Below, piece after piece: positions 1 through 64,000 of a stretch of DNA of 64,000 bases. Location: assembly GCF_003991425.1 (NCBI RefSeq), contig NZ_CP034346.1, forward strand, positions 4,005,501-4,069,500, written 5' to 3'. The position numbers were made by a program, and so were the translations under genes. Source of the stretch: Paenibacillus lutimineralis (GTDB taxonomy: Bacteria; Bacillota; Bacilli; Paenibacillales; Paenibacillaceae). The notes below the pieces were generated by a model. It was not told where the DNA came from. It saw nothing but the letters and a program-made list of their open reading frames with translations, and did not search any database. The stretch's first letter is position 1. The number at the start of each line of letters is the position of its first letter.

Positions 1-722
1 ATTTTGTTCGCATCGGTTCCAACTGGCTTACCATTAATCTTCTCAATGATATCACCCTCAAGGACTCCAGCTTCCGCTGCAGGCATTCCCTTCACTACAT
101 CCCCGACCTGTAGATGGCTCGGCTTATCAAGCGGGATCCCTGCCATTAGCGTATACAACGCAAATAGTACGAAAGCAAGAATGAAGTTCATGAGCGGTCC
201 GGCAAAGATCGATAACGCTCTTTGTCCCACAGTCTTGCTGCCGTATTGACGGTCCCTCGGTGCAATCTGTGTCTCTTTGCCCTTAACAACAAGCATCGCC
301 TGCGGATGAACTGAGTACCTGACGCTCTCCCCATCTACATCCAGCAGTACGGACAGATCATCAACCAGATCGATCTGCAGTACCTCGCCGCGAATGACAT
401 TCTTGCGACTGTCCAGTCGATCCAAATAAATCTTACGGACTTTATCTTCTTCCAGGCGTAACGCTATCGTCTGCCCGTTAGAAATCTCAATCAACTCAGG
501 ATCGTCTCCGGCCATGCGGGCATATCCACCGAAGGGAAGCAGACGGAAAGTAAACTGCGTCTCGCCTCGCTTATAAGCGAACAATTTAGGTCCAAATCCT
601 ATCGCAAACTCCCGTACCAGTATCCCTGCACGTTTTGCGAAGTAAAAGTGCCCCCATTCATGCACCGCCACAATGACGAAAAACATGAGCACCGTCAAAA
701 AAATAATTTTCAGTAGTTCCAA
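1..722 (-). CDS. rseP: Site-2 zinc metalloprotease RseP/RasP, 3' end cut by window
   Basis: Intramembrane metalloprotease that cleaves membrane-anchored anti-sigma factors and signal-peptide remnants. The first 240 codons are visible. A hydrophobic N-terminal helix carries the zinc motif HEWGH at residues 21-25, and a PDZ-like stretch (GDVVKGMPAAEAGVLEGD) lies near residue 215. The start is taken as TTG at 722, ten bases after a strong AAAGGAGG; an in-frame ATG exists only further in (codon 13), too close to the active site. It follows dxr, as in Bacillus (dxr-rasP). The C-terminal membrane segments and second metal-ligand motif lie outside the window. Confidence 0.93.
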   Translation of the reverse strand, partial: MELLKIIFLTVLMFFVIVAVHEWGHFYFAKRAGILVREFAIGFGPKLFAYKRGETQFTFRLLPFGGYARMAGDDPELIEISNGQTIALRLEEDKVRKIYLDRLDSRKNVIRGEVLQIDLVDDLSVLLDVDGESVRYSVHPQAMLVVKGKETQIAPRDRQYGSKTVGQRALSIFAGPLMNFILAFVLFALYTLMAGIPLDKPSHLQVGDVVKGMPAAEAGVLEGDIIEKINGKPVGTDANK

Positions 723-851
723 TCGAAAGCATCCTCCTTTTGGCCACGGATCGTCCAAGTTCTTTCTAGATTATCATTATTCTCCGATCAGGCACAAGAG
801 AATACAAGAATGAATCTTTTCTATGATGACGACAGCAGGCCCTTTGAGGAA

Positions 852-1991
852 TTACAACGATTCAGCGACCGCTCTCGCCCATAGGTCAACATCCCTGATT
901 ACTTCAAGACTTGGATCGGCCAGAGCTTCATGTCTGGAAAGCACGGTCTCAATGAGATATTCAATCTTCAGGAATGAAATTTCTCTATTTAAGAAGCGAG
1001 CTACCGCAACTTCATTAGCTGCATTGAACACCGTCGGTGCGGTACCTCCTATTTTACCACATTCAAAAGCTAGTCTTAAACAAGGAAAACGTTCAAAATC
1101 CATCTCTCGAAACTGGAGCTTACCTGCCTCGGCCAAAGAAAGGCGCTGCGCCGCCGAATTCCAGCGATGTGGATACGAAAGTGCGTACTGAATTGGAACC
1201 CGCATATCCGGTGTGCCAAGCTGAGCAATAATGCTTCCATCACGATACTCAACGAAAGAGTGGACAATGCTCTCAGGATGGAGCAATACTCCAATCTGTT
1301 CAAATTCAAGTCCAAACAGCCAATGGGCTTCAATCACTTCCAATCCTTTGTTGACCATCGTGGCCGAATCGATTGTCACCTTAGCGCCCATTGACCAGTT
1401 CGGATGCTTCAAGGCGTCTTCAACCGTTACATTCGTAAGCTGCTCCCGACTATAATCGCGGAAGGAACCACCCGACGCCGTTAATGTAATGCCTGCCACA
1501 TCCTCCATGTGCTCACCATTCAGACATTGGAATATCGCCGAATGTTCACTGTCAACAGGAAGTATGGACACACCTTTCTCCTTAGCTAGAGCCGTTACCA
1601 GGTGGCCAGCTGTTACCAGAGTTTCTTTATTCGCAAGAGCGATGGTTTTTCCCTCGGAAATAGCCGCTAAAGTAGCTGGTAGACCAGCACTGCCGACAAT
1701 CGCGGTGACTACCGTATCAGCTTCAGTACCAGCAGCAACTTCAATCAAGCCTTCTTCCCCATAACTAAGCTCTATCTCAGCCGGTAATAGTGGACGGACT
1801 TGATCCGCCAATTCCTTGGTAGCAATAGAGGCCTTCTTCGGCCGAAATTGATTCACTTGCTGTACGAACAGATCCACATTGGCTCCAGCAGCAAGACCCT
1901 CAACGAAAAATTGCTCAGGATGCTGCTGGACAACATCCAGCGTCTGCGTCCCGATCGATCCGGTCGAGCCGATAATTGCAATTTTCTTCAT
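852..1991 (-). CDS. dxr: 1-deoxy-D-xylulose-5-phosphate reductoisomerase
   Basis: Second enzyme of the MEP isoprenoid pathway; it converts DXP to MEP with NADPH and a divalent metal. The NADPH-binding loop GSTGSIG is at residues 8-14. The metal and substrate motifs PVDSEHSAIFQCL and HPNWSMGAKVTIDSATMVNKG are present. Length is 379 residues, normal for the family. An upstream in-frame ATG at 2012 lacks a ribosome site, so the ATG at 1991 behind GGTGAGGTG is chosen. It lies between cdsA and rseP, with a repeat array separating it from cdsA. Confidence 0.95.
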   Translation of the reverse strand: MKKIAIIGSTGSIGTQTLDVVQQHPEQFFVEGLAAGANVDLFVQQVNQFRPKKASIATKELADQVRPLLPAEIELSYGEEGLIEVAAGTEADTVVTAIVGSAGLPATLAAISEGKTIALANKETLVTAGHLVTALAKEKGVSILPVDSEHSAIFQCLNGEHMEDVAGITLTASGGSFRDYSREQLTNVTVEDALKHPNWSMGAKVTIDSATMVNKGLEVIEAHWLFGLEFEQIGVLLHPESIVHSFVEYRDGSIIAQLGTPDMRVPIQYALSYPHRWNSAAQRLSLAEAGKLQFREMDFERFPCLRLAFECGKIGGTAPTVFNAANEVAVARFLNREISFLKIEYLIETVLSRHEALADPSLEVIRDVDLWARAVAESL

Positions 1992-2028
1992 AACGCACCT
2001 CACCACAATCATGTAATGAATGGATAAT

Positions 2029-2098
2029 CAAGATTCGAAGCGAAACCACTTCATATGACTAACCTTCGTGATCAAAAGACAGTTATTGAACTTCCTCT
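2029..2098. repeat. Half copy of intergenic palindromic repeat (right half)
   Basis: Matches the right half of the complete elements that follow: the block AAGATTCGA..CG, then CTTCGTGATCAAAAG, then a variable arm (TTATTGAAC) ending in TTCCTC. The arm is complementary over nine bases to the left arm of the next unit (GTTCAATAA, 2110-2118), so the two could form a tight hairpin with a loop of about eight bases. It starts just upstream of dxr. Confidence 0.8.
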
Positions 2099-2104
2099 TC
2101 TAAT

Positions 2105-2280
2105 CGAGGTTCAATAAGTGGCTTTTCAGCACCGAGAAGGTTGGATGAAGCTAGGGTCCGAGGAGCGTACGTAGTTTGTACGTGAGCACTGGAGGACCCG
2201 GCTGAATTCAAGATTCGACGCCGAGACCACTTCATTGACTAACCTTCGTGATCAAAAGACAATTATTGAATTTCCTCTTC
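2105..2280. repeat. Intergenic palindromic repeat, full unit A
   Basis: About 175-bp imperfect palindrome. Left arm: GAGGTTCAATAA then CTTTTCAGCACCGAGAAGG. Right arm: CTTCGTGATCAAAAG then TTATTGAATTTCCTC. An inner stem GGGTCC/GGACCC (2155-2160 and 2195-2200) encloses a central hairpin CGTAC/GTACG (2167-2184). No ORF and no transposase. It is tandem with unit B. Confidence 0.85.
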
Positions 2281-2284
2281 AAAT

Positions 2285-2463
2285 CGAGATTTAATGACTT
2301 GGCTTTTCAGCACCGAGAAGGTTGAATGAAGCTAAGATCTGAGGAACGGAGCGTAGGCAGGCCTACGTGAGTACCGAAAGAGCTTAGATGAATTCAAGAT
2401 TTGACGCCGAATCCGCCTCTTTGAGTGACTTCGTGATCAAAAACAAGTCATTAAATTTCCTCT
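2285..2463. repeat. Intergenic palindromic repeat, full unit B
   Basis: Second tandem unit. Its outer arms ATTTAATGACTTG and CAAGTCATTAAAT are perfectly complementary over 13 bases although they differ from the arms of unit A. The inner stem is AGATCT/AGAGCT-like with one mismatch, and the central hairpin is CGTAGG/CCTACG. On the minus strand the unit begins directly at the cdsA stop codon. Confidence 0.85.
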
Positions 2464-3262
2464 AATAGGGGAGCAGCATGAGGATATGTATGAACGGAAA
2501 CACCGCAATCCAACTATCACACCGATCAAGAATTCCCCCATGCCCTGGCAAGATCGTTCCGGAATCCTTGATTCCATAGGCTCGTTTGTATGCCGATTGA
2601 ATCAAGTCCCCCATCTGCCCGACGACAGCAGCAATGATCCCGAGGATAACAGCTCGTCCAATCGTCAACAACCCACCTGAAGCAAGCGCAAAGATTACAG
2701 CAGCAACGACAGACAACACAATTCCACCTATCGCGCCTTCCACCGTTTTATTGGGGCTTATGGCTGGCCAGAGCTTATTCTTCCCTAGTCTACGTCCGAC
2801 AAAATATGCCCCAGCGTCACTACTCCAAATAGAGATAAGCATAAGAAAGGTCCAGAATAGACCCTGCCCATCCTGCGTATTTCTCGTTGCCAAGATCGAG
2901 GAGAATCCAATGCCGATATATACCATACCCAGGAATAACAAAGACACCGTAGAAATAGGAAGCTCATTTTTCGTGATCACAGTAACGACTAGAAACAACA
3001 GCATCAGCAGGGCAAATACGCGCATCAGATCCCAAGGCATCTCCAATCCGAGCGTCTCCCAAGGGAAGAGTGCGTAGAGCACGCCCAGATAGCCGAGTAG
3101 AGCAGGTACACCGAAAGCCGGCAGCCCAATCATTCGAACGAACTCATAGAAACCTATCAAGGCCATGAGCAAAATTAATATGTTGAAGCCGATTCCACCG
3201 AGCAAGCAAAGTCCAAGGAAAAAGCCTCCGGCCACAATTCCCGTGATCAATCGTTGTTTCAC
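2462..3262 (-). CDS. cdsA: Phosphatidate cytidylyltransferase (CDP-diglyceride synthase)
   Basis: Integral membrane enzyme that makes CDP-diacylglycerol from phosphatidate and CTP for phospholipid synthesis. The 266-residue protein is almost wholly hydrophobic with about seven to eight membrane segments. The C-terminal signature KDSGTILPGHGGILDRCDS matches the family's metal-binding motif. The start is GTG at 3262 behind GGAAGGTG. It sits between uppS and dxr as in Bacillus, but both flanking spacers are filled by palindromic repeats. Confidence 0.95.
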   Translation of the reverse strand: MKQRLITGIVAGGFFLGLCLLGGIGFNILILLMALIGFYEFVRMIGLPAFGVPALLGYLGVLYALFPWETLGLEMPWDLMRVFALLMLLFLVVTVITKNELPISTVSLLFLGMVYIGIGFSSILATRNTQDGQGLFWTFLMLISIWSSDAGAYFVGRRLGKNKLWPAISPNKTVEGAIGGIVLSVVAAVIFALASGGLLTIGRAVILGIIAAVVGQMGDLIQSAYKRAYGIKDSGTILPGHGGILDRCDSWIAVFPFIHILMLLPY

Positions 3263-3285
3263 TGGTCTGCACCTTCCATTTCAAT

Positions 3286-3461
3286 CAAGATTTAATGACT
3301 TGGCTTTTCAGCACCGTGAAGGTTGAATGAAGCTAAGATCTAAGGAACGGGGCGTAGGCATGCCTACGCGAGTACCGGAAGAGCTTAGATGAATTCAAGA
3401 TTCAACGCCGAACCCGTTTCTCTGAGTGTCTTCGTGATCAAAAACAAGTCATTAAATTTCC
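3286..3461. repeat. Intergenic palindromic repeat, single unit between uppS and cdsA
   Basis: Same family as the 2029-2463 array. Left arm ATTTAATGACTTG plus CTTTTCAGCACCGTGAAGG; right arm CTTCGTGATCAAAAA plus CAAGTCATTAAAT. The centre GCGTAGGCATGCCTACGC (3352-3369) is a perfect 18-bp palindrome. It lies eight bases past the uppS stop codon and leaves just enough room for the cdsA ribosome site. Confidence 0.87.
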
Positions 3462-3468
3462 ATCTTCA

Positions 3469-4254
3469 CTAGGATAACCCGCCGTATCGACGTGTTCGCC
3501 GTTGATACTCTGCGACCGCAGCGAATAGATGCTCCCGGCCGAAATCAGGCCAATATAGATCCGTGAACCATAGCTCACTATAGGCGGTCTGCCAAAGCAT
3601 GAAATTGCTAAGTCTGAGCTCTCCGCTCGTCCGGATCAACAAATCCGGATCAGGCAAGCCTGCTGACAAGAGTTTGGATTGAATCATCTCTTCAGTTATC
3701 TCTTCAGCAGAGATCTCACCGGCCTGAACACTGCGAGCGAGTTCTTTGACGCCCTCTGTAATCTCGCGCCTGCTACCGTAGTTCAAAGCAAAGTTCAATA
3801 TAAGTCCCGTATTATTCTTAGTCCGTTCCATCGCTTCTTTCATAGCAGCGATCGTATGGTCTGGAAGTTCCTTGGTATAGCCCATCATGCGGATCTGCAC
3901 ATTCTTCTGAATCAGTTCATCCAATTCTAAGGCGAGAAACTCTTGTGGAATAGCCATCAGGTAGTCTACTTCTTCCTTAGGACGCTTCCAATTCTCTGTA
4001 GAGAACGCGTATAGCGTCAACACAGAAATGCCCAGTTCATCGGCCGCGATTGTTGCCCGCTTCACAGCCTTCATCCCGCTACGGTGGCCCATATTACGCG
4101 GCATCCCCCGTCTACGCGCCCAGCGCCCGTTCCCATCCATGATGATTGCAACGTGCTTTGGAATATTTCCATCTGAGAGATCCACAGCTGACGGATCTAC
4201 AGACGACGCGGGTCTATCCCCTTTTTTCCACCAGGATTGAAATAGCTTGATCAT
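3469..4254 (-). CDS. uppS: Undecaprenyl diphosphate synthase (isoprenyl transferase)
   Basis: cis-Prenyltransferase that extends farnesyl diphosphate to the C55 lipid carrier used in cell-wall synthesis. The catalytic N-terminal motif IIMDGNGRWARRRG is near residues 37-50 and the C-terminal signature LIRTSGELRLSNFMLWQ is intact. Length 261 is normal. An N-terminal tail of about 30 residues precedes the catalytic Asp, as in other Bacillales. It follows frr with a terminator-like hairpin between them. Confidence 0.96.
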   Translation of the reverse strand: MIKLFQSWWKKGDRPASSVDPSAVDLSDGNIPKHVAIIMDGNGRWARRRGMPRNMGHRSGMKAVKRATIAADELGISVLTLYAFSTENWKRPKEEVDYLMAIPQEFLALELDELIQKNVQIRMMGYTKELPDHTIAAMKEAMERTKNNTGLILNFALNYGSRREITEGVKELARSVQAGEISAEEITEEMIQSKLLSAGLPDPDLLIRTSGELRLSNFMLWQTAYSELWFTDLYWPDFGREHLFAAVAEYQRRTRRYGGLS

Positions 4255-4277
4255 TTCTTTTCCTCCAGTAGGTGATG

Positions 4278-4327
4278 AAAAAGAGACAAAACCCCACCGT
4301 ATTTGGAGGGGCCGCTTCTCGTCTCTT
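4278..4327 (-). terminator. Nested hairpin between frr and uppS
   Basis: On the minus strand, AAGAGAC pairs with GTCTCTT around an inner CCCC/GGGG stem, followed by TTT. It starts within the frr stop codon. Probably a partial terminator or an RNA processing/stability element, since uppS follows closely. Confidence 0.65.
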
Positions 4328-4879
4328 AAACTTCCATGATCTCTTTTTCTTTAGCTGCAAGCACTTTATCCACTTCCGCGATATATTTATCGGTCATTTT
4401 CTGAACATCATCTTGATGTCTGTGAGACTCATCCTCGGAAATGTCCGTTTTTTCCAGCTTTTTAATGTCGTCGTTAGCATCGCGGCGAATGTTACGAATA
4501 GCGACTTTGGATTCTTCTCCATATTTCTTCGTCATCTTCACCAATTCAACCCGACGTTCTTCAGTCAGTGGCGGGATCGACAAGCGAATGTTCATACCGT
4601 CGTTAGCCGGTGTTAGGCCCAGATCCGACTTCATAATCGCTCGCTCAATATCAGACAGCGACGATTTGTCCCAAGGCTGAATCATTAACGTGCGCGAATC
4701 CGGCGTGTTAATGTTAGCCAACTGATTAAGCGGAGTTAGCGATCCGTAATACTCTACTTGAATGCGGTCAAGCAGTGCTGGGGTCGCTCTTCCTGCGCGA
4801 AGAGTTGCAAGATCTCTTTTCAACGCAAGAATCGCTTTTTCCATACGTTCTTCAGCATGCTTTTTAATCGTTCCTGGCA

Positions 4880-4880
<1 letters not shown>
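4326..4880 (-). CDS. frr: Ribosome recycling factor
   Basis: Splits post-termination ribosomes together with EF-G. The 184-residue length and the full family pattern are present: start [16 protein letters not shown], the [15 protein letters not shown] segment, and the C-terminal half [15 protein letters not shown]. The start ATG overlaps the pyrH stop codon by one base (TAATG), so translation is probably coupled. The pyrH-frr pair is standard. Confidence 0.97.
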
Positions 4881-5632
<752 letters not shown>

Positions 5633-5769
5633 TCATGAGGCATCGTATATACCCTTCCTGCCTTAGCAAAGAGGATATATACGCGTTCTCACGCTGGGCT
5701 TAGGTCAAGCCAAAAGATACAACTGTTCTTGCAAACGGATATACCTCTTGGGATCACTTATAAATTCTA

Positions 5770-5814
5770 CATCTATAAAAGAAGGAACACGGTGTGTTCC
5801 CACTTCTATAGATG
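5770..5814 (-). terminator. Long hairpin between tsf and pyrH
   Basis: The minus strand folds CATCTATA/TATAGATG around GGAACAC/GTGTTCC, with a TTTT run on the 3' side of the inner stem. It separates the rpsB-tsf transcript from pyrH-frr. The rest of the spacer (5609-5769) shows no gene. Confidence 0.7.
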
Positions 5815-5836
5815 TAATTCGATTATAGTCTATTGC

Positions 5837-6487
5837 TTAGTTCTTAACTTGAGCCATAACTTCTTCTACGAAATTATCGACTTTCTTCTCCAGACCTTCG
5901 CCAAGCTCATAACGAACAAAGCGACGGATCGAGATGTTCTCGCCAATTGTGCTGATCTTCTCGTTCACGAGGTTAGCGATCGTCTTGTCTTGGTCTTTAA
6001 CGAAAGCTTGCTCAAGCAGGCAGAACTCTTCGTAGTATTTGTTGATGCGGCCTTCAACCATTTTGTCAACGATCTTCTCAGGCTTGCCTTCGTTCAAGGC
6101 TTGAGCGCGCAAAATTTCCTTTTCCTTCTCGATTTCCTCTTGTGGTACTTCTTCGCGACGAACATAGCGTGGGTTCATTGCAGCGATGTGCATTGCAACG
6201 TCACGAGCGAATTCTTTAAATTGATCCGTCTTCGCTACGAAGTCAGTTTCGCAGTTGATTTCTACCAATACACCGATACGTCCGCCAGCGTGGATGTAGG
6301 ATTCTACAACACCTTCAGTCGCAATACGGCCCGCTTTGTTAGCAGCAGCTGCCAAACCTTTTTCGCGGAGCAATTCGATCGCTTTGTTCAAATCATTATT
6401 AGCTTCTTCCAAAGCTTTCTTGGAGTCCAGGATTCCTGCTCCAGTCTTTTCGCGAAGTTCTTTTACCAATTTTGCATCAACAGCCAT
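5837..6487 (-). CDS. tsf: Translation elongation factor Ts, short form
   Basis: Nucleotide exchange factor for EF-Tu. The N-terminal UBA-like part [18 protein letters not shown] and the hallmark [14 protein letters not shown] are present. At 216 residues it is the short form, with only one copy of the core subdomain compared with about 290 residues in B. subtilis. The start follows GGAGGG. It is paired with rpsB as in most bacteria. Confidence 0.96.
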
Positions 6488-6533
6488 TGTTATTACCCTC
6501 CATATCGAATAAGCAAATTGTTTAGCTTCCTCT

Positions 6534-6580
6534 AAAAAAAGGGTAGCGAGAGGTTTAACACCTACTAACCACCCTTTTTT
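6534..6580 (-). terminator. Terminator or attenuator between rpsB and tsf
   Basis: A hairpin on the minus strand (GGGTGG/CTACCC plus inner AGGT/ACCT) is flanked by A6 and T7 runs, giving an intrinsic-terminator shape. Because tsf follows with no obvious promoter, it is likely a leaky terminator that sets the rpsB:tsf ratio. Confidence 0.75.
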
Positions 6581-6612
6581 GATTTAATTTATTATTTCAC
6601 TGTAAGACTGAA

Positions 6613-7311
6613 TTAAGCTGTAGTTTGTTCGCCTTGGTTAGCTTCAATAACAGCATCAGCCATTTTGCTAGTAAGCAATTTAACAGCACGAATTGCATCG
6701 TCGTTACCAGGAATCACATAATCGATTTCGTCCGGATCGCAGTTTGTATCAACGATACCTACGATTGGGATACCGAGTTTACGAGCTTCGGCAACAGCGA
6801 TACGCTCTTTACGAGGATCGATGATGAACAGAGCACTAGGCAAGCCCTTCATGTTCTTGATACCACCAAGGAATTTCTCAAGACGATCTTTCTCTTTGCG
6901 AAGGATGATAACTTCCTTCTTAGGCAATACAGTGAAAGTTCCGTCTTCTTCCCAAGTTTCAAGCTGTTTCAAACGGTCGATCCGTTTTTGAATCGTTTGG
7001 AAGTTTGTCAGCGTTCCGCCGAGCCAACGTTGGTTAATGAAGAATTGACCAGCGCGTTCAGCTTCTTCTTTAACAGAGTCTTGAGCTTGCTTCTTAGTTC
7101 CTACGAACAGGATCGTTCCGTTCTCTTCAGCGATGCTCTTAACAAAGTTATAAGCTTCTTCCACTTTCTTGACTGTCTTTTGCAAGTCAATAATGTAAAT
7201 TCCGTTTCTTTCGGTGAAGATATATTTATCCATTTTCGGATTCCAACGACGTGTTTGGTGTCCGAAGTGCACCCCTGCTTCAAGCAGTTGTTTCATGGAG
7301 ATTACTGCCAT
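6613..7311 (-). CDS. rpsB: 30S ribosomal protein S2
   Basis: Small-subunit protein S2. The N terminus [19 protein letters not shown] and the [19 protein letters not shown] region are diagnostic. It is 232 residues from the ATG at 7311, which sits behind TTAGGAGGTG; an upstream in-frame ATG at 7374 would add 21 atypical residues and has no ribosome site. First gene of rpsB-tsf, with its own promoter at 7450-7478. Confidence 0.97.
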
Positions 7312-7449
7312 CTTCACGCACCTCCTAAGTTTGGTTTTTTTGATGCTTCCTCCGCAAACGTCATTTCCCGCCAAGACTCCCTAGTGCAAATGCCTATGTT
7401 GGAGCACCCTTCGCGAAATCAGTCAGCGTGCGTTATAACACCGTCATTT

Positions 7450-7478
7450 AATATACCATAAGTAAAATGTGGATGCAA
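7450..7478 (-). promoter_or_regulatory. Sigma-A promoter and 5' leader of rpsB
   Basis: -35 TTGCAT (7478-7473), 17-bp spacer, extended -10 TGG-TATATT (7455-7450). The transcript would carry a leader of about 130 bases (roughly 7443-7312) before the S2 start. S2 operons are often autoregulated through such leaders, but no known leader motif was recognised here. Confidence 0.75.
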
Positions 7479-7517
7479 CAAATCGTCGCAGCTTTTCTCG
7501 AAAAAGTGCTAATCATG

Positions 7518-7547
7518 CAAAAAAGCTCCGTAGATTCAGGAGCTTTC
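7518..7547 (-). terminator. Intrinsic terminator ending the fla/che-associated transcript
   Basis: AAAGCTCC/GGAGCTTT hairpin with a nine-base loop followed by T6 on the minus strand, downstream of the MltG-like gene and upstream of the rpsB promoter. It marks the probable 3' end of the long flagellar operon. Confidence 0.85.
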
Positions 7548-7585
7548 GTAATAGATGAGACAAATCTTCTGTATTAACACGGTCA

Positions 7586-8200
7586 TTATCGAGGGGCAAT
7601 GATCTTGTCGATGATCGAATCATAATCCTCGCCGACCTGGAACGAATACGTACCGGTACGGATTTTAGAGTTGATCTTGCGCGCTTTAGCCTGCTTGATG
7701 AACTCATTCTTATTAGCAATAACACCCTTCTTATGGAGCCCGTCAGCTACATTGGTCAACGTATTGCCATAGGATATTTTGTATTGTACCTCAGCGGCTT
7801 CTGGCTTCTTAGGCTCTTCAGGAGCGTCTGTCTTCGGAGTTTCCGGCGAAGTCGTCTTGGCTGTATCTTTTGTACCGCCATCCGTCGTTGCGGGTGTATC
7901 AGGCAATGATGGAGCTTTGGGATCCTCCGGAGCATCGGCCTTATTATCCTTAGATTCTAGCTTTAAGTCCTCATCCAAACCTGTAGCTTGTCCCGATTGG
8001 GCTTCCCACTCTTCCTTGGTAAGCAGTTCATCGTCATGCTCGACGACCTTCAAATTAAGCAGTGCTGCAGCTTGTTCAACTTGTTCTTTAGTCCATAGCT
8101 TCCCGCTGCCTTCCTGCCCAATCAACATAAGCTGAAGAAGCAATGCTCCGACGATCAACCCGACGCCAAGTCCCATCATAAAATGGCGATTTTTAATCAT
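7586..8200 (-). CDS. Membrane-anchored MltG/YceG-like protein lacking the catalytic domain
   Basis: 204 residues: a membrane helix at about 9-27; a soluble segment; a Pro/Thr/Asp/Lys-rich linker (about 75-135); and a C-terminal domain of about 65 residues (YKISYGNTLTNVADGLHKKG..GTYSF) that resembles the LysM-like N-terminal module of the MltG/YceG transglycosylase. The catalytic domain that follows in true MltG is absent. The start overlaps the preceding gene by ATGA, so it is translationally coupled to it. Function unknown; possibly wall binding outside the membrane. Confidence 0.7.
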   Translation of the reverse strand: MIKNRHFMMGLGVGLIVGALLLQLMLIGQEGSGKLWTKEQVEQAAALLNLKVVEHDDELLTKEEWEAQSGQATGLDEDLKLESKDNKADAPEDPKAPSLPDTPATTDGGTKDTAKTTSPETPKTDAPEEPKKPEAAEVQYKISYGNTLTNVADGLHKKGVIANKNEFIKQAKARKINSKIRTGTYSFQVGEDYDSIIDKIIAPR

Positions 8201-8847
8201 CGGGACTCCTCCCTTTTGGCAAGCTGAAGAATAAGCTGCACTTCTCCACGCGGGATGCCGAGAGTCTTCGTGATGGAATCTATGGATTTTCCACTGCTAT
8301 ACAATTCAAATAATTGCGGATAACGATCACGTACCAATTCTGGAACCTGCGGACCTTGCTCCGGTTCAATTATAGACTCTGCCGAATCCTGCACAATCTC
8401 CTCGGCCACTGTTAGAGCAGCTGCCGTTTGAATGACAGCATCACTAAGCTCTGAAAGGGCTGCTTCGGAAACCACTACATCAAGAGTCTTCTGAACGTGA
8501 TCCAGTTCCACCTCATCCAAGGCAGAAGCAGAAGTAGAGTTTCCTCCAGCTGCAGACGTCTGTTCTCGGGAGGCGAGCTCTACTTCAATGACCCGCTGCC
8601 TTAATTCTATAATCTGCTCCTGCTGGGCCAACTGCTTGGAGACAAAGTCCTGCTTCATCTGCGATACCAGATCAATGAGTTCGCTATTCTCTTGTTCAAT
8701 GTCAGACATATACTGCTCTAAAGTTGCTTCCAACTCATGATTCGCGCCAGTCTTCGCAGCCGCTTTCCGCTCAGGAATGAACAGCGCATAGACAAGCGCT
8801 GCCAATCCGAGGAGCACGATGTAAACCCACGGATCACTAAAAGACAC
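8197..8847 (-). CDS. SwrB/YlxL-like protein: TM helix, coiled coil, C-terminal HTH-like segment
   Basis: About 216 residues: an N-terminal membrane helix (WVYIVLLGLAALVYALF), then a long Glu/Gln-rich coiled coil, then a C-terminal segment (RYPQLFELYSSGKSIDSITKTLGIPRGEVQLIL) like a small helix-turn-helix. This architecture and the place after sigD resemble SwrB of B. subtilis, which promotes flagellar assembly. GTG at 8847 is chosen because it lies six bases after GGTGAGG; the ATG at 8853 and GTG at 8859 touch that site. Identity as SwrB is inference. Confidence 0.6.
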   Translation of the reverse strand: MSFSDPWVYIVLLGLAALVYALFIPERKAAAKTGANHELEATLEQYMSDIEQENSELIDLVSQMKQDFVSKQLAQQEQIIELRQRVIEVELASREQTSAAGGNSTSASALDEVELDHVQKTLDVVVSEAALSELSDAVIQTAAALTVAEEIVQDSAESIIEPEQGPQVPELVRDRYPQLFELYSSGKSIDSITKTLGIPRGEVQLILQLAKREESR

Positions 8848-8913
8848 TGTCATCCTCACCTTTTTACTGTATAAATATTATGTAATTCTCTATGATTTAA
8901 TCCGGAATTTGCA

Positions 8914-9231
8914 CTATAAAGATAGATCGATGTGATGTCCTTTATAGGGATGCTCAGCCGGTTTTTCTTTCTCTTTCTCATCCTGATGGTCCCCGGATGA
9001 TTTGCCCTGCTGCTGCTTTCGGGATGATTCATCATCCCGTCTCACATGAGAACTGGACGAACCCTCATCTACTTCAGTACTGCGATGTCTTTGGAGATCG
9101 CTATCCTTCACATTTTGCGCCGATAGCATACTCTGGTCGATCTGAGGCCTATGCTGTCCCTCGTGCTGAACCCGTCCTGCTTCACTTGTTCGCGGCACTG
9201 CGATCTGCAATTCGATAGATTTCAAATCCAT
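8914..9231 (-). CDS. Hypothetical hydrophilic protein (105 aa)
   Basis: Not recognised. It has a short N-terminal block with hydrophobic residues (MDLKSIELQIAVPRT), then a highly charged, Ser/Gln/Lys/Glu-rich and probably disordered region, and a C-terminal GHHIDLSL. There is no membrane segment. It lies between the FapA-family gene and the SwrB-like gene, in line with the operon and behind an AGAGG ribosome site, so it is probably translated. Short tail motifs like this often bind a partner, but nothing here shows which. Confidence 0.6.
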   Translation of the reverse strand: MDLKSIELQIAVPRTSEAGRVQHEGQHRPQIDQSMLSAQNVKDSDLQRHRSTEVDEGSSSSHVRRDDESSRKQQQGKSSGDHQDEKEKEKPAEHPYKGHHIDLSL

Positions 9232-9249
9232 AGGATTGCCTCTCTTCCC

Positions 9250-10659
9250 CTAAACATAAGGCGACATCGAAATATCCCCTTCACTATAGTAGAAAGACAT
9301 TCGTGAGATCGGATCTTTTATATATTTCGTATAACGTCCAATGACGATCCTCGACCCGCCGTATATCATTTTCATTACATCTACACGGGCTTTTCCTGTA
9401 TCTTCTAGAGCCTTTTCAATATCCAGGATTCGTTCCTTGATATCGTTAATTTCTTCGAGGTTGGATTTCTTGGTAAGCCCCAGCTTGGAGCGCATCGCTA
9501 CTTTATCCGGAGTCAACTTGCCCATGGAGGCCAATTGATCCAACAAGGTTAGAGCCTTGTCCGTTTTATCGAGATTGACCATAATGTCTTTAATTTGCTG
9601 CCTAAGGTTTTGCAGCTCGTTACGAAGCTCTGGTACAGCGCCGACTTCGATCGAGGTTGATGTAGACATCGGATTTCCAATGATACGTGCCACTACTCGC
9701 TCGCCAGCTTGAATGATCCCACCTACAATAAGACCTTTGGAACCGCTGCAAATGACATCTTTACCAGCCCGGATATTAGAATGCATGATGCTCTGAGTGG
9801 CAATCACATCTTCACCGGCAATGACATTCGCATCCTGGATGAAGGAGCCTTTTACGTTATGCCCTGCCTTAATCATACCTTTGTTATAGCCAATAATGCC
9901 TCCGGTGACCTCTATGGAACCATCAGCATATAGCTCGGCCCCTTCGACACCACCTACGATACGAATGTCGCCGGACGCTGTTATCTTGAAGCCTGTAAGC
10001 ACGTTGCCACGAATAACAACTGTCCCTACAAAATCGATATTTCCTGTACTATAATCTACATCTCCATTAACTTCGTAAACCGGAAAAACATTAATTTTCC
10101 CTTTATCCGTCTGCGTCACCAGACCATCAATCGCAGCATACATCGCTGTCTGTTCTGGATTAAGTACCACGTTCTTGCCAACCTTGAACCTGGCCGCTTT
10201 CCCCTCCCGATAAGGAATCGGATCACCCGTCACCGCCACCCCTTGCTTGCCAGGGACCGGCGGAATCAATTCCGCGATAATTTGGCCTTTGCGGACATTG
10301 TTAAGGCGTGTCACATCCTTATAGTCCACTCTGCCATCTTCCGTCTCCGCAGGTTTTATGCGCTGATCATCATCTAGCGACACCGAAAACTTGATCCTGC
10401 CGTCCTCCCCTTGCTGCGACTCTATGCCGATTGCAACCGGGGTTTTACTATAATAATACTCTTTCGGATTTACAATAAAGCGCTTAACAATATCTTGCTG
10501 TATTCCGTATTTGATTCCTTCACTGCGTAGAAAATGCAGCAAGGCATCTTCCGTACAGCTAAATTTCTCTTCCTTCTTCAGAAACTGCAAATAGGCAACT
10601 GTCTTGTCGTCATTGATCGTAATTCCGAGAATTTGTCCCAAATCACCTGAATAGTCCAT
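9250..10659 (-). CDS. FapA (flagellar assembly protein A, DUF342) family protein
   Basis: Polymer-forming beta-helix protein of the DUF342/FapA family. The N-terminal 150 or so residues form the FapA domain. A Gly-rich parallel beta-helix follows (GDVDYSTGNIDFVGTVVIRG...), then a C-terminal coiled coil and a conserved tail. The start at 10659 is chosen because GGAGAGGAG lies six bases upstream, giving 469 residues; an earlier ATG at 10683 is poorly spaced. It follows sigD closely, as in many Paenibacillaceae and Clostridia. FapA is linked to polar flagellation in Vibrio; its role in Firmicutes is unclear. Confidence 0.85.
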   Translation of the reverse strand: MDYSGDLGQILGITINDDKTVAYLQFLKKEEKFSCTEDALLHFLRSEGIKYGIQQDIVKRFIVNPKEYYYSKTPVAIGIESQQGEDGRIKFSVSLDDDQRIKPAETEDGRVDYKDVTRLNNVRKGQIIAELIPPVPGKQGVAVTGDPIPYREGKAARFKVGKNVVLNPEQTAMYAAIDGLVTQTDKGKINVFPVYEVNGDVDYSTGNIDFVGTVVIRGNVLTGFKITASGDIRIVGGVEGAELYADGSIEVTGGIIGYNKGMIKAGHNVKGSFIQDANVIAGEDVIATQSIMHSNIRAGKDVICSGSKGLIVGGIIQAGERVVARIIGNPMSTSTSIEVGAVPELRNELQNLRQQIKDIMVNLDKTDKALTLLDQLASMGKLTPDKVAMRSKLGLTKKSNLEEINDIKERILDIEKALEDTGKARVDVMKMIYGGSRIVIGRYTKYIKDPISRMSFYYSEGDISMSPYV

Positions 10660-10708
10660 TAGCCGCTCCTCTCCGAAATCCATTCACCCTGTGGAAAATG
10701 ACATTTCA

Positions 10709-11497
10709 TTAATCATTACACATGAGCAGATCCCGCTGCTTTTCCAATGTTCCGCGAAGCCTTAGAATCGCTTTGGAATGAAGCTGTGAAATGCGTGAAG
10801 GCGACAACGACATGACCTCCGCGATCTCACTCAAAGACAAATCTTCATAATACAACAAAGAGACCACCGTACGTTCCTTCTCGGTTAACTTCTCGATTCC
10901 CTTCGTCAGCGAATCTTTCAAAAAGAACTCCCGTACCTTATAATCCGGGTTTTTTGCCTTCTCGTCAATGAGTAGTGTAAGCCTTGTCTCAGATTCTTCT
11001 TCCCGAATCGGGTCTTCGAGAGAGCATAGCGTCATAACTGCTACTTCTTGAAGCATAGATTGAAACTCTTTCTCACTTATCTGTAAATAATCGCTCATCT
11101 CCGCATCCGTTACCGAACGCAGATATTGTTGCTCTAGATGCTGATAGCCTTCTTCGATCTTCTTCGCCTTTTCTCTGACGGAACGAGGAACCCAGTCGCC
11201 TTGCCGAAGCCCGTCCAGTATTGCTCCTCTTACTCTCCATGAAGCATAGGTTTCAAACTGAAGTCCACGTTTGTAGTCGAATTTCTCGACAGCATCGATC
11301 AATCCCATAACCCCATTACTGAACAAATCATCCTTGGAGACGTTCTTCGGCAAACCGACGGCTAGACGTCCCGAAACGTAGTCAACAATATGCAAATACC
11401 GCTCAATAAGTTGTTTCTTTGCCTCTAAATCGCCGTGTTCCTTCCAATGCTCCCAAACATCAGCATAACTCAGAGTGGATGTCTTCCGCTCGTGCAA
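10709..11497 (-). CDS. sigD: RNA polymerase sigma factor for motility, sigma-D/FliA type
   Basis: Sigma-28 family factor that transcribes late flagellar genes (flagellin, motility, autolysins). Region 2 motifs (LFSNGVMGLIDAVEKFDYKRG, TYASWRVRGAILDGLR) and region 4 (LTEKERTVVSLLYYEDLSLSEIA) are intact over 262 residues. The start is TTG at 11497 behind AAGGAGGGTGA. It is the last classical gene of the fla/che operon, as in B. subtilis, where distal position limits SigD dose. A FlgM binding partner is not in the window. Confidence 0.95.
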   Translation of the reverse strand: MHERKTSTLSYADVWEHWKEHGDLEAKKQLIERYLHIVDYVSGRLAVGLPKNVSKDDLFSNGVMGLIDAVEKFDYKRGLQFETYASWRVRGAILDGLRQGDWVPRSVREKAKKIEEGYQHLEQQYLRSVTDAEMSDYLQISEKEFQSMLQEVAVMTLCSLEDPIREEESETRLTLLIDEKAKNPDYKVREFFLKDSLTKGIEKLTEKERTVVSLLYYEDLSLSEIAEVMSLSPSRISQLHSKAILRLRGTLEKQRDLLMCND

Positions 11498-11512
11498 TTG
11501 CCCTCACCCTCC

Positions 11513-11935
11513 TTATTGTTCTGTCAGGTGACGAACGACTTTAGCCAGCTCTTCAGGAGCTTTATCGTCAGTAGTCTTCACTAATCTTGGCGGATTAAGC
11601 GGTGTAAACTGTTGTTCCGATAACTCTCCTTCTGGAGCCTGCTTCAATAAGTCACCGATCTCCTTGCTTTCATCCGGAGTCGTTAGATCCAAATTGCCAC
11701 CTTTCCCGAGTTCTCCAGCCAATGCCGCTTCTTCCTGAGCCTCCACATCTGGCGGAAGCTCCTTAAGGACGCTGATAACCCAGCTTCCTGCCCAGGAAAG
11801 TGCGAACCATATCGCAAATGCTAAAAGCGACCGGATCAAGCTTGTAGCGAACAAATTATTGCCTGCGGACACCGCGAAAGTAATCAAAAAGCCGATAAAG
11901 CCAATCAACAAAAAGTAACGGATTTTCCCTGTCAT
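11513..11935 (-). CDS. Hypothetical membrane protein between cheD and sigD (140 aa)
   Basis: Not recognised as a named family. Two adjacent N-terminal membrane helices (about residues 6-24 and 32-57) are followed by a cytoplasmic acidic tail with a Pro-rich motif (FTPLNPPRLV) near the C terminus. It is separated from cheD by only three bases and from sigD by 15, so it is part of the operon. No equivalent gene lies here in B. subtilis. A link to chemotaxis or SigD is suggested only by position. Confidence 0.7.
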   Translation of the reverse strand: MTGKIRYFLLIGFIGFLITFAVSAGNNLFATSLIRSLLAFAIWFALSWAGSWVISVLKELPPDVEAQEEAALAGELGKGGNLDLTTPDESKEIGDLLKQAPEGELSEQQFTPLNPPRLVKTTDDKAPEELAKVVRHLTEQ

Positions 11936-11938
11936 ATG

Positions 11939-12436
11939 CTACAGTTCCTTTACACCCTTTTGTACACTTCTTATAAATAAAGTGCCTGTCTCAACATCTA
12001 ACTCAATCGTACGCCCGTGATTTCCACCCGTATCTTCTGCAATTAATGATATCCCCAGTTCCTGCAATTTCTCTTTGCAGGCCTCCACATTTCTCGGCCC
12101 AATTCTCATTGAATCCGAAGCCCCGGCAAAAGAGAACATTTGCGCTCCTCCCGCCATCTTGGCGACGAGTCGTTTCTGGCAAGCCCCAATCGCCAGCACT
12201 TCCTCCAGCAGCTTGTCCAATGCTGTATCAGCATATTTCGCTAGGTTCAACGCTCCCTCCCGAGCGATCTCGGATGAAGGAAGCATAACATGCGCCAGAC
12301 CGGCTACTTTCTTAACCGGATCATATAGCGTTAACCCAACACAGGACCCAAGACCGGTTGTCCGGATCAGGCCATGCCCGGAAATGACATTCAAATCGGC
12401 CATGCCAACCTTGACAACCTGCTGTTCATCAATCAT
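11939..12436 (-). CDS. cheD: Chemoreceptor glutamine deamidase CheD
   Basis: Deamidates receptor glutamines and, with CheC, tunes adaptation. The active-site Cys and His motifs are present (GLGSCVGLTLYD and AHVMLP). Length is 165 residues. The ATG overlaps the end of cheC by eight bases (ATGATTGA), consistent with coupled synthesis of the CheC-CheD complex. The N-terminal VVKVGMADLNV aligns with Bacillus CheD, supporting the start. Confidence 0.95.
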   Translation of the reverse strand: MIDEQQVVKVGMADLNVISGHGLIRTTGLGSCVGLTLYDPVKKVAGLAHVMLPSSEIAREGALNLAKYADTALDKLLEEVLAIGACQKRLVAKMAGGAQMFSFAGASDSMRIGPRNVEACKEKLQELGISLIAEDTGGNHGRTIELDVETGTLFIRSVQKGVKEL

Positions 12437-13055
12437 GATCCAGCGGCACTCCTAGAGCGGTGAATATTTTGGCAAAAGATTCTGGGTCCGGGATAAGGAA
12501 AAACTGGCCTTCAACTTCATGCTGTCCTTCGATAAAGGTTGTATCGATCAAGAGTGCGGAATCTCCCATCTCTCCGAATTGTAGAAGACCATAGCTCAGA
12601 ATGGCTCCGGCCATATCCATCGCTAATGCAGGCACTGTCGGCGTCATCTGCAGCATCGTAAAATCAGCGAGAGAAGACAGATAGGAGCCAGCCAATATGT
12701 TGCCGATCTCGGAGAGTGCGGACCATTCCATTTCAGTGAAGTCCTCTCCATCGCAGACCTCGAATCCGGCCAGACGATGAAGCAGCTTCTTGGCCGCCTC
12801 AGGACTGAGAATAAAGAAGAGATTGCCTGGCGCATCCCCCTCAACTCGGAGGAAGATGGCCAAGACAACTTGCTCTGCTCCGCCGACTCGATCCGAAATG
12901 GCTTCAAACGGGAGCATTTGTACTTTAGGAACGGCCATATCTATTGGCTTGTTCAGCAATCGGGACAATGCCGTCGCAGCATTGCCGGCGCCGATATTGC
13001 CAATCTCCTTCAGTACATCCATTTTGAACTCTTCCAAGTGATTGAATAAGTCCAC
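12429..13055 (-). CDS. cheC: CheY-P phosphatase CheC
   Basis: CheY-P phosphatase and CheD regulator. It has the two repeated catalytic motifs of the CheC/FliY family: LKEIGNIGAGNAATALS near residue 15 and LSEIGNILAGSYLSSLADF near residue 113, each with the Glu-Asn pair. The 208-residue length is typical. The start is GTG at 13055 behind GAGGG. Lies between cheW and cheD as in B. subtilis. Confidence 0.95.
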   Translation of the reverse strand: MDLFNHLEEFKMDVLKEIGNIGAGNAATALSRLLNKPIDMAVPKVQMLPFEAISDRVGGAEQVVLAIFLRVEGDAPGNLFFILSPEAAKKLLHRLAGFEVCDGEDFTEMEWSALSEIGNILAGSYLSSLADFTMLQMTPTVPALAMDMAGAILSYGLLQFGEMGDSALLIDTTFIEGQHEVEGQFFLIPDPESFAKIFTALGVPLDHD

Positions 13056-13059
13056 AGGC

Positions 13060-13521
13060 TTAACCCTCTAAGCTTTCCAGTTGGATAATCTCGCTGCGAT
13101 TCAATACTTCGGACAAATTCAGCATCACAAGCAAGCGCTCTTCGGAAATACGTGCAACACCGCGCAAATATTTGGCTTTGACCCCGCCCACTACATCTGG
13201 CGGAGAATCGATAACATCGCTGTTAATGTCGATAACATCATTGGCGGAATCGACGATGAAACCAACCTCCAGCTCATTCGCTGTCACAATAATAATTCGG
13301 GTCTGATCGGAAAATTCGCTCTCCGGTAGACCAAAGCGACCACGCAGATCGATGACAGGGATAACGACACCGCGCAGATTGATCACGCCCTTGACGAACG
13401 AGAACGTCTTAGGTACACGAGTGATAGGCATCATACGCTCGATCGTCTGAACCTTGTTCACCTCGATGCCGTACTCTTCTTCACCCAGCTTAAAAACGAT
13501 TACTTTCAATTCCTCTCCCAT
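13060..13521 (-). CDS. cheW: Chemotaxis coupling protein CheW
   Basis: Scaffold joining methyl-accepting receptors to CheA. A single CheW/SH3-like domain fills the 153 residues (KVIVFKLGEEEYGIEVNKVQTIE ... VKGVINLRGVVIPVIDLR). The start follows AAGGAGG at good spacing. A spacer of 117 bases to cheA holds a small GGCTCA/TGAGCC hairpin and otherwise nothing. Confidence 0.96.
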   Translation of the reverse strand: MGEELKVIVFKLGEEEYGIEVNKVQTIERMMPITRVPKTFSFVKGVINLRGVVIPVIDLRGRFGLPESEFSDQTRIIIVTANELEVGFIVDSANDVIDINSDVIDSPPDVVGGVKAKYLRGVARISEERLLVMLNLSEVLNRSEIIQLESLEG

Positions 13522-13638
13522 GGAAATTCCTCCTTAAATAATTGCTGACTGCTGGCTCAATGGGATGAGCCTGACTAAAGTTAATACCTGCTTGCCTGCT
13601 CTTATACAATCAGGTTCAAACTACCTCTAAAGATGAGC

Positions 13639-15720
13639 TTATTTAATGAAGGCATTCGGATCAATAATCAACGCAACTTGACCATCCCCTAGGATTGTTG
13701 CACCAGCGATCCCCTGAATGGCCGGAAGATATTTGCCCAGGTTCTTAATGACAATCTCGCTCTGGCCAATGAAATCCTCAACAGTGACAGCAGCGAGACG
13801 ATCGCCCTTGCGGACAACGACAATCTCGGATTCCTCTTCCGCATTCTCATCATAACCTGGTACTTCGAAGAGGTTAGCAAGCGATACCAGCGGAATATGC
13901 GCATCTCTGTATGGTATCATCGTATAGCCATGAACCTGACGAATTTGACTACGCTGAATGAGCCCGGTCTCGACAATTGATGATAACGGAATCGCATATT
14001 TCTCTGACCCTACCTTAATCAGCATCGCAGAGATAATGGATAGCGTTAATGGAAGCTGGACGGAGAACTTTGTCCCCTTACCAAGCTTAGATTCTACCGA
14101 TACTACGCCGCTAAGCGATTCTATCTTCGTCTTGACGACATCAAGTCCAACGCCCCGACCTGAAATATCGGAGATGACCTCTGCGGTACTGAAGCCAGGT
14201 GCGAACAATAGCATGAAGACCTCTTCATCCTTCATCTTTGCGCCTTCGCTCTCGGTGACAATTCCTCTGGATATTGCTTTGGCTAAAATTTTGCTCCGGT
14301 CAATACCATGTCCATCATCCTCGATCTCAATAAAGACATGATTTCCGCTATGGAAGGCCCGTAAATTCACTGTTCCGGTCTCAGGCTTGCCAGCAGCAAT
14401 TCGTTCCGCAGTCTGCTCTACGCCATGGTCGACCGCATTGCGAAGCAAGTGCACGAGTGGATCGCCGATCTCATCAATCACCGTACGATCAAGCTCAGTC
14501 TCAGCACCGGTAATAATCAAATCTATCTTCTTGTCCAAAGATTTGGCAAGGTCTCGCACCATGCGTGGGAAGCGATTGAACACCGTATCGATCTGTACCA
14601 TTCTCAGCTTCAGCACGATATTCTGCAGATCGCTACCAACCCGGCTCATATGCTCAACCGTCTCTGTTAATTCTGATCGTTTGACTTCACTGGCAAGTTG
14701 CTCGAGACGAGAACGGTCAATGAGCCATTCGCTTAGCAGGTTCATCAATACATCCAGTCGGTCGATATCAACCCGAATGGTCCTTGAAGGCGCTGCTGAA
14801 TGATGGGCTGCCGCCTTTTTCGGTTCCGCCTTCGCCGAAGCTGAAGCCTTTTCAGCGCCTGCACTTGGTGCATTGTTCTCAGCGTTTGCCTCTTGAACCG
14901 GTTCAGCTACCGCTGCGGCCGCCGCTTCTTGTACCCCGGCAGAGATCTGATTAAGTGTCTCATGATCGAGCTGCATCACTTCGGTAGACTCAATCTCCGA
15001 GAGATTCATAATCATGCTCTGCAATTCTGGGGCTTCTTTTTGAGTTATGTAATATAGAGAGAAACTACGATCGAACTTCTCTTGCTCAATGTCCTGAACG
15101 GAAGGGCTCGACTTAACAATGTCTCCGTAGCGTTCTAGCAGGTCAAACACCATATATGCTCTCGCTGCCTTGAGCTGACTGTCTTCACGGATGGCTACAC
15201 TAATGTACAGGACACTATGGCCTTCGGTGATCGATTGTTCTAATACAGAATATTGATATTGATCCAAGTTGATCTCGGCACCACCGGAAGCTTGACTTGT
15301 GGTTGACGCTGTAGCAGCAGGAGCCTCATTCGATGCGAAATCCCCACGTACGATTGCCTGGAGCGAAGATACGATCGAGCTGACGTCAGCTTTGCCTTCC
15401 CCACCCTGGGTAATATCCTGTACCATCGCTTGTAGAGCATCCAAACCTTGGAACAATGTGTCAAAAATATAGTCCTGCATCTTCAGCTTCTCATTGCGAA
15501 CCAGATCCAGTACATTCTCCATCTGGTGCGTTAAAGATGACAGGTCCTCAAATCCCATCGTTGCGGCCATCCCTTTCAGCGTATGGGCTGATCTAAAAAT
15601 AACCTGCACGATCCCGATATCATCGGGGGTTTGCTCTAGCTCCAGCATATTTTCGTTTAATGCTTGCAAATGATCATTCGACTCATCGATAAACATGGAT
15701 AAATATTGGTTCATGTCCAT
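13639..15720 (-). CDS. cheA: Chemotaxis histidine kinase CheA
   Basis: Autophosphorylating kinase that feeds CheY and CheB. Domains in order: HPt with phospho-His in FRSAHTLKGMAATMGF (about residue 47); a CheY-binding P2 domain (about 155-255); an Ala/Glu-rich linker; a dimerisation helix pair from about 310; an ATPase with N box LLRNAVDHGVEQ and G box DDGHGID; and a C-terminal CheW-like domain. The 693-residue length is normal. Flanked by cheB and cheW. Confidence 0.97.
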   Translation of the reverse strand: MDMNQYLSMFIDESNDHLQALNENMLELEQTPDDIGIVQVIFRSAHTLKGMAATMGFEDLSSLTHQMENVLDLVRNEKLKMQDYIFDTLFQGLDALQAMVQDITQGGEGKADVSSIVSSLQAIVRGDFASNEAPAATASTTSQASGGAEINLDQYQYSVLEQSITEGHSVLYISVAIREDSQLKAARAYMVFDLLERYGDIVKSSPSVQDIEQEKFDRSFSLYYITQKEAPELQSMIMNLSEIESTEVMQLDHETLNQISAGVQEAAAAAVAEPVQEANAENNAPSAGAEKASASAKAEPKKAAAHHSAAPSRTIRVDIDRLDVLMNLLSEWLIDRSRLEQLASEVKRSELTETVEHMSRVGSDLQNIVLKLRMVQIDTVFNRFPRMVRDLAKSLDKKIDLIITGAETELDRTVIDEIGDPLVHLLRNAVDHGVEQTAERIAAGKPETGTVNLRAFHSGNHVFIEIEDDGHGIDRSKILAKAISRGIVTESEGAKMKDEEVFMLLFAPGFSTAEVISDISGRGVGLDVVKTKIESLSGVVSVESKLGKGTKFSVQLPLTLSIISAMLIKVGSEKYAIPLSSIVETGLIQRSQIRQVHGYTMIPYRDAHIPLVSLANLFEVPGYDENAEEESEIVVVRKGDRLAAVTVEDFIGQSEIVIKNLGKYLPAIQGIAGATILGDGQVALIIDPNAFIK

Positions 15721-15748
15721 GGTGAGGCACCTCCTTCGAGAGATTCCG

Positions 15749-17182
15749 TTATTTCACAATCTGTACAAGTTTCGGGCCAATTTGCTCTAACGGCAATATC
15801 TGGCTAACACATCCCATCTCAATTGCTGAACGCGGCATCCCGTATACAACGCAGGACTCTTCGCTCTCCGCAATCGTCGATGTTACTCCAGCATCATAAA
15901 GACGCTTCATCGACCTTGCTCCATCGCTTCCCATTCCGGTAAGCAGTACGATATGCTTCTTCAGCCCTTGCAGCGGCACCAGAGATTCAAACATCACATC
16001 TACCGATGGCCGATGTCCATTGCAGGGTTCTAGACCGGACAGAGTTGCTTGATAAGACCCGCCAGCGCTAGCAGCCACTGTCAAATGCAATCCGCCAGGG
16101 GCAACATACGCGCTGCCAGGGAGCAGCTCCATTCCTTCCTCCGCCTCTACAACATTAAGGGCGCTCAGGCTGTTCAAGCGCTGGGCCAAGGATTTCGTAA
16201 AATTAGGAGGCATATGCTGTACAATAACGATCGGAGCCGGAAAATCGGCTGGCAGTTGCTCCAGCACAGCCTTTAACGCTTTGGGACCGCCGGTTGAAGT
16301 ACCAATAGCGACGAGATCGGTGAACCCGGTTCTTGACCGACTCCGCGGACGACCCTGATCTTCCTTGGCCTGTTCTTGAACCGGCTGTTTTCTCGCCTTC
16401 GTCTCTTTGACCTTCTTTACCGGCTCCGGCTTCACTACAGTCTCCTTCGCAGCAGCCACAGGAGCAGTCGGCAGCGACGGCTTCTTCACCGTCTTCTGCC
16501 CATCCGTAGTCACCCCACTGCCCTTCGCGACACCTTGGGGCTTCTCCTGCTTTTTCAATCCCCCTGCTATCAATGGTCTATCAGTGTGTTGACTGGCCGT
16601 AGGTTCAGCATCTCGCTTCGACGGCTTAGTTGCACCTGGCTTGCCAGTTGTCTGTTGATCCAGATCGAATTTTTGCTTCCGACTCGCCGGAATAACTGGC
16701 AGATCTGGCATTGGAGTCAGCGCTTCCTGAAGCTTCGCTTCAAGTGCCGCCTGTCGCATCTCTCTTCTCTCCTTGGCCAGCATCGCCGCTTTCATCTGCT
16801 CTCGCAACTCACGCCCAACTTGCTCGATATCGTAAGAGCTTGTTGAAGCCAGCGGTTTGCGGATGAAATCAAAAGCACCTAGCTCCAGTGCCATGATCGT
16901 CTCCCGCATGCCCTCTTCATTTACGCCGGAGAGCATGATGACAGGCAAGGGATGATCCTTCATAATCACTTTCAATGACTCCAACCCGTTCATTTCCGGC
17001 ATTTCTACATCCATGGTAACTAAGTCAGGTTTTAGCTCCGTTACTTTATCGATCGCTTCGCGTCCATTAATAGCCGTAGCCACGACCTGAAATGCCGAGT
17101 CCAGCTCAATCAAATCGGATATAATCTTGCGCATGAATCCCGAATCGTCAACCACCATAACCCGATAAGACATTTCTCGCAT
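15749..17182 (-). CDS. cheB: Protein-glutamate methylesterase CheB with long linker
   Basis: Demethylates receptors in adaptation. An N-terminal receiver domain (VMVVDDSGFMRK, phospho-Asp in LVTMDVEMPEMNG) is joined to a C-terminal methylesterase with catalytic Ser (VAIGTSTGGPKAL), His (VQHMPPNFTK) and Asp (LLTGMGSDGARSM). The linker is unusually long, about 160 residues of Lys/Pro/Thr/Gln-rich sequence, making 477 residues against about 350-360 usually. The start at 17182 follows GGTGG by seven bases; an earlier in-frame ATG at 17224 would overlap flhG. Confidence 0.95.
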   Translation of the reverse strand: MREMSYRVMVVDDSGFMRKIISDLIELDSAFQVVATAINGREAIDKVTELKPDLVTMDVEMPEMNGLESLKVIMKDHPLPVIMLSGVNEEGMRETIMALELGAFDFIRKPLASTSSYDIEQVGRELREQMKAAMLAKERREMRQAALEAKLQEALTPMPDLPVIPASRKQKFDLDQQTTGKPGATKPSKRDAEPTASQHTDRPLIAGGLKKQEKPQGVAKGSGVTTDGQKTVKKPSLPTAPVAAAKETVVKPEPVKKVKETKARKQPVQEQAKEDQGRPRSRSRTGFTDLVAIGTSTGGPKALKAVLEQLPADFPAPIVIVQHMPPNFTKSLAQRLNSLSALNVVEAEEGMELLPGSAYVAPGGLHLTVAASAGGSYQATLSGLEPCNGHRPSVDVMFESLVPLQGLKKHIVLLTGMGSDGARSMKRLYDAGVTSTIAESEESCVVYGMPRSAIEMGCVSQILPLEQIGPKLVQIVK

Positions 17183-17213
17183 CCCGCATCCACCTTTAGC
17201 TTCTTTTTCAGAA

Positions 17214-18101
17214 TCACTTATCACGTCTTAACCACCTATGCATAAATCCTTTGATTCCTGATAAAGTATCATCCGGTTTTTTCTGTGGAACATTCAAGTA
17301 AGTCATTGCGAGGCGCTGAATATCGCGCGCTGCTGCACTAGCGGGAAAAGCCGTAATAAATGGAGTCTGCCCTTTCACTGCTTGCATGACATGGGTGTCA
17401 TCCCTCAAATAACCAAGCATCGGAATCTCTAACTCAAGAAAGCGGCGTGAGACGAGTGAGATTTTATCAGCGACCTGTCGTGCTTCACTCTCACCGTTCA
17501 CACGGTTTACTACAAGCCGAAAATTGACCTGATCGTCTAGCCCATGCACGACTTTGATCAACGCATAGGCATCCGTAATCGAAGTCGGCTCCGGAGTAGT
17601 TACAACCAGACATTCATCCGCTGCGGTAATAAACTTTAATGTCTCCTTGGAAAGCCCGGCACCTGTATCAAAAATAATAAAATCCATCTCTTCGGCCACA
17701 ATCTCAATCTGGGATGTGAAATAATTCAGATCTGCTTCCGATAATAGAAATAGGTCCGCTAGACCCGAACCCCCTGCGATAAAGGGCAGCCCCAGCGTTC
17801 CCAGCTCAACAATCTCTGACATCTTTCTCTCGCCTCTTAATAGATGATAGAGATTATATTTCGGCCTTGCCCCCATAAGTACATCTATATTAGCCATACC
17901 GATGTCTGCATCGAACACGAGCACTTTCCTGCCTAATGATTTGAGGGCGAGTGCAAAATTAAGCGTGAAATTGGACTTGCCTACACCACCCTTCCCGCTA
18001 CTGACCGTCAGTACGCGCGCTGTTCGCTGCTTGCTGGAACCCTCTGCAAGCTCCCTATAAGAAGAGACTAGCTGTCTTAAAGCTTGGGCCTGATCGCTCA
18101 T
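17214..18101 (-). CDS. flhG: MinD-like ATPase FlhG (YlxH)
   Basis: Controls flagellar number and placement by stimulating the FlhF GTPase. It has a deviant Walker A SSGKGGVGKSN near residue 35, the MinD-type switch DADIGMANIDVLMG and FDTGAG. An N-terminal activation segment (QALRQLVSSYRE) matches the FlhF-activating peptide seen in Bacillus FlhG. Length 295. The start overlaps flhF by ATGA. Confidence 0.95.
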   Translation of the reverse strand: MSDQAQALRQLVSSYRELAEGSSKQRTARVLTVSSGKGGVGKSNFTLNFALALKSLGRKVLVFDADIGMANIDVLMGARPKYNLYHLLRGERKMSEIVELGTLGLPFIAGGSGLADLFLLSEADLNYFTSQIEIVAEEMDFIIFDTGAGLSKETLKFITAADECLVVTTPEPTSITDAYALIKVVHGLDDQVNFRLVVNRVNGESEARQVADKISLVSRRFLELEIPMLGYLRDDTHVMQAVKGQTPFITAFPASAAARDIQRLAMTYLNVPQKKPDDTLSGIKGFMHRWLRRDK

Positions 18102-19474
18102 GCTCTGCCAGCTCCCATGACGAGATCAATCATGAATTTCGAATCCGCAACCAGCAGATCATCAGGGACATTTTGACCATTCGTAATGTAAGACATAGAC
18201 ACGGGGTAATCCTGCAGTAAATTAAACATCGGCCCTACACTCTCAGTCTCATCCAGCTTCGTGAAGATGACCTTCTTCAACCCATACCTACTAAAATGCT
18301 CGGTAATTCTCTCCATATCCTGCGTCTTGGAAGTTAAGCTAAGGACCAAGTAGGTCTCGCTGTTCTCGGTAGTGTTAAGTAGACTATGCAATTCTGCTAC
18401 ATGAATCTCATTTAAATAGTTACGTCCAGCCGTATCCATCAGGATAATATCACATTGCTCAAGTCGCTGAACCGCCCTCTGTACATCGCCTGGCGACTGC
18501 ACGACCTCAATCGGTACGTTAAGGATAGAAGCATAAGTCCTGAGCTGTTCAACCGCAGAAATGCGGTACGTATCGGCGGTGATGAAGCCTACTTTCTTAC
18601 GGGCCCGGAAGATTTGATCCGCCGCTAACTTAGCGATCGTAGTTGTCTTGCCGACCCCGGTCGGCCCGGCGATATAGACGATACGTGTATTCTCGCCAAT
18701 ACCGCCATCTATGCGTCCTTCCAAAGAACCCGACACACAGCTTTGGATTTCCTCCAATAATTCGACTTCAGACATCGACTCCTTAGAGTCAAGCCATTTA
18801 TCATAAACCTTATCTACCCAGGCTTCGACCAGCTGTGGCGAGAATTCCTTACGTAACAGCAGTTCCTGAAACGCGCTTAACGGCTCTGGTAACTCGCGGC
18901 TATCCTTCTGCTGCTTGGCCAATTGTTCCAGCCAGGTTTTCATTTCGCGAATTTCCTCCAGCAGATGTTCCTCTCTGGGGCTATTAGGCGTGTATAATCC
19001 GGTTGAGGCCGAAGGAGGGCGTTGCTCCTCCGTCAGCCTCGGTTCGGATGTCCTGACCTGGGTAATCTCGTTCTCTGCCCTTCGTGCGGACGACGCACTC
19101 GCTTCATGAAGGACATCAAACGCTCTGCTCAGAACCGGATTATCCACTTCCGCCGGTAGCTTCGGGCGCTGTGATACACTCACCCCGGAGGCCGGCATTG
19201 ATTCACTGGATTTCATATAAACATCCGACGCAAAAGATTTAGTCATTGGTCTTACTGGGCCAGAGGATGGGCGGCTAACTCCTTTTCTAGATGCTCCAAC
19301 ATCGCTGCCCTCCGAAGCCGCCACAACTTCTATTTTCTTCTTCCGGAACATCCCCATAAAACCACCGATTTTCATCTCTTTCGTACTTAATATTACAGCG
19401 TCAACCCCAAGCTCATCTCGTATTTTCTGCATTGCATCAGGCATTGTATCGACGACATACCGTTTTACTCTCAT
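18098..19474 (-). CDS. flhF: Flagellar SRP-type GTPase FlhF
   Basis: SRP-family GTPase that marks the site of flagellar assembly. It has a basic N-terminal B domain (MRVKRYVVDTMPDAMQKI), then a low-complexity Ser/Pro-rich stretch (about 75-165), then the NG domain with G1 [16 protein letters not shown]3 DTAGRN and G4 TKLDET. Length 458, longer than Bacillus FlhF (366) mainly through the low-complexity stretch. ATGA overlap with flhA. Confidence 0.95.
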   Translation of the reverse strand: MRVKRYVVDTMPDAMQKIRDELGVDAVILSTKEMKIGGFMGMFRKKKIEVVAASEGSDVGASRKGVSRPSSGPVRPMTKSFASDVYMKSSESMPASGVSVSQRPKLPAEVDNPVLSRAFDVLHEASASSARRAENEITQVRTSEPRLTEEQRPPSASTGLYTPNSPREEHLLEEIREMKTWLEQLAKQQKDSRELPEPLSAFQELLLRKEFSPQLVEAWVDKVYDKWLDSKESMSEVELLEEIQSCVSGSLEGRIDGGIGENTRIVYIAGPTGVGKTTTIAKLAADQIFRARKKVGFITADTYRISAVEQLRTYASILNVPIEVVQSPGDVQRAVQRLEQCDIILMDTAGRNYLNEIHVAELHSLLNTTENSETYLVLSLTSKTQDMERITEHFSRYGLKKVIFTKLDETESVGPMFNLLQDYPVSMSYITNGQNVPDDLLVADSKFMIDLVMGAGRA

Positions 19475-21507
19475 AAGTTCACCACTCCGACGCTTTGAAT
19501 TTCAACATTCGGTTCCAGTTCACTATAGGACAATACCGGTATATCCTGCATACTCCGCTCAATGATCTGCCGTAAATACATGCGGATCGTTGGCGACGTT
19601 AGCACGATGGGCTGTTGGCCGGATTGAATCAGACGGTTAACCTGCTCAGACAGCTTCTGGAAGAGCGTCTGACTGGAGGTGGGATCCATAGCAAGATAGC
19701 TTCCATGCTCGCTTTGCTGCACGCTCTCGGCAATCTTCTTCTCCAAGGAAGGTCCTACCGTAATGACGCGCATCGTCTCTCCCTGCTGTGAATATTGCTG
19801 AGTAATCTGCCGTGAGAGAGCCTGTCTGACATATTCGGTCAGAATTTCGGGATCCTTCGTATAGGTTCCGTAATCAGCCAAAGTTTCGAATATCGTTACC
19901 AAATCGCGGATCGATATTTTCTCTCTGAGCAGCTTAGCCAGCACCTTCTGAACATCGCCAATCGATAGTACCGACGGGATCAATTCGTCGACAAGAACCG
20001 CATAATTCTCTTTCAGGTTGTCGATTAGAGCCTTCGTCTCCTGACGTCCCAGCAATTCATGGGCATGGCTCTTAATTAACTCCGTCAGATGCGTAGCAAC
20101 AACCGAAGGCGGATCCACTACCGTATAGCCAGCTAGCTCAGCACGATCCTTGGTCGCCTCATTAATCCATAGTGCTGGCAACCCAAAAGCTGGTTCCTTC
20201 GTCTCAATGCCTGTAATGGAATCATCATCCATCCCTGGGCTCATTGCCAAATAGTGATTAAGTAATAATTCACCACTGCCAACGACATTTCCTTTAATTT
20301 TGATGACATATTCATTCGGTTTTAGTTGAATATTGTCGCGAATTCGAATCACTGGAACGATTAAGCCCATCTCAAGTGCGCATTGCCGGCGAATCATGAT
20401 GATCCGGTCAAGCAAATCGCCGCCCTGAGCTGTATCCGCAAGCGGGATGAGCCCGTAACCGAATTCGAACTCGATAGCATCGACCTGAAGCAAGTTGATG
20501 ACGCTCTCTGGGCTGCGCACTTCTTCGATTTGCTGTTCCTCCTCCTGCTGCTCCTGCTCGATCTGCTTCTTATTCATGTTCTTCTGCATTCGCCTTGCCG
20601 CGAACAACAGAAGTGCCGCAAACGGAAGCGTAGTCCATGGACCAATCGGCGTAAACAGGCCAAGCACTGTAATGGTGCCTGCTACGATGTAGATCAGCTT
20701 CGGATATGTAAACAACTGACTCGTAATATCTTCGGCAAGATTTCCTTCCGAAGAAGCACGGGTAACGATCAAGCCTGACGCCGTTGAGATAAGCAGCGCC
20801 GGAATCTGACTGACAAGTCCGTCCCCGATGGTTAGCAATGAATAGGTCCCTAATGATGATTGGAAATCCATCTTGTGGATCGTCATCCCGATAATAAATC
20901 CACCGATCAAATTGATCAGCAAGATAATGATACTTGCGATTGCATCACCTTTGACAAACTTACTGGCACCATCCATCGCCCCGTAGAAGTCAGCCTCGCG
21001 CTCAATCTTTCTACGGCGCTCACGGGCCTGTTGCTCGTTAATCAACCCGGCGTTAAGGTCGGCATCGATACTCATTTGCTTCCCGGGCATTGCATCCAAG
21101 GTAAAACGTGCAGCTACTTCCGCAACCCGTTCCGAACCTTTGGTAATAACGATAAACTGTACAACCACCAGAATCAGGAAGACGACAAAACCGACAACCG
21201 GTTCCCCTTGAGCCACCCAAGAGCCAAATGTAGCAACCACATGGCCGGCTTTGGCCTGCCCCAGAATCAGCTTGGTTGTCGATACGTTAAGCGCAAGCCG
21301 GAACAGAGTCGTTATGAGCAGCATAGCCGGGAAGATCGAAAACTGCAGAGCCTCCCGTGTATTCATCGCCACAAGCAAAATCGTAAGCGAGAGCGATATA
21401 TTAATGATGAGAAGAATGTCCAGTAGCCATGTCGGGATGGGAACGATCATCAATAGAACGATACCGATTATCCCCACTAATATGAACAGATCTTTGAACT
21501 TCTTCAC
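19471..21507 (-). CDS. flhA: Flagellar export gate protein FlhA
   Basis: Large subunit of the flagellar type III export gate, forming the nonameric ring that docks chaperone-substrate complexes. The N-terminal half has about eight membrane helices and the conserved FHIPEP-family loop (MPGKQMSIDADLNAGLI). The C-terminal cytoplasmic domain starts near residue 340 after a Glu/Gln-rich linker. Length 678 is normal. Confidence 0.97.
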   Translation of the reverse strand: MKKFKDLFILVGIIGIVLLMIVPIPTWLLDILLIINISLSLTILLVAMNTREALQFSIFPAMLLITTLFRLALNVSTTKLILGQAKAGHVVATFGSWVAQGEPVVGFVVFLILVVVQFIVITKGSERVAEVAARFTLDAMPGKQMSIDADLNAGLINEQQARERRRKIEREADFYGAMDGASKFVKGDAIASIIILLINLIGGFIIGMTIHKMDFQSSLGTYSLLTIGDGLVSQIPALLISTASGLIVTRASSEGNLAEDITSQLFTYPKLIYIVAGTITVLGLFTPIGPWTTLPFAALLLFAARRMQKNMNKKQIEQEQQEEEQQIEEVRSPESVINLLQVDAIEFEFGYGLIPLADTAQGGDLLDRIIMIRRQCALEMGLIVPVIRIRDNIQLKPNEYVIKIKGNVVGSGELLLNHYLAMSPGMDDDSITGIETKEPAFGLPALWINEATKDRAELAGYTVVDPPSVVATHLTELIKSHAHELLGRQETKALIDNLKENYAVLVDELIPSVLSIGDVQKVLAKLLREKISIRDLVTIFETLADYGTYTKDPEILTEYVRQALSRQITQQYSQQGETMRVITVGPSLEKKIAESVQQSEHGSYLAMDPTSSQTLFQKLSEQVNRLIQSGQQPIVLTSPTIRMYLRQIIERSMQDIPVLSYSELEPNVEIQSVGVVNL

Positions 21508-21530
21508 CGGTCTTCCTCCGATCCGAGAGC

Positions 21531-22619
21531 TTATTTCACTTTGCCTTGTAATCTATATACATATGCCAGCACTTCGGCTACGGCTTGGAACAGATCCGCA
21601 GGTATCGAATCGCCGATTTCGGTTCTCTGGAAAAGGGCGCGTGCCAACGGCTTATTTTCCATTGTGATTACGCCATGCTCCTTGGCGATCTCCTTGATAC
21701 GCAGAGCCACATAATCTTGACCTTTAGCTATCACTTTTGGTGCATCCATCTGCGTGCCATCATACTTGAGTGCTACAGCAAAGTGCGTCGGGTTCGTAAT
21801 AATCACATCCGCCTTCGGCACCTCCTGCATCATCCGCTGCAGGGCCATCCGTCTTTGCCGCTCACGGATTTTACCTTTGACGAGCGGATCACCCTCCATT
21901 TTCTTATACTCATCCTTAATGTCCTGCTTGGACATCTTCAAGCTCTTGTCATGCTCGTATTTCTGATAAATATAATCCAGGACTGCAAGCACAAACAGCG
22001 CCGCAGCAATCTTCAAACCGAGATTCATCGTCAATTGAGCCGTAAAATGAAAAGCCTCCTGTACCGGAACATAGCCAAGCGATGAAATCTGGTCTCTAGC
22101 ACCCCAAATCGTCGAATATACGAGAAAACCGATAATAATAAGCTTCAATATCGACTTCAGAAACTGAACGAGCGAGCGCATCGAAAAAATATTTTTGAAA
22201 CCTTTGATCGGATCGATCTTGCTGAACTTCATCTTCAGCGGGTCACCGGTCAATAGAAAACCAACCTGTGCATAGTTGACAATAAGTGCCATCACTATGG
22301 CAACGAGGAAAATCGGCGCCAGCGCAAGTAGAATCTGAATGGCATAATCACCGAACATGACCATCACATTTTCACTCGTCACATTCATTTGTAAACGGTG
22401 ATAGTATACATCAGAGAACATGAAGACAACTCGTTCCTTGATATATCCGCCGAAAATGAGCAAGCTCAGAAATGAAGAGAGTAGGATCGCTGCTCCAGAC
22501 AGATCCTGACTTTTTGCAACCTGCCCTTTCTTTCTTGCATCCTGCTTCTTCTTCGGAGTCGCTTTCTCCGTCTTCTCACCAGAGAACAACTGCAAATCCA
22601 GCTTTATCCGATATGCCAC
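21531..22619 (-). CDS. flhB: Flagellar export gate protein FlhB
   Basis: Substrate-specificity switch of the flagellar export apparatus. Four membrane helices are followed by a cytoplasmic domain with the autocleavage motif NPTH (IITNPTHFAVALKYD). Basic N-terminal export region (EKTEKATPKKKQDARKKGQ) present. Length 362. A second, truncated FlhB-like C-terminal domain without NPTH is encoded at 52076-52384. Confidence 0.97.
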   Translation of the reverse strand: MAYRIKLDLQLFSGEKTEKATPKKKQDARKKGQVAKSQDLSGAAILLSSFLSLLIFGGYIKERVVFMFSDVYYHRLQMNVTSENVMVMFGDYAIQILLALAPIFLVAIVMALIVNYAQVGFLLTGDPLKMKFSKIDPIKGFKNIFSMRSLVQFLKSILKLIIIGFLVYSTIWGARDQISSLGYVPVQEAFHFTAQLTMNLGLKIAAALFVLAVLDYIYQKYEHDKSLKMSKQDIKDEYKKMEGDPLVKGKIRERQRRMALQRMMQEVPKADVIITNPTHFAVALKYDGTQMDAPKVIAKGQDYVALRIKEIAKEHGVITMENKPLARALFQRTEIGDSIPADLFQAVAEVLAYVYRLQGKVK

Positions 22620-22634
22620 CTTCGATTCTCCTCC

Positions 22635-23423
22635 TTACTTCGGCGCCTCTCCGATGGTAGCAAACAAATTGTGCAGCGCCCGGAACATCACTTCAAACAA
22701 ATGCTCAAACGCATAGATGAAGCTCGGAATCAGGAGAAGCAGCATCGCCAGGCCTACCAAGATCTTAAGCGGGATGCCGATTACAAATACATTGAATTGG
22801 GGTGCCGTTCGGGCCAGGAACCCCAGGGCCACATCTGTCACGAACAGAGCAACCACGAGCGGTGCAGCCATCTGAAAAGCGAGCATGAATGCCTGACTGA
22901 ACGTAGTAATCAAAAATTCAGACAGATTCCCATTGTAAATTCTTTGAAACACTTCGTTTGATAGCGGAATCCAATTGTAACTGCGAATTACCGCATCAAG
23001 CAAATAGTGATGGCCGTTCATACTAAAGAAGATCAGCGTGGCAAATACATACTTCAAGTTGCCAATTACCGGTACACTTGAGCCCGTAACCGGGTCAAGC
23101 ACGTTAACGATCCCAAAGCCAATCTGTATATCAATAAAAGAACCAGCCATCTGAATGACCGTGAACAGCAAGGTCGCCACATAACCCATTAAGAGCCCGA
23201 TCAGGATCTCCCGAATCACAACCAGTAAATAGCTAAGATCGCTGGGCACCGCCTGATTCGTTCCTTGTATAAGCAAAATGAAGACGGCTATGATCGCTGA
23301 CAATCCAATCTTGTAACTGTTCGGGACACCCCGTGATGAAAATACTGGTGAAACTACAAAAAAGGCTGTCATTCGACAAAAAATCAGCATGTAAACGGAA
23401 GCGCTCTGCAAAATAATATCCAT
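22635..23423 (-). CDS. fliR: Flagellar export gate protein FliR
   Basis: Core export-gate membrane subunit that assembles with FliP and FliQ. A 262-residue hydrophobic protein with about six membrane helices and the conserved segments FIDIQIGFGIVNVLDP and ALGFLARTAPQFNVFVIG. Sits between fliQ and flhB as in Bacillus. Confidence 0.96.
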   Translation of the reverse strand: MDIILQSASVYMLIFCRMTAFFVVSPVFSSRGVPNSYKIGLSAIIAVFILLIQGTNQAVPSDLSYLLVVIREILIGLLMGYVATLLFTVIQMAGSFIDIQIGFGIVNVLDPVTGSSVPVIGNLKYVFATLIFFSMNGHHYLLDAVIRSYNWIPLSNEVFQRIYNGNLSEFLITTFSQAFMLAFQMAAPLVVALFVTDVALGFLARTAPQFNVFVIGIPLKILVGLAMLLLLIPSFIYAFEHLFEVMFRALHNLFATIGEAPK

Positions 23424-23435
23424 CGTTGTACCGGC

Positions 23436-23705
23436 CTAACTAATGTAATTGGCGAGATTATTCAAAATCCCATAGGTGAAATCAACGAGCGTTGACAGAA
23501 TCCATGGACCGAATATTAACAAGCTAATTAATACGGCAACGATTTTTGGAATAAAGGCCAGCGTCTGCTCCTGAATCTGCGTCGTCGCCTGAAATATACT
23601 GACGATAAGCCCGACTGTTAGACCTATCAGAAGCATCGGCGCGCTTACCTTCAGAACGGTATAAACGGCTTGTCCGGCCAAACCGATAATAAATTCCGAA
23701 CTCAT
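23436..23705 (-). CDS. fliQ: Flagellar export gate protein FliQ
   Basis: Small gate subunit, 89 residues, with two membrane hairpin helices and the family pattern LIVGLIVSIFQATTQIQEQTL-like around residues 25-45. An 88-base spacer to fliP carries its ribosome site and a GC-rich stretch but no gene. Confidence 0.96.
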   Translation of the reverse strand: MSSEFIIGLAGQAVYTVLKVSAPMLLIGLTVGLIVSIFQATTQIQEQTLAFIPKIVAVLISLLIFGPWILSTLVDFTYGILNNLANYIS

Positions 23706-23793
23706 GAACCGTCTTCCCCCCTCTTAACTCGCGAATCCGGCGGGGGAATCCCCCGCATCCACTGCCATAATCTTAATCATAGATGTAACATTG

Positions 23794-24555
23794 CTATGTA
23801 ACAAAACTGCTAAGCAGCGATTTGATGACCAGATACCAACCGTCAACAAGCACGAACAGCAATATCTTAAACGGCAGCGAGATCATGACCGGAGGAAGCA
23901 TCATCATCCCCATCCCCATAAGGACGCTGGCTACTACGATATCGATGATCAGAAACGGAATGTAAATCAGGAACCCCATTTGGAACGCTGTCTTTAACTC
24001 GCTGATAGCGAACGCCGGTACCATTACGCTGATCGGAATATCCTCATACTTTTCCGGCTTGGCCGTCTTCGTGTAGCTCATGAACAATTGCAGATCCTTT
24101 GGCCTAGTATGCGAGTACATAAATTTCTTCATCGGGACTGCTGCTTTGTCCAGCGCTTCAGTCTGAGAGATTTCCCCTTTAATATAGGGCTGTAGAGCTA
24201 CCTCATTTACAGTAGACAAGGTAGGACTCATGACAAATAGCGTTAAAAAAAGCGCAAGCCCGACCAGCACCTGGTTAGGGGGCATCTGCTGCGTTCCGAG
24301 CGAGTTTCGAACGAAGCCGAGCACGATCACAATTCTCGTAAAACTGGTCATCAGTACTAGAATCGCAGGAGCGATACTTATGACTGTTATAAGCAGTATA
24401 AGAGATAGAGAGCTTGTACCCGGTGCGCCATCGGAATTGCCGATTTGAATATTCACATCTGGTATCGGATCGGTCGGAGCTGCGGAAGCCACGGTCACAG
24501 CAAAGACACTAAAGAGCATCAGAGCCAAACTTATAATAATAACTTTGTTCTTCAT
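23794..24555 (-). CDS. fliP: Flagellar export gate protein FliP
   Basis: Pentameric export-gate subunit. A cleavable signal peptide (MKNKVIIISLALMLFSVFAV..ASA) precedes the FliP domain with four membrane helices and the signatures FTRIVIVLGFVRNSLGTQQ and FQMGFLIYIPFLIIDIVVAS. 253 residues. ATGA overlap with fliO. Confidence 0.97.
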   Translation of the reverse strand: MKNKVIIISLALMLFSVFAVTVASAAPTDPIPDVNIQIGNSDGAPGTSSLSLILLITVISIAPAILVLMTSFTRIVIVLGFVRNSLGTQQMPPNQVLVGLALFLTLFVMSPTLSTVNEVALQPYIKGEISQTEALDKAAVPMKKFMYSHTRPKDLQLFMSYTKTAKPEKYEDIPISVMVPAFAISELKTAFQMGFLIYIPFLIIDIVVASVLMGMGMMMLPPVMISLPFKILLFVLVDGWYLVIKSLLSSFVT

Positions 24556-25088
24556 GAATCCCTCAACCGATCTGTAGATTGTTGCTGCTGATCCTTCAGC
24601 AGCTCCTGCATTTGCCGCTTGCGATTCGGCATTTTCTGCAGCTGAGCATGGAACATTTCGTGAAAGGCTGATTCATCCAGCTCTTCTTCCTGCACCTTAT
24701 TCCCTTTGCGAAAGCGGGAGACGAGCCCAGAAAAGACGGTAGTCAGTCCAGCAAACTCGGCCCCCTCTTCTTCAAATGCCTGCTGCAAAAGAATGACTTC
24801 TTCAGGGTCGGAAATTTTATCGACCATGGAGATGTCCTCACCTACACCAACCAGATAAATACTACTGCCGATCTCAATGACCTGCAGCGATTTATTGGGC
24901 CCGAGACCGATAGCTCCTAAAGTACGGATCGATCGACTTTGCGACAAATAGCGGTTCTTCCTGCCTAAAAAACGGATTAATACAACGATTAAGACAATGA
25001 TAATGGCCAGAACAACGATTACCATCATCAGATTTCCCCAAATATTAATATCACCACTTGGTAACTGGGAATCCGGTGTCGAAGGCAT
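24552..25088 (-). CDS. fliO: Flagellar biosynthesis protein FliO (FliZ of Bacillus)
   Basis: Assembly chaperone for the FliPQR gate. One membrane helix (about residues 17-42) is followed by the FliO domain (RTLGAIGLGPNKSLQVIEIGSS) and an acidic then Gln-rich cytoplasmic tail. At 178 residues it is shorter at the N terminus than Bacillus FliZ, with only about 16 residues before the helix rather than a full signal peptide. Overlaps fliP by four bases. Confidence 0.88.
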   Translation of the reverse strand: MPSTPDSQLPSGDINIWGNLMMVIVVLAIIIVLIVVLIRFLGRKNRYLSQSRSIRTLGAIGLGPNKSLQVIEIGSSIYLVGVGEDISMVDKISDPEEVILLQQAFEEEGAEFAGLTTVFSGLVSRFRKGNKVQEEELDESAFHEMFHAQLQKMPNRKRQMQELLKDQQQQSTDRLRDS

Positions 25089-25096
25089 GACGCGAC

Positions 25097-25462
25097 CTAT
25101 ATTCCCAAGGTTTTGTTGATCGCTTCAATTACCCGATCAGATTGGAATGGCTTAACAATGAAATCCTTGGCTCCAGCTTGGATCGCATCGATAACCATCG
25201 CCTGTTGCCCCATCGCTGAGCACATAATTACTTTTGCATTCGGATCCATTTTCTTGATTTCCTTCAATGCTGCAATCCCGTCCATCTCAGGCATTGTAAT
25301 ATCCATGGTGACCAGGTCGGGATGCAATTCCTTATATTTTTCGATAGCCTGTGCCCCATCCTGGGCTTCACCGACAACCTCGAACCCGTTCTTCGTTAAA
25401 ATGTCACGGACCATCATTCTCATAAATGCTGCATCGTCTACGATTAGAATTCGGTTTGCCAT
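25097..25462 (-). CDS. cheY: Chemotaxis response regulator CheY
   Basis: Single receiver domain that signals to the flagellar switch. Acidic pocket D9-D10, phospho-acceptor D54 (TMDITMPEMDG), switch Thr/Ser in MCSAMG and invariant Lys in IVKPF. The start at 25462 lies behind AGGGAGGA and gives 121 residues; an in-frame ATG at 25516 has no site and overlaps fliY. Between fliY and fliO as in B. subtilis. Confidence 0.96.
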   Translation of the reverse strand: MANRILIVDDAAFMRMMVRDILTKNGFEVVGEAQDGAQAIEKYKELHPDLVTMDITMPEMDGIAALKEIKKMDPNAKVIMCSAMGQQAMVIDAIQAGAKDFIVKPFQSDRVIEAINKTLGI

Positions 25463-25488
25463 TGCTTTAAAATCCTCCCTAAGCTCTA

Positions 25489-26679
25489 CTATTGTAATTT
25501 TTGTATTCGATCCCATTGGCTAACGATATCTGTGACGCGAACGCCAAAGTTCTCATCAATGACCACGACTTCACCCTTGGCGATCAGCTTGTTGTTCACC
25601 AGAATGTCTACTGGCTCACCGGCAAGCTTATCGAGTTCAATGATCGAGCCCTGCGATAATTCCAAGATATCCTTAATTTGCTTTTGGGTCCTTCCTAATT
25701 CTACGGTGACTTTAAGGGGAATGTCCATCAGTAAGTTTAAATTATTTTCATCTATATGACCTAAAGCTGGATTTCCAAAGTTAGCGAACTGTACCGGTTG
25801 AACGTTCAGATTGCGTCCCGGTACCGCTCCAAAATGCTGCGGTTCAGCCATCGGCCGTTCCTGCGGCGGATAATAATATCCTTGCTGCTGGGGCATGGGC
25901 TGAGACGGCATGGACGGCGCATTATATGTAGGAGCAGGTGGCTCATAAGCTGGTGCCGGCGGCGCTGCTGCTGCTGCGGTCTCCTGCTTAACTGGCTCTG
26001 TGACGGAACCATTAATCAAGCTTTCTACCATTTCCTTGGCGAATTTCACTGTCAGCAGCTGCATGATCGTAGAATCGATCAGGTCGCCAATGGTCAGTCG
26101 GAAAGATACTTTGATCAATATCTCATCTGATGGCAGATTATTGATTCCTGTGCCGTTCGTCATGTTCAGAATATCGATTCCCGGCGGCGAAATGTTCACG
26201 AAGCGGTTAAAAATGGTCGACATGGAAGTAGCCGACGAACCCATCATCTGATTCATTGCTTCCTGAACGGCGCTGATATGAATTTCATTTAATTCCGCGT
26301 CATCCGGACTGCCGTCACCACCGAGCATCAGATCGGCGATAACCTGAGCATCTCTAGTCTTGATGACCAGTGAATTCATTCCTTCAAACCCGTCAACATA
26401 TTGGACATGAACAGCAACATGCGGTTTAGGGAATTCAGATTCAAATTGAGAGCGCGTAATAATCGATACCTTAGGGGTCGTAATATCGACCTTCTTGCTT
26501 AACAATGTGGACAGTGCGGTCGCCGCACTTCCGAACGTAATGTTGCCGATTTCACCCAGCGCATCCTGCTCAAGCGGCGTCAAATAATCCGATACTGTTG
26601 GTTCAGTGGGTGTATCCTGATTAGCCTGCTTCAGGAGGGCGTCAATCTCTTCCTGGGATAAATAGTCTTTACTCGTCAA
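25489..26679 (-). CDS. fliY: Flagellar switch protein and CheY-P phosphatase FliY
   Basis: Gram-positive FliN homologue fused to a CheC-like phosphatase. It has an N-terminal CheY-P-binding peptide (DYLSQEEIDALLKQ), a CheC domain with two EIGN/EAMN motifs (LGEIGNITFGSAATALS and VQEAMNQMMGSSA), a Pro/Gln/Tyr-rich linker, and a C-terminal SPOA/FliN domain. The start is inferred as TTG at 26679, behind AAGGAGTTGAGGAG inside the end of fliM, giving 396 residues; the ATG at 26712 has no ribosome site. Confidence 0.94.
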   Translation of the reverse strand: MTSKDYLSQEEIDALLKQANQDTPTEPTVSDYLTPLEQDALGEIGNITFGSAATALSTLLSKKVDITTPKVSIITRSQFESEFPKPHVAVHVQYVDGFEGMNSLVIKTRDAQVIADLMLGGDGSPDDAELNEIHISAVQEAMNQMMGSSATSMSTIFNRFVNISPPGIDILNMTNGTGINNLPSDEILIKVSFRLTIGDLIDSTIMQLLTVKFAKEMVESLINGSVTEPVKQETAAAAAPPAPAYEPPAPTYNAPSMPSQPMPQQQGYYYPPQERPMAEPQHFGAVPGRNLNVQPVQFANFGNPALGHIDENNLNLLMDIPLKVTVELGRTQKQIKDILELSQGSIIELDKLAGEPVDILVNNKLIAKGEVVVIDENFGVRVTDIVSQWDRIQKLQ

Positions 26680-27667
26680 GCTCCTCAACTCCTTCGCTGA
26701 CAATTTCATCAATTTGAACAGCTACCCGATCCTTGAGCGTACCCGGGCTGCCGATGTATTTCAATCTGTCTCCGACGCGAATAGCAAGTCCCTCTTGAAC
26801 CGATTTGTTCAGGGAGATCACATCGCCTGCGGATAGTTCCAGGAACTCGCGCACTGTGATGTTCGATTCGCCTAGCTCTGCGATGATCGGCAAATTAGCT
26901 TTGCTGACCCGATTGCGTAGTGCGTCCATCTCCTCTGGTACTCTCGACTTCTTCTGCGATACGAACCAGTGATGCACTGACAGCTTCGGCATAATCGGCT
27001 CAATAACCACATGTGGTATACATAAATTAATCATCCCGGAGGTGTCGCCGATCTTTGTACTCAGCGAGATCAGTGCGATCGTCTCGTTAGGAGATACAAT
27101 CTGCATAAACTGCGGATTCGTCTCGAGTCCCTCCATTCGAGGCTGGATATCGATCACGGTCTTCCAAGCCTCCTGCAGGCTGTCAAACGCGCGGCTGAAT
27201 ATCTTCTCCATGATGATCGTCTCGATCTCTGTCAATGAACCGATCTTGGAAGGAGCAATCCCCATCCCGCCAAGCAATCTGTCCAGCATAGCAAAAGCAA
27301 CGTTAGGGTGAACCTCAAGCACCATACGACCTTCCAGCGGTTCCGCTTCGAAAATGTTAAGGATCGTCATCTTCGGTATTGAACGGATGAACTCGTCATA
27401 AGGAAGCTGTTCTACCTGTACCACATTAATCTGCACAAAAGTGCGTAGCTGTGCCGAAAAATAGGTGGTAAGATAGCGGGCAAAATTCTCATGAATTCGA
27501 GTCAAGCTGCGAATATGATCCTTCGAGAACCGAACGGCCCGTTTAAAATCGTAGGATCTGATTTTCTTCTGTGTTTCTTCCTTCTTCAATTCCTCGGCAT
27601 CCATTTCGCCCGAAGATAGAGCCGCAAGTAAAGCATCAATCTCATTTTGCGATAAAACATCTACCAA
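26669..27667 (-). CDS. fliM: Flagellar motor switch protein FliM
   Basis: C-ring component that binds CheY-P. N-terminal CheY-binding motif LSQNEIDALLAALSSGEMD, middle CheC-like domain, C-terminal SPOA domain. TTG at 27667, five bases after GGAGGGGGTGA, gives 332 residues beginning like Bacillus FliM; the GTG/ATG candidates up to 27685 overlap the site. The gene end overlaps the fliY start. Confidence 0.95.
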   Translation of the reverse strand: MVDVLSQNEIDALLAALSSGEMDAEELKKEETQKKIRSYDFKRAVRFSKDHIRSLTRIHENFARYLTTYFSAQLRTFVQINVVQVEQLPYDEFIRSIPKMTILNIFEAEPLEGRMVLEVHPNVAFAMLDRLLGGMGIAPSKIGSLTEIETIIMEKIFSRAFDSLQEAWKTVIDIQPRMEGLETNPQFMQIVSPNETIALISLSTKIGDTSGMINLCIPHVVIEPIMPKLSVHHWFVSQKKSRVPEEMDALRNRVSKANLPIIAELGESNITVREFLELSAGDVISLNKSVQEGLAIRVGDRLKYIGSPGTLKDRVAVQIDEIVSEGVEELDE

Positions 27668-27734
27668 ACCTCTCACCCCCTCCAAAGAAAAGTAATTCTA
27701 TCAATATCAACTAGTAGTAGAGGTTCTGTCTGTA

Positions 27735-28211
27735 CTAGTAGATCGGCTGCATAATAAAGTTTGTGATATCGATCTGAATCAATTTTCCTTCCGGCAATGA
27801 CTTGTTGATTAAGTTCAACAATTTGGAGCTAAGATTGTCCTTTCCCTTCGCTCCAGTCAATTCCTCCGGCTTGGTATCGGCCAAAGTCTTGATGATGATT
27901 GGTTTAATTTTATAATCCTTGATCTTGTCGAAAGCTTCCTTCGTTGAAGCACTATCCATTTGGAATGCAAAGTCCATTCCAACAACGTAGCCTGCATCCG
28001 ACAGGTTCGTCTTGATTCCTTCGATCGTGGAAGTGACCTGTACGATCTCATCCGCAGATAGAGACTTAGGTACTGCCACATTACCGACTGCATTCTTCAC
28101 TTCACTGCCCCGGTCGGGATTTGTAATTTGATTCATAAGCAGGAAGGCGGCCAGTACAATTAGTGTAATTGCTAGTAAAATTGTAATTAACCAAGGCGCC
28201 ATTTTCTTCAT
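27735..28211 (-). CDS. fliL: Flagellar basal-body-associated protein FliL
   Basis: Stator-associated inner-membrane protein. One N-terminal membrane helix (about 6-27) and a periplasmic-type FliL domain ending in ITNFIMQPIY. Length 158. ATGA overlap with swrD. The fliL-fliM spacer of 67 bases holds only the fliM ribosome site. Confidence 0.93.
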   Translation of the reverse strand: MKKMAPWLITILLAITLIVLAAFLLMNQITNPDRGSEVKNAVGNVAVPKSLSADEIVQVTSTIEGIKTNLSDAGYVVGMDFAFQMDSASTKEAFDKIKDYKIKPIIIKTLADTKPEELTGAKGKDNLSSKLLNLINKSLPEGKLIQIDITNFIMQPIY

Positions 28212-28432
28212 GACAATTCCTCCGTTTGTTGCACTTTAATGGATGCTGCGTGGATGCCGATTTCACTGTAGTAATCCTTGACCATCGCAATGACCTCAGC
28301 CGCCTTCTCCAGCACTATAATACGTTTACCAGTAACCAAGGTTACGTATGTATCGGGTGTTTCCTCGACGGTCTCGATCATCAGAGCATTAAGCCACATT
28401 TGCGAGCCGTTCAAGCGTGTGACAGAAATCAT
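28208..28432 (-). CDS. swrD: FlbD-family flagellar protein (SwrD)
   Basis: Small protein (74 residues) of the FlbD/SwrD family that increases flagellar torque for swarming in B. subtilis. Typical start MISVTRLNGSQMWLNALMIE and the motif TLVTGKRIIVLEKAAEV. Placed between flgE and fliL, as in Bacillus. Confidence 0.9.
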   Translation of the reverse strand: MISVTRLNGSQMWLNALMIETVEETPDTYVTLVTGKRIIVLEKAAEVIAMVKDYYSEIGIHAASIKVQQTEELS

Positions 28433-28501
28433 TATTAACCTCCCGTCTTAACCGTAAGTCGCTTATTCTCCTTCTATAACCTGCAGTTCCATCCGGTAAG
28501 T

Positions 28502-28525
28502 CGGGGAAGGGATCTCCCTCCCCCG
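28502..28525 (-). other. Intercistronic GC hairpin between flgE and swrD
   Basis: Nine-base-pair stem on the minus strand (CGGGGGAGG/CCTTCCCCG with one G-T pair) in the spacer just after the flgE stop codon. No T-tract follows, so it is more likely an mRNA stability or processing element than a terminator. Confidence 0.5.
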
Positions 28526-28536
28526 TTATGCTAGGC

Positions 28537-29358
28537 TTAGCGTTTCAGGTTAACAACTTCTTGCAATACTTCGTCGGAAGTCGTAATAATTCGGGAGTTT
28601 GCCTGGAATCCACGCTGCGCGACAATCATCTCTGTGAATTCACCCGTCAAATCGACGTTGGACATTTCCAACTGTCCAGCGATAATTGAACCTGTACCCA
28701 ACTCAGCGTTATTTGCCGTAGTCGGTTCAAGCTCTCCATCGGCAATGGCGTTCAGTGTAACACGATACAGATTGCCACCAATCTTCTCGAGTCCTTCCGG
28801 GTTCGTGACCTTGGCTACGCCGATTTGAGCACCTGCCTCCGTCTCTCCAGTATTCATCTTCTGTACGATCGTTCCGTCAGCAGCAATCGAGAACGCTGTT
28901 ACATCATCGCCGATTGGTTCAAGTACCTCGCCACCGGCGTCACATACAAGCAATCCATCGGAAGTAACCAATTGGCGGGCTGCATCCAGATGGAAGTCCC
29001 CTGCTCTCGTCAGAAAAGGAACTTCCTGATCAGGAGACAATTTAACAAGGAAGAATCCATCCCCATCAATCCGCAGATCCAACGGATTATTAGTCGTCAT
29101 TGCGCTTCCGCCTGTATGCATCGTATCGATCGAGCCGATAGATACGCCAAGGCCGATTTGCTTGGCATTCACGCCACCGCTTTCTCCATCATTCGGTGCA
29201 GTGACTCCGGATACCGTCTGACTCATGATATCCTTGAACATTACACGTCCAGATTTGAAACCAACCGTATTCACGTTGGCGATGTTATTGCCGATTACGT
29301 CAAGCTTCGTCTGAAACCCGCGCATCCCGGACACGCCAGAGTACATCGATCTTAACAT
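28537..29358 (-). CDS. flgE: Flagellar hook protein FlgE (FlgE/FlgF/FlgG family)
   Basis: Hook or rod-type axial protein. Conserved N terminus MLRSMYSGVSGMRGFQTKLDVIGNNIANVNTVG, with the terminal coiled-coil segment at the C terminus (EMIVAQRGFQANSRIITTSDEVLQEVVNL). At 273 residues it has the short form of Bacillus FlgE (264; formerly annotated flgG). Position after flgD supports the hook rather than the rod. Confidence 0.92.
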   Translation of the reverse strand: MLRSMYSGVSGMRGFQTKLDVIGNNIANVNTVGFKSGRVMFKDIMSQTVSGVTAPNDGESGGVNAKQIGLGVSIGSIDTMHTGGSAMTTNNPLDLRIDGDGFFLVKLSPDQEVPFLTRAGDFHLDAARQLVTSDGLLVCDAGGEVLEPIGDDVTAFSIAADGTIVQKMNTGETEAGAQIGVAKVTNPEGLEKIGGNLYRVTLNAIADGELEPTTANNAELGTGSIIAGQLEMSNVDLTGEFTEMIVAQRGFQANSRIITTSDEVLQEVVNLKR

Positions 29359-29447
29359 TGATACATTCCTCCCGTTATTGATAGTTATTAGAGCCGCTTC
29401 AGTCGATCTGCGGCCTCTGCTTGGCTCTCCGAATCCGGGCCAGCCAA

Positions 29448-29837
29448 TTAAGAAATAATCACTGCACTATCTATCTGAGTGAACACATTATCCTGCATAC
29501 TGTTCTTGTCCATCGCGGTAACAACGGTTCGGTTCTGAACATTAACGATCAGCGCCATATCCTTCATTAGAATTAATGAATCCTTGGCTCCTTTGGCCGC
29601 TGCACGATCGATGGCCGAATTGATCTTGCTGATCTGATCAGGCTTCAACTCTATTCCCCGCTGCTCCAGACGCTTGACTGCATGGTTACTCAACCGGAAC
29701 AACTCGTCCTGGAACAGTTCCTTGAAGGAATTCCCTTGAGATTGAGCGTTACCCCCGATATGATTCTTCGGTTGCTGTAAAGCACCAGGATGAACGATAC
29801 CAGGATATAGATTACCTACACGTACGGGCTCATTCAT
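29448..29837 (-). CDS. TIGR02530-type flagellar operon protein
   Basis: 129 residues of the flagellar-operon family known as TIGR02530, found between flgD and flgE in many Firmicutes and spirochaetes. The conserved core is ERGIELKPDQISKINSAIDRAA-like followed by ALIVNVQNRTVVTAM. The N-terminal 30 or so residues are divergent. It overlaps flgD by four bases. Function not established; position suggests a role in hook assembly. Confidence 0.85.
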   Translation of the reverse strand: MNEPVRVGNLYPGIVHPGALQQPKNHIGGNAQSQGNSFKELFQDELFRLSNHAVKRLEQRGIELKPDQISKINSAIDRAAAKGAKDSLILMKDMALIVNVQNRTVVTAMDKNSMQDNVFTQIDSAVIIS

Positions 29838-30385
29838 TCTGTCTCAGCCCCTTGTCCAGTGGACGGATCTTCTGGAGCAGTCTCAACAGGAGGTGGATTT
29901 TCCGTGGAAGGATTCTCCGCTTCTTGCGGATTTTCCACTCTCTCAACCTTGGATACTTCAATTTCTTGATTGCCTACCTTAACATACATTTCGCCGCCGC
30001 GGACAATGACTGCCTCCACGATGCCGCTAGCCTTATCGGATACAACCGACGGCTTACCAGTTGCTATATCGTACTCTCCGGTAGAAGTGGATGTATTCCA
30101 GCTAACAACCTTCCCAATAAGTCCGGAAGTGTTGCCGAGGGACTGGCTCATCTTGCCGATCTGGTCAGATATATTGATCAATTGTTCCACTGAAGTAAAC
30201 TGCGCCAATTGAGCAATCGTATCCTTATTGTCCATCGGAGACAACGGATCCTGATTCCCCATTTGCGTAATCAGCAATTTGAGGAAGGAGTCTTTGCCCA
30301 AGGAGTTATCGAGCTTGCTTGCCTTGGCCACATTCTCAGCTGAGTAATTTGGCCACATGACCTTTGACGTAACAACGTCTGCCAT
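29834..30385 (-). CDS. flgD: Flagellar hook assembly scaffold FlgD
   Basis: Hook-capping scaffold. The N-terminal FlgD signature is KDSFLKLLITQMGNQDPLSP plus AQFTSVEQL. The C-terminal hook-cap fold is short, and the tail is rich in Glu/Pro/Thr (about residues 145-183). Length 183. Follows fliK. Confidence 0.95.
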   Translation of the reverse strand: MADVVTSKVMWPNYSAENVAKASKLDNSLGKDSFLKLLITQMGNQDPLSPMDNKDTIAQLAQFTSVEQLINISDQIGKMSQSLGNTSGLIGKVVSWNTSTSTGEYDIATGKPSVVSDKASGIVEAVIVRGGEMYVKVGNQEIEVSKVERVENPQEAENPSTENPPPVETAPEDPSTGQGAETE

Positions 30386-30401
30386 TTGCTTACCTCCTCT
30401 C

Positions 30402-31835
30402 TTATGCTCTCGCTACGAAGGAACTGCCCATGTTCAATTCTTTCGCTCGCACTTCGCTGATCCAGTCATTCCATTCTTCATTCAGATCATAGACTGACAG
30501 CAATTCTTCCTCAGAGACGGTCACATCACGCCGCTTGCTTTGCTGCTGCCCGCTGCTTCCGCTGCCAGGTTGCCGTCCATCATGATACATATGCGAAGAG
30601 AGGGAAGTATTCTGGGTTACCTCCAGCTTGCTTACCTGAAGTCCCTGGGCCTGCAATGCCGAGCGAAGCTGTGACATCTGTGCCTCCAATGACTCCTTGG
30701 CAAAAGCGTGCTCCGTAATAAACTGCGCTACCAGTTGGCCGTTCTGCATCTTAATTTGGACATCCACACTGCCAAGATGCTGAGGATTTAAGGAAATTCT
30801 CGCCTCAGACATACCCTGAGTCTTAATGATATCCAGCTTATTAATCAGAAACTGTCCAACCTCTTTGCCGAAGTTCTCCACAGGAACTGGTGGTGCTTTG
30901 ACCGTGAGTTGGGCTGTACCCGCATCGCGAAGTGCAAGTTGGCCTGCGGTCACAACATGTCCTAATTGGAAGTTAGACAGGTCATCCGCCGTGTTAGATC
31001 CAGAACCCGACTTCTCGGCACCTTCGAGTACGCGTCCACTCGCTGTTATTGCCTCTGCTGTAGTTAAATCAACGGCACGTGACAGATGAGCTGTAGGAAT
31101 TGTCTCATTCACCTTCGTAGCGTTACCCTGACCTGCATCTACACGTAGACTTGTATCTGCAGCCAAATGAGGAAGTACATTTTGCCCTCTATTCGAGACA
31201 GCAAATCGTGCGTGCTGAGTATCTGTGCCCTTCACTTCTCCAGATAATCCAGCTTCCTCCAGAATACTCTTCAGAGATCCGAGTAAATTCTCGAAGGATT
31301 GAACACCATTACTATTCAAACCCGCTGACCTGGATTCCATATTCGCAGCAGCCAATTGAAGCAGTGTATCATGGAGCGCAAACTTTATCGTCTCCATATG
31401 TTGTGCCAGTGCAGGCACCTTAGCTTCGATCGTAGACAACGTCTCTGCATCTTGAACAATATCGCTTGGCTGTAACGTTTGCTGGGCCTGGATCATCCAG
31501 CTCTGCAGCGCAGACAATAGCGCAGGATTGTCAACCAGTGCTTCATCAAGTTGCTCAAGCTGCTGAAGCAGGCTATCCATCATGCTGCTCAGCGATTCGG
31601 CCCCAGGATCAACCTCAGCTTCTCCGCTAGTTGCCTCGGATGTAACGCCGAGCAGAGCATTGAGCTGGGTCAGAAGCTGCGTTTGCTGAGATTTACCGTC
31701 CCCTGTCATCATAGACAGCATAGCTTGGCTGAACGATTGTGCCGGGTCTATGGTAGCAGTTCCCTTATTGTTTCCGGAGGACATAATCGAGTTTGCTTGG
31801 GTTCCAGCAAGTAGATTGGTTACTGTTTGGCTCAT
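30402..31835 (-). CDS. fliK: Flagellar hook-length control protein FliK
   Basis: Secreted ruler that triggers the FlhB specificity switch. The N-terminal two-thirds are low-complexity Gln/Ser/Ala-rich. The C-terminal Flg_hook domain is clear (ARISLNPQHLGSVDVQIKM ... LRSALQAQGLQVSKLEV). Length 477. A distinct FliK-like protein (YlqG) is encoded at 52381-54423. Confidence 0.92.
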   Translation of the reverse strand: MSQTVTNLLAGTQANSIMSSGNNKGTATIDPAQSFSQAMLSMMTGDGKSQQTQLLTQLNALLGVTSEATSGEAEVDPGAESLSSMMDSLLQQLEQLDEALVDNPALLSALQSWMIQAQQTLQPSDIVQDAETLSTIEAKVPALAQHMETIKFALHDTLLQLAAANMESRSAGLNSNGVQSFENLLGSLKSILEEAGLSGEVKGTDTQHARFAVSNRGQNVLPHLAADTSLRVDAGQGNATKVNETIPTAHLSRAVDLTTAEAITASGRVLEGAEKSGSGSNTADDLSNFQLGHVVTAGQLALRDAGTAQLTVKAPPVPVENFGKEVGQFLINKLDIIKTQGMSEARISLNPQHLGSVDVQIKMQNGQLVAQFITEHAFAKESLEAQMSQLRSALQAQGLQVSKLEVTQNTSLSSHMYHDGRQPGSGSSGQQQSKRRDVTVSEEELLSVYDLNEEWNDWISEVRAKELNMGSSFVARA

Positions 31836-31884
31836 ATTTTTTCACCTCCTTTCAAGAGTTCATTTGATCACTTGAATTAGGCCT

Positions 31885-32811
31885 TTATTTTGCTACGAGC
31901 TGATTCAATATTTTTACCGATGCTTTCTCATCTTGGTCAGTCATCGCGGTCATAATCTTCGAGCGGGTCGAATCGTCGATTGCCCGTAAAATCTTAAGCG
32001 ACTTTTCAGGGCTGATCTTATAGGTCTGTAAAATAAGCTTGGCAGCCGACTCCGTCGACATCGATGCAAACGTCGCGCTTAATTGAGCATCATCCAATCC
32101 TTTATTAGCAACCGTGGTCCCGGTCTCGGCTTCCTTCTTGAGCCTGGATTGCAATGCAGCGATATTCAAATCTTCAGAAGGCTTAACATCCTTCAATTTG
32201 ATCGAGATGTCAGCTGCTTTTTGCGGGTCCATCTTCTCCAGTATCGCGACCTTGCTATCGTTGCTCATGACGCTGAACATCTGCAGAGTCTCTTCCTCCG
32301 TCAGTTTGTCAAAAATCGCTGCTGCCTTACTTGGACTCATCTCCGCATAGATTTGCGACAGCTTCTTGACTTCCTTCAAGTAGTTCGCGTCTTGCTCTTC
32401 CTGAGCGGCTTTAGACGAAACGTCACGCTCCGTATTCAGAGCATCTTGAAGCTTCTTCACCTGATCGGATTGCTCCTGAGCCTTAGAGTTCGCTTCCTGC
32501 AGCTGTGACTCTTGCTTGGCCAGTTGTTCCTTAAGCTGCTTGATTGTCGCCTCGGAACTCTTCTCCTGCAGCTTCGTCTCCTCTTTCTTCTTCGCTTCAG
32601 GTGAGCCATCGTCAGGAATCCAATTTTTTACGATTGGAATTTGCTTGCCGAAGTCAAACAAAGTATCCCGAAAATTCATATTGAACAATGCCATAAGCAC
32701 CGTAAGCATAACAATAAGGAATATAATCGGTGTCACGAAGAATAAAAATCGTGTGAATCCTCCGCCTGATTCCTCTAATTGTTCGTCTAGCTCTACCTCG
32801 TTTTTGGCCAT
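31885..32811 (-). CDS. ylxF: MotE/YlxF-type protein with MgtE-N-like repeats
   Basis: 308 residues. One membrane helix (about 21-45), a coiled coil rich in Glu/Gln/Lys (about 70-150), then MgtE-N/FliG-N-like helical repeats (YAEMSPSKAAAIFDKLTEEE, LEKMDPQKAADISIKL). The same position between fliJ and fliK is held by YlxF in B. subtilis. Family members are thought to help stator or flagellar assembly; the exact role is uncertain. It is longer than Bacillus YlxF through a duplicated repeat region at the C terminus. Confidence 0.85.
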   Translation of the reverse strand: MAKNEVELDEQLEESGGGFTRFLFFVTPIIFLIVMLTVLMALFNMNFRDTLFDFGKQIPIVKNWIPDDGSPEAKKKEETKLQEKSSEATIKQLKEQLAKQESQLQEANSKAQEQSDQVKKLQDALNTERDVSSKAAQEEQDANYLKEVKKLSQIYAEMSPSKAAAIFDKLTEEETLQMFSVMSNDSKVAILEKMDPQKAADISIKLKDVKPSEDLNIAALQSRLKKEAETGTTVANKGLDDAQLSATFASMSTESAAKLILQTYKISPEKSLKILRAIDDSTRSKIMTAMTDQDEKASVKILNQLVAK

Positions 32812-32878
32812 TTCTATCCCCTCCTTCGTAAACCCATGCCCGTTACTCCTATAGAAGCCGTTACTTGAACACGTGTTA

Positions 32879-33337
32879 TTAGCGGGCTTTCATGGCAAAC
32901 CGGACAGTAGCCATCTCGTCCAGTTCATGTTGTTCCCGAAGAAGCATCTCGTGCTGGAATTTTTGCTGCTCCTTTTCCTTCGCTTTAAGCCACACTTTCT
33001 CATCGAGCATTTTGCCGGTCAAATGCGTTTTTTTCTTATCAACATTGATTTCGGCACGCTTTACCTCACCGATCTTTTGCGAAATGCACACTTCCAAGTA
33101 ATCTGCATAGTACTGTAGCTCCTGCAGCTTAACTACCGAAGCCCTATTTTCCATTTCCGACTGAATCTCAGACAAAGTATTCGCACGATCCAAGAAGAGC
33201 TGCTCCAAGGAACGCCGCTGAGCCTCCAGTTCCCCAACAGCAGCAGAGAGCATCCATTCAGCCTGAGTTCTCTCATTAGACTTCAAATCTACGACTTTTT
33301 GATAGACATAACGGAACCTCATCCTTGTATCTGTCAC
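32879..33337 (-). CDS. fliJ: Flagellar export chaperone FliJ
   Basis: Coiled-coil stalk of the export ATPase. 152 residues, nearly all helical, starting FRYVYQKVVDLKSNERTQAEW. The GTG start overlaps the fliI stop (GTGA); an ATG five codons later is only two bases from AAGG, so the overlap start is preferred. Confidence 0.9.
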   Translation of the reverse strand: MTDTRMRFRYVYQKVVDLKSNERTQAEWMLSAAVGELEAQRRSLEQLFLDRANTLSEIQSEMENRASVVKLQELQYYADYLEVCISQKIGEVKRAEINVDKKKTHLTGKMLDEKVWLKAKEKEQQKFQHEMLLREQHELDEMATVRFAMKAR

Positions 33338-34653
33338 TCCCTAGTAAATTCGGAAATTAAACGCTCCTGCGCTTCTGACAATACGACCTTCTCATCCACC
33401 CTCTGCTTCGAAAAGGCCCAAATACTCTGAATATAGCTTAGCGCTTCATCAATTTCCTCATTGGATCCTTGCTGGTAAGCGCCGATATTAATCAAATCCT
33501 CAGAATCCTTGTACACTGCGAGCAATCGTTTGTAATTCTCAGCGGCATCGTTCTGCTCTCTGGACACAATGTCCTTCATCACACGACTGATACTTGCCAT
33601 GATGTCAATGGCTGGAAAATGCCCCCGATTAGCAATGCTACGGTTTAAGACAATATGTCCATCGAGAATCCCTCGTACCGCATCCGCAATCGGCTCATTC
33701 ATGTCGTCTCCGTCAACCAGCACAGTGTAAAAAGCCGTAATCGAACCGACAGGTCCAGTTCCTGCTCGCTCCATAAGCTTGGGTAGTGCAGCGAATACCG
33801 ACGGAGTATAGCCGCGCATCGCTGGCGGTTCGCCGACGGCCAGTCCGACCTCACGAAGTGCCATCGCATAACGGGTAACTGAGTCCATCATCAGCATCAC
33901 ATTTAGACCGCGGTCGCGAAAATATTCAGCGATCGTCGTCGCGATCAGCGCCCCCTTCATCCGGATGAGTGCCGGCTGGTCAGACGTTGCTACGACAACA
34001 ACCGAACGCTCCAACCCTTCCGGCCCGAGATCTCGTTCGATAAAATCTCTTACCTCGCGACCTCGTTCCCCTATTAGAGCGATTACGTTAACATCCGCTG
34101 AAGTATTGCGGGCAATCATGCCCATCAATGTACTCTTCCCGACACCTGAACCTGCGAAGATACCTACGCGCTGGCCTTTGCCGATTGTAAGCAGTCCATC
34201 AATCGCTCTAACACCGATGCTAATGGGCTCTTCGACTCTAGGGCGATTCATCGGATTGATTGGCTTCGCGAAGGTGGAATAATGACCTAATCTGGAAGGC
34301 AATAGCGATTCATCAAGCGGCTGCCCCAGTCCATCCAACACCTTACCTAGCAGTTCAGAACCAACCTGTACCGTAAGCGGCTTCCCAGTCCCGACTACAT
34401 CACAGCCGGGTCCGATAGCTTGCAGCTCCCCGAGCGGCATCAACAGCACCTTGTTGTCGCGGAATCCAACAACTTCAGCCATGAGCGGCTGGGATGATTT
34501 ATTCGGATATATGTAACAGACATCGCCGATGCTTGCGTCCGGACCCTCGGACTCAATCATCAGGCCGATGACTTGTGTGACTTTGCCATTAACACGCACA
34601 GGATCAAGTTGTCTCAGATGCTCGATATAACGCGATGAATTAATGGTTGTCAT
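33334..34653 (-). CDS. fliI: Flagellum-specific ATP synthase FliI
   Basis: Hexameric export ATPase. Walker A GIFAGSGVGKSTLMG, catalytic GERGREVRDF and Walker B LMMDSVTRYAMA are all present. Length 439 normal. Coupled with fliH upstream and fliJ downstream. Confidence 0.97.
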   Translation of the reverse strand: MTTINSSRYIEHLRQLDPVRVNGKVTQVIGLMIESEGPDASIGDVCYIYPNKSSQPLMAEVVGFRDNKVLLMPLGELQAIGPGCDVVGTGKPLTVQVGSELLGKVLDGLGQPLDESLLPSRLGHYSTFAKPINPMNRPRVEEPISIGVRAIDGLLTIGKGQRVGIFAGSGVGKSTLMGMIARNTSADVNVIALIGERGREVRDFIERDLGPEGLERSVVVVATSDQPALIRMKGALIATTIAEYFRDRGLNVMLMMDSVTRYAMALREVGLAVGEPPAMRGYTPSVFAALPKLMERAGTGPVGSITAFYTVLVDGDDMNEPIADAVRGILDGHIVLNRSIANRGHFPAIDIMASISRVMKDIVSREQNDAAENYKRLLAVYKDSEDLINIGAYQQGSNEEIDEALSYIQSIWAFSKQRVDEKVVLSEAQERLISEFTRE

Positions 34654-34664
34654 TTCTTCGTCCC

Positions 34665-35495
34665 CTATTCCTCTGTCTGCAGCGAGATACGCAGTAATTC
34701 CTTCTTAATCTCCGCAAGCTGGGTGTCGATTCTGGCATCGATGCTACCGTAGGCGGATCGTATAACGCAACCTCGATCCTTCACAGTCGGGTCAGGTAGA
34801 ATCTGAAGCTCAGCTTGTGAATCAATCGCTAGCGTCAACTCTTCTCTCGCAGCTTGTACAAAGGAGAACTGAGCAGGGGCTACGCAGAGCGTAATCTCCC
34901 CTTGCTCTCTCTTACGAGCCAGGCTGCCCTTAATCAGATCCACCGTATATGACGGTTCAAGTGCCAGTTGCTTGTCGATAACCTTCTCGGCGATCGCACA
35001 GCTTAGCTCGACTAGAAAAGGCTCGGATTCTTGGATGATCCGCTCCTTCTCCACATATGCTTGCTGCAGAACCGCACTCGCCTCATGCATCATTTCATCA
35101 ATCTTCGTCTTCAGTTCTTGTTCGGCCTGCAGTTTGCCTTCCTCATAGCCCTGACTGAAACCCTCCGACTTAATAGCCTCGACAAGATGTTCATCCTGTT
35201 CTCTCTTCTCCCGCCACCAAGCTTCAATCTGTTCGTGAGCTTCAGCTAGCAGCTTCTCTGCTTCTTCCGAAGCAGCCCTGACCTGCTGTTCAGCAAAGTC
35301 CTTGGCATCGACCAGCATTTGCCGTCTGGCCTCCTCCGCTGCTATATCTGCCTCCGAAATAACATCATCTTGGGCGGTTGGGGCCACTTCATCCTCGAAC
35401 ACTTCGTCCTCGGGTTTGGCGTAGGTTCTCGCTAAATCCAGCTGCTTAAGAACATCTACCGGAACGTACTGCGACACCTTAATCAGATTAGACAA
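34665..35495 (-). CDS. fliH: Flagellar assembly protein FliH
   Basis: Negative regulator and stator-like partner of FliI. Long charged coiled coil (about 50-150) then a V-ATPase E-subunit-like C-terminal domain. TTG at 35495, nine bases after GGAGGAG and overlapping the fliG stop by eight bases, gives 276 residues starting MSNLIKVSQYV; ATG at 35504 touches the ribosome site. Confidence 0.88.
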   Translation of the reverse strand: MSNLIKVSQYVPVDVLKQLDLARTYAKPEDEVFEDEVAPTAQDDVISEADIAAEEARRQMLVDAKDFAEQQVRAASEEAEKLLAEAHEQIEAWWREKREQDEHLVEAIKSEGFSQGYEEGKLQAEQELKTKIDEMMHEASAVLQQAYVEKERIIQESEPFLVELSCAIAEKVIDKQLALEPSYTVDLIKGSLARKREQGEITLCVAPAQFSFVQAAREELTLAIDSQAELQILPDPTVKDRGCVIRSAYGSIDARIDTQLAEIKKELLRISLQTEE

Positions 35496-36504
35496 TGATG
35501 TCATCTCCTCCGCCACGGGCAATAATGATCTCACCGGCTTCTTCCAGTCTGCGGATAGTAGCTACGATACGAGTCTGAGCTTCTTCCACGTCACGCAGCC
35601 GTACTGGCCCCATATATTCCATTTCTTCCTTGAAAGTATCGGACATCCGCTTGGACATATTGCGGAATACCGCTTCGCGTACCTCTTCGCTTGCCACTTT
35701 GAGCGCAAGCTGCAGATCGGCATTCTCGATATCGCGGATAATCCGCTGAATCGAACGGTTGTCGATATTGACGATATCCTCGAATACGAACATGCGCTTC
35801 TTGATCTCCTCGGCAAGTTCTGGATCCTGTATCTCCAGAGAATCGAGAATCGTCCTCTCCGTACCGCGGTCGACGCCGTTCAGGATCTGAACGATCGACT
35901 CTATGCCGCCAGCGCTTGTATAGTCCTGAGTCACCGTTGCTGACAGCTTCTGCTCCAGCACACGCTCTACCTGAGATATTACCTCTGGCGATGTGCTGTC
36001 CATCATTGCAATCCGGCGAGCCACCTCAGCCTGTTTCTCCTGTGGAAGAGAGGACAATATGGATGCTGCTTGCTCGAACTGCAAGTATGATAATACCAAA
36101 GCAATGGTCTGTGCATTTTCATTTTGAATGAAGTTAAGAATTTGATTTGGATCGGCTTTACGAGCGAAATCAAAGGGTCTTACTTGCAAAGTAGCAGTTA
36201 ACCTATTGAGGATATCCTGCGCCTTGCTCTCGCCAAGCGCTTTCTCCAGAATCTCCTTGGCATAAGTGATGCCGCCCTGTGAAATGTATTCCTGAGCCAT
36301 GCAGATCTGGTGAAACTCAGTCATGATCATTTCTTTCTCAGCGCTGTCAACCTTGCGTACATTTGCGATTTCAAGCGTGAGTTGTTCAATCTCTTCCTCA
36401 CGCAGATGCTTGAAAATTTCAGCGGACACTTCTGGCCCAAGAGTAATTAACAAAATCGCCGCTTTTTGCCTCCCGGTAAGCACCGTAGGATTTCCTTTTG
36501 ACAA
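35488..36504 (-). CDS. fliG: Flagellar motor switch protein FliG
   Basis: Rotor protein that contacts FliF, FliM and stators. Three-domain armadillo architecture; the C-terminal torque helix with charged residues (RSIQRIIRDIENADLQLALK) and the terminal EEAGEIIIARGGGDDIIV are conserved. TTG at 36504 lies five bases after AGAGGTGA; GTG at 36513 would sit inside that site. 338 residues. Confidence 0.96.
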   Translation of the reverse strand: MSKGNPTVLTGRQKAAILLITLGPEVSAEIFKHLREEEIEQLTLEIANVRKVDSAEKEMIMTEFHQICMAQEYISQGGITYAKEILEKALGESKAQDILNRLTATLQVRPFDFARKADPNQILNFIQNENAQTIALVLSYLQFEQAASILSSLPQEKQAEVARRIAMMDSTSPEVISQVERVLEQKLSATVTQDYTSAGGIESIVQILNGVDRGTERTILDSLEIQDPELAEEIKKRMFVFEDIVNIDNRSIQRIIRDIENADLQLALKVASEEVREAVFRNMSKRMSDTFKEEMEYMGPVRLRDVEEAQTRIVATIRRLEEAGEIIIARGGGDDIIV

Positions 36505-36515
36505 TGCGTTCACCT

Positions 36516-38108
36516 CTATTCGTCAGCCAGCCATGTGCGAAGCAAGTTGACAAATTCATCCGGCTTCTTCTTGGCCAGTGTCTCAAGTTGTTTGCGCACT
36601 TGGTTCTCGTTCGTGACTGATTCCAAATTAATGGAAGGAAACTCCGGTGTAAGCGGCATTGGAATTTCTTCTTCCTCGATTTCTTGATTTCTGTTACGGC
36701 GGACAATCAGGAAGATAATTCCCGCAATCGCCAGCAGTGCAGCTGCCCCGACTCCCCAAACAAGTGGGCTTGACAAGCTCAGGCCAGAAGCATTTTGTTC
36801 AGTTCCATGAAATGGTTGCGAATAGACAGCAACTTTTCGTTGTAGTTCTGCGTCTGTATATGTAGTACCGGAATCTGCAAGATATGAACCTACGATATTA
36901 GCCAGAATGGTCTGAATCGCTGATTCAGTCGCAGGGTCTAAAGTCTGTTGCCCATTAGGTGGTTCAACCACCGCGTTAATGGTTAGATCCTTCACCACAT
37001 AAGGACTGGCAACAATATCCTTTGTAATATGATTCACTTCATAATTTATCGTTGAGGACGACTCTTCTGAAGAAGACCCGTTACCTGTCCCAGCAGACGG
37101 ATATCCCGGAACATCCTGCTCACCGGTTCCAGCTATACCACCTACGCCATTAGCTTGGCCTGTATAGCTCTTTTGAATTTTTTGGGCACTGATTTCGATG
37201 CCCTTCATATTCTCTGTATCTACTGGAGTTACTAAGTTGTCCTTCTGAGTAACCTGATCGAAGTTAAGTGTAGATGCTACCAGCACTTCGACCTTTTCCG
37301 GTCCAGTTAGTTTGGACAGGAACTGTTTGACGCTCTGGCGTACATCGCTCTCGAATTTCTTCTGCAAAGCCATGTTTTCCTGAACGGCCGTCGTAAGCGA
37401 AGCAATCTTGCCTCCGCTCCCCCCCTCTCCCGATGCGAGCAGAACGTTATCATCACTAGAAGATAAGGAGATGTTCTCGATCGGCAGATTAGGCACCGAC
37501 GTCTTGATTAAATTGAAATATCCATCAATCGCTTCCTGGGTCGGGCGATAGCCCGGCTTGAAACTAACAACTACGGAAGCTGAAGCTTTCTCTTGCTCGG
37601 AAGGACTCGCGAATACATTTTCGGCCGGTAGATTGATCAACACTTTCGCATTGTTGACGCCCTTCATGCTCTTCAGCAGTTGCTCTACCTCGCCATTCAG
37701 TGCTTTTTTGTACTTCACACTGAACTCATTGTCTGTCATTCCGATCAACGAAGAATTTTCGTTGAAAGATTCTAGTCCGATCGAACCGTTCTGAACGATC
37801 CCTTGTGAACCGATATCGACTTTCACTCTAGCCACATTCTTGCTAGGCACCGAAATACTCGAGCCATCCGTGCTCAATTTGTACGGAACACCGCTTGATT
37901 CCAAGTAAGTAATAATACCCGCTGCATCCGAGGAATCCAAATTCGTAAAAGCGACATCATATTCCGTTTTAGAAAATTGAACCGTAAGCAGAATAATCGC
38001 CAGCAATATAATCGAAACTGTAGAAATTAACAACGTTTTTTGCTTCTTGCTGAAACGGTTCCAGTAACCCGTTAATGTATCCCGGTACTGGGCAATTCTC
38101 TCATTCAC
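36516..38108 (-). CDS. fliF: Flagellar M-ring protein FliF
   Basis: Forms the MS-ring. Two membrane helices (about 26-46 and 448-468) flank the ring-building motifs (TNLDSSDAAGIITYLESSGVPYKL; VNNAKVLINLPAENVF) and a Gly/Ser-rich disordered insert (about 320-345). The C-terminal FliG-binding tail ends LLRTWLADE. Length 530. Confidence 0.97.
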   Translation of the reverse strand: MNERIAQYRDTLTGYWNRFSKKQKTLLISTVSIILLAIILLTVQFSKTEYDVAFTNLDSSDAAGIITYLESSGVPYKLSTDGSSISVPSKNVARVKVDIGSQGIVQNGSIGLESFNENSSLIGMTDNEFSVKYKKALNGEVEQLLKSMKGVNNAKVLINLPAENVFASPSEQEKASASVVVSFKPGYRPTQEAIDGYFNLIKTSVPNLPIENISLSSSDDNVLLASGEGGSGGKIASLTTAVQENMALQKKFESDVRQSVKQFLSKLTGPEKVEVLVASTLNFDQVTQKDNLVTPVDTENMKGIEISAQKIQKSYTGQANGVGGIAGTGEQDVPGYPSAGTGNGSSSEESSSTINYEVNHITKDIVASPYVVKDLTINAVVEPPNGQQTLDPATESAIQTILANIVGSYLADSGTTYTDAELQRKVAVYSQPFHGTEQNASGLSLSSPLVWGVGAAALLAIAGIIFLIVRRNRNQEIEEEEIPMPLTPEFPSINLESVTNENQVRKQLETLAKKKPDEFVNLLRTWLADE

Positions 38109-38141
38109 GACGTCACCTCATCCAAAGCTTGCTAGTTTTCG

Positions 38142-38456
38142 TTAAATTTGCGTACGCATGATTTCTTGATATGCCTCAATTACTTTGTTTCGCACTTGCG
38201 TAGTTAATTGCAAACTTAACAAGGCCTGCTCCGAGGCGATCATTACCTGATCGGCACTTACTTCACCGACCAGGAACTTGTCGTTCACTTTCTGAACATT
38301 CTGCTCTTGCGCGGCTACATTATCAAGAGCATCCGATAAGAACGAGCCAAAGCTCTTCATGGCTTCCGCAGGGGTCTTCCCCTTGGCTTCCACTGTACTG
38401 TACTGTTCGACTCCTTCCAAAGGCTTTACAGTATTAAAATTCATGCTTTGTATCAA
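38142..38456 (-). CDS. fliE: Flagellar hook-basal body protein FliE
   Basis: Adapter between MS-ring and rod. 104 residues with the conserved C-terminal half (FLVGEVSADQVMIASEQALLS ... RNKVIEAYQEIMRTQI). The TTG start at 38456 lies nine bases after AAGGAG; ATG four codons later is an alternative. Confidence 0.93.
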   Translation of the reverse strand: MIQSMNFNTVKPLEGVEQYSTVEAKGKTPAEAMKSFGSFLSDALDNVAAQEQNVQKVNDKFLVGEVSADQVMIASEQALLSLQLTTQVRNKVIEAYQEIMRTQI

Positions 38457-38489
38457 CGACCAACACTCCTTAAGTCAAAATAAAAGATG

Positions 38490-38939
38490 CTATTTGCCGA
38501 TTTGCAATGCCTTGGTAATCATTGCCTTGCTCGCATTCAGTGCTGTCACATTGGCCTCATAGGATCTTGTTGCCGAGATCATATCTACCATTTCTTTGAG
38601 AATGTCCACGTTCGGCATATAAACATATCCTTCGTTATCCGCATCGGGATGGGTCGGATTATAGACCGGCTTGAAAGGTGCGCTATCTTCCCTAATCTCT
38701 GTAACCTTGACTCCCTGAGTTGTATCTGCACTGCCTAACGCTGTATTCAGAGCTTGTCCGAAGGTCTGCTGCTTAGGCTCCAGCACAACCATCTTCCTTC
38801 GATATGGAACTGCCTTGCCATCAACCACTTGGGCTCTTGTCGTCTCTGCGTTCGCAATATTCGATGAAATAACGTCCATTCTAAGACGCTGCGCAGTCAG
38901 AGCGGAAGAACTGATATTAAAGCTATCGCTGATCTTCAA
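38490..38939 (-). CDS. flgC: Flagellar basal-body rod protein FlgC
   Basis: Proximal rod subunit, 149 residues. Signature SSALTAQRLRMDVISSNIANAETT near the N terminus and VDMISATRSYEANVTALNASKAM at the C terminus. Five bases from flgB. Confidence 0.96.
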   Translation of the reverse strand: MKISDSFNISSSALTAQRLRMDVISSNIANAETTRAQVVDGKAVPYRRKMVVLEPKQQTFGQALNTALGSADTTQGVKVTEIREDSAPFKPVYNPTHPDADNEGYVYMPNVDILKEMVDMISATRSYEANVTALNASKAMITKALQIGK

Positions 38940-38944
38940 CCCCG

Positions 38945-39352
38945 TTATCTCCCTTCAATCGCATTTCGCTTCATTTTAATCTGGTAATTAATTTGCTCTA
39001 TGTAGGTGTTATATCTCAATTGATTCTCGGCAAGCTGTGACATTTCGCTATCAATATCGACATTATTCATGTTGTTGTTCATTGCTGTCGTCCTGTCTGT
39101 GGTTACCACAGGCTCAGGTATACCTGATGAAGGACCTATGACAAAATGCCTATTATTGGTACGAATGCCCTGCAAAGTCGGCATATCTCCTTCACTTGCT
39201 TGCTGTAGCAAACTCTCAAATGACACATTTGAACGTTTGAAATAAGGGGTATCTTCGTTAGCTATATTGTTGGCCAGCACACCTTGGCGCATATTGGCAG
39301 CCTGTACTGCTGACTCAAGCCGAGTGAACCCTATTCCGTTCAACAGTTGCAT
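38945..39352 (-). CDS. flgB: Flagellar basal-body rod protein FlgB
   Basis: Proximal rod subunit and first gene of the fla/che operon. Motif NMRQGVLANNIANEDTPYFKR. ATG at 39352 behind AAAGGGGG gives 135 residues; an earlier ATG at 39379 has no site. Confidence 0.95.
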   Translation of the reverse strand: MQLLNGIGFTRLESAVQAANMRQGVLANNIANEDTPYFKRSNVSFESLLQQASEGDMPTLQGIRTNNRHFVIGPSSGIPEPVVTTDRTTAMNNNMNNVDIDSEMSQLAENQLRYNTYIEQINYQIKMKRNAIEGR

Positions 39353-39665
39353 TATTTCGCCCCCTTTATTGTTTCGCATATTTTCCTTAAGTGTACGTAT
39401 TCAACATTCAGATGGCATTCCCTCTTTTTTCGACATTTTTTCTGATAAAAATTTATCAGTTCGTGCTAGTTTGTAGAAAAAAACATCTTCATGTCATATA
39501 ACATAAGTTTCTAGGAGAATCGATTTTATTACAATAAGAAAAAAGCACTATCTTTGAAATAATTGGCTTTGAATTTGGCAATATTTAAAAATTTTACTAT
39601 TTTTTCGAGAAATATCGACAGTAACTAGTCTTATAGAATCCCTCTATTACTCCTTTAGAGATCAG
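39353..39665. other. AT-rich intergenic region upstream of flgB, no gene seen
   Basis: About 310 bases between the hslU terminator and flgB. It should hold the fla/che promoter. A weak extended -10 (TG-T-TATATG, near 39490-39500 on the minus strand) is visible, but no good -35 and no convincing sigma-D box. It contains a perfect inverted repeat at 39442-39459. There is no codY here, although codY lies between hslU and flgB in B. subtilis. Confidence 0.6.
39442..39459. promoter_or_regulatory. Inverted repeat, possible operator upstream of flgB
   Basis: CTGATAAA-AA-TTTATCAG, eight-base perfect arms with a two-base centre, about 90 bases upstream of the flgB start. Size and symmetry fit a dimeric regulator site. 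The regulator is unknown. Confidence 0.4.
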
Positions 39666-39711
39666 AAAAAGGCCGTCCCCCCCTAATAATACTGGGTCTA
39701 ACGGCCTTTTC
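39666..39711 (-). terminator. Intrinsic terminator after hslU, likely bidirectional
   Basis: AAAAGGCCGT/ACGGCCTTTT stem with inner GACCC/GGG pairing and T runs on both sides. It separates the hslVU transcript from the fla/che operon. Confidence 0.88.
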
Positions 39712-39742
39712 ATACAGGTTAGTCTGACATGTCAATGGAAAT

Positions 39743-41149
39743 TTAAAGTATATATTGGCTTAAATCTCGATCTTTCACAATATCTCCTAATTTGTTGTGA
39801 ACATATTCCGGCGTGATTGTCATTCGGTCAAGCGTCAATTCCGGCGCCTCGAAGGATAGATCCTCAAGCAGCTTCTCCAGTATCGTGTGAAGCCTTCTCG
39901 CCCCGATATTCTCCGTATTGGAATTCACATTGGCCGCAATCGCAGCGATCTCCCGGATGGCATCGTCAGAGAAATCAATCTCGATATTCTCCGTACGCAG
40001 TAGCTCTGAATACTGCTTCGTAAGGGCATTCTTCGGTTCAGTCAAGATAGATACGAAATCGTCTAACGTCAGACTGTCCAATTCGACCCGGATCGGGAAA
40101 CGTCCCTGCAGCTCAGGAATCAAATCCGATGGCTTGGCGATATGGAAGGCTCCAGCAGCGATAAAGAGAACATAATCCGTCTTAACAGGACCATATTTAG
40201 TCATGACCGTGGAACCCTCAACGATAGGCAGAATATCACGCTGTACACCTTCACGAGACACATCTGGTCCGGAACCTTGCCCCCGGCTTGCTACCTTGTC
40301 GATCTCGTCAATAAAAATAATGCCTGATTGTTCAGCCCTACGGATAGCCTCCTGGGTCAGATCATCTTGGTCAATCAACTTAGCTGCTTCTTCCTGGGTT
40401 AGCACTTTTCTAGCTTCCTTGATCGTCAGCTTTCTTCGTTTAGTCCGATGCGGCAGCAAGTTTCCGAACATCTCCTGCATATTCATGCCCATCTGATCAT
40501 TACCTTGACCAGCAAACATATCGAACATGCTAGGCGCACTGTCCTCAACATCGATCTCCACGATATCGTCCTCTATTTGGCCTGCTAACAGCTTGAAGCG
40601 TACTTGACGACGCTTCTCGTTCACTTCACTGCTATCCTCTTCTTGAGGTTCTGATCCTGAGGAAGAGTTCTGATTGGTATTTCCGAACAACATCTCGAAT
40701 GGGTTGCGTACACCTTTCGACTTATGATCGGATGGAACAAGAATCTGTACAAGCCTTTCATTCGCTAGTTCCTCAGCCTTATCCTTTACCTGCTCTGTAC
40801 GTTCAGCTTTGATCGTACGAATAGCAACCTCCACCAGATCGCGAACCATAGATTCAACATCCCGACCGACGTAGCCAACCTCAGTAAATTTAGTGGCCTC
40901 AACCTTGACGAATGGAGCTCCTACCAGCTTGGCGAGACGGCGAGCGATCTCGGTCTTGCCTACTCCAGTAGGTCCGATCATGAGAATATTTTTAGGTACG
41001 ATCTCATCTTGTACCTCATCGCTGAGCAAGCTGCGGCGATAGCGATTGCGAAGTGCAACTGCAACGGATTTCTTGGCTTGCTTCTGTCCGACAATATATT
41101 TATCCAATTCGGTTACGATTTGCCGTGGTGTTAAAATCTGATTATTCAT
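39743..41149 (-). CDS. hslU: ATP-dependent protease ATPase subunit HslU (ClpY)
   Basis: AAA+ unfoldase partner of HslV. Walker [18 protein letters not shown], Walker [15 protein letters not shown], and an I-domain of about 130 residues including an Asp/Ser-rich insertion. The C-terminal HslV-docking tail ends RDLSQYIL. Start at 41149 is six bases after GGGAGGGA; 468 residues. Confidence 0.96.
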
Positions 41150-41166
41150 CCAAGATCCCTCCCGCA

Positions 41167-41709
41167 TCAAAGTTCTTCAACGATAATATTGCTATTCGTA
41201 AACACGCAAATGTCCGATGCGACTTGCAGCGACTCGCGTACGATATCCTTGGCCTCCATCTGGGCGGCATTGCGTTTTAGAGCACGGGCAGCAGACAGGG
41301 CATAATTACCCCCAGAGCCGATCGCTAAAATATCATCATCCGGTTCGATCACTTCCCCACCGCCAGAGATCATAAGCATCCCCGTTTTGTCCATAACGAT
41401 CAAAAGAGCCTCCAGCTTGCGCAGCACGCGATCCTGACGCCATTCCTTGGCCAGTTCAACCGCAGCTCTCTGCAAATTCCCCTGGTGCTCCTCCAGTTTA
41501 CCCTCGAACTTCTCAAACAAGGTTATCGCATCTGCAACCGAACCAGCAAAACCCGCCAGTACCTGTCCCCTATACAATCTGCGGACTTTCTTGGCGGTCT
41601 GTTTCATAATGACACTCTCGCCAAGCGTGACTTGGCCATCTCCGGCAATTGCTCCCTTCCCGTTGTGACGAACAGCACAAATTGTAGTAGCATGAAATGT
41701 AGGAACCAT
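41167..41709 (-). CDS. hslV: ATP-dependent protease subunit HslV (ClpQ)
   Basis: Proteasome-like peptidase of the HslVU complex. Core motifs [30 protein letters not shown] and [16 protein letters not shown] present. The start is uncertain: ATG at 41709 ([10 protein letters not shown]) is 12 bases from GGAAGG, TTG at 41715 is six bases from it, and ATG at 41721 touches it. None of them puts Thr or Ser directly after Met, unlike the Ser2 nucleophile of B. subtilis ClpQ. Own promoter at 41736. Confidence 0.92.
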
Positions 41710-41735
41710 GAACAACCGCATCCTTCCATCTGATA

Positions 41736-41741
41736 ATTATA
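41736..41741 (-). promoter_or_regulatory. Extended -10 promoter for hslVU
   Basis: TGC-TATAAT (consensus extended -10) on the minus strand; TTGGAG at 15-bp spacing is a poor -35. The expected transcript would begin near 41729, only about 10-20 bases before the hslV start candidates. Confidence 0.6.
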
Positions 41742-41810
41742 GCACCCGTCTACCTCCTCCAATCCAGGCTGACGAGGGGCCTGGAGACTATGGAGGACAT
41801 AGACGGGTGC
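41742..41810 (-). other. Large cruciform-type hairpin upstream of hslV
   Basis: Three nested perfect stems: GCACCCGTCTA/TAGACGGGTGC (11 bp), TCCTCCA/TGGAGGA (7 bp) and CCAGGC/GCCTGG (6 bp). It abuts the extended -10 of hslV. There is no T-tract, so it is not a normal terminator for trmFO. It lies where Bacillus has xerC. Confidence 0.75.
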
Positions 41811-41928
41811 CGCTATGTCCGCTATGCAATACGATCTAAGATCTTTCCAGGACAGTTTCAAAAAATTCTATCCTAAATAAATCTTATGTCGTATCTCTAT
41901 GATATATCACGGCAAAGCCAGAGTCTAA

Positions 41929-43251
41929 TTATGCCATTTCTTCAGCTGCGATGAAGGAGCGGAGACTGTCCAGCGCACGCTGTGCCAACGCTTCATTCTT
42001 CTCAGCCTTCTTCCGGTATCTTGTATCCAGCTTAGGGAACAGCCCGAAATTCGCATTCATCGGTTGAAAATGTTCAAAGTCCGCAGTTGTAATATATCGG
42101 GCCATGCTACCTAGCGCTGTATCTTCAGGTAGGACGATTCCGTCCTCGCCGCGAGCGATTCTAGCTGCGTTGATACCAGCAAGAAGACCCGAAGCTGCGG
42201 ATTCTACATATCCTTCCACGCCGGTCATCTGCCCAGCAAAGAAGAGCGTTCTGCGCTCCTTCAGCTGATAGGTTGGAAGCATCAACCGAGGTGAATTGAT
42301 AAATGTGTTGCGGTGCATAACACCATAACGGACGAACTCAGCATTTTCCAAGCCAGGTATCATCGAGAAGACGCGCTTCTGCTCGCCCCATTTAAGGTGA
42401 GTCTGGAAGCCAACCATATTATAGAGCGTCCCCGCAGCGTTATCCTGTCTAAGCTGTACGACAGCATGGGGAAGCGTACCCGTATGCGGGTTCACAAGCC
42501 CTACCGGCTTCATCGGACCAAATAAAGCGGTCTGCTTGCCGCGGCGCATCATAATTTCAATCGGCATACAGCCCTCAAAATAAACTTCCTTCTCGAACTC
42601 CTTAAGCTGAGCAACTTCGGCGGTGATGAGCGCTTCATAGAATGCATCAAATTCCTGCTCTGTCATAGGACAGTTCAAATAAGCGGCCTCTCCCTTATCA
42701 TATCGGGAAGCAAGGTATACCTTGTTCATATCGATTGATTCTTTTTCAATGATCGGCGCAGCCGCGTCATAGAAATAGAAGTAATCCTCTCCCGTTAACG
42801 CCTTGATCTGCTCGGAAAGAGCCGGCGAAGTTAGAGGGCCTGTAGCAATGACTACGACCCCCTCTTGTGGAATCTCTTTGATCTCTTCATTCACCACTTC
42901 GATCAGTGGGTGCTCTCGCAAGGTGCTCGTGATCTCCCCGGAGAAGCCATCGCGGTCCACTGCCAGCGCCCCGCCAGCAGGAACTGCATTCCGGTCAGCT
43001 GATCCGAGCACGAGCGAGTCCAGCAACCGCATCTCTTCCTTCAATACGCCTACGGCATTCGTGAGCCCATTTGCTCGAAGCGAGTTGCTGCATACGAGCT
43101 CGGCAAATTTATCGGTATGATGCGCCGGTGTCTTAACCACCGGACGCATCTCATACAAAGTAACAGGCACACCACGACTGGCGATTTGCCACGCCGCCTC
43201 ACTTCCGGCCAATCCCGCGCCGATGACGGTTACTCTACTAGAATCTGTCAA
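41929..43251 (-). CDS. trmFO: Folate-dependent tRNA (uracil-5-)-methyltransferase TrmFO
   Basis: Flavoenzyme making m5U54 in tRNA from methylene-tetrahydrofolate. N-terminal FAD motif [22 protein letters not shown] and the family block [10 protein letters not shown]. Length 440. TTG start behind GGGGGGAT. Lies between topA and hslV; the xerC (codV) gene usual after trmFO in Bacillus is missing. Confidence 0.96.
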
Positions 43252-43305
43252 CTTAAATCCCCCCAGAATTCGCTGCTGTATATGTCTTAATATGATTGAA
43301 TTGTC

Positions 43306-45405
43306 TTATTCGCCCGCAGCGTCCTCGTTCTCCTCAATCGGCTGTACAAAATCACAAGCGGTGCATTGCAGCTTCCCGCCCTGTTTATTGCGCTTCTCTA
43401 CGAGGAGCGATCCACATTTAGGGCAAGGGATTGGTGATGGCCTATCCCAGGATACAAAGTCGCACTCCGGATAACGATCGCAACCGTAGAACACTCTGCC
43501 CTTTTTACTACGGCGCTCAACAATATGCCCTTCCTTACATTTCGGACAAGTTACTCCGATATCCTTGATGATCGGCTTCGTATTACGGCATTCCGGAAAT
43601 CCAGAGCAGGCGAGAAACTTGCCGAATCTGCCCAATTTGTAGACCATCGGTCTTCCGCACTTATCGCAGATTTCATCGGACACCTCATCTTCAATCTCGA
43701 TCTCCTTCATCTCTTTCTCCGCAACTTCTAGCCGCTTCTCAAAAGGCCCGTAGAACTCGCTCAGGACGCGAACCCAGTCTTCAGTACCTTCCTCGACATG
43801 GTCAAGATCTTCCTCCATATGGGCGGTAAATTCAACGTTGAGAATTTCCGGGAAGAACTGTTCCATCTGCTCCAGAACTAGCTCACCCAATTCAGTCGGG
43901 ATGAACTTCTTATCTTCAATCGCCACATACCCACGCTTCTGGATCGTCTCCAGCGTCGGCGCATACGTACTCGGGCGTCCTATGCCAAGCTCTTCAAGCG
44001 TCTTAACAAGCCGTGCTTCGCTATATCGCGGAGGTGGCTGAGTGAAATGCTGCTTCGGATCAATAGCTTCCTTCTGTAGCACATCCCCGGTTTTCAGCGG
44101 AGGCAGGAACTTATTGTCTTCCGTCGTTCCGTCATCATTGCCTTCCACATAGACCTTCATGAAACCCGGGAAACGAATCTTCGAGCCAACGGCCCGGAAA
44201 GTCACTTCACCTGCAGGAATATCGACGGACATCGTATCGAGTACCGCCGAAGACATCTGGCTAGCCATGAATCGTTCCCAAACCAGTTTATATAAGCGGA
44301 ACTGATCACGACTCATAAATGACTTCACAGATTCTGGATCACGTAGTGCTGATGTAGGACGAATCGCTTCATGGGCATCCTGAGCTCCGGCCGCCTTCTT
44401 CGAATATTGCCGTGCGACTTCTGGAGCGTAACTCTCTCCGTATTTATCCACGATATATTCCTTGGCTTCCTCTTGTGCCGAAGTAGCAATCCGCGTCGAA
44501 TCTGTACGCATATAAGTAATTAGACCGACCGTGCCCTCCTTGCCTAAATCAACGCCTTCATATAATTGCTGGGCAACAGACATCGTCTTAGCCGCACGGA
44601 AATTCAACTTACGGGCCGCCTCCTGCTGTAGGGAACTCGTCGTAAAAGGTGCAGCAGGATGACGAAGACGCTCCTTCTCTTTCACTTCGCCAACCTTGAA
44701 CTCGGCGCCCTCCAGCGCTTTGAGAATCTCTCCAACCCGCTGCTCATTCGCAAGCTCGAGCTTCTCTCCGCGGTATTTATAAAACTTCGCCTCAAATTCA
44801 GTGCCTCCAATTTTCAAGACAGCTGTAATCGTCCAGTATTCCTCTGGGACAAAAGCCGAAATTTCATTTTCGCGGTCTAAAATAATTTTTACAGCTACCG
44901 ATTGCACACGGCCAGCGGATAATCCCTTTTTAACCTTCTTCCACAATAGGGGGCTAATCTTATAACCGACCAGACGGTCTAGAATTCTTCTCGCCTGCTG
45001 GGCGTTGACCAGATCCATATTGATCTTGCGCGGAGTTTTAAAGGCATCCTTAACCGCCTGCTTCGTAATCTCATTGAATACTACGCGGCATGCCTTCGAG
45101 GCATCTACATCGAGCACATGGGCAAGATGCCAGGCAATCGCTTCCCCTTCGCGATCGGGGTCAGCCGCCAGATAAATATTTTTCACTTTTTTACTTGCGT
45201 CTTTCAATTCCTTCAATACTGAACCTTTTCCACGGATGGTTATATATTTGGGATTGAAGTCATTTTCCACGTCAACCCCGGTTTGGCTTTTCGGCAAATC
45301 GCGAACATGCCCCATAGAAGCCTTCACGATGTATTTACTGCCCAAATATTTTCCGATCGTCTTCGCCTTTGCAGGCGACTCCACGATAACGAGAGAATCA
45401 GCCAT
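43306..45405 (-). CDS. topA: DNA topoisomerase I (type IA)
   Basis: Relaxes negative supercoils. TOPRIM start [18 protein letters not shown] with Asp motif [12 protein letters not shown]; catalytic Tyr in [13 protein letters not shown]. Three C-terminal four-Cys zinc fingers (CDKCG..CSGFPEC, CPKC..CDRYPEC, CPKCG..CTAC). Length 699, normal for Bacillales. Start behind GAGAGGAGG. Confidence 0.97.
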
Positions 45406-45471
45406 AGATCCATCCTCCTCTCAACAATTGTATATAGTCATATGTTCAAGCCACTCTTCGATAGGAATGGA

Positions 45472-46563
45472 CTATATAATCTTATAAACAGAACCCGGCA
45501 GCTGTACTGCCGCTTTTTTCATGATTAAAGATAACAGAACTGAATGTAAAAGTCCAAAATCCCATGACGTTTGCAGTAGTAAATCATCAAAATGATTTAT
45601 CCCCTGCTGCAACATATCGTAAATGCGCTGCTCCTCATCTGTCAACTCACAAACTTCTGATATCTTCTCCGAGGTCACACGTGAGTAGGATAAAAAAGCC
45701 TGATATTCCTCCAAAATATCGTTCACATCCGTGACCATTTTCGCCCCTTGTTTTAGTAATTCCAATGTCCCCCGGCTCTTCGGCGAAGTGATCGGACCCG
45801 GCACCGCAAATACGTCCCGATCTTCCTCCAATGCAGCATCTGCTGTAATAAGCGATCCGCTGCGGGCATCCGCTTCAACAACAACTGTACCACGGGAAAT
45901 CCCAGCAATTATACGGTTACGTTGCGGAAACATTCCCGGATGTCCCTTCATGCCGATCGGGTATTCCGAAATGATCAATCCAGACTCAGCGATTCTACGG
46001 TACAAGGAGTTATGCTCAGGCGGGTAAGCGATATCGATCGCTGTCCCCAATACAGCTATGGTTCTTCCACCGCAGTTAAGGGCGGCTTCATGGCATACTC
46101 CGTCAATACCACGCGCCATACCACTGACAACTGTGATCCCTCTATCACATAATCCTTTTGTTAACCCTGCGGCTACTTTTCGTCCATAAGCCGTTGGAAT
46201 CCGCGTGCCAACAATCGCTACAGATAGAGCGGATAGCAGCTTCATATCCCCAATGGTGTACAGAACCCAGGGTGGCCGAACCGTTTCCTTCATTAATAGT
46301 GGGTATTTTTCATGATAAATGGTTACCGGTCTAATCCGTTTACGCGCCATGCGCTCTAGTCTTTCTTCTATCCAATTCAAGGTGAACTGCTGGGTCATCC
46401 ACAGTGCTAATTCCGCCTCGAGTCCTCTCTCCATCCAATCAGATGCGCTAAACTGATAAGCTTGTACCCAACCGGCATCTCTCTTAACGATTTCCTCAAT
46501 CCGCCTCCATCCGAGACCATTCACTTCATGCAATGCGATCAATACTTCATTTTTATCCACCAT
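45472..46563 (-). CDS. dprA: DNA-processing protein DprA (Smf)
   Basis: Loads RecA on incoming single-stranded DNA during transformation. Rossmann core VAIVGTRIPTAYGRK ... VVSGMARGIDGVCHEAAL ... TIAVLGTAIDIAYPPEH and FPQRNRIIAG. N-terminal HhH-like and C-terminal winged-helix regions present, total 363. Upstream of topA as in Bacillus. A promoter and a terminator hairpin both lie in its leader. Confidence 0.95.
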   Translation of the reverse strand: MVDKNEVLIALHEVNGLGWRRIEEIVKRDAGWVQAYQFSASDWMERGLEAELALWMTQQFTLNWIEERLERMARKRIRPVTIYHEKYPLLMKETVRPPWVLYTIGDMKLLSALSVAIVGTRIPTAYGRKVAAGLTKGLCDRGITVVSGMARGIDGVCHEAALNCGGRTIAVLGTAIDIAYPPEHNSLYRRIAESGLIISEYPIGMKGHPGMFPQRNRIIAGISRGTVVVEADARSGSLITADAALEEDRDVFAVPGPITSPKSRGTLELLKQGAKMVTDVNDILEEYQAFLSYSRVTSEKISEVCELTDEEQRIYDMLQQGINHFDDLLLQTSWDFGLLHSVLLSLIMKKAAVQLPGSVYKII

Positions 46564-46602
46564 TTAATCCTCCCATTCATCCTCAATAAGTTTCGTGAAC
46601 GA

Positions 46603-46645
46603 CAAAAAAAGCAACCCCCTGCCGTTCGGCCTAGAAGGTTGCTTA
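46603..46645 (-). terminator. Terminator between sucD and dprA, inside the dprA leader
   Basis: AAGCAACC/GGTTGCTT stem with inner GCCG/CGGC pairing followed by T7 on the minus strand. It ends about 40 bases before the dprA start. It either terminates sucCD or attenuates transcripts from the -10 at 46689. Confidence 0.85.
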
Positions 46646-46688
46646 CCTTAATCTACCTAAAATATACCAATTTGGACTTACTTAGAGT

Positions 46689-46694
46689 ATTATA
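46689..46694 (-). promoter_or_regulatory. Extended -10 promoter candidate for dprA-topA
   Basis: TGC-TATAAT on the minus strand, no clear -35. It lies just downstream of the half repeat and about 45 bases upstream of the terminator hairpin. Confidence 0.5.
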
Positions 46695-46710
46695 GCAAAT
46701 CGGATAAGGG

Positions 46711-46800
46711 AACACCAGAAGGCCCGGCTGAATCCAAGATTCGATGCCGAGCCTCTCCCCGATTTACTTCGTGGTCAAGAGCGATCTTTTTGAACTACCT
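46711..46800. repeat. Half copy of intergenic palindromic repeat
   Basis: Right half of the family: ACACCAGAAGGCCCGGCTGAA, the AAGATTCGATGCCGAG block, CTTCGTGGTCAAGAG and arm GATCTTTTTGAAC. The arm is complementary over about 13 bases to the left arm of the adjacent full unit (GTTCAAAAAAGATC). Confidence 0.8.
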
Positions 46801-46812
46801 CTTAAAATAAAC

Positions 46813-46987
46813 GTTCAAAAAAGATCGGTTTTCAGCACCGAGAAGGTAGGATGAAGCTAGGGTCTGAGGAGCACAGCGTACGTAGTGGGTACGTGAGCAC
46901 CAGAAGGCCCGGCTGAATTCAAGATTCGATGCCGAGCCTCTCCCTGGTTTTACTTCGTGATCAAAAGCGATATTTTTGAACTACCTC
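46813..46987. repeat. Intergenic palindromic repeat, full unit after sucD
   Basis: Left arm GTTCAAAAAAGATCGG plus TTTTCAGCACCGAGAAGG; right arm CTTCGTGATCAAAAG plus CGATATTTTTGAAC. Central hairpin CGTAC/GTACG. The outer arms differ from those at cdsA and uppS but match each other. It abuts the sucD stop codon. Confidence 0.85.
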
Positions 46988-46989
46988 TC

Positions 46990-47919
46990 TTAATGCGTCG
47001 TGCACATGCCTAATAATCCGCGCTCTTCAAGCACACTAACCAAGGTTGCCCCCATCTCGGAAGGAGTCGGCGCAACCTTAATGCCACATTGCTCCAACTT
47101 CGCGATCTTTTCTTTGGCTGTACCTTTACCACCTGAAATGATTGCACCCGCATGGCCCATTCTCTTGCCCGGAGGCGCAGTAACCCCACCGATGAAGCCG
47201 ACGACAGGCTTCGTCATATTCTCAGCGATCCATTCCGCCGCTTCTTCTTCAGCCGTTCCGCCAATCTCGCCGATCATAATTACCGCATGGGTATTGTCAT
47301 CTTCATTAAAACGGCGCAAAATATCGATAAATTCCGAGCCTTTGACCGGATCGCCACCGATACCGACAGCACTGGATTGCCCGATGCCGCGCGTCGTTAA
47401 CTGATGAACCGCTTCATAGGTAAGCGTACCGCTGCGCGATACAACGCCAACATGACCTGGCAGATGAATATAACCCGGCATAATGCCAATCTTGCATTCT
47501 CCCGGCGTAATTACTCCCGGACAGTTCGGCCCGATCAGTACCGTCTTCTTGCCTTCCATGTAACGCTTCACCTTGACCATATCGAGCACCGGAATTCCTT
47601 CCGTAATACAAATGACAAGATCAAGCTCCGCTTCTACCGCTTCCAGGATGGAATCCGCGGCAAATGCCGGCGGTACATAAATAACACTCGCCGTTGCACC
47701 GGTAGCTTCCTTAGCCTCTCTTACTGTATTAAACACCGGCAAGCTCGCCGTTTGTCCGTTCTCTAGCTCAATCTCGACCGTAGTGCCGCCCTTGCCCGGG
47801 GATGTGCCGCCCACCATTTGCGTCCCGTAGTCCAAGGCGCCCTTGGCATGGAACAACGCAGTCTTGCCCGTGATCCCCTGGGTGATAACCTTTGTATTCT
47901 TATCGATCAAAATACTCAT
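46990..47919 (-). CDS. sucD: Succinate-CoA ligase [ADP-forming] alpha subunit
   Basis: TCA-cycle enzyme subunit that binds CoA and carries the phospho-His. CoA-binding Rossmann start ([21 protein letters not shown]) and the His loop [14 protein letters not shown]. Length 309. Follows sucC by 36 bases. Confidence 0.97.
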
Positions 47920-47955
47920 ACTTCAAGCCTCCCCTTTATGGATAAGGTGATTACA

Positions 47956-49116
47956 TTACGATACGAGCGCAACGATCTTCTGCGCGCCATCTGCCATCGA
48001 ATCCGCAGATACGATCGTCAAATCGGATTCAGCCAGAATACGCTTGCCCAGCTCTACATTCGTTCCTTCCAGACGTACCACTAACGGACGATCAAGTCCG
48101 ATCTGATGGGCCGCTTCTACGATTCCCGCTGCGATGACGTCACATTTCATAATTCCACCGAAAATATTTACGAAAATCCCCTTAACTTTATCATCAGACA
48201 GTATGATCTTGAACGCTTCCGTAACCTTCTCAGCCGTTGCTCCGCCCCCTACGTCGAGGAAGTTGGCAGGATCGCCGCCATAATATTTAATAATGTCCAT
48301 CGTTGCCATCGCAAGACCCGCTCCATTGACCATGCAGCCGATGTTTCCATCTAAGGCAATATAGCTAAGATCAAACTTAGAAGCTTCAATTTCTTTCTCG
48401 TTCTCTTCTTCCAAATCGCGCAGAGCAACGATATCCTTATGCCGGAACAACGCATTGGAATCAAAATTTAATTTGGCATCCAGCGCCATTACATTACCGT
48501 CACCAGTAACTACAAGTGGATTAATCTCAGCGATGGAGCAATCCTTGTCGACAAATGCCGCATAGAGAGCCATCATAAATTGAGCCGCTTTATTTACCAG
48601 TTCATTAGGTATGTTAATCGCATAAGCTAGTCTGCGCGCCTGATAGGACTGAAGACCCAGCGCAGGATCAACTACCTCTTTAAATATTTTCTCCGGAGTT
48701 GCTGCTGCGACCTCTTCGATCTCTGTACCGCCTTCTTCCGACGCCATCATTACGACGCTGCCGGTTCCACGGTCGACAACAACACCTATGTAGTACTCTT
48801 TCTTAATGTCGCAGCCTTCTTCGATCAACAAGCGTTTGACCTCTTTGCCTTCCGGGCCAGTCTGATGCGTTACCAGTACCTTGCCGAGAATTTCCTGTGC
48901 ATAAGTCCGCACTTCTTCCAGATTTTTCGCGACTTTAACGCCACCAGCTTTGCCGCGTCCGCCAGCATGGATCTGCGCCTTCACAACGACAACTGGGCTG
49001 CCCAGCGCAGCCGCTGCCTCTACAGCCTCATCAACCGTAAACGCAACTTGTCCTTTCGGAACGGCGACTCCATACTGCTTCAGCACTTCTTTTCCTTGAT
49101 ATTCATGGATATTCAT
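47956..49116 (-). CDS. sucC: Succinate-CoA ligase [ADP-forming] beta subunit
   Basis: ATP-grasp subunit that couples succinyl-CoA cleavage to ADP phosphorylation. N terminus [17 protein letters not shown]; phosphate-binding loop [18 protein letters not shown]. Length 386. First gene of sucCD with a promoter at 49215-49220. Confidence 0.97.
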
Positions 49117-49214
49117 ACTTTAGAATCCTCCTATCAACAGGCGGTATTAGAAGTTGTTCCATAACCCTAAGTAACGAACCTCACAGGTATGGCCAAATCG
49201 TTGAAACCCCACTC

Positions 49215-49241
49215 ATTGTACCATGTTTTTGAAACGCTTTC
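49215..49241 (-). promoter_or_regulatory. Extended -10 promoter of sucCD with cre-like element
   Basis: TGG-TACAAT (49220-49215, extended -10) on the minus strand with no good -35. In the -35 zone sits GAAAGCGTTTC (49241-49231), which resembles half of a CcpA site but is one base short of the full cre consensus. CcpA control is plausible for a TCA gene, but the match is weak. Confidence 0.5.
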
Positions 49242-49523
49242 CTTAAAAAGTTCATGATTTATACACAACTTTTTTATATCAATTTGATCTCATTTTGAGA
49301 TAAATCATTCCCGTTTTTCAAAGTTCACACCTTTTTTTAGTTGACCTCGAAAATCGTCATTTTATTTCAGAATATTTATATATTCGACTTTTCACTTGCC
49401 AAGTAATATAAGTGAGTCGCAGCGGATCTGCGAAACACATCGCGAAATGAGATGAATTCCTATTCTATAATGATGATCAACTCGGTAAAATGATGTGATG
49501 TTTTTGATTGATTTCAGCAAAGC
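49242..49523. other. AT-rich divergent intergenic region, no gene seen
   Basis: Lies between the sucC promoter and the comM promoter. No credible ORF. A perfect inverted repeat ATCTCA-TTT-TGAGAT is at 49288-49302 and a short CGCAG/CTGCG hairpin lies near 49427; both could be regulator sites. Confidence 0.5.
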
Positions 49524-49552
49524 TTGACATTTCTAAGAGAAACTTCTACGAT
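49524..49552 (+). promoter_or_regulatory. Sigma-A promoter of comM
   Basis: Consensus -35 TTGACA (49524-49529), 17-bp spacer, -10 TACGAT (49547-49552). Transcription would start near 49559, giving a leader of about 150 bases. Confidence 0.8.
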
Positions 49553-49584
49553 ACGATCAAAGCATAGTTCGGAAAATATGGAAG

Positions 49585-49710
49585 CACCTTTTTTCCCTCG
49601 ATAAGGCGCCATTGCCAGGCAACTGGTATCAAATGAAGGTTCGTAAGTTGGGCTAAGCACTCAGCTTACTACTGAACCTCCTTATTATGGAAAAGGGGTG
49701 TTTTTTTGTT
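49585..49710 (+). promoter_or_regulatory. Structured, riboswitch-like 5' leader of comM
   Basis: Closing helix P1: CACCTTTTTTCC (49585-49596) pairs over 12 bp with GGAAAAGGGGTG (49689-49700), which is the comM ribosome site and is followed by T7. P1 extends through GATAAGG (49600-49606) with CCTTATT (49680-49686). Inside are P2 (49608-49627, CCATTGC/GCAA-C-TGG) and P3 (AGGTTC/GAACCT plus ten further pairs, 49637-49679) joined by ATCAAATGA. It matches no riboswitch class I recognise. Confidence 0.6.
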
Positions 49711-51303
49711 ATGTCCATGTACGGGAAGCTTTATAGTGCCTGTCTATACGGTATCGACGGAGTATTGATTGAAGTAGAAGTGGATCTGTCCAGCGGGATT
49801 CCCCAGGTAAATCTGGTTGGATTGCCTGATTCCGCCGTACGAGAGGCCGTGGAAAGAGTGCGCTCGGCGATCAAAAACTGCGGCTATACCTTTCCGCTGC
49901 AAAGGGTCACGATAAATCTTGCACCGGCCGATCTGCGTAAGACGGGCAGTGCATTCGATCTCGCCATTGCACTCGGACTCTTGGCAGCAAGTGAGCAGAT
50001 CCGTCTACCGGAGGAGGAGCACCTGCTTATTCTCGGCGAGCTCTCGCTCGACGGCACGCTTCGTCCAGTTCCTGGAGTGTTGGCTATGGTCGATCTGGCG
50101 ATGAAGCAAGGCTTCACCTCTGTGCTACTGCCTAAAGACAATGCACCAGAAGCGATGCTGCTGGATGGAATTCATGTTTATGGACTTAGGCATTTACAGG
50201 AGTTGGATCCAGAGGGGTTCACCGATAAAAAGGGCATACAAGCTCCCTTGCATCTATCTTCTTTATCCCATTTGCAAATTCATCATGATCATCCGGTAAC
50301 AGTCGAGGAGCCAGTATTGTTTCCGCCACCTACCGAGGACTACAGCGATGTGCTTGGACAGCAACATGTCAAGCGAGCGCTGACGATCGCAGCAGCAGGC
50401 ATGCATAATATCGTCCTGATCGGCCCCCCAGGTACTGGCAAGACGATGCTCATTCGCAGACTGCCCACAATTCTCCCTCCTCTATCCCAAGAGGAAGCTC
50501 TGGAAGTTACGAAAATTTACAGCTCGGCTGGCAAATTAAAAGGCAGTGGGGGCGACTTAATGAGCACCCGTCCTTTTCGTTCGCCACACCACACTATTTC
50601 GGGGGCTGGACTCATCGGCGGCGGCAGCATACCGAGGCCGGGAGAAGTCAGTCTCGCTCATCACGGTGTCTTATTCTTGGATGAGCTGCCCGAATTTTCG
50701 CGAGGTGTTCTGGAGGTGCTGCGCCAGCCACTGGAAGAGCGCGTCGTCTCGATAAGCAGGTCGCGGGCTTCTTTTACCTTTCCAGCACGATTTCTGTTGG
50801 CTGCTTCATTGAATCCGTGTCCCTGTGGGTTTTTCGCGGCTGAACCGCCGCTTCCACCATGTACCTGCAGCCCGGCCAGAATCGCTCAGTATCGTGAGAA
50901 GATATCCGGCCCACTGTTGGACCGTATCGATATGCATGTTGAGGTGCCACGTCCAGCCAATTGGCAAAGCGATGTCCAGCCTTTATCCTCAGCTGAGATG
51001 CGTGTCGCCATTGAGAGAGCTGAAGCGATCCAGCTCAATCGATATCGTAATTACACATTCACCCGTAACAGTGAATTATCTGGCCGGATGTTACGTAAGT
51101 TCGCCCCGCTTGACGCTGCAGCGAGCCGCTTGTTGGAGGCTTCGTTCGAGACGCTAGGGCTCAGCATGCGCGCCCATGACCGGATCATTAAGTTGGCCCG
51201 TACAATCGCTGATCTGGAGGGCTCGGACCGTATCATATCCGCCCATATTGCCGAGGCGATCCAATATCGTCAGTTAGATCGGCGCAGGGTTGAGACCGTG
51301 TAA
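49711..51303 (+). CDS. comM: ComM/YifB family Mg-chelatase-like AAA+ ATPase
   Basis: Hexameric helicase-type ATPase; ComM promotes branch migration during transformation in Gram-negatives. N-terminal Lon-like domain (YSACLYGIDGVLIEVEVDL, GLPDSAVREAVERVRSAI), Walker A GPPGTGKTML, Mg-chelatase core with a four-Cys-type motif near NPCPCGFF. About 530 residues. Although ATG 49687 is in frame, AAAAGGGGTG at 49691-49700 places the start at ATG 49711. It is transcribed opposite to its neighbours. A transformation role here is inference; dprA nearby fits. Confidence 0.93.
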   Translation: MSMYGKLYSACLYGIDGVLIEVEVDLSSGIPQVNLVGLPDSAVREAVERVRSAIKNCGYTFPLQRVTINLAPADLRKTGSAFDLAIALGLLAASEQIRLPEEEHLLILGELSLDGTLRPVPGVLAMVDLAMKQGFTSVLLPKDNAPEAMLLDGIHVYGLRHLQELDPEGFTDKKGIQAPLHLSSLSHLQIHHDHPVTVEEPVLFPPPTEDYSDVLGQQHVKRALTIAAAGMHNIVLIGPPGTGKTMLIRRLPTILPPLSQEEALEVTKIYSSAGKLKGSGGDLMSTRPFRSPHHTISGAGLIGGGSIPRPGEVSLAHHGVLFLDELPEFSRGVLEVLRQPLEERVVSISRSRASFTFPARFLLAASLNPCPCGFFAAEPPLPPCTCSPARIAQYREKISGPLLDRIDMHVEVPRPANWQSDVQPLSSAEMRVAIERAEAIQLNRYRNYTFTRNSELSGRMLRKFAPLDAAASRLLEASFETLGLSMRAHDRIIKLARTIADLEGSDRIISAHIAEAIQYRQLDRRRVETV

Positions 51304-51457
51304 ATCAAAAGAAAGCCTCCATTTCCACGGGTATATGTAGTTCTTGGGCTTGAGAAAATTCTATTGCAAGATAAACAATCTTTAAGTGTCGTGGTTACTC
51401 ATCCTTGAATGAGCTCTCGTTAGAGGTTTTCTTGTAAAGACTCCAGTGTCTTCACGA

Positions 51458-51850
51458 TTAAAAGGCAGCTTCTAAATGCTCCAATTGTGTCTCGCCATCT
51501 CCATGGTAGAGAACAGTGATCACGTCAAAACGGACCAGAGCTGTCTGCTTAGCGGTTTGCAGTAAATAGACGGCGGCGGTATCACGCACCTTACGTATTT
51601 TGCGGGGAGTGATGGATTCGGAAGGAAAACCATAAGCAAGCGCATAGCCGCTGCGGCTGCGCACCTCGACGATGACAATCTGCTCTTCCTTGGTTACAAT
51701 CAAATCCAGCTCCCCTGTCCGACAGCGCCAATTTCTGGCCAAGATCCTATATCCCTGATTCTGCAAATATTGCGCCGCCATATTTTCCGCTTGTCTGCCG
51801 CGAGCTTGGCGTTCATCTATACCCGATCTTTCATTTCTCGAATTACTCAT
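51458..51850 (-). CDS. yraN: UPF0102 family protein YraN
   Basis: Small predicted endonuclease-like protein of the PD-(D/E)XK fold. Conserved GRQAENMAAQYLQNQGY, then RTGELDLIV and IVIVEVRSRS, holding the probable catalytic Glu/Asp/Glu residues. 130 residues from ATG 51850, nine bases after AAGGAG; ATG 51868 overlaps that site. Convergent with comM across a 154-base spacer with no clear terminator. Confidence 0.9.
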   Translation of the reverse strand: MSNSRNERSGIDERQARGRQAENMAAQYLQNQGYRILARNWRCRTGELDLIVTKEEQIVIVEVRSRSGYALAYGFPSESITPRKIRKVRDTAAVYLLQTAKQTALVRFDVITVLYHGDGETQLEHLEAAF

Positions 51851-52043
51851 ATGTAACGACTCCTTCATAACTTCTAAAGCAAAGTAAGCATAGTGTTATG
51901 GGATATAAAGGTTATAACTACACATAAATCCAATATAAGTTATGGAAGGATATCTGGCAAATTGTTTATGTAAATCACCATTAAAGATATCAAATATCGT
52001 CCGAAAACGGTTTAACAGGCATATTCTACTTATATAGACTTCA

Positions 52044-52070
52044 AGCGCCGTGAATTTGCTTCACGGCGCT
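52044..52070 (-). terminator. Strong hairpin after ylqH
   Basis: AGCGCCGTGAA/TTCACGGCGCT, 11 perfect base pairs with a five-base loop, directly after the ylqH stop. It lacks a T-tract (TTGAAGTCT follows), so termination may be inefficient. Confidence 0.65.
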
Positions 52071-52075
52071 CCGTA

Positions 52076-52384
52076 TTATTCGTAGTACCATTCTTCCTCA
52101 GCCAGCTTGTCGGAACGGTAAATGAAAGTGAGTATTTCAGCCACGAGATTATAAAGCTCTGGCGGAATCTGTTGGTCCAAATCAAGCTTGGACAGTACTT
52201 CTACTAGTGCCGGGTCCTCCTGAATCGGGATACCATGCTCCTTGGCTGTCTCCAGGATACGTTCAGCCAGCATCCCCCTACCTTTGGCAGCTACGATTGG
52301 CGCATCGCCTTTGGACGGTTCATATTTCAGAGCGACTGCCTTCTTCATAGAGAGCGGAAGCTCCTGTGATTTGTCCTCACTCAT
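52076..52384 (-). CDS. ylqH: FlhB C-terminal-like cytoplasmic protein YlqH
   Basis: 102 residues corresponding only to the cytoplasmic domain of FlhB/EscU (VALKYEPSKGDAPIVAAKGRGMLAERI ... LVAEILTFIYR). The membrane helices and the NPTH autocleavage motif of FlhB are absent. ATGA overlap with ylqG implies joint synthesis. The same gene pair lies here in B. subtilis. Role unknown; it may bind FliK-like YlqG or other export substrates. Confidence 0.88.
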   Translation of the reverse strand: MSEDKSQELPLSMKKAVALKYEPSKGDAPIVAAKGRGMLAERILETAKEHGIPIQEDPALVEVLSKLDLDQQIPPELYNLVAEILTFIYRSDKLAEEEWYYE

Positions 52385-54423
52385 ACACGATAGTCCACCC
52401 CTCTATATGAGCTGGGCGCGTAGGCTTGAGACATCGTTAAATCATTGGCTCCGTCCTCTTCAACAGCTTTGATCAACCGTTCCGCATTCAAGGCTAATAA
52501 CCGGTACCCTGCCGAATCCAATGCAGCTCTTACCTCATCCTGACGTGACTCAAGGAAGGTTCCGGCCAGTTCATTCTCACTATAAATCTTGAGCAGTACC
52601 TTCTTGTCTGCCACCTGTACATCGACCATAATTTGGCCGAGCGCCTTCATTTGCAAATCGAACCACAGCCGGCAATTGTCAGCGTCGAGCAAACCTTTGC
52701 GGCCACGCCTCGATTCGATATGTACGGACGCCGTCTGCTCTCCATCTGGCCCGATAAAAGGCAGAAATAGCGTGACTTGTGCGAACGGAGCCGTACGGTC
52801 GGTCGTCAGCAATAGCTGCTGCCCGGTCAATTGGCTGGCCAACTGTCGGGCAGTATCCAGCAGCGGTGCTGGAACGTCGTCCTGCGACAGCACCTGCATC
52901 AGCAGCCCCTTCAGTGTATCGCTGACCATGAGGGGGCTGCTCTTGTGCGCAGCCAGGGCTTCCGGCTGAGCCAGCCCCGCGGCAGCCCCAGCGGCTTGCG
53001 CGCCGGGCACTGCCCCGCTCGCGCCGCTATGCGGCAGCGCGGGCCCTTCCTGCGGCGCGGCCATAGGCCCGCTGCCGCCAGCCCCGCCGGGTGCGACAGC
53101 GCCCCCGGCGGCGCCCCGCGGCGCCTCGCCTGCGGCAGGCGCCGGTTCTTGCTGCGCGCCAACGGCCGCGCGCAGCAGCTGCTGCTCGTGCTCCGCACCG
53201 AGCAGCTTGAGCACGCGCCCCACCCACGGCTCAACCGCCGTGGGGGGCGCTACCAGTGGCGAAGCCCCAGCGGGAGCTTCGCCAGCCGTGGCCGCAGCCG
53301 CAGCACTAGCACCCGTGCTTGTGCCTGCGGCAAGGCCGACCGCACGCTCCGCTGCGGTCAGCTCTGCACCGCCTTGCCCTCTACTAGGCAAGGCAACGGT
53401 ATCCTGCGCTATCGTAGCGCGCAGCTGTGTCAGCAAGCTCTGCAGTTTGCTGAGCAGAGCATCCGTCGTCTGAGTACCGGCCCCCTGTACCGTAGACGCC
53501 AATGAACCATCTGCCATTGGCAATGAGGAAGCCGAGAAAGGAACTGCCTTTCCACCGCCATCCATCGCAGTCTGGGACATCGTCGGAGCTGGGTTTAACA
53601 CGCCCTCATTCGCGCCTGCAACTCCGCTTCCCTGTGCAGCTCCTTGAGCAGCAACCGCTGCAGCAGCCGATCCTCCAGCTGATGCACCGGGTGTTGCGGC
53701 ATTAGGAACAACAGCGTTTGCGGCCAGCTGTCCCATCCCCGCATTCTGCATTTCCGCTCCGGTAGCCATTGGAACTTGAGCGCCGTTCGCTTGCCCACCT
53801 GTCTGCCCCAGTACATTTAAGCGGCCTCCTCCTACAAATGCCGCCAACTGCTCCTCCAGATTCGACAACAGTACATGCAGGGGCAGGCCAAAAATCGCTT
53901 GATGCAAGCTGCCCACCGTTTCGCCAGTCAAAGGCAAACCTCGATTCAATGCAATTCCAGCAGCTTGGACCCATTCAGATAACGGTACGGAAGATGGTTT
54001 TAGTGCCGTTAGACTAAGGAGTTGAGTGACATTCTCCTTAGTCAAAGGTATTCCGCTCGCCTGCATGGATTGGATCAAATCGCGGTTCGCCGCAGTGTTC
54101 TCCAATCCGAATTCACTCAATAATCCGGCAAGTGAGGAGGAAGACAACCCCGATGTCACTGGCTGGTTGATTGGCTTAAGCACCATCTGGCCATCCTGAA
54201 CCTGCGGCTGTACTTGCAATAGCGTCGTCTGGCCTTGCTGCAGCGGGGTTTCTAACGTGGCGTGGAGCTTCACCCCCTGCACCTGAATCACCGCTTCCTG
54301 TCCCCCCTCGGATACGCTAAGCACCGTTCCACGTACGACCTGTCCGGCCTTGAGCTCTAATGTGCGCGGCTCTCCAGGACGTGCATCCCCCAGCATACTT
54401 CTCAGCAGAGGTCCTATATTCAT
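52381..54423 (-). CDS. ylqG: FliK-like hook-length-control domain protein YlqG
   Basis: About 680 residues. A conserved N-terminal region (TLELKAGQVVRGTVLSVSEGG) and a C-terminal Flg_hook/FliK-like domain (VHIESRRGRKGLLDADNCRLWFDLQMKALGQIMVDVQV) flank a long Ala/Gly/Pro-rich low-complexity middle (about residues 205-500). ATG 54423, behind GGGAGGGA, is chosen over an upstream in-frame candidate. The middle is coded by DNA far richer in GC than the surroundings. Coupled to ylqH. Confidence 0.85.
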   Translation of the reverse strand: MNIGPLLRSMLGDARPGEPRTLELKAGQVVRGTVLSVSEGGQEAVIQVQGVKLHATLETPLQQGQTTLLQVQPQVQDGQMVLKPINQPVTSGLSSSSLAGLLSEFGLENTAANRDLIQSMQASGIPLTKENVTQLLSLTALKPSSVPLSEWVQAAGIALNRGLPLTGETVGSLHQAIFGLPLHVLLSNLEEQLAAFVGGGRLNVLGQTGGQANGAQVPMATGAEMQNAGMGQLAANAVVPNAATPGASAGGSAAAAVAAQGAAQGSGVAGANEGVLNPAPTMSQTAMDGGGKAVPFSASSLPMADGSLASTVQGAGTQTTDALLSKLQSLLTQLRATIAQDTVALPSRGQGGAELTAAERAVGLAAGTSTGASAAAAATAGEAPAGASPLVAPPTAVEPWVGRVLKLLGAEHEQQLLRAAVGAQQEPAPAAGEAPRGAAGGAVAPGGAGGSGPMAAPQEGPALPHSGASGAVPGAQAAGAAAGLAQPEALAAHKSSPLMVSDTLKGLLMQVLSQDDVPAPLLDTARQLASQLTGQQLLLTTDRTAPFAQVTLFLPFIGPDGEQTASVHIESRRGRKGLLDADNCRLWFDLQMKALGQIMVDVQVADKKVLLKIYSENELAGTFLESRQDEVRAALDSAGYRLLALNAERLIKAVEEDGANDLTMSQAYAPSSYRGVDYRV

Positions 54424-54455
54424 CAACTTCCCTCCCAACCCTAAAATAGATGAAA

Positions 54456-54476
54456 ATCAAAAAGTCCACTTTTGAT
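54456..54476. repeat. Decayed copy of the palindromic repeat arm
   Basis: TCAAAAAGTCCACTTTTGAT is 19/20 identical to the arm of the mini repeat at 62903. It can fold as a short hairpin upstream of the ylqG start. Confidence 0.5.
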
Positions 54477-54581
54477 AAAAAAACCAATCGAGGCCAATTC
54501 ATAGATGAGCGACCACGATTCAAAGGTAGGCTTTCCTTCGATATATAAAATTTCATCAGTAGAATCTGATCATCGATTTTC

Positions 54582-54764
54582 TAACGAAACGTGGTATCGC
54601 TATTTCAACTGAAATGACCCTCTAAAAATTTTAACGAAACTAGGTATCGTTATTTAAGCCAATTCGGCGCTTAACACCTTATATTCTCCCAAATAACGAT
54701 ATGGTGTTTCGTTAGATTTTATTTACCTCTATTAGCGAGGAAATAACGATCTGTAGTTTCGTTA
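54582..54764. repeat. Inverted array of 24-bp repeats with 50-bp period
   Basis: Four copies of TAACGAAAC-N5-ATCG-N-TATTT: forward at 54582-54605 and 54632-54655, reverse at 54691-54714 and 54741-54764. Spacing within each pair is exactly 50 bases. The pairs face each other, so the region can form a long imperfect hairpin. No ORF. Confidence 0.85.
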
Positions 54765-54776
54765 GACGATACGGAA

Positions 54777-54798
54777 AACCCGCCTGACATGGCGGGTT
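54777..54798 (-). terminator. Terminator after rnhB
   Basis: AACCCGCC/GGCGGGTT with a six-base loop and TTTTCC on the minus strand, two bases past the rnhB stop codon. Confidence 0.85.
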
Positions 54799-54800
54799 AA

Positions 54801-55424
54801 TCAGAACAACGTCTGTTCTTCAATCAACAAGTTTCGCAAGAAGCTTCGGCGGTGCATCGGCGTCGGGCCCAAAGCCATAATTTGCTCCCGATGCAGCTTC
54901 GTGGCATAACCCTTATGTACTGCAATTCCGTATTCAGGATATTTTACATCCCATTCTCCCTGACAGAGCCTGTCCCGCGTAACTTTGGCGACAATCGATG
55001 CAGCTGCAATCGACTGGCTTGTGGCATCGCCTTTAATAATAGCCAGCTGGGGAATATCAGTATCGATCTTCTCTGCATCAATCAGCAGCATGTCCGGCAT
55101 GACGTTCAATTGACTCACCGCCTGCTTCATTGCCAGACGTGCAGCCTGTTTAATATTAATTTGATCAATGGTTGGAGCATCCACATAACCAACTCCTACA
55201 GCTACAGCCTGTTCCATAATCACATCGTATAAATGCTCTCGCTTCTTGGCACTGAGCTTCTTGGAATCATCGACATCCTCAAGCACGAGTCCTCGCGGCA
55301 AAATAACCGCAGCCGCTACAACATCACCAAACAGACAACCCCGACCTACTTCATCAACACCTGCAATGTTCTGATAAGATAACTCCCAATATTCCTGTTC
55401 GTATTTCAATAAATGACTCATCAT
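54801..55424 (-). CDS. rnhB: Ribonuclease HII
   Basis: Removes misincorporated ribonucleotides and RNA from RNA-DNA hybrids. Catalytic motif IAGVDEVGRGCLFGDVVAAA (Asp-Glu), third Asp in LLIDAEK, and the C-terminal SIAAASIVAKVTRD. At 207 residues it lacks the N-terminal domain of B. subtilis RNase HII (255). Two adjacent ATG codons are possible starts. Position rbgA-rnhB-ylqG is conserved. Confidence 0.95.
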   Translation of the reverse strand: MMSHLLKYEQEYWELSYQNIAGVDEVGRGCLFGDVVAAAVILPRGLVLEDVDDSKKLSAKKREHLYDVIMEQAVAVGVGYVDAPTIDQINIKQAARLAMKQAVSQLNVMPDMLLIDAEKIDTDIPQLAIIKGDATSQSIAAASIVAKVTRDRLCQGEWDVKYPEYGIAVHKGYATKLHREQIMALGPTPMHRRSFLRNLLIEEQTLF

Positions 55425-55620
55425 TTCTCCCCGTTCTCCCCGTCAACTACGCCTAGCATTCTATGATGAGGGGCGGCCCTACACATCCTTGTCCCTCTAT
55501 GAAGCTATAAGTACACTATATACTATTTATCGGTTGAACGACTTCTAAATTAAGCGATCTATAAGGATGAAATTTTTCCCTGATGGCCAATTTTCATTTA
55601 CACACAAAGCCTATGTACAC

Positions 55621-55662
55621 AAAAAATCCTTCCAGGAGCCATCAGACTATCCCGGAAGGATT
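55621..55662 (-). terminator. Terminator after rbgA
   Basis: AATCCTTCC/GGAAGGATT stem with T6 on the minus strand, about 35 bases past the rbgA stop. The remaining spacer to rnhB (55425-55620) shows no gene. Confidence 0.85.
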
Positions 55663-55697
55663 GTATCGTGCTATGAGTTATTGAGGTCAATCTAACT

Positions 55698-56561
55698 TTA
55701 ATATGGGGCCTCCATTGAATATCTTCCCAGCTTGCCAGCTCGCAGCTCACGCAGCAATATTCCAGAGGCTTTCTCCAAATCAACACGACCGCCGCTAACG
55801 ATACAGCCACGCTTGCGCCCTACAGCCTCCATCACCGCTACAATATCATGCGGATTATCCGGATCTTGAGGAGGCTCCTTCAACTCAAATCGGCTAGAGA
55901 AGGGCTCCCAATAATATTTAACCAAATATTTAACGCCAAAAAAAGCGATGTCTTCCACATTCAATATTTCTTCACGGATTGCTCCAGTTACCGCCAGGCG
56001 ATAACCTACATTCTGATCCTCAAATTTCGGCCAGAGAATTCCCGGAGTATCAAGCAGCTCCATATCGGTCCCTACCTTGATCCACTGTTGGCCCTTGGTA
56101 ACGCCAGGACGATCTCCAGTAGCCGCAATATTTCGCCCCGCCAATCGGTTAATCAACGTAGATTTCCCTACGTTAGGAATCCCTACGATCAGGGCACGGA
56201 CCGCACGTGGATTCATGCCTTTTGCCCGTTGCTTCTCCAGCTTGTCTTTCAACAACTCCTTGGCTAAGAGAGGGATATCTTTAATCCCTTGGCCGCTGTA
56301 TGCATCAACAGCAACAGCAAGATGCCCTTCTTGCTTGAATACTTCCAGCCATTGCTTCGTCACGCCGGGATCTGCCAGATCGGCTTTGTTCAGCACGATC
56401 AAACGTGGCTTACCCTGCAAAATTTCATCGATCATCGGATTTCTGCTGGACATTGGCAGCCTTGCATCCAACAGCTCGATCACAACATCGATAAGCTTAA
56501 GCTTATCCTGAATCTGCCGGCGAGCCTTGGTCATATGTCCGGGAAACCATTGAATCGTCAT
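55698..56561 (-). CDS. rbgA: Ribosome biogenesis GTPase RbgA (YlqF)
   Basis: Circularly permuted GTPase needed for late 50S assembly. G4 motif LNKADLAD precedes G1 [16 protein letters not shown] and G3 [12 protein letters not shown]-terminal ANTAR-like domain follows. Length 287. Start behind GAGGTGAT. Confidence 0.96.
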
Positions 56562-56603
56562 CGTATCACCTCAATTTTCCCGAGCACATCTTTACTTTCG
56601 AAA

Positions 56604-57209
56604 TTAGTGACCGATCATTTTGATATCTTTTACAGGCCAGAATACAAGATCCGCCCGGCCGATAATATCTTTGAACGGTACAAACCCGATCGCACGGCTA
56701 TCCGTACTATTCGACCGATTGTCGCCAAGTACAAACACATAGCCCTCCGGAACCTTTCCATCCGGAAACTGCTCATTAGGGAAGTTTTCTCTAATATTGT
56801 ATAGCTGGTTATTTTTATGCTTCTCATCCAGAGCCTCCTGGATATAAGGCTCCTCAATTACTTTACCATTGACCGTAATAGTGTCGCCCTCAACCTTAAC
56901 GGTATCGCCAGGCACACCGATTACGCGCTTAATGAAATCACGTCCTTCCGATGGAACATGGAAGACGACAACTTCACTGTGCTTAGGCGCACGGAAATCA
57001 TAAACAATCTTGTTGACGATAATTCTCTCGCCAGTATAGAAATTCGGATGCATTGACGGCCCGTCGACAATAAATGGAGCAAACAACAGCCATCGGATCA
57101 ATAATACTAATACGACAGCGATCACGATGGCCTTTATCCACTCCATTGCCTCGCTCTTATGTTCTTGGGGCGGTTTTTGGGAATCTTCCGCATGAATATG
57201 CTGTTCCAT
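56604..57209 (-). CDS. lepB: Type I signal peptidase
   Basis: Membrane serine protease that removes signal peptides. One N-terminal membrane helix (AIVIAVVLVLLIRWLLFAPF), catalytic Ser in DGPSMHPNFYTGERIIVNK, Lys in DFIKRVIGVPGD, and box E VLGDNRSNSTDSR. ATG 57209, behind AAGGAGAG, gives 201 residues; upstream in-frame codons lack a site. Between rplS and rbgA, an arrangement not seen in B. subtilis. Confidence 0.95.
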   Translation of the reverse strand: MEQHIHAEDSQKPPQEHKSEAMEWIKAIVIAVVLVLLIRWLLFAPFIVDGPSMHPNFYTGERIIVNKIVYDFRAPKHSEVVVFHVPSEGRDFIKRVIGVPGDTVKVEGDTITVNGKVIEEPYIQEALDEKHKNNQLYNIRENFPNEQFPDGKVPEGYVFVLGDNRSNSTDSRAIGFVPFKDIIGRADLVFWPVKDIKMIGH

Positions 57210-57269
57210 GGATCGCGATCTCTCCTTGTCATATATAGTATGCAGCACTATATAGCCTTTTATAAATAT

Positions 57270-57303
57270 AGAAAGGGAGCTTGAGTAAACACACAAGCCC
57301 CCT
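57270..57303 (-). terminator. Probable terminator after rplS
   Basis: GGGGCTTG/CAAGCTCCC stem (one mismatch) followed by TTTC on the minus strand, between rplS and lepB. Confidence 0.6.
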
Positions 57304-57319
57304 CTTATCGTTAACCGAA

Positions 57320-57664
57320 TTAACGACGTGCTTCTTTAATTCTCGCTGCTTTACCGCGAAGTTCACGAAGATAGTACAGCTTCGCACGACGCACTTTACC
57401 ACGGCGAGCCACTTCGATTCTATCGAGTTTTGGGGAATGAAGCGGGAAAGTTCTTTCCACACCTACACCGTTCGAAATTTTACGAACTGTAAAAGTTTCG
57501 CTGATTCCACCACCACGACGCTTAATTACAACACCTTCAAACAACTGGATACGCTCACGAGATCCCTCGATAACCTTAACGAACACTTTTAAAGTGTCAC
57601 CAGGACGAAAGCTCGGAATATCCTTGCGAAGTTGTTCTTGCGTAATCGCTTGTACGATATTCAT
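57320..57664 (-). CDS. rplS: 50S ribosomal protein L19
   Basis: Large-subunit protein at the subunit interface, 114 residues. Signature [48 protein letters not shown] core starting near residue 20 and C-terminal [15 protein letters not shown]. Strong AAGGAGGGAG site. Own promoter and leader; separated from trmD by an insertion of about 3 kb. Confidence 0.97.
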
Positions 57665-57757
57665 CTATGACTCCCTCCTTCCACTCAGGTGTTCATGCCT
57701 CTTCCGGAAACCCTCATGTTTTCCTTCATCATCCGCAGCGGACCACCGATTTCACAA
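57665..57757 (-). ncRNA. Putative L19 leader (ribosomal autoregulatory 5' UTR)
   Basis: Leader of about 93 bases between the predicted start and rplS with potential hairpins GTCCGCTGCGGATG and GGTTTCCGGAAGAGG. Firmicute L19 leaders occupy this position and bind L19. The match is by position and general look, not by a covariance search. Confidence 0.45.
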
Positions 57758-57765
57758 CAAAATTA

Positions 57766-57794
57766 ATAATACCACATTTTATATGGTGTATCAA
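57766..57794 (-). promoter_or_regulatory. Sigma-A promoter of rplS
   Basis: -35 TTGATA (57794-57789), exactly 17 bp, -10 TATTAT (57771-57766) on the minus strand. The region 57795-57972 upstream is AT-rich and holds no gene; a weak CTTCTTA/TAAGAAG hairpin lies near 57870-57896 after the kinase gene. Confidence 0.82.
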
Positions 57795-57972
57795 GAAAAT
57801 TATCTGTGCTGTTATCTTTGATTTAACAAACAGGAATTCGACTTTTTTGAAGTCCAAGCTCACTAGCTTTTCTTCTTAACTACTTAAATGATAAGAAGTT
57901 CAATCTTATGCGTAAAGTGTTCAGAATAATTTAGAAATTTAGCTAATTGCCTCCTTCTGTCTACAAGATGCC

Positions 57973-58416
57973 TCATTTCAAAGTAAATTCTTCAACTTCA
58001 AATCCTTCATGAAGTGACCGTACTATGTACAATTCATCAAATCCTTCATTATATGAAGGTAATTCTAATTTCTTCAGTGTACTTTTGATTCCTACCTCAG
58101 GAACCTTTTCTTTTCCTTGCCTCTGTTCATTACGTTCATGCGATAAATCATAATCTGGTTCAAAGTAATAACCCACTAACTTATATTTATGAGCTTTCGC
58201 CAAATCGATATACTTTTTACGCTCTTCTATTGTTGGATTCGTATTATCGACCACGAACGGCAGACTAGTATCAATTGATGCCTGAAGAAATACATCTTCT
58301 CGATTCCTAGTCCGTAACATATCAAGATTGATCCTCATATGAGTTTTGAAAAACTTTTCTTTATAGAATGTAGATTTTCCAGAAGCTTGAATTCCAATGA
58401 AAATTACACACTCCAT
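57973..58416 (-). CDS. P-loop polynucleotide-kinase-like protein (AAA_33/T4 Pnkp type)
   Basis: 147-residue single-domain kinase. Walker A IGIQASGKST, INLDMLR resembling the Pnkp phosphoacceptor-site Asp-x-x-Arg, VVDNTNPTIEERKKY and an ERNEQR lid Arg pattern, all as in the 5'-kinase domain of T4 Pnkp. There is no phosphatase domain. The start is taken as ATG 58416, eight bases after AAAGGA and one base past the thg1 stop; ATG 58425 is too near the site. AT-rich compared with neighbours. Substrate unknown; RNA 5' ends are suggested by the partner gene. Confidence 0.85.
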   Translation of the reverse strand: MECVIFIGIQASGKSTFYKEKFFKTHMRINLDMLRTRNREDVFLQASIDTSLPFVVDNTNPTIEERKKYIDLAKAHKYKLVGYYFEPDYDLSHERNEQRQGKEKVPEVGIKSTLKKLELPSYNEGFDELYIVRSLHEGFEVEEFTLK

Positions 58417-58417
58417 G

Positions 58418-59155
58418 TCATTCATCCTTTGATAAGTATACGTATTGGTTTATGTACTCTCTATTCTGACTGAAGATAGGTGTATTTAAGTCTACGTCCC
58501 ACTTATTTCGAATTACTTCCCCTTTTTTATAGTTCTGTTTTGTAATACAGGCTCCACGTTTTTGCCAAACGGGTAAGTCGTTCCAATTTATACCTTTCTC
58601 AAGAAACAACTTGTCCTGAAGCTTTTTCCCATCAAGTCCCTGTAACTCTTTATGAGGGAAGTTTGCCTGAGCAACCATTGCAATACTGTTTTTAGTTGCA
58701 TCCTGCTGTCTCCATAGAAAGTAGTTAGTTACTTCATCCTGCGGAAGTACCCAGGCTCTGCTATCAAATGTAGCAAGCTCTTTATTTGGATTACCTTTTT
58801 GGATTAACTCATTGAACTTTGCAGTAGCCATTGAAGCAGAAACTGAAACCATTTTCTGTAGATTATTTTCAAACCAAGACTGTGTTGTTAACTTATCATA
58901 GTTGGTCAGCAGGATAGAGATCTCATCACTCTGATGGTAGACCAGCTTGCAGCCCATTATATTCTCCGCCAGATATTTGCACGTCTCCCAAAAAGCCTGA
59001 ATTAATTTTTCATCAAACGGCTTTTTCATTCCGCGAGTAAAGCTATGGAAATGTGAACCATCGATTCTTATAATCACTGGAAGTCTCTGAGGAAGTGTTT
59101 GTCTAAAAATGTTTTCGTAACCCTTCATTCGGTTACCAAAGTCGTCCTTTTTCAT
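58418..59155 (-). CDS. thg1: Thg1-like tRNA 3'-5' nucleotidyltransferase
   Basis: 245 residues of the tRNA(His) guanylyltransferase family, which adds nucleotides 3'-5' to tRNA 5' ends; bacterial members mostly repair truncated tRNAs. Metal-binding IRIDGSHFHSFTRG (about 28-41), catalytic YHQSDEISILL (about 73-83), and FDSRAW..YFLWRQQDATKNS are all intact. AAAAAGGAG ribosome site. Downstream of tRNA-Pro but beyond its terminator. AT-rich, suggesting horizontal origin. The native RNA substrate is not evident. Confidence 0.92.
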   Translation of the reverse strand: MKKDDFGNRMKGYENIFRQTLPQRLPVIIRIDGSHFHSFTRGMKKPFDEKLIQAFWETCKYLAENIMGCKLVYHQSDEISILLTNYDKLTTQSWFENNLQKMVSVSASMATAKFNELIQKGNPNKELATFDSRAWVLPQDEVTNYFLWRQQDATKNSIAMVAQANFPHKELQGLDGKKLQDKLFLEKGINWNDLPVWQKRGACITKQNYKKGEVIRNKWDVDLNTPIFSQNREYINQYVYLSKDE

Positions 59156-59227
59156 ATGTACTCCTTTTTATCTAATCTTCAGTTCCACAGATAGCTCTTT
59201 ACTTCTTCTAGGCTTCATGATCTTTCC

Positions 59228-59263
59228 CTATAAAAAAGGCTCTGAACAGATCCACTGTTCAAA
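59228..59263 (-). terminator. Terminator of tRNA-Pro
   Basis: GCTTTGAACAG/CTGTTCAGAGC, 11 pairs including one G-T, followed by T6 on the minus strand. Confidence 0.88.
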
Positions 59264-59310
59264 GCGACCAACATCATTATTATGTAAAATATCGTGCAAG
59301 ATGCTTCAAA

Positions 59311-59384
59311 TCGGAGTAGCGGGATTCGAACCCACGACCTCGCCCACCCCAAGGGCGCGCGCTACCTGACTGCGCCATACCCCG
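59311..59384 (-). tRNA. tRNA-Pro (anticodon GGG)
   Basis: Full cloverleaf on the minus strand. Acceptor CGGGGTA/TACTCCG with the C1-G72 pair typical of bacterial tRNA-Pro, D arm GCGC/GCGC, anticodon stem CGCCC/GGGCG with loop TTGGGGT, T arm GTGGG-TTCGAAT-CCCGC, discriminator A. The 3' CCA is not encoded. It reads CCC and CCU codons. No integrase gene or duplicated 3' end was seen nearby. Confidence 0.95.
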
Positions 59385-59508
59385 ATAAGGACTCATGAAA
59401 CCGCCATATAGGTTTTCTCTACGAAAGTCTGCGCTCGTCATCCGTTACTAGTCAATTATAAGCCAATGCCTCGGGCCCCCGCAAGGGATGAAATAATTGA
59501 CACACCCC

Positions 59509-59520
59509 TTAACGCGTTAA
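59509..59520. promoter_or_regulatory. Perfect palindrome, possible operator
   Basis: TTAACGCGTTAA, 12 bp, immediately upstream of the -35 of the small membrane ORF and downstream of a separate TTGACA (59497-59502). Its placement fits a regulator binding site. Confidence 0.45.
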
Positions 59521-59524
59521 AGGA

Positions 59525-59553
59525 TTGTCGCTTTGCATAACGTATGATATGAT
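59525..59553 (+). promoter_or_regulatory. Sigma-A promoter of the 42-codon ORF
   Basis: -35 TTGTCG (59525-59530), 17-bp spacer, -10 TATGAT (59548-59553). Confidence 0.7.
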
Positions 59554-59578
59554 ATGGAAAAACGGAAGGGTGCTTAGC

Positions 59579-59707
59579 ATGATTATAACCGCCTCCTTTA
59601 TCCTCGCGATCCCAATCGTGGTATTTGGCGCCAGCATCTGGTTAGCAGATGTTCTCCACACCCGAAGTGTAAGACAGATGTCAGGCGCACATCGGACGGT
59701 AAACTAA
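59579..59707 (+). CDS. Small single-pass membrane protein (42 aa), unknown
   Basis: Not recognised. MIITASFILAIPIVVFGAS begins a hydrophobic helix of about 23 residues, and a basic, His/Arg/Ser-rich tail ends SGAHRTVN. It has a good ribosome site (GGAAGGGTG, six bases before ATG), its own promoter and a strong terminator, so it looks like a complete monocistronic gene. It reads opposite to the tRNA. It could be a regulatory membrane peptide; nothing shows a target. Confidence 0.65.
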   Translation: MIITASFILAIPIVVFGASIWLADVLHTRSVRQMSGAHRTVN

Positions 59708-59723
59708 TTAGGTCATTCAAACC

Positions 59724-59779
59724 AAAAAAAAGGCGTAAGCTGAACGGATTAATTCCGTGTGCTTGCGCCGTTTTTTTTT
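59724..59779 (+). terminator. Terminator of the 42-codon ORF
   Basis: GGCGTAAGC/GCTTGCGCC with inner ACGGA/TCCGT, preceded by A8 and followed by T9. The A-run makes it potentially active on both strands. Confidence 0.92.
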
Positions 59780-59810
59780 GACTTATTCGTTTCCTTAATC
59801 CATTCATAAA

Positions 59811-59839
59811 TTCTCATTCCAATTTTGTAACTTTATTAT
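59811..59839 (+). promoter_or_regulatory. Probable promoter of the polysaccharide deacetylase
   Basis: -35 TTCTCA (4/6 match), 17-bp spacer, -10 TATTAT (59834-59839). About 55 bases of leader before ATG. Confidence 0.45.
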
Positions 59840-59900
59840 AGGGAGCGTCGATTATAATTAGGAAAGTAAAAATAGATAAATATAGACATAGGAGAGAAAT

Positions 59901-60857
59901 ATGGCACGATTCGTAAAAGTAGGCTCACTCATTTTAGCAGTACTCATCATCGTTTATTCTTTTGCAGTTACTCACCCAACCAATGCATTATCCCACAAGG
60001 CCTGTACCTCTTGGGAAATGGTTAAGGACAAGTCATTCATGCTCACCCACTACGGATTCAAGGGATCCAAGTCGAATGAACTTCCTGTTGGCTTCACAGT
60101 GAAACCCGGTACAGCCAAAGAAGTCCCCGTCCTGATGTATCATTATATTACCCCGAAGGCTAACAATCGGGAACCAGGAAACAAATCGGTCATCAATCTT
60201 GAAGCCTTTGAAGAAAATATGGAGTACCTCCATGATGAAGGGTACTATACCGCAACATTGGAAGAGCTTGAACAGTACGTTCTTGGCGAAATATCACTGC
60301 CTGAAAAATCAATCGTCCTCACATTCGATGATGGTTATCAGAACAACTATATTTACGCCTATCCGACTCTGAAGAAGTATGGTTTCCATGCCACCATCTT
60401 TATGATCGGCAGCAAGATTGAAGAGCAGACCGTAGCGTTTGATCCGAACAAAAAGAGTTTCCTGTCCCGCGCAGAAATAGACGCGTCCCAGGATGTATTC
60501 GAGTATCATAGCCATACATATGATCTGCACCGTAAAGGATTCCCTAAATGTGGGGAAAGCAAATCACTAGCACTTGATACTACACTTCTGCAAAAAGATA
60601 TTCAAACAATCAAAGCTACCGGGATCGACACCCCTTATTTCGCCTATCCCTTCGGTGAGAAATCGCGGCAAATGATTTATGATTTGAAGAAGAATGGTTA
60701 TCGTATGGCATTTACAGTTCGCCAAGGCTTCGTAAAGCCAGGCGATCCTCTGATCAAATTAAACCGGTTGACCGTTACCTCGAGGACCAACTTGCCAGAG
60801 CTGCTGCAGCATAAGGTCACACCTCAGGATGCGTTAAACTTGAACTCTTCTTATTAA
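59901..60857 (+). CDS. Exported polysaccharide deacetylase (NodB domain)
   Basis: 318 residues. N-terminal signal peptide or anchor (VGSLILAVLIIVYSFAV), then a carbohydrate-esterase-4 NodB domain with MYHYI, the metal motif TFDDGY (about residue 137), YHSHTYDLH and YPFGE. This resembles PgaB/IcaB- and YxkH-type deacetylases acting on wall or exopolysaccharide. TAGGAGAG ribosome site. Monocistronic, with a terminator shared with convergent trmD. The substrate cannot be told from sequence. Confidence 0.9.
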   Translation: MARFVKVGSLILAVLIIVYSFAVTHPTNALSHKACTSWEMVKDKSFMLTHYGFKGSKSNELPVGFTVKPGTAKEVPVLMYHYITPKANNREPGNKSVINLEAFEENMEYLHDEGYYTATLEELEQYVLGEISLPEKSIVLTFDDGYQNNYIYAYPTLKKYGFHATIFMIGSKIEEQTVAFDPNKKSFLSRAEIDASQDVFEYHSHTYDLHRKGFPKCGESKSLALDTTLLQKDIQTIKATGIDTPYFAYPFGEKSRQMIYDLKKNGYRMAFTVRQGFVKPGDPLIKLNRLTVTSRTNLPELLQHKVTPQDALNLNSSY

Positions 60858-60871
60858 CAAGTTACAACCAC

Positions 60872-60913
60872 AAGAACCCTCAGGCCCACTGGACGTGGAA
60901 CTTGAGGGTTCTT
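60872..60913. terminator. Bidirectional terminator between deacetylase and trmD
   Basis: AAGAACCCTCA/TGAGGGTTCTT with inner CCAC/GTGG, then CTTATT on the plus strand. It touches the trmD stop codon, so it can serve both convergent genes. Confidence 0.85.
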
Positions 60914-60914
60914 C

Positions 60915-61673
60915 TTATTGTTCAGCTTCATTCTCCAACTTCTTGAGCCAAGCCATATCGTCCTTGGATAGCTCCAGACGTTCAAGCAGATCCGGCCTAC
61001 GTAACCAGGTACGGCGTAACGCTTCTCTGCGGCGCCACAGTTCAATATTGGCATGATGACCACTGAGCAGAATGTCAGGCACCTTCCAGCCCCTGAATTC
61101 CACAGGCCGTGTATAATGAGGGTACTCAAGCAGCCCGGTACTAAAGGAATCCGTTACTGCGCTCGTCTCATTGCCGAGAACTCCAGGCAATAACCGTGTA
61201 ACACTATCGATTACCGTCATCGCAGGGATTTCTCCCCCGGTCAACACGTAGTCACCGATCGATAATTCGTCAGTCACTAAATGCTCGCGGATGCGTTCGT
61301 CATAGCCTTCGTAATGGCCGCAAATGAAGATCAAATGTTCCTCCTGAGCAAGCTCTTCCGCTTTGCGCTGAGTGAATGTCTCCCCTTGCGGACACATCAG
61401 AATGATGCGTGGTGCTCTTCCGGTTGACTCTGTCCCTTCTCTACCCAGCAAATCCTCCACAGCGTGAAAGATAGGATCGGGCTTCAGCACCATCCCCCCG
61501 CCGCCACCATATGGAGTATCGTCTACCATACCGTGCTTGTTGCCGGCGTACTCACGGAAATTGATCGCATTTAATGCTACAAGCCCTTTATCCCTGGCCT
61601 TGCCGAGAATACTGCTCTGGAATACACCCTCGAACATTTCCGGGAACAAGGTCAGAACGTCCATTCTCATCAT
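60915..61673 (-). CDS. trmD: tRNA (guanine-37-N1)-methyltransferase TrmD
   Basis: SPOUT methyltransferase making m1G37 in tRNAs such as tRNA-Pro(GGG), whose gene lies nearby and carries G37. Deep-knot motifs [19 protein letters not shown] and [11 protein letters not shown] are intact. Length 252. ATG directly follows the rimM stop codon (TAAATG). In Bacillus rplS follows at once; here about 3 kb intervene. Confidence 0.97.
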
Positions 61674-62192
61674 TTACAACAATCCTTCCAGCAGATGAAC
61701 TTTCACCAGCTTCGATTTCACGTCGACATCAAGCACGACATCATCGATCACTGGAAGCAACAACTGCTTGCTGGAAGGCATTTTAACAACCCATACATCA
61801 TTAGCCCCTGGACGGAGGATTTCCTCAATAACCCCAAGCTCTTCGCCTTCATCACTGACGACCTGGCAGCCGATAATTTCGTAGAAATAATATTCATTAT
61901 CCGGCAATTCGACGGACTCTTCCTTGGTAACCTTTAGCTCACAGCCTTTGTATTTCTCAACCAGATTAATATTGTCGTAACCATCGAACCTAACGACATA
62001 CATCTGTTTAACCGGACGCGCAGATGCTACCGTCACATCAGTTATCACGCCACTATCCGGGTTCACAACCTTCAGCTTACTCTTCGGAGCAAATCTAACC
62101 TCAGGGAAATCGGTGTGCGGCAGTATTTTCAACTCCCCGCGAATTCCGTGAGTGTTTACAATCTTCCCTACCATCAACAAAGAATCCGACAT
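61674..62192 (-). CDS. rimM: 16S rRNA processing protein RimM
   Basis: 30S maturation factor that binds S19. N-terminal RimM domain (VGKIVNTHGIRGELKILPHTDFPE) and a PRC-barrel C-terminal part (LPDNEYYFYEIIGCQV ... PVIDDVVLDVDV). Length 172. GGGAGGATG site. Confidence 0.95.
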   Translation of the reverse strand: MSDSLLMVGKIVNTHGIRGELKILPHTDFPEVRFAPKSKLKVVNPDSGVITDVTVASARPVKQMYVVRFDGYDNINLVEKYKGCELKVTKEESVELPDNEYYFYEIIGCQVVSDEGEELGVIEEILRPGANDVWVVKMPSSKQLLLPVIDDVVLDVDVKSKLVKVHLLEGLL

Positions 62193-62263
62193 AACATCCT
62201 CCCAAATACAAAAATACTATATCCCAATATCTGAATGGATCATGATTATATTCATCAAGAGTT

Positions 62264-62331
62264 GCCCGTTTCATACATGCTTGCCGCATGTACGAAAGCG
62301 GGCTAGGATGGATCTCCTAACCCGCTTTCGT
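62264..62331 (-). other. Alternative hairpins between khpA and rimM
   Basis: On the minus strand, arm A (62331-62315, ACGAAAGCGGGTTAGGA) pairs over 17 bp with the 5' part of arm B (62308-62292), while arm B (GCCCGCTTTCGTACATGC, 62303-62286) also pairs over about 17 bp with arm C (62280-62264, GCATGTATGAAACGGGC). The two folds exclude each other. Neither is followed by a T-tract. Confidence 0.7.
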
Positions 62332-62337
62332 ATATGT

Positions 62338-62568
62338 TTAAGAGATGATATCTACGGTAACCCGTTTATCCATCTTAACGGCTGCCGATGCCACAACCGT
62401 GCGGAGCGCCTTGGCGATTCTCCCCTGTTTGCCAATCACTTTCCCCACATCATCAGGATGTACGGATAATTCATATACAATCAGGTGTTCCTTCTCAACG
62501 ACCTCCACACGGACATCGTCCGGATGATCAACAAGAGCCTTCGCAATAACGCCGACTAATTGTTCCAT
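62338..62568 (-). CDS. khpA: KH-domain RNA-binding protein KhpA (YlqC)
   Basis: 76-residue single KH domain with the RNA-binding loop VIGKQGRIAKALRTVV. Partner of KhpB in several Firmicutes. Between rpsP and rimM as in Bacillus. Confidence 0.94.
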   Translation of the reverse strand: MEQLVGVIAKALVDHPDDVRVEVVEKEHLIVYELSVHPDDVGKVIGKQGRIAKALRTVVASAAVKMDKRVTVDIIS

Positions 62569-62590
62569 ATGGACCCTCCAGAATCAGCAA

Positions 62591-62863
62591 CTATTTTTGC
62601 AACTTAGACTCATGGAATTTCTTCATTACGCCTGCATTGCTAAGCAAATTGCGAACTGTATCAGATGCTTGAGCACCATTTTGCAACCATTGCAACGCTT
62701 TTTCTTCGTCGATGTTTACTACTGCCGGTTGTGCAACCGGGTTGTAATAACCGATCTCTTCGATAAAGCGACCATCACGTGGGGAACGGGAATCCGATAC
62801 CACGATGCGGTAGAAAGGAGCTTTATGAGCACCCATGCGTTTCAAACGAATACGAACTGCCAC
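62591..62863 (-). CDS. rpsP: 30S ribosomal protein S16
   Basis: 90 residues from GTG 62863 ([22 protein letters not shown]), which is well spaced from AAAGGAGGTG; GTG 62872 lies inside that site. [18 protein letters not shown] is diagnostic. Downstream of ffh. Confidence 0.96.
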
Positions 62864-62901
62864 CAATTTCACCTCCTTTAAAGATTACCTACTAGCGGTA
62901 A

Positions 62902-62976
62902 TTCAAAAAGTCCACCTTTGATCACGAAGCGAATCATGAAGCAACTCGGCATCGAATCTTGAATTCACTTTTTGAA
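62902..62976. repeat. Mini copy of the intergenic palindromic repeat, reverse orientation
   Basis: Short element with outer arms TTCAAAAAGT/ACTTTTTGAA (10 bp), containing the shared blocks TTGATCACGAAG and CTCGGCATCGAATCTTGAATTC, but without the central hairpin. The shared blocks read on the opposite strand to the copies at cdsA and sucD. Lies between ffh and rpsP. Confidence 0.75.
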
Positions 62977-63013
62977 CTTGATCTAATTTTTTTATATCGT
63001 CCAGTGCTTATAA

Positions 63014-64000
63014 TCACCGGAACGGAAATTTCATTCCTTTGCCCGCTTTGCTGAGCTGTTTCATCATTTTATTGCCTTTGCCTTTAGGGCCCATCATATC
63101 CGAGAACTGCTTCATCACTCTACGCATCTCATCGAACTGCTTGATCAATCGATTCACATCAGCCAGGCTCGTACCGCTACCCGTAGCGATCCGCTTACGT
63201 CTGCTGTGATTGATGAGATCAGGATTCTGCTTCTCTTCAGTGGTCATCGAGTGCACGATTGCCTCAACCCGGCCCATCTGCTTCTCGTCAACCTTGATGT
63301 CCTTCATTTGCTTCATCTTGCCCATCCCCGGAATCATATCCAGGATCTGATCGATTGGACCGAGCTTCTTCACTTGATCCATCTGTTCAAGGAAGTCATC
63401 GAACGTAAATTCCGCATTGCGCATTTTCCGTTCCATTTCCTTCGCTTTCTCTGTATCGATATTGGATTGGGCCTTCTCGATCAGGGAGAGCATGTCACCC
63501 ATCCCGAGAATTCTCGACGCCATCCGTTCCGGATGGAACGGCTCAAGCGCATCGATCTTCTCCCCCAGCGCCGCAAATTTGATCGGACAGCCGGTAACCG
63601 CCTTGACAGACAACGCTGCACCACCGCGTGTGTCGCCATCCAGCTTCGTCAGTACTACACCTGTCAGCTCTAACTGCTTATTGAAGCTCTCCGCTACGTT
63701 GACTGCGTCCTGCCCGGTCATTGCATCAACAACGAGCAGCACTTCATCCGGCTTCGTTACCTCATGGATCTGACGGAGCTCCTCCATCAGTTCCTCATCA
63801 ATATGCAGCCGACCTGCGGTATCGATCAACAGATAATCGTTGCCGTTATCCTTCGCATGCTGCAGCGCCTGACGAGCAATCTCCACCGGGCTGTTGCCAG
63901 CTGGCAACGTAAATACCGGCACCGTGATCTGTTCGCCGAGTACTTGTAACTGCTTGATCGCAGCCGGGCGGTAAATATCTCCCGCAACAAGCAGCGGACG
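63014..64000 (-). CDS. ffh: Signal recognition particle GTPase Ffh, 5' end cut by window
   Basis: SRP54 homologue that targets nascent membrane proteins. The last 329 codons are visible. GDIYRPAAIKQLQVLG, G3 DTAGRL, G4 LTKLDGD, and the Met-rich M domain with SRKRIATGSGTS and the C-terminal KGMKFPFR tail. P-loop and N domain lie beyond the window. Head of the ffh-rpsP-khpA-rimM-trmD operon. Confidence 0.97.
   Translation of the reverse strand, partial: RPLLVAGDIYRPAAIKQLQVLGEQITVPVFTLPAGNSPVEIARQALQHAKDNGNDYLLIDTAGRLHIDEELMEELRQIHEVTKPDEVLLVVDAMTGQDAVNVAESFNKQLELTGVVLTKLDGDTRGGAALSVKAVTGCPIKFAALGEKIDALEPFHPERMASRILGMGDMLSLIEKAQSNIDTEKAKEMERKMRNAEFTFDDFLEQMDQVKKLGPIDQILDMIPGMGKMKQMKDIKVDEKQMGRVEAIVHSMTTEEKQNPDLINHSRRKRIATGSGTSLADVNRLIKQFDEMRRVMKQFSDMMGPKGKGNKMMKQLSKAGKGMKFPFR

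Follow-up and report, generated by a model that had tools for sequence, protein, structure and literature searches.

The comM gene, which encodes a YifB-family AAA ATPase, lies on the forward strand of the 64,000-nucleotide stretch of Paenibacillus lutimineralis DNA analyzed here (the window) and is preceded by a leader whose features are listed in Table 1. The gene opens with an ATG at 49711, and a second ATG at 49717 agrees with the start of its homologues. The initial annotation had described this leader as a three-way junction transcribed from a nearby promoter, with a closing helix, P1, that captures the ribosome site. The promoter is present at the place proposed, and the start predicted from it lies upstream of all P1 bases; a start downstream of 49596, which would leave the 5' strand of P1 out of the mRNA, is not indicated.

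Table 1. Features of the comM leader and gene, in positions of the window.
Feature	Position	Strand	Basis
Sigma-70-type promoter, TTGACA-17-TACGAT	49524..49552	+	10/12 consensus matches; start at about 49559 predicted from spacing
Alternative hairpin PA, GGAAAA (49571-49576) with TTTTCC (49591-49596); GGAAGCACC in the loop; excludes P1	49571..49596	+	Truncated folds, comM-leader covariation
Conserved element GGAAGCACC (regulon consensus GGRRGNACC)	49580..49588	+	Sequence comparison; absent from the initial annotation
P1 5' strand, putative terminator left arm	49580..49596	+	Predicted fold, covariation
Variable interior: GATAAGG/CCTTATT inner helix, P2 and P3	49600..49686	+	Predicted fold; common only to the window and two close relatives
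P1 3' strand; 49689-49700 is GGAAAAGGGGTG, including the comM Shine-Dalgarno sequence	49689..49705	+	Predicted fold, covariation
T7 tract of putative terminator, 3 nt 5' of the ATG	49701..49707	+	Sequence, predicted fold
comM, YifB-family AAA ATPase	49711..51303	+	TIGR00368, 568 bits; Pfam

The segment 49560-49730 (171 nt) was predicted to fold at -57.1 kcal/mol compared with a mean of -42.4 (sd 3.8) for shuffled sequences, a z-score of -3.85, and none of 200 dinucleotide shuffles folded as well. The twelve-base pairing proposed earlier, between CACCTTTTTTCC (49585-49596) and the segment at 49689-49700, is recovered in this fold together with the inner helix (49600-49606 with 49680-49686) and the helices P2 (49613-49618 with 49623-49628) and P3 (49637-49652 with 49660-49679). 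P1 extends further than previously described: the T-tract is paired as well, with GGAAG at 49580-49584, which brings the helix to 17 bp. The T7 tract follows the Shine-Dalgarno segment as had been stated, and in the joint ATCAAATGA, described as unpaired, the first base is paired in the predicted fold. When the leader was folded at increasing lengths, PA was found to form first and P1 once position 49703 was reached.

Comparison of comM leaders indicates which of these parts are conserved. Both comM and an upstream GGA[A/G]GCACC were found in all forty genomes of the same genus. The comM start was parsed by script in 38 of them, where the 9-mer is GGAAGCACC in 36 leaders and GGAGGCACC in two and where GGTG and a T-rich tract occur just before the start codon in every case; the remaining two genomes (G054 and G018) were inspected separately and both have the element. 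Among named genomes, surveyed at eighty comM loci of which one had too little upstream sequence, the 9-mer was observed at five of five Paenibacillus loci and at none of 74 others. The long interior with P2 and P3 is common only to the window and two close relatives (L002 and L033); in these three leaders 125-135 nt separate the 9-mer from the T-tract compared with 45-74 nt in the other 77 script-classed comM leaders. Judged from this comparison, it is not the three-way junction that is conserved in the leader; the conserved part is GGAAG-N-ACC, the 9-mer with which the 5' strand of P1 opens. The proposal that the junction forms the functional core was therefore not borne out: a conserved junction with an invariant joint was not found, with P2 and P3 confined to three close relatives, and we rejected a junction riboswitch as unlikely for this reason. 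A leader peptide, suggested by the frame ATG GAA GCA CCT in the window, was also rejected as the ATG is missing in many relatives. Additional copies of the leader adjoin comM at three loci (L245, L246, L247), some of them followed by short comM frames.

The element is switch-like and has no Rfam family match, in agreement with the earlier view that it belongs to no known class. A search of the whole window with the Rfam 15 covariance models at the gathering threshold returned tRNA only, and the comM leader gave only sub-threshold matches at E values up to 10.

Conservation and covariation had been named as the checks on P1 to P3; they were found for P1. In an alignment of 64 leaders of mixed genes (A1), 93.4% of the cells of a 16-bp P1 helix are paired, compared with 54.9-68.3% when the strands are slid by one to three columns, and 105 double-change cells were counted against 31 in shuffles; these figures inform the inner seven pairs only, as the pattern by which the leaders were selected already fixes GGTG-Y-TTT and every base of the 9-mer except the fourth. 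Five doubtful leaders (L186:128, L201:759, L242:4978, L261 and L239) and three of 80 nt or longer, including that of the window, had been dropped beforehand, and the remaining 101 were reduced to 66 non-redundant leaders of which 64 were aligned (L238 and L262 were left out). P1 is thus, on the evidence of covariation, a terminator-like helix that would also hold the comM Shine-Dalgarno sequence. The suggestion that one helix could both terminate transcription and mask the ribosome site is supported, with P1 conserved, covarying and placed in the leader downstream of the promoter.

The alternative hairpin PA, absent from the initial annotation, is formed by bases flanking the 9-mer. Taking the most favourable of three registers, 31 out of 39 non-redundant comM leaders form at least five of its six pairs, a number that none of 5000 permutations reached (mean 22.5, maximum 30). 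In a single fixed register 73.9% pairing was observed with 31 double changes against 14 in shuffles; since leaders differ in register, pairing is slightly higher (77.8%) in one of the slid registers. Outside comM the hairpin is unsupported (26 leaders, -1.70 compared with -1.48 when permuted, sd 0.33), and we rejected PA as a general feature of the leader. The position of the recA promoter leaves no space for it.

The leader was searched for with sequence patterns and with a covariance model, R1, whose training set contained no HRDC or comEC leader from the genus. R1 missed the comM leader of the window because its interior is too long, and the comEC leaders with GGAAGAACC were missed by both the initial patterns and the model and recovered by manual reading. 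A relaxed pattern was run against 398 genomes from the class. Within the order Paenibacillales it matched each of the 38 members, with 185 matches compared with nine for the reversed pattern, whereas outside the order 95 of 360 genomes had a match compared with 69 for the reversed pattern. The 39 genomes of the genus gave 205 matches against 15 reversed-pattern matches. A stricter pattern matched 223 of 392 genomes in a sample of the order, with zero controls among the matches listed. The element is concentrated in Paenibacillales, with a few copies outside. These include one comM leader with the 9-mer (G476, family f15, L282), five matches in one genome (G616), with three GGAAGCACC copies on a single contig (C23), and terminator-like copies before other genes in two genomes (G511 and G597; L265 and L266). 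A motif exclusive to comM, as suggested by an initial pattern in which the bases after the 9-mer were fixed, was rejected when later searches found other genes. A 45-mer, GGAAGAACCACC...GGTGGTTCTTTT, was observed upstream of a MocR-type regulator at the two loci read (L400 and L401) and in f21 and f32 genomes; it was set aside, as similar copies occur in other families and it looks like a different element. No description of the conserved element was found among the matches listed in searches of the open-access literature.

Among the other genes behind the leader, comEC was present in 39 of 39 genomes. Fetching comEC loci by protein placed the leader at 29 of the thirty loci read, the thirtieth (L389), which has masked bases, giving no leader match. 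The 9-mer is GGAAGAACC in 23 of these leaders, GGAAGCACC in three, GGAAGGACC in two and GGGAGCACC in one; position 6 changes together with its pairing partner, so that the other terminator arm matches. In the genome of the window the comEC leader lies about 134 nt before a ComEC match at 1979839 (G000:C1), and its T-tract is short (GGTTCTTTG). The recA leader of this genome, at 3958508-3958555, lies between a cinA-like sequence and recA (both named by eye), with recA beginning about 1.3 kb downstream; a recA leader was also read in a second genome (G045). At L398 and L402 about 1-1.3 kb separates the leader from recA, and no long forward gene is obvious in that interval. The short comEC T-tract, the distance to recA and the interrupted T-tracts of some comM leaders (G009 and G039) all count against reading the leader as an attenuator.

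Further leaders in the same genome precede a gene for an HRDC-domain protein (4696850-4696887) and one for a secreted coiled-coil protein (579551-579601; gene named by eye), and the genus pattern search gave four matches in this genome, one of them at 6268152. Position 6 is C in the comM, HRDC and coiled-coil leaders and A in those of comEC and recA. Thirty distinct HRDC proteins were found among the loci retrieved by leader; the HRDC domain was matched with an E value of 2.9e-15, and matches to solved structures were only to the HRDC regions of RecQ and WRN. Tad pilus operons occur behind the leader at a minimum of 14 loci in relatives. At one of them (L236), Pfam and NCBIfam models identify a T2SSE ATPase, two T2SSF proteins and a ParA/CpaE-like ATPase, with the TadA-family model below cut-off. 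The anatomy is promoter, GGAAGNACC, putative terminator and gene, giving a conserved stem and U-tract between promoter and gene as in a terminator-attenuator; promoters other than that of comM were judged by eye and none was evident before comEC. Some copies precede genes without an evident link to DNA exchange, which counts against a regulon.

Rfam searches of the HRDC, comEC, recA and coiled-coil loci of this genome, and of one Tad and one further comEC locus, had as their sole match a SAM riboswitch at another place in L327 (2050-2171, in the genome of the window), where a homoserine O-succinyltransferase-like frame lies on the same strand. At three loci (L240, L241 and L242) the leader precedes an uncharacterized protein (HNMYFYNR...; 232 aa and without a Pfam match in L241), followed in some of them by a large membrane-like protein. 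Proteins of 58-80 aa with a similar pattern were observed near the leader at four others (L251, L255, L294 and L295), and the three tested had no Pfam match.

Mobile elements, megaplasmids among them, also carry the leader. Conjugation operons of the TrbC/PrgI type were found behind it (PrgI above the Pfam cut-off, TrbC just below), a 518-kb replicon of one genome (G006) has 16 copies, and pART37 has five within 49 kb, including one that an annotated TrbC/VirB2 gene closely follows. Five Paenibacillus-like viral contigs have the leader, in some cases with a NucA/NucB-type nuclease next; the one nuclease tested scored 24.0 bits against a Pfam cut-off of 23.8 (E 5.7e-5). Eight of the 13 viral-contig matches were dropped because they resembled chance hits or hits in coding sequence, and a phage collection gave no match to one prophage-type leader. 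All 16 leaders of the 518-kb replicon (L404-L416, G006:C2) have [TCA]AA[TC]N[GA]AATA, placed 19-21 nt upstream from GGAAG. Scored with a weight matrix built from this box, the sequence upstream of the HRDC and comEC leaders (0 of 200) and of comM (2 of 200) exceeded shuffles, and that upstream of Tad did not (42 of 200); the box is possibly a second recognition box or a signature of the start site.

As the leader stands before comEC, recA, DNA-pilus and plasmid-transfer genes, it may be how DNA uptake is turned on. We consider it probable, with moderate confidence, that comM carries one copy of an attenuator shared by genes of DNA uptake, recombination and transfer, kept off by termination and Shine-Dalgarno masking and relieved by a trans-acting factor at GGAAGNACC. 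An intrinsic terminator with a left arm starting GGAAG-N-ACC would, by default, halt transcription downstream of the promoters of these genes, and in comM P1 would hide the ribosome site as well. When DNA exchange is needed, presumably in competence, the factor would bind the 9-mer in the nascent transcript and block pairing of the left arm, so that transcription, and in comM translation, could continue; PA, with the 9-mer in its loop, would be the competing fold in comM. A factor recognizing GGAAGNACC throughout a regulon fits better than a junction riboswitch. Recognition appears, from the alignments, to need GGAAG and ACC, with position 6 serving pairing, since position 6 varies between genes and the other arm varies to match. 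The HRDC protein is a candidate only for the relieving factor, put forward because its gene has the leader, in the genome of the window and in related ones, and its domain is of a nucleic-acid-binding type. Considerably more tentative is the wider proposal that one RNA switch and one factor, possibly the HRDC protein, turn on DNA exchange across Paenibacillales, and that viruses and megaplasmids adopted the leader to couple their nuclease and transfer genes to it.

The leaders could instead be constitutive attenuators that do no more than keep basal expression low for DNA-exchange genes, which are costly, and that are not relieved in a regulated way; GGAAG would then tune terminator strength by forming weak G-U pairs with the U-tract. 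GGAAG can indeed pair with the T-tract (columns 1-5) and no relieving factor was found. We regard this as unlikely, as all 29 comEC leaders reached by protein begin with GG, the comM leaders have a covarying alternative hairpin, and 38 of the forty R1 matches selected for reading begin GG[A/G]AGCACC, a start that the model favours (the two exceptions, TGAAGCACC and AAAAGCACC, are weak). A1 is uninformative on the GG because the search pattern fixes positions 1 and 2.

RfaH, a NusG paralogue, is recruited at the ops sequence, and GGAAGNACC might similarly be recognized at the DNA level or by polymerase during elongation, with the terminator being the first of several that are then ignored. The early position of the 9-mer in the predicted transcripts, its occurrence before Tad and conjugation operons and the long distance to recA would suit such recruitment of a NusG-family protein. 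The probability we give it is low: the 9-mer is itself the left arm of the terminator, its position 6 covaries with the other arm, which fits direct RNA competition, and its distance from the -10 box varies (8 nt in the recA leader of the genome of the window, 27 nt in comM). Least probable, and very doubtful in our estimation, is a small antisense RNA that pairs with the element through GGUNCUUCC; the conserved nine-nucleotide loop of comM is typical of kissing targets, but within a single genome position 6 is not the same for every gene.

A leader common to comM, comEC, recA and Tad operons offers a concrete handle on the control of natural transformation in Paenibacillus, and a leader reporter could be used to screen for inducers and for the relieving factor. 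Reportedly, P. polymyxa has comEA, comEC, comGA, comC and tadB/tadE and lacks comGB, comGC and comFA, and the condition inducing uptake was left to future work (PMC8370563). Transformation of Micrococcus luteus reportedly requires a Tad locus (PMC6668835).

Several known systems resemble the proposed attenuator in part. The conAn system of pLS20 and canT of Tn916 likewise bring antitermination to DNA-transfer operons; as described in the accessible portions of these reports, they are processive and bipartite or have a 452-nt active fragment, with no comparable 9-mer terminator described there (PMC8955417, PMC11658703). The LoaP-dependent dfn and mln leaders of Bacillus velezensis also combine an RNA hairpin with an intrinsic terminator relieved by a protein, but LoaP reads a UNCG-tetraloop hairpin apart from the terminator (PMC12691694), whereas the 9-mer of the comM-type leader is the left arm of the terminator. 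The fold predicted for the comM leader of the window has no UNCG loop. In the RAT of BglG/LicT systems, a small hairpin overlaps the 5' arm of the terminator and the two folds are mutually exclusive, as are PA and P1; the RAT sequence and gene context differ, and in the comM-type leader the stem varies, the loop is fixed and the hairpin occurs only in comM. ComK, ComX and TfoX coordinate uptake and recombination genes as this leader may do, acting at promoters, whereas the leader would act, if at all, after initiation. To our knowledge competence regulons are set at promoters, and control of competence at termination would, if true, be unusual.
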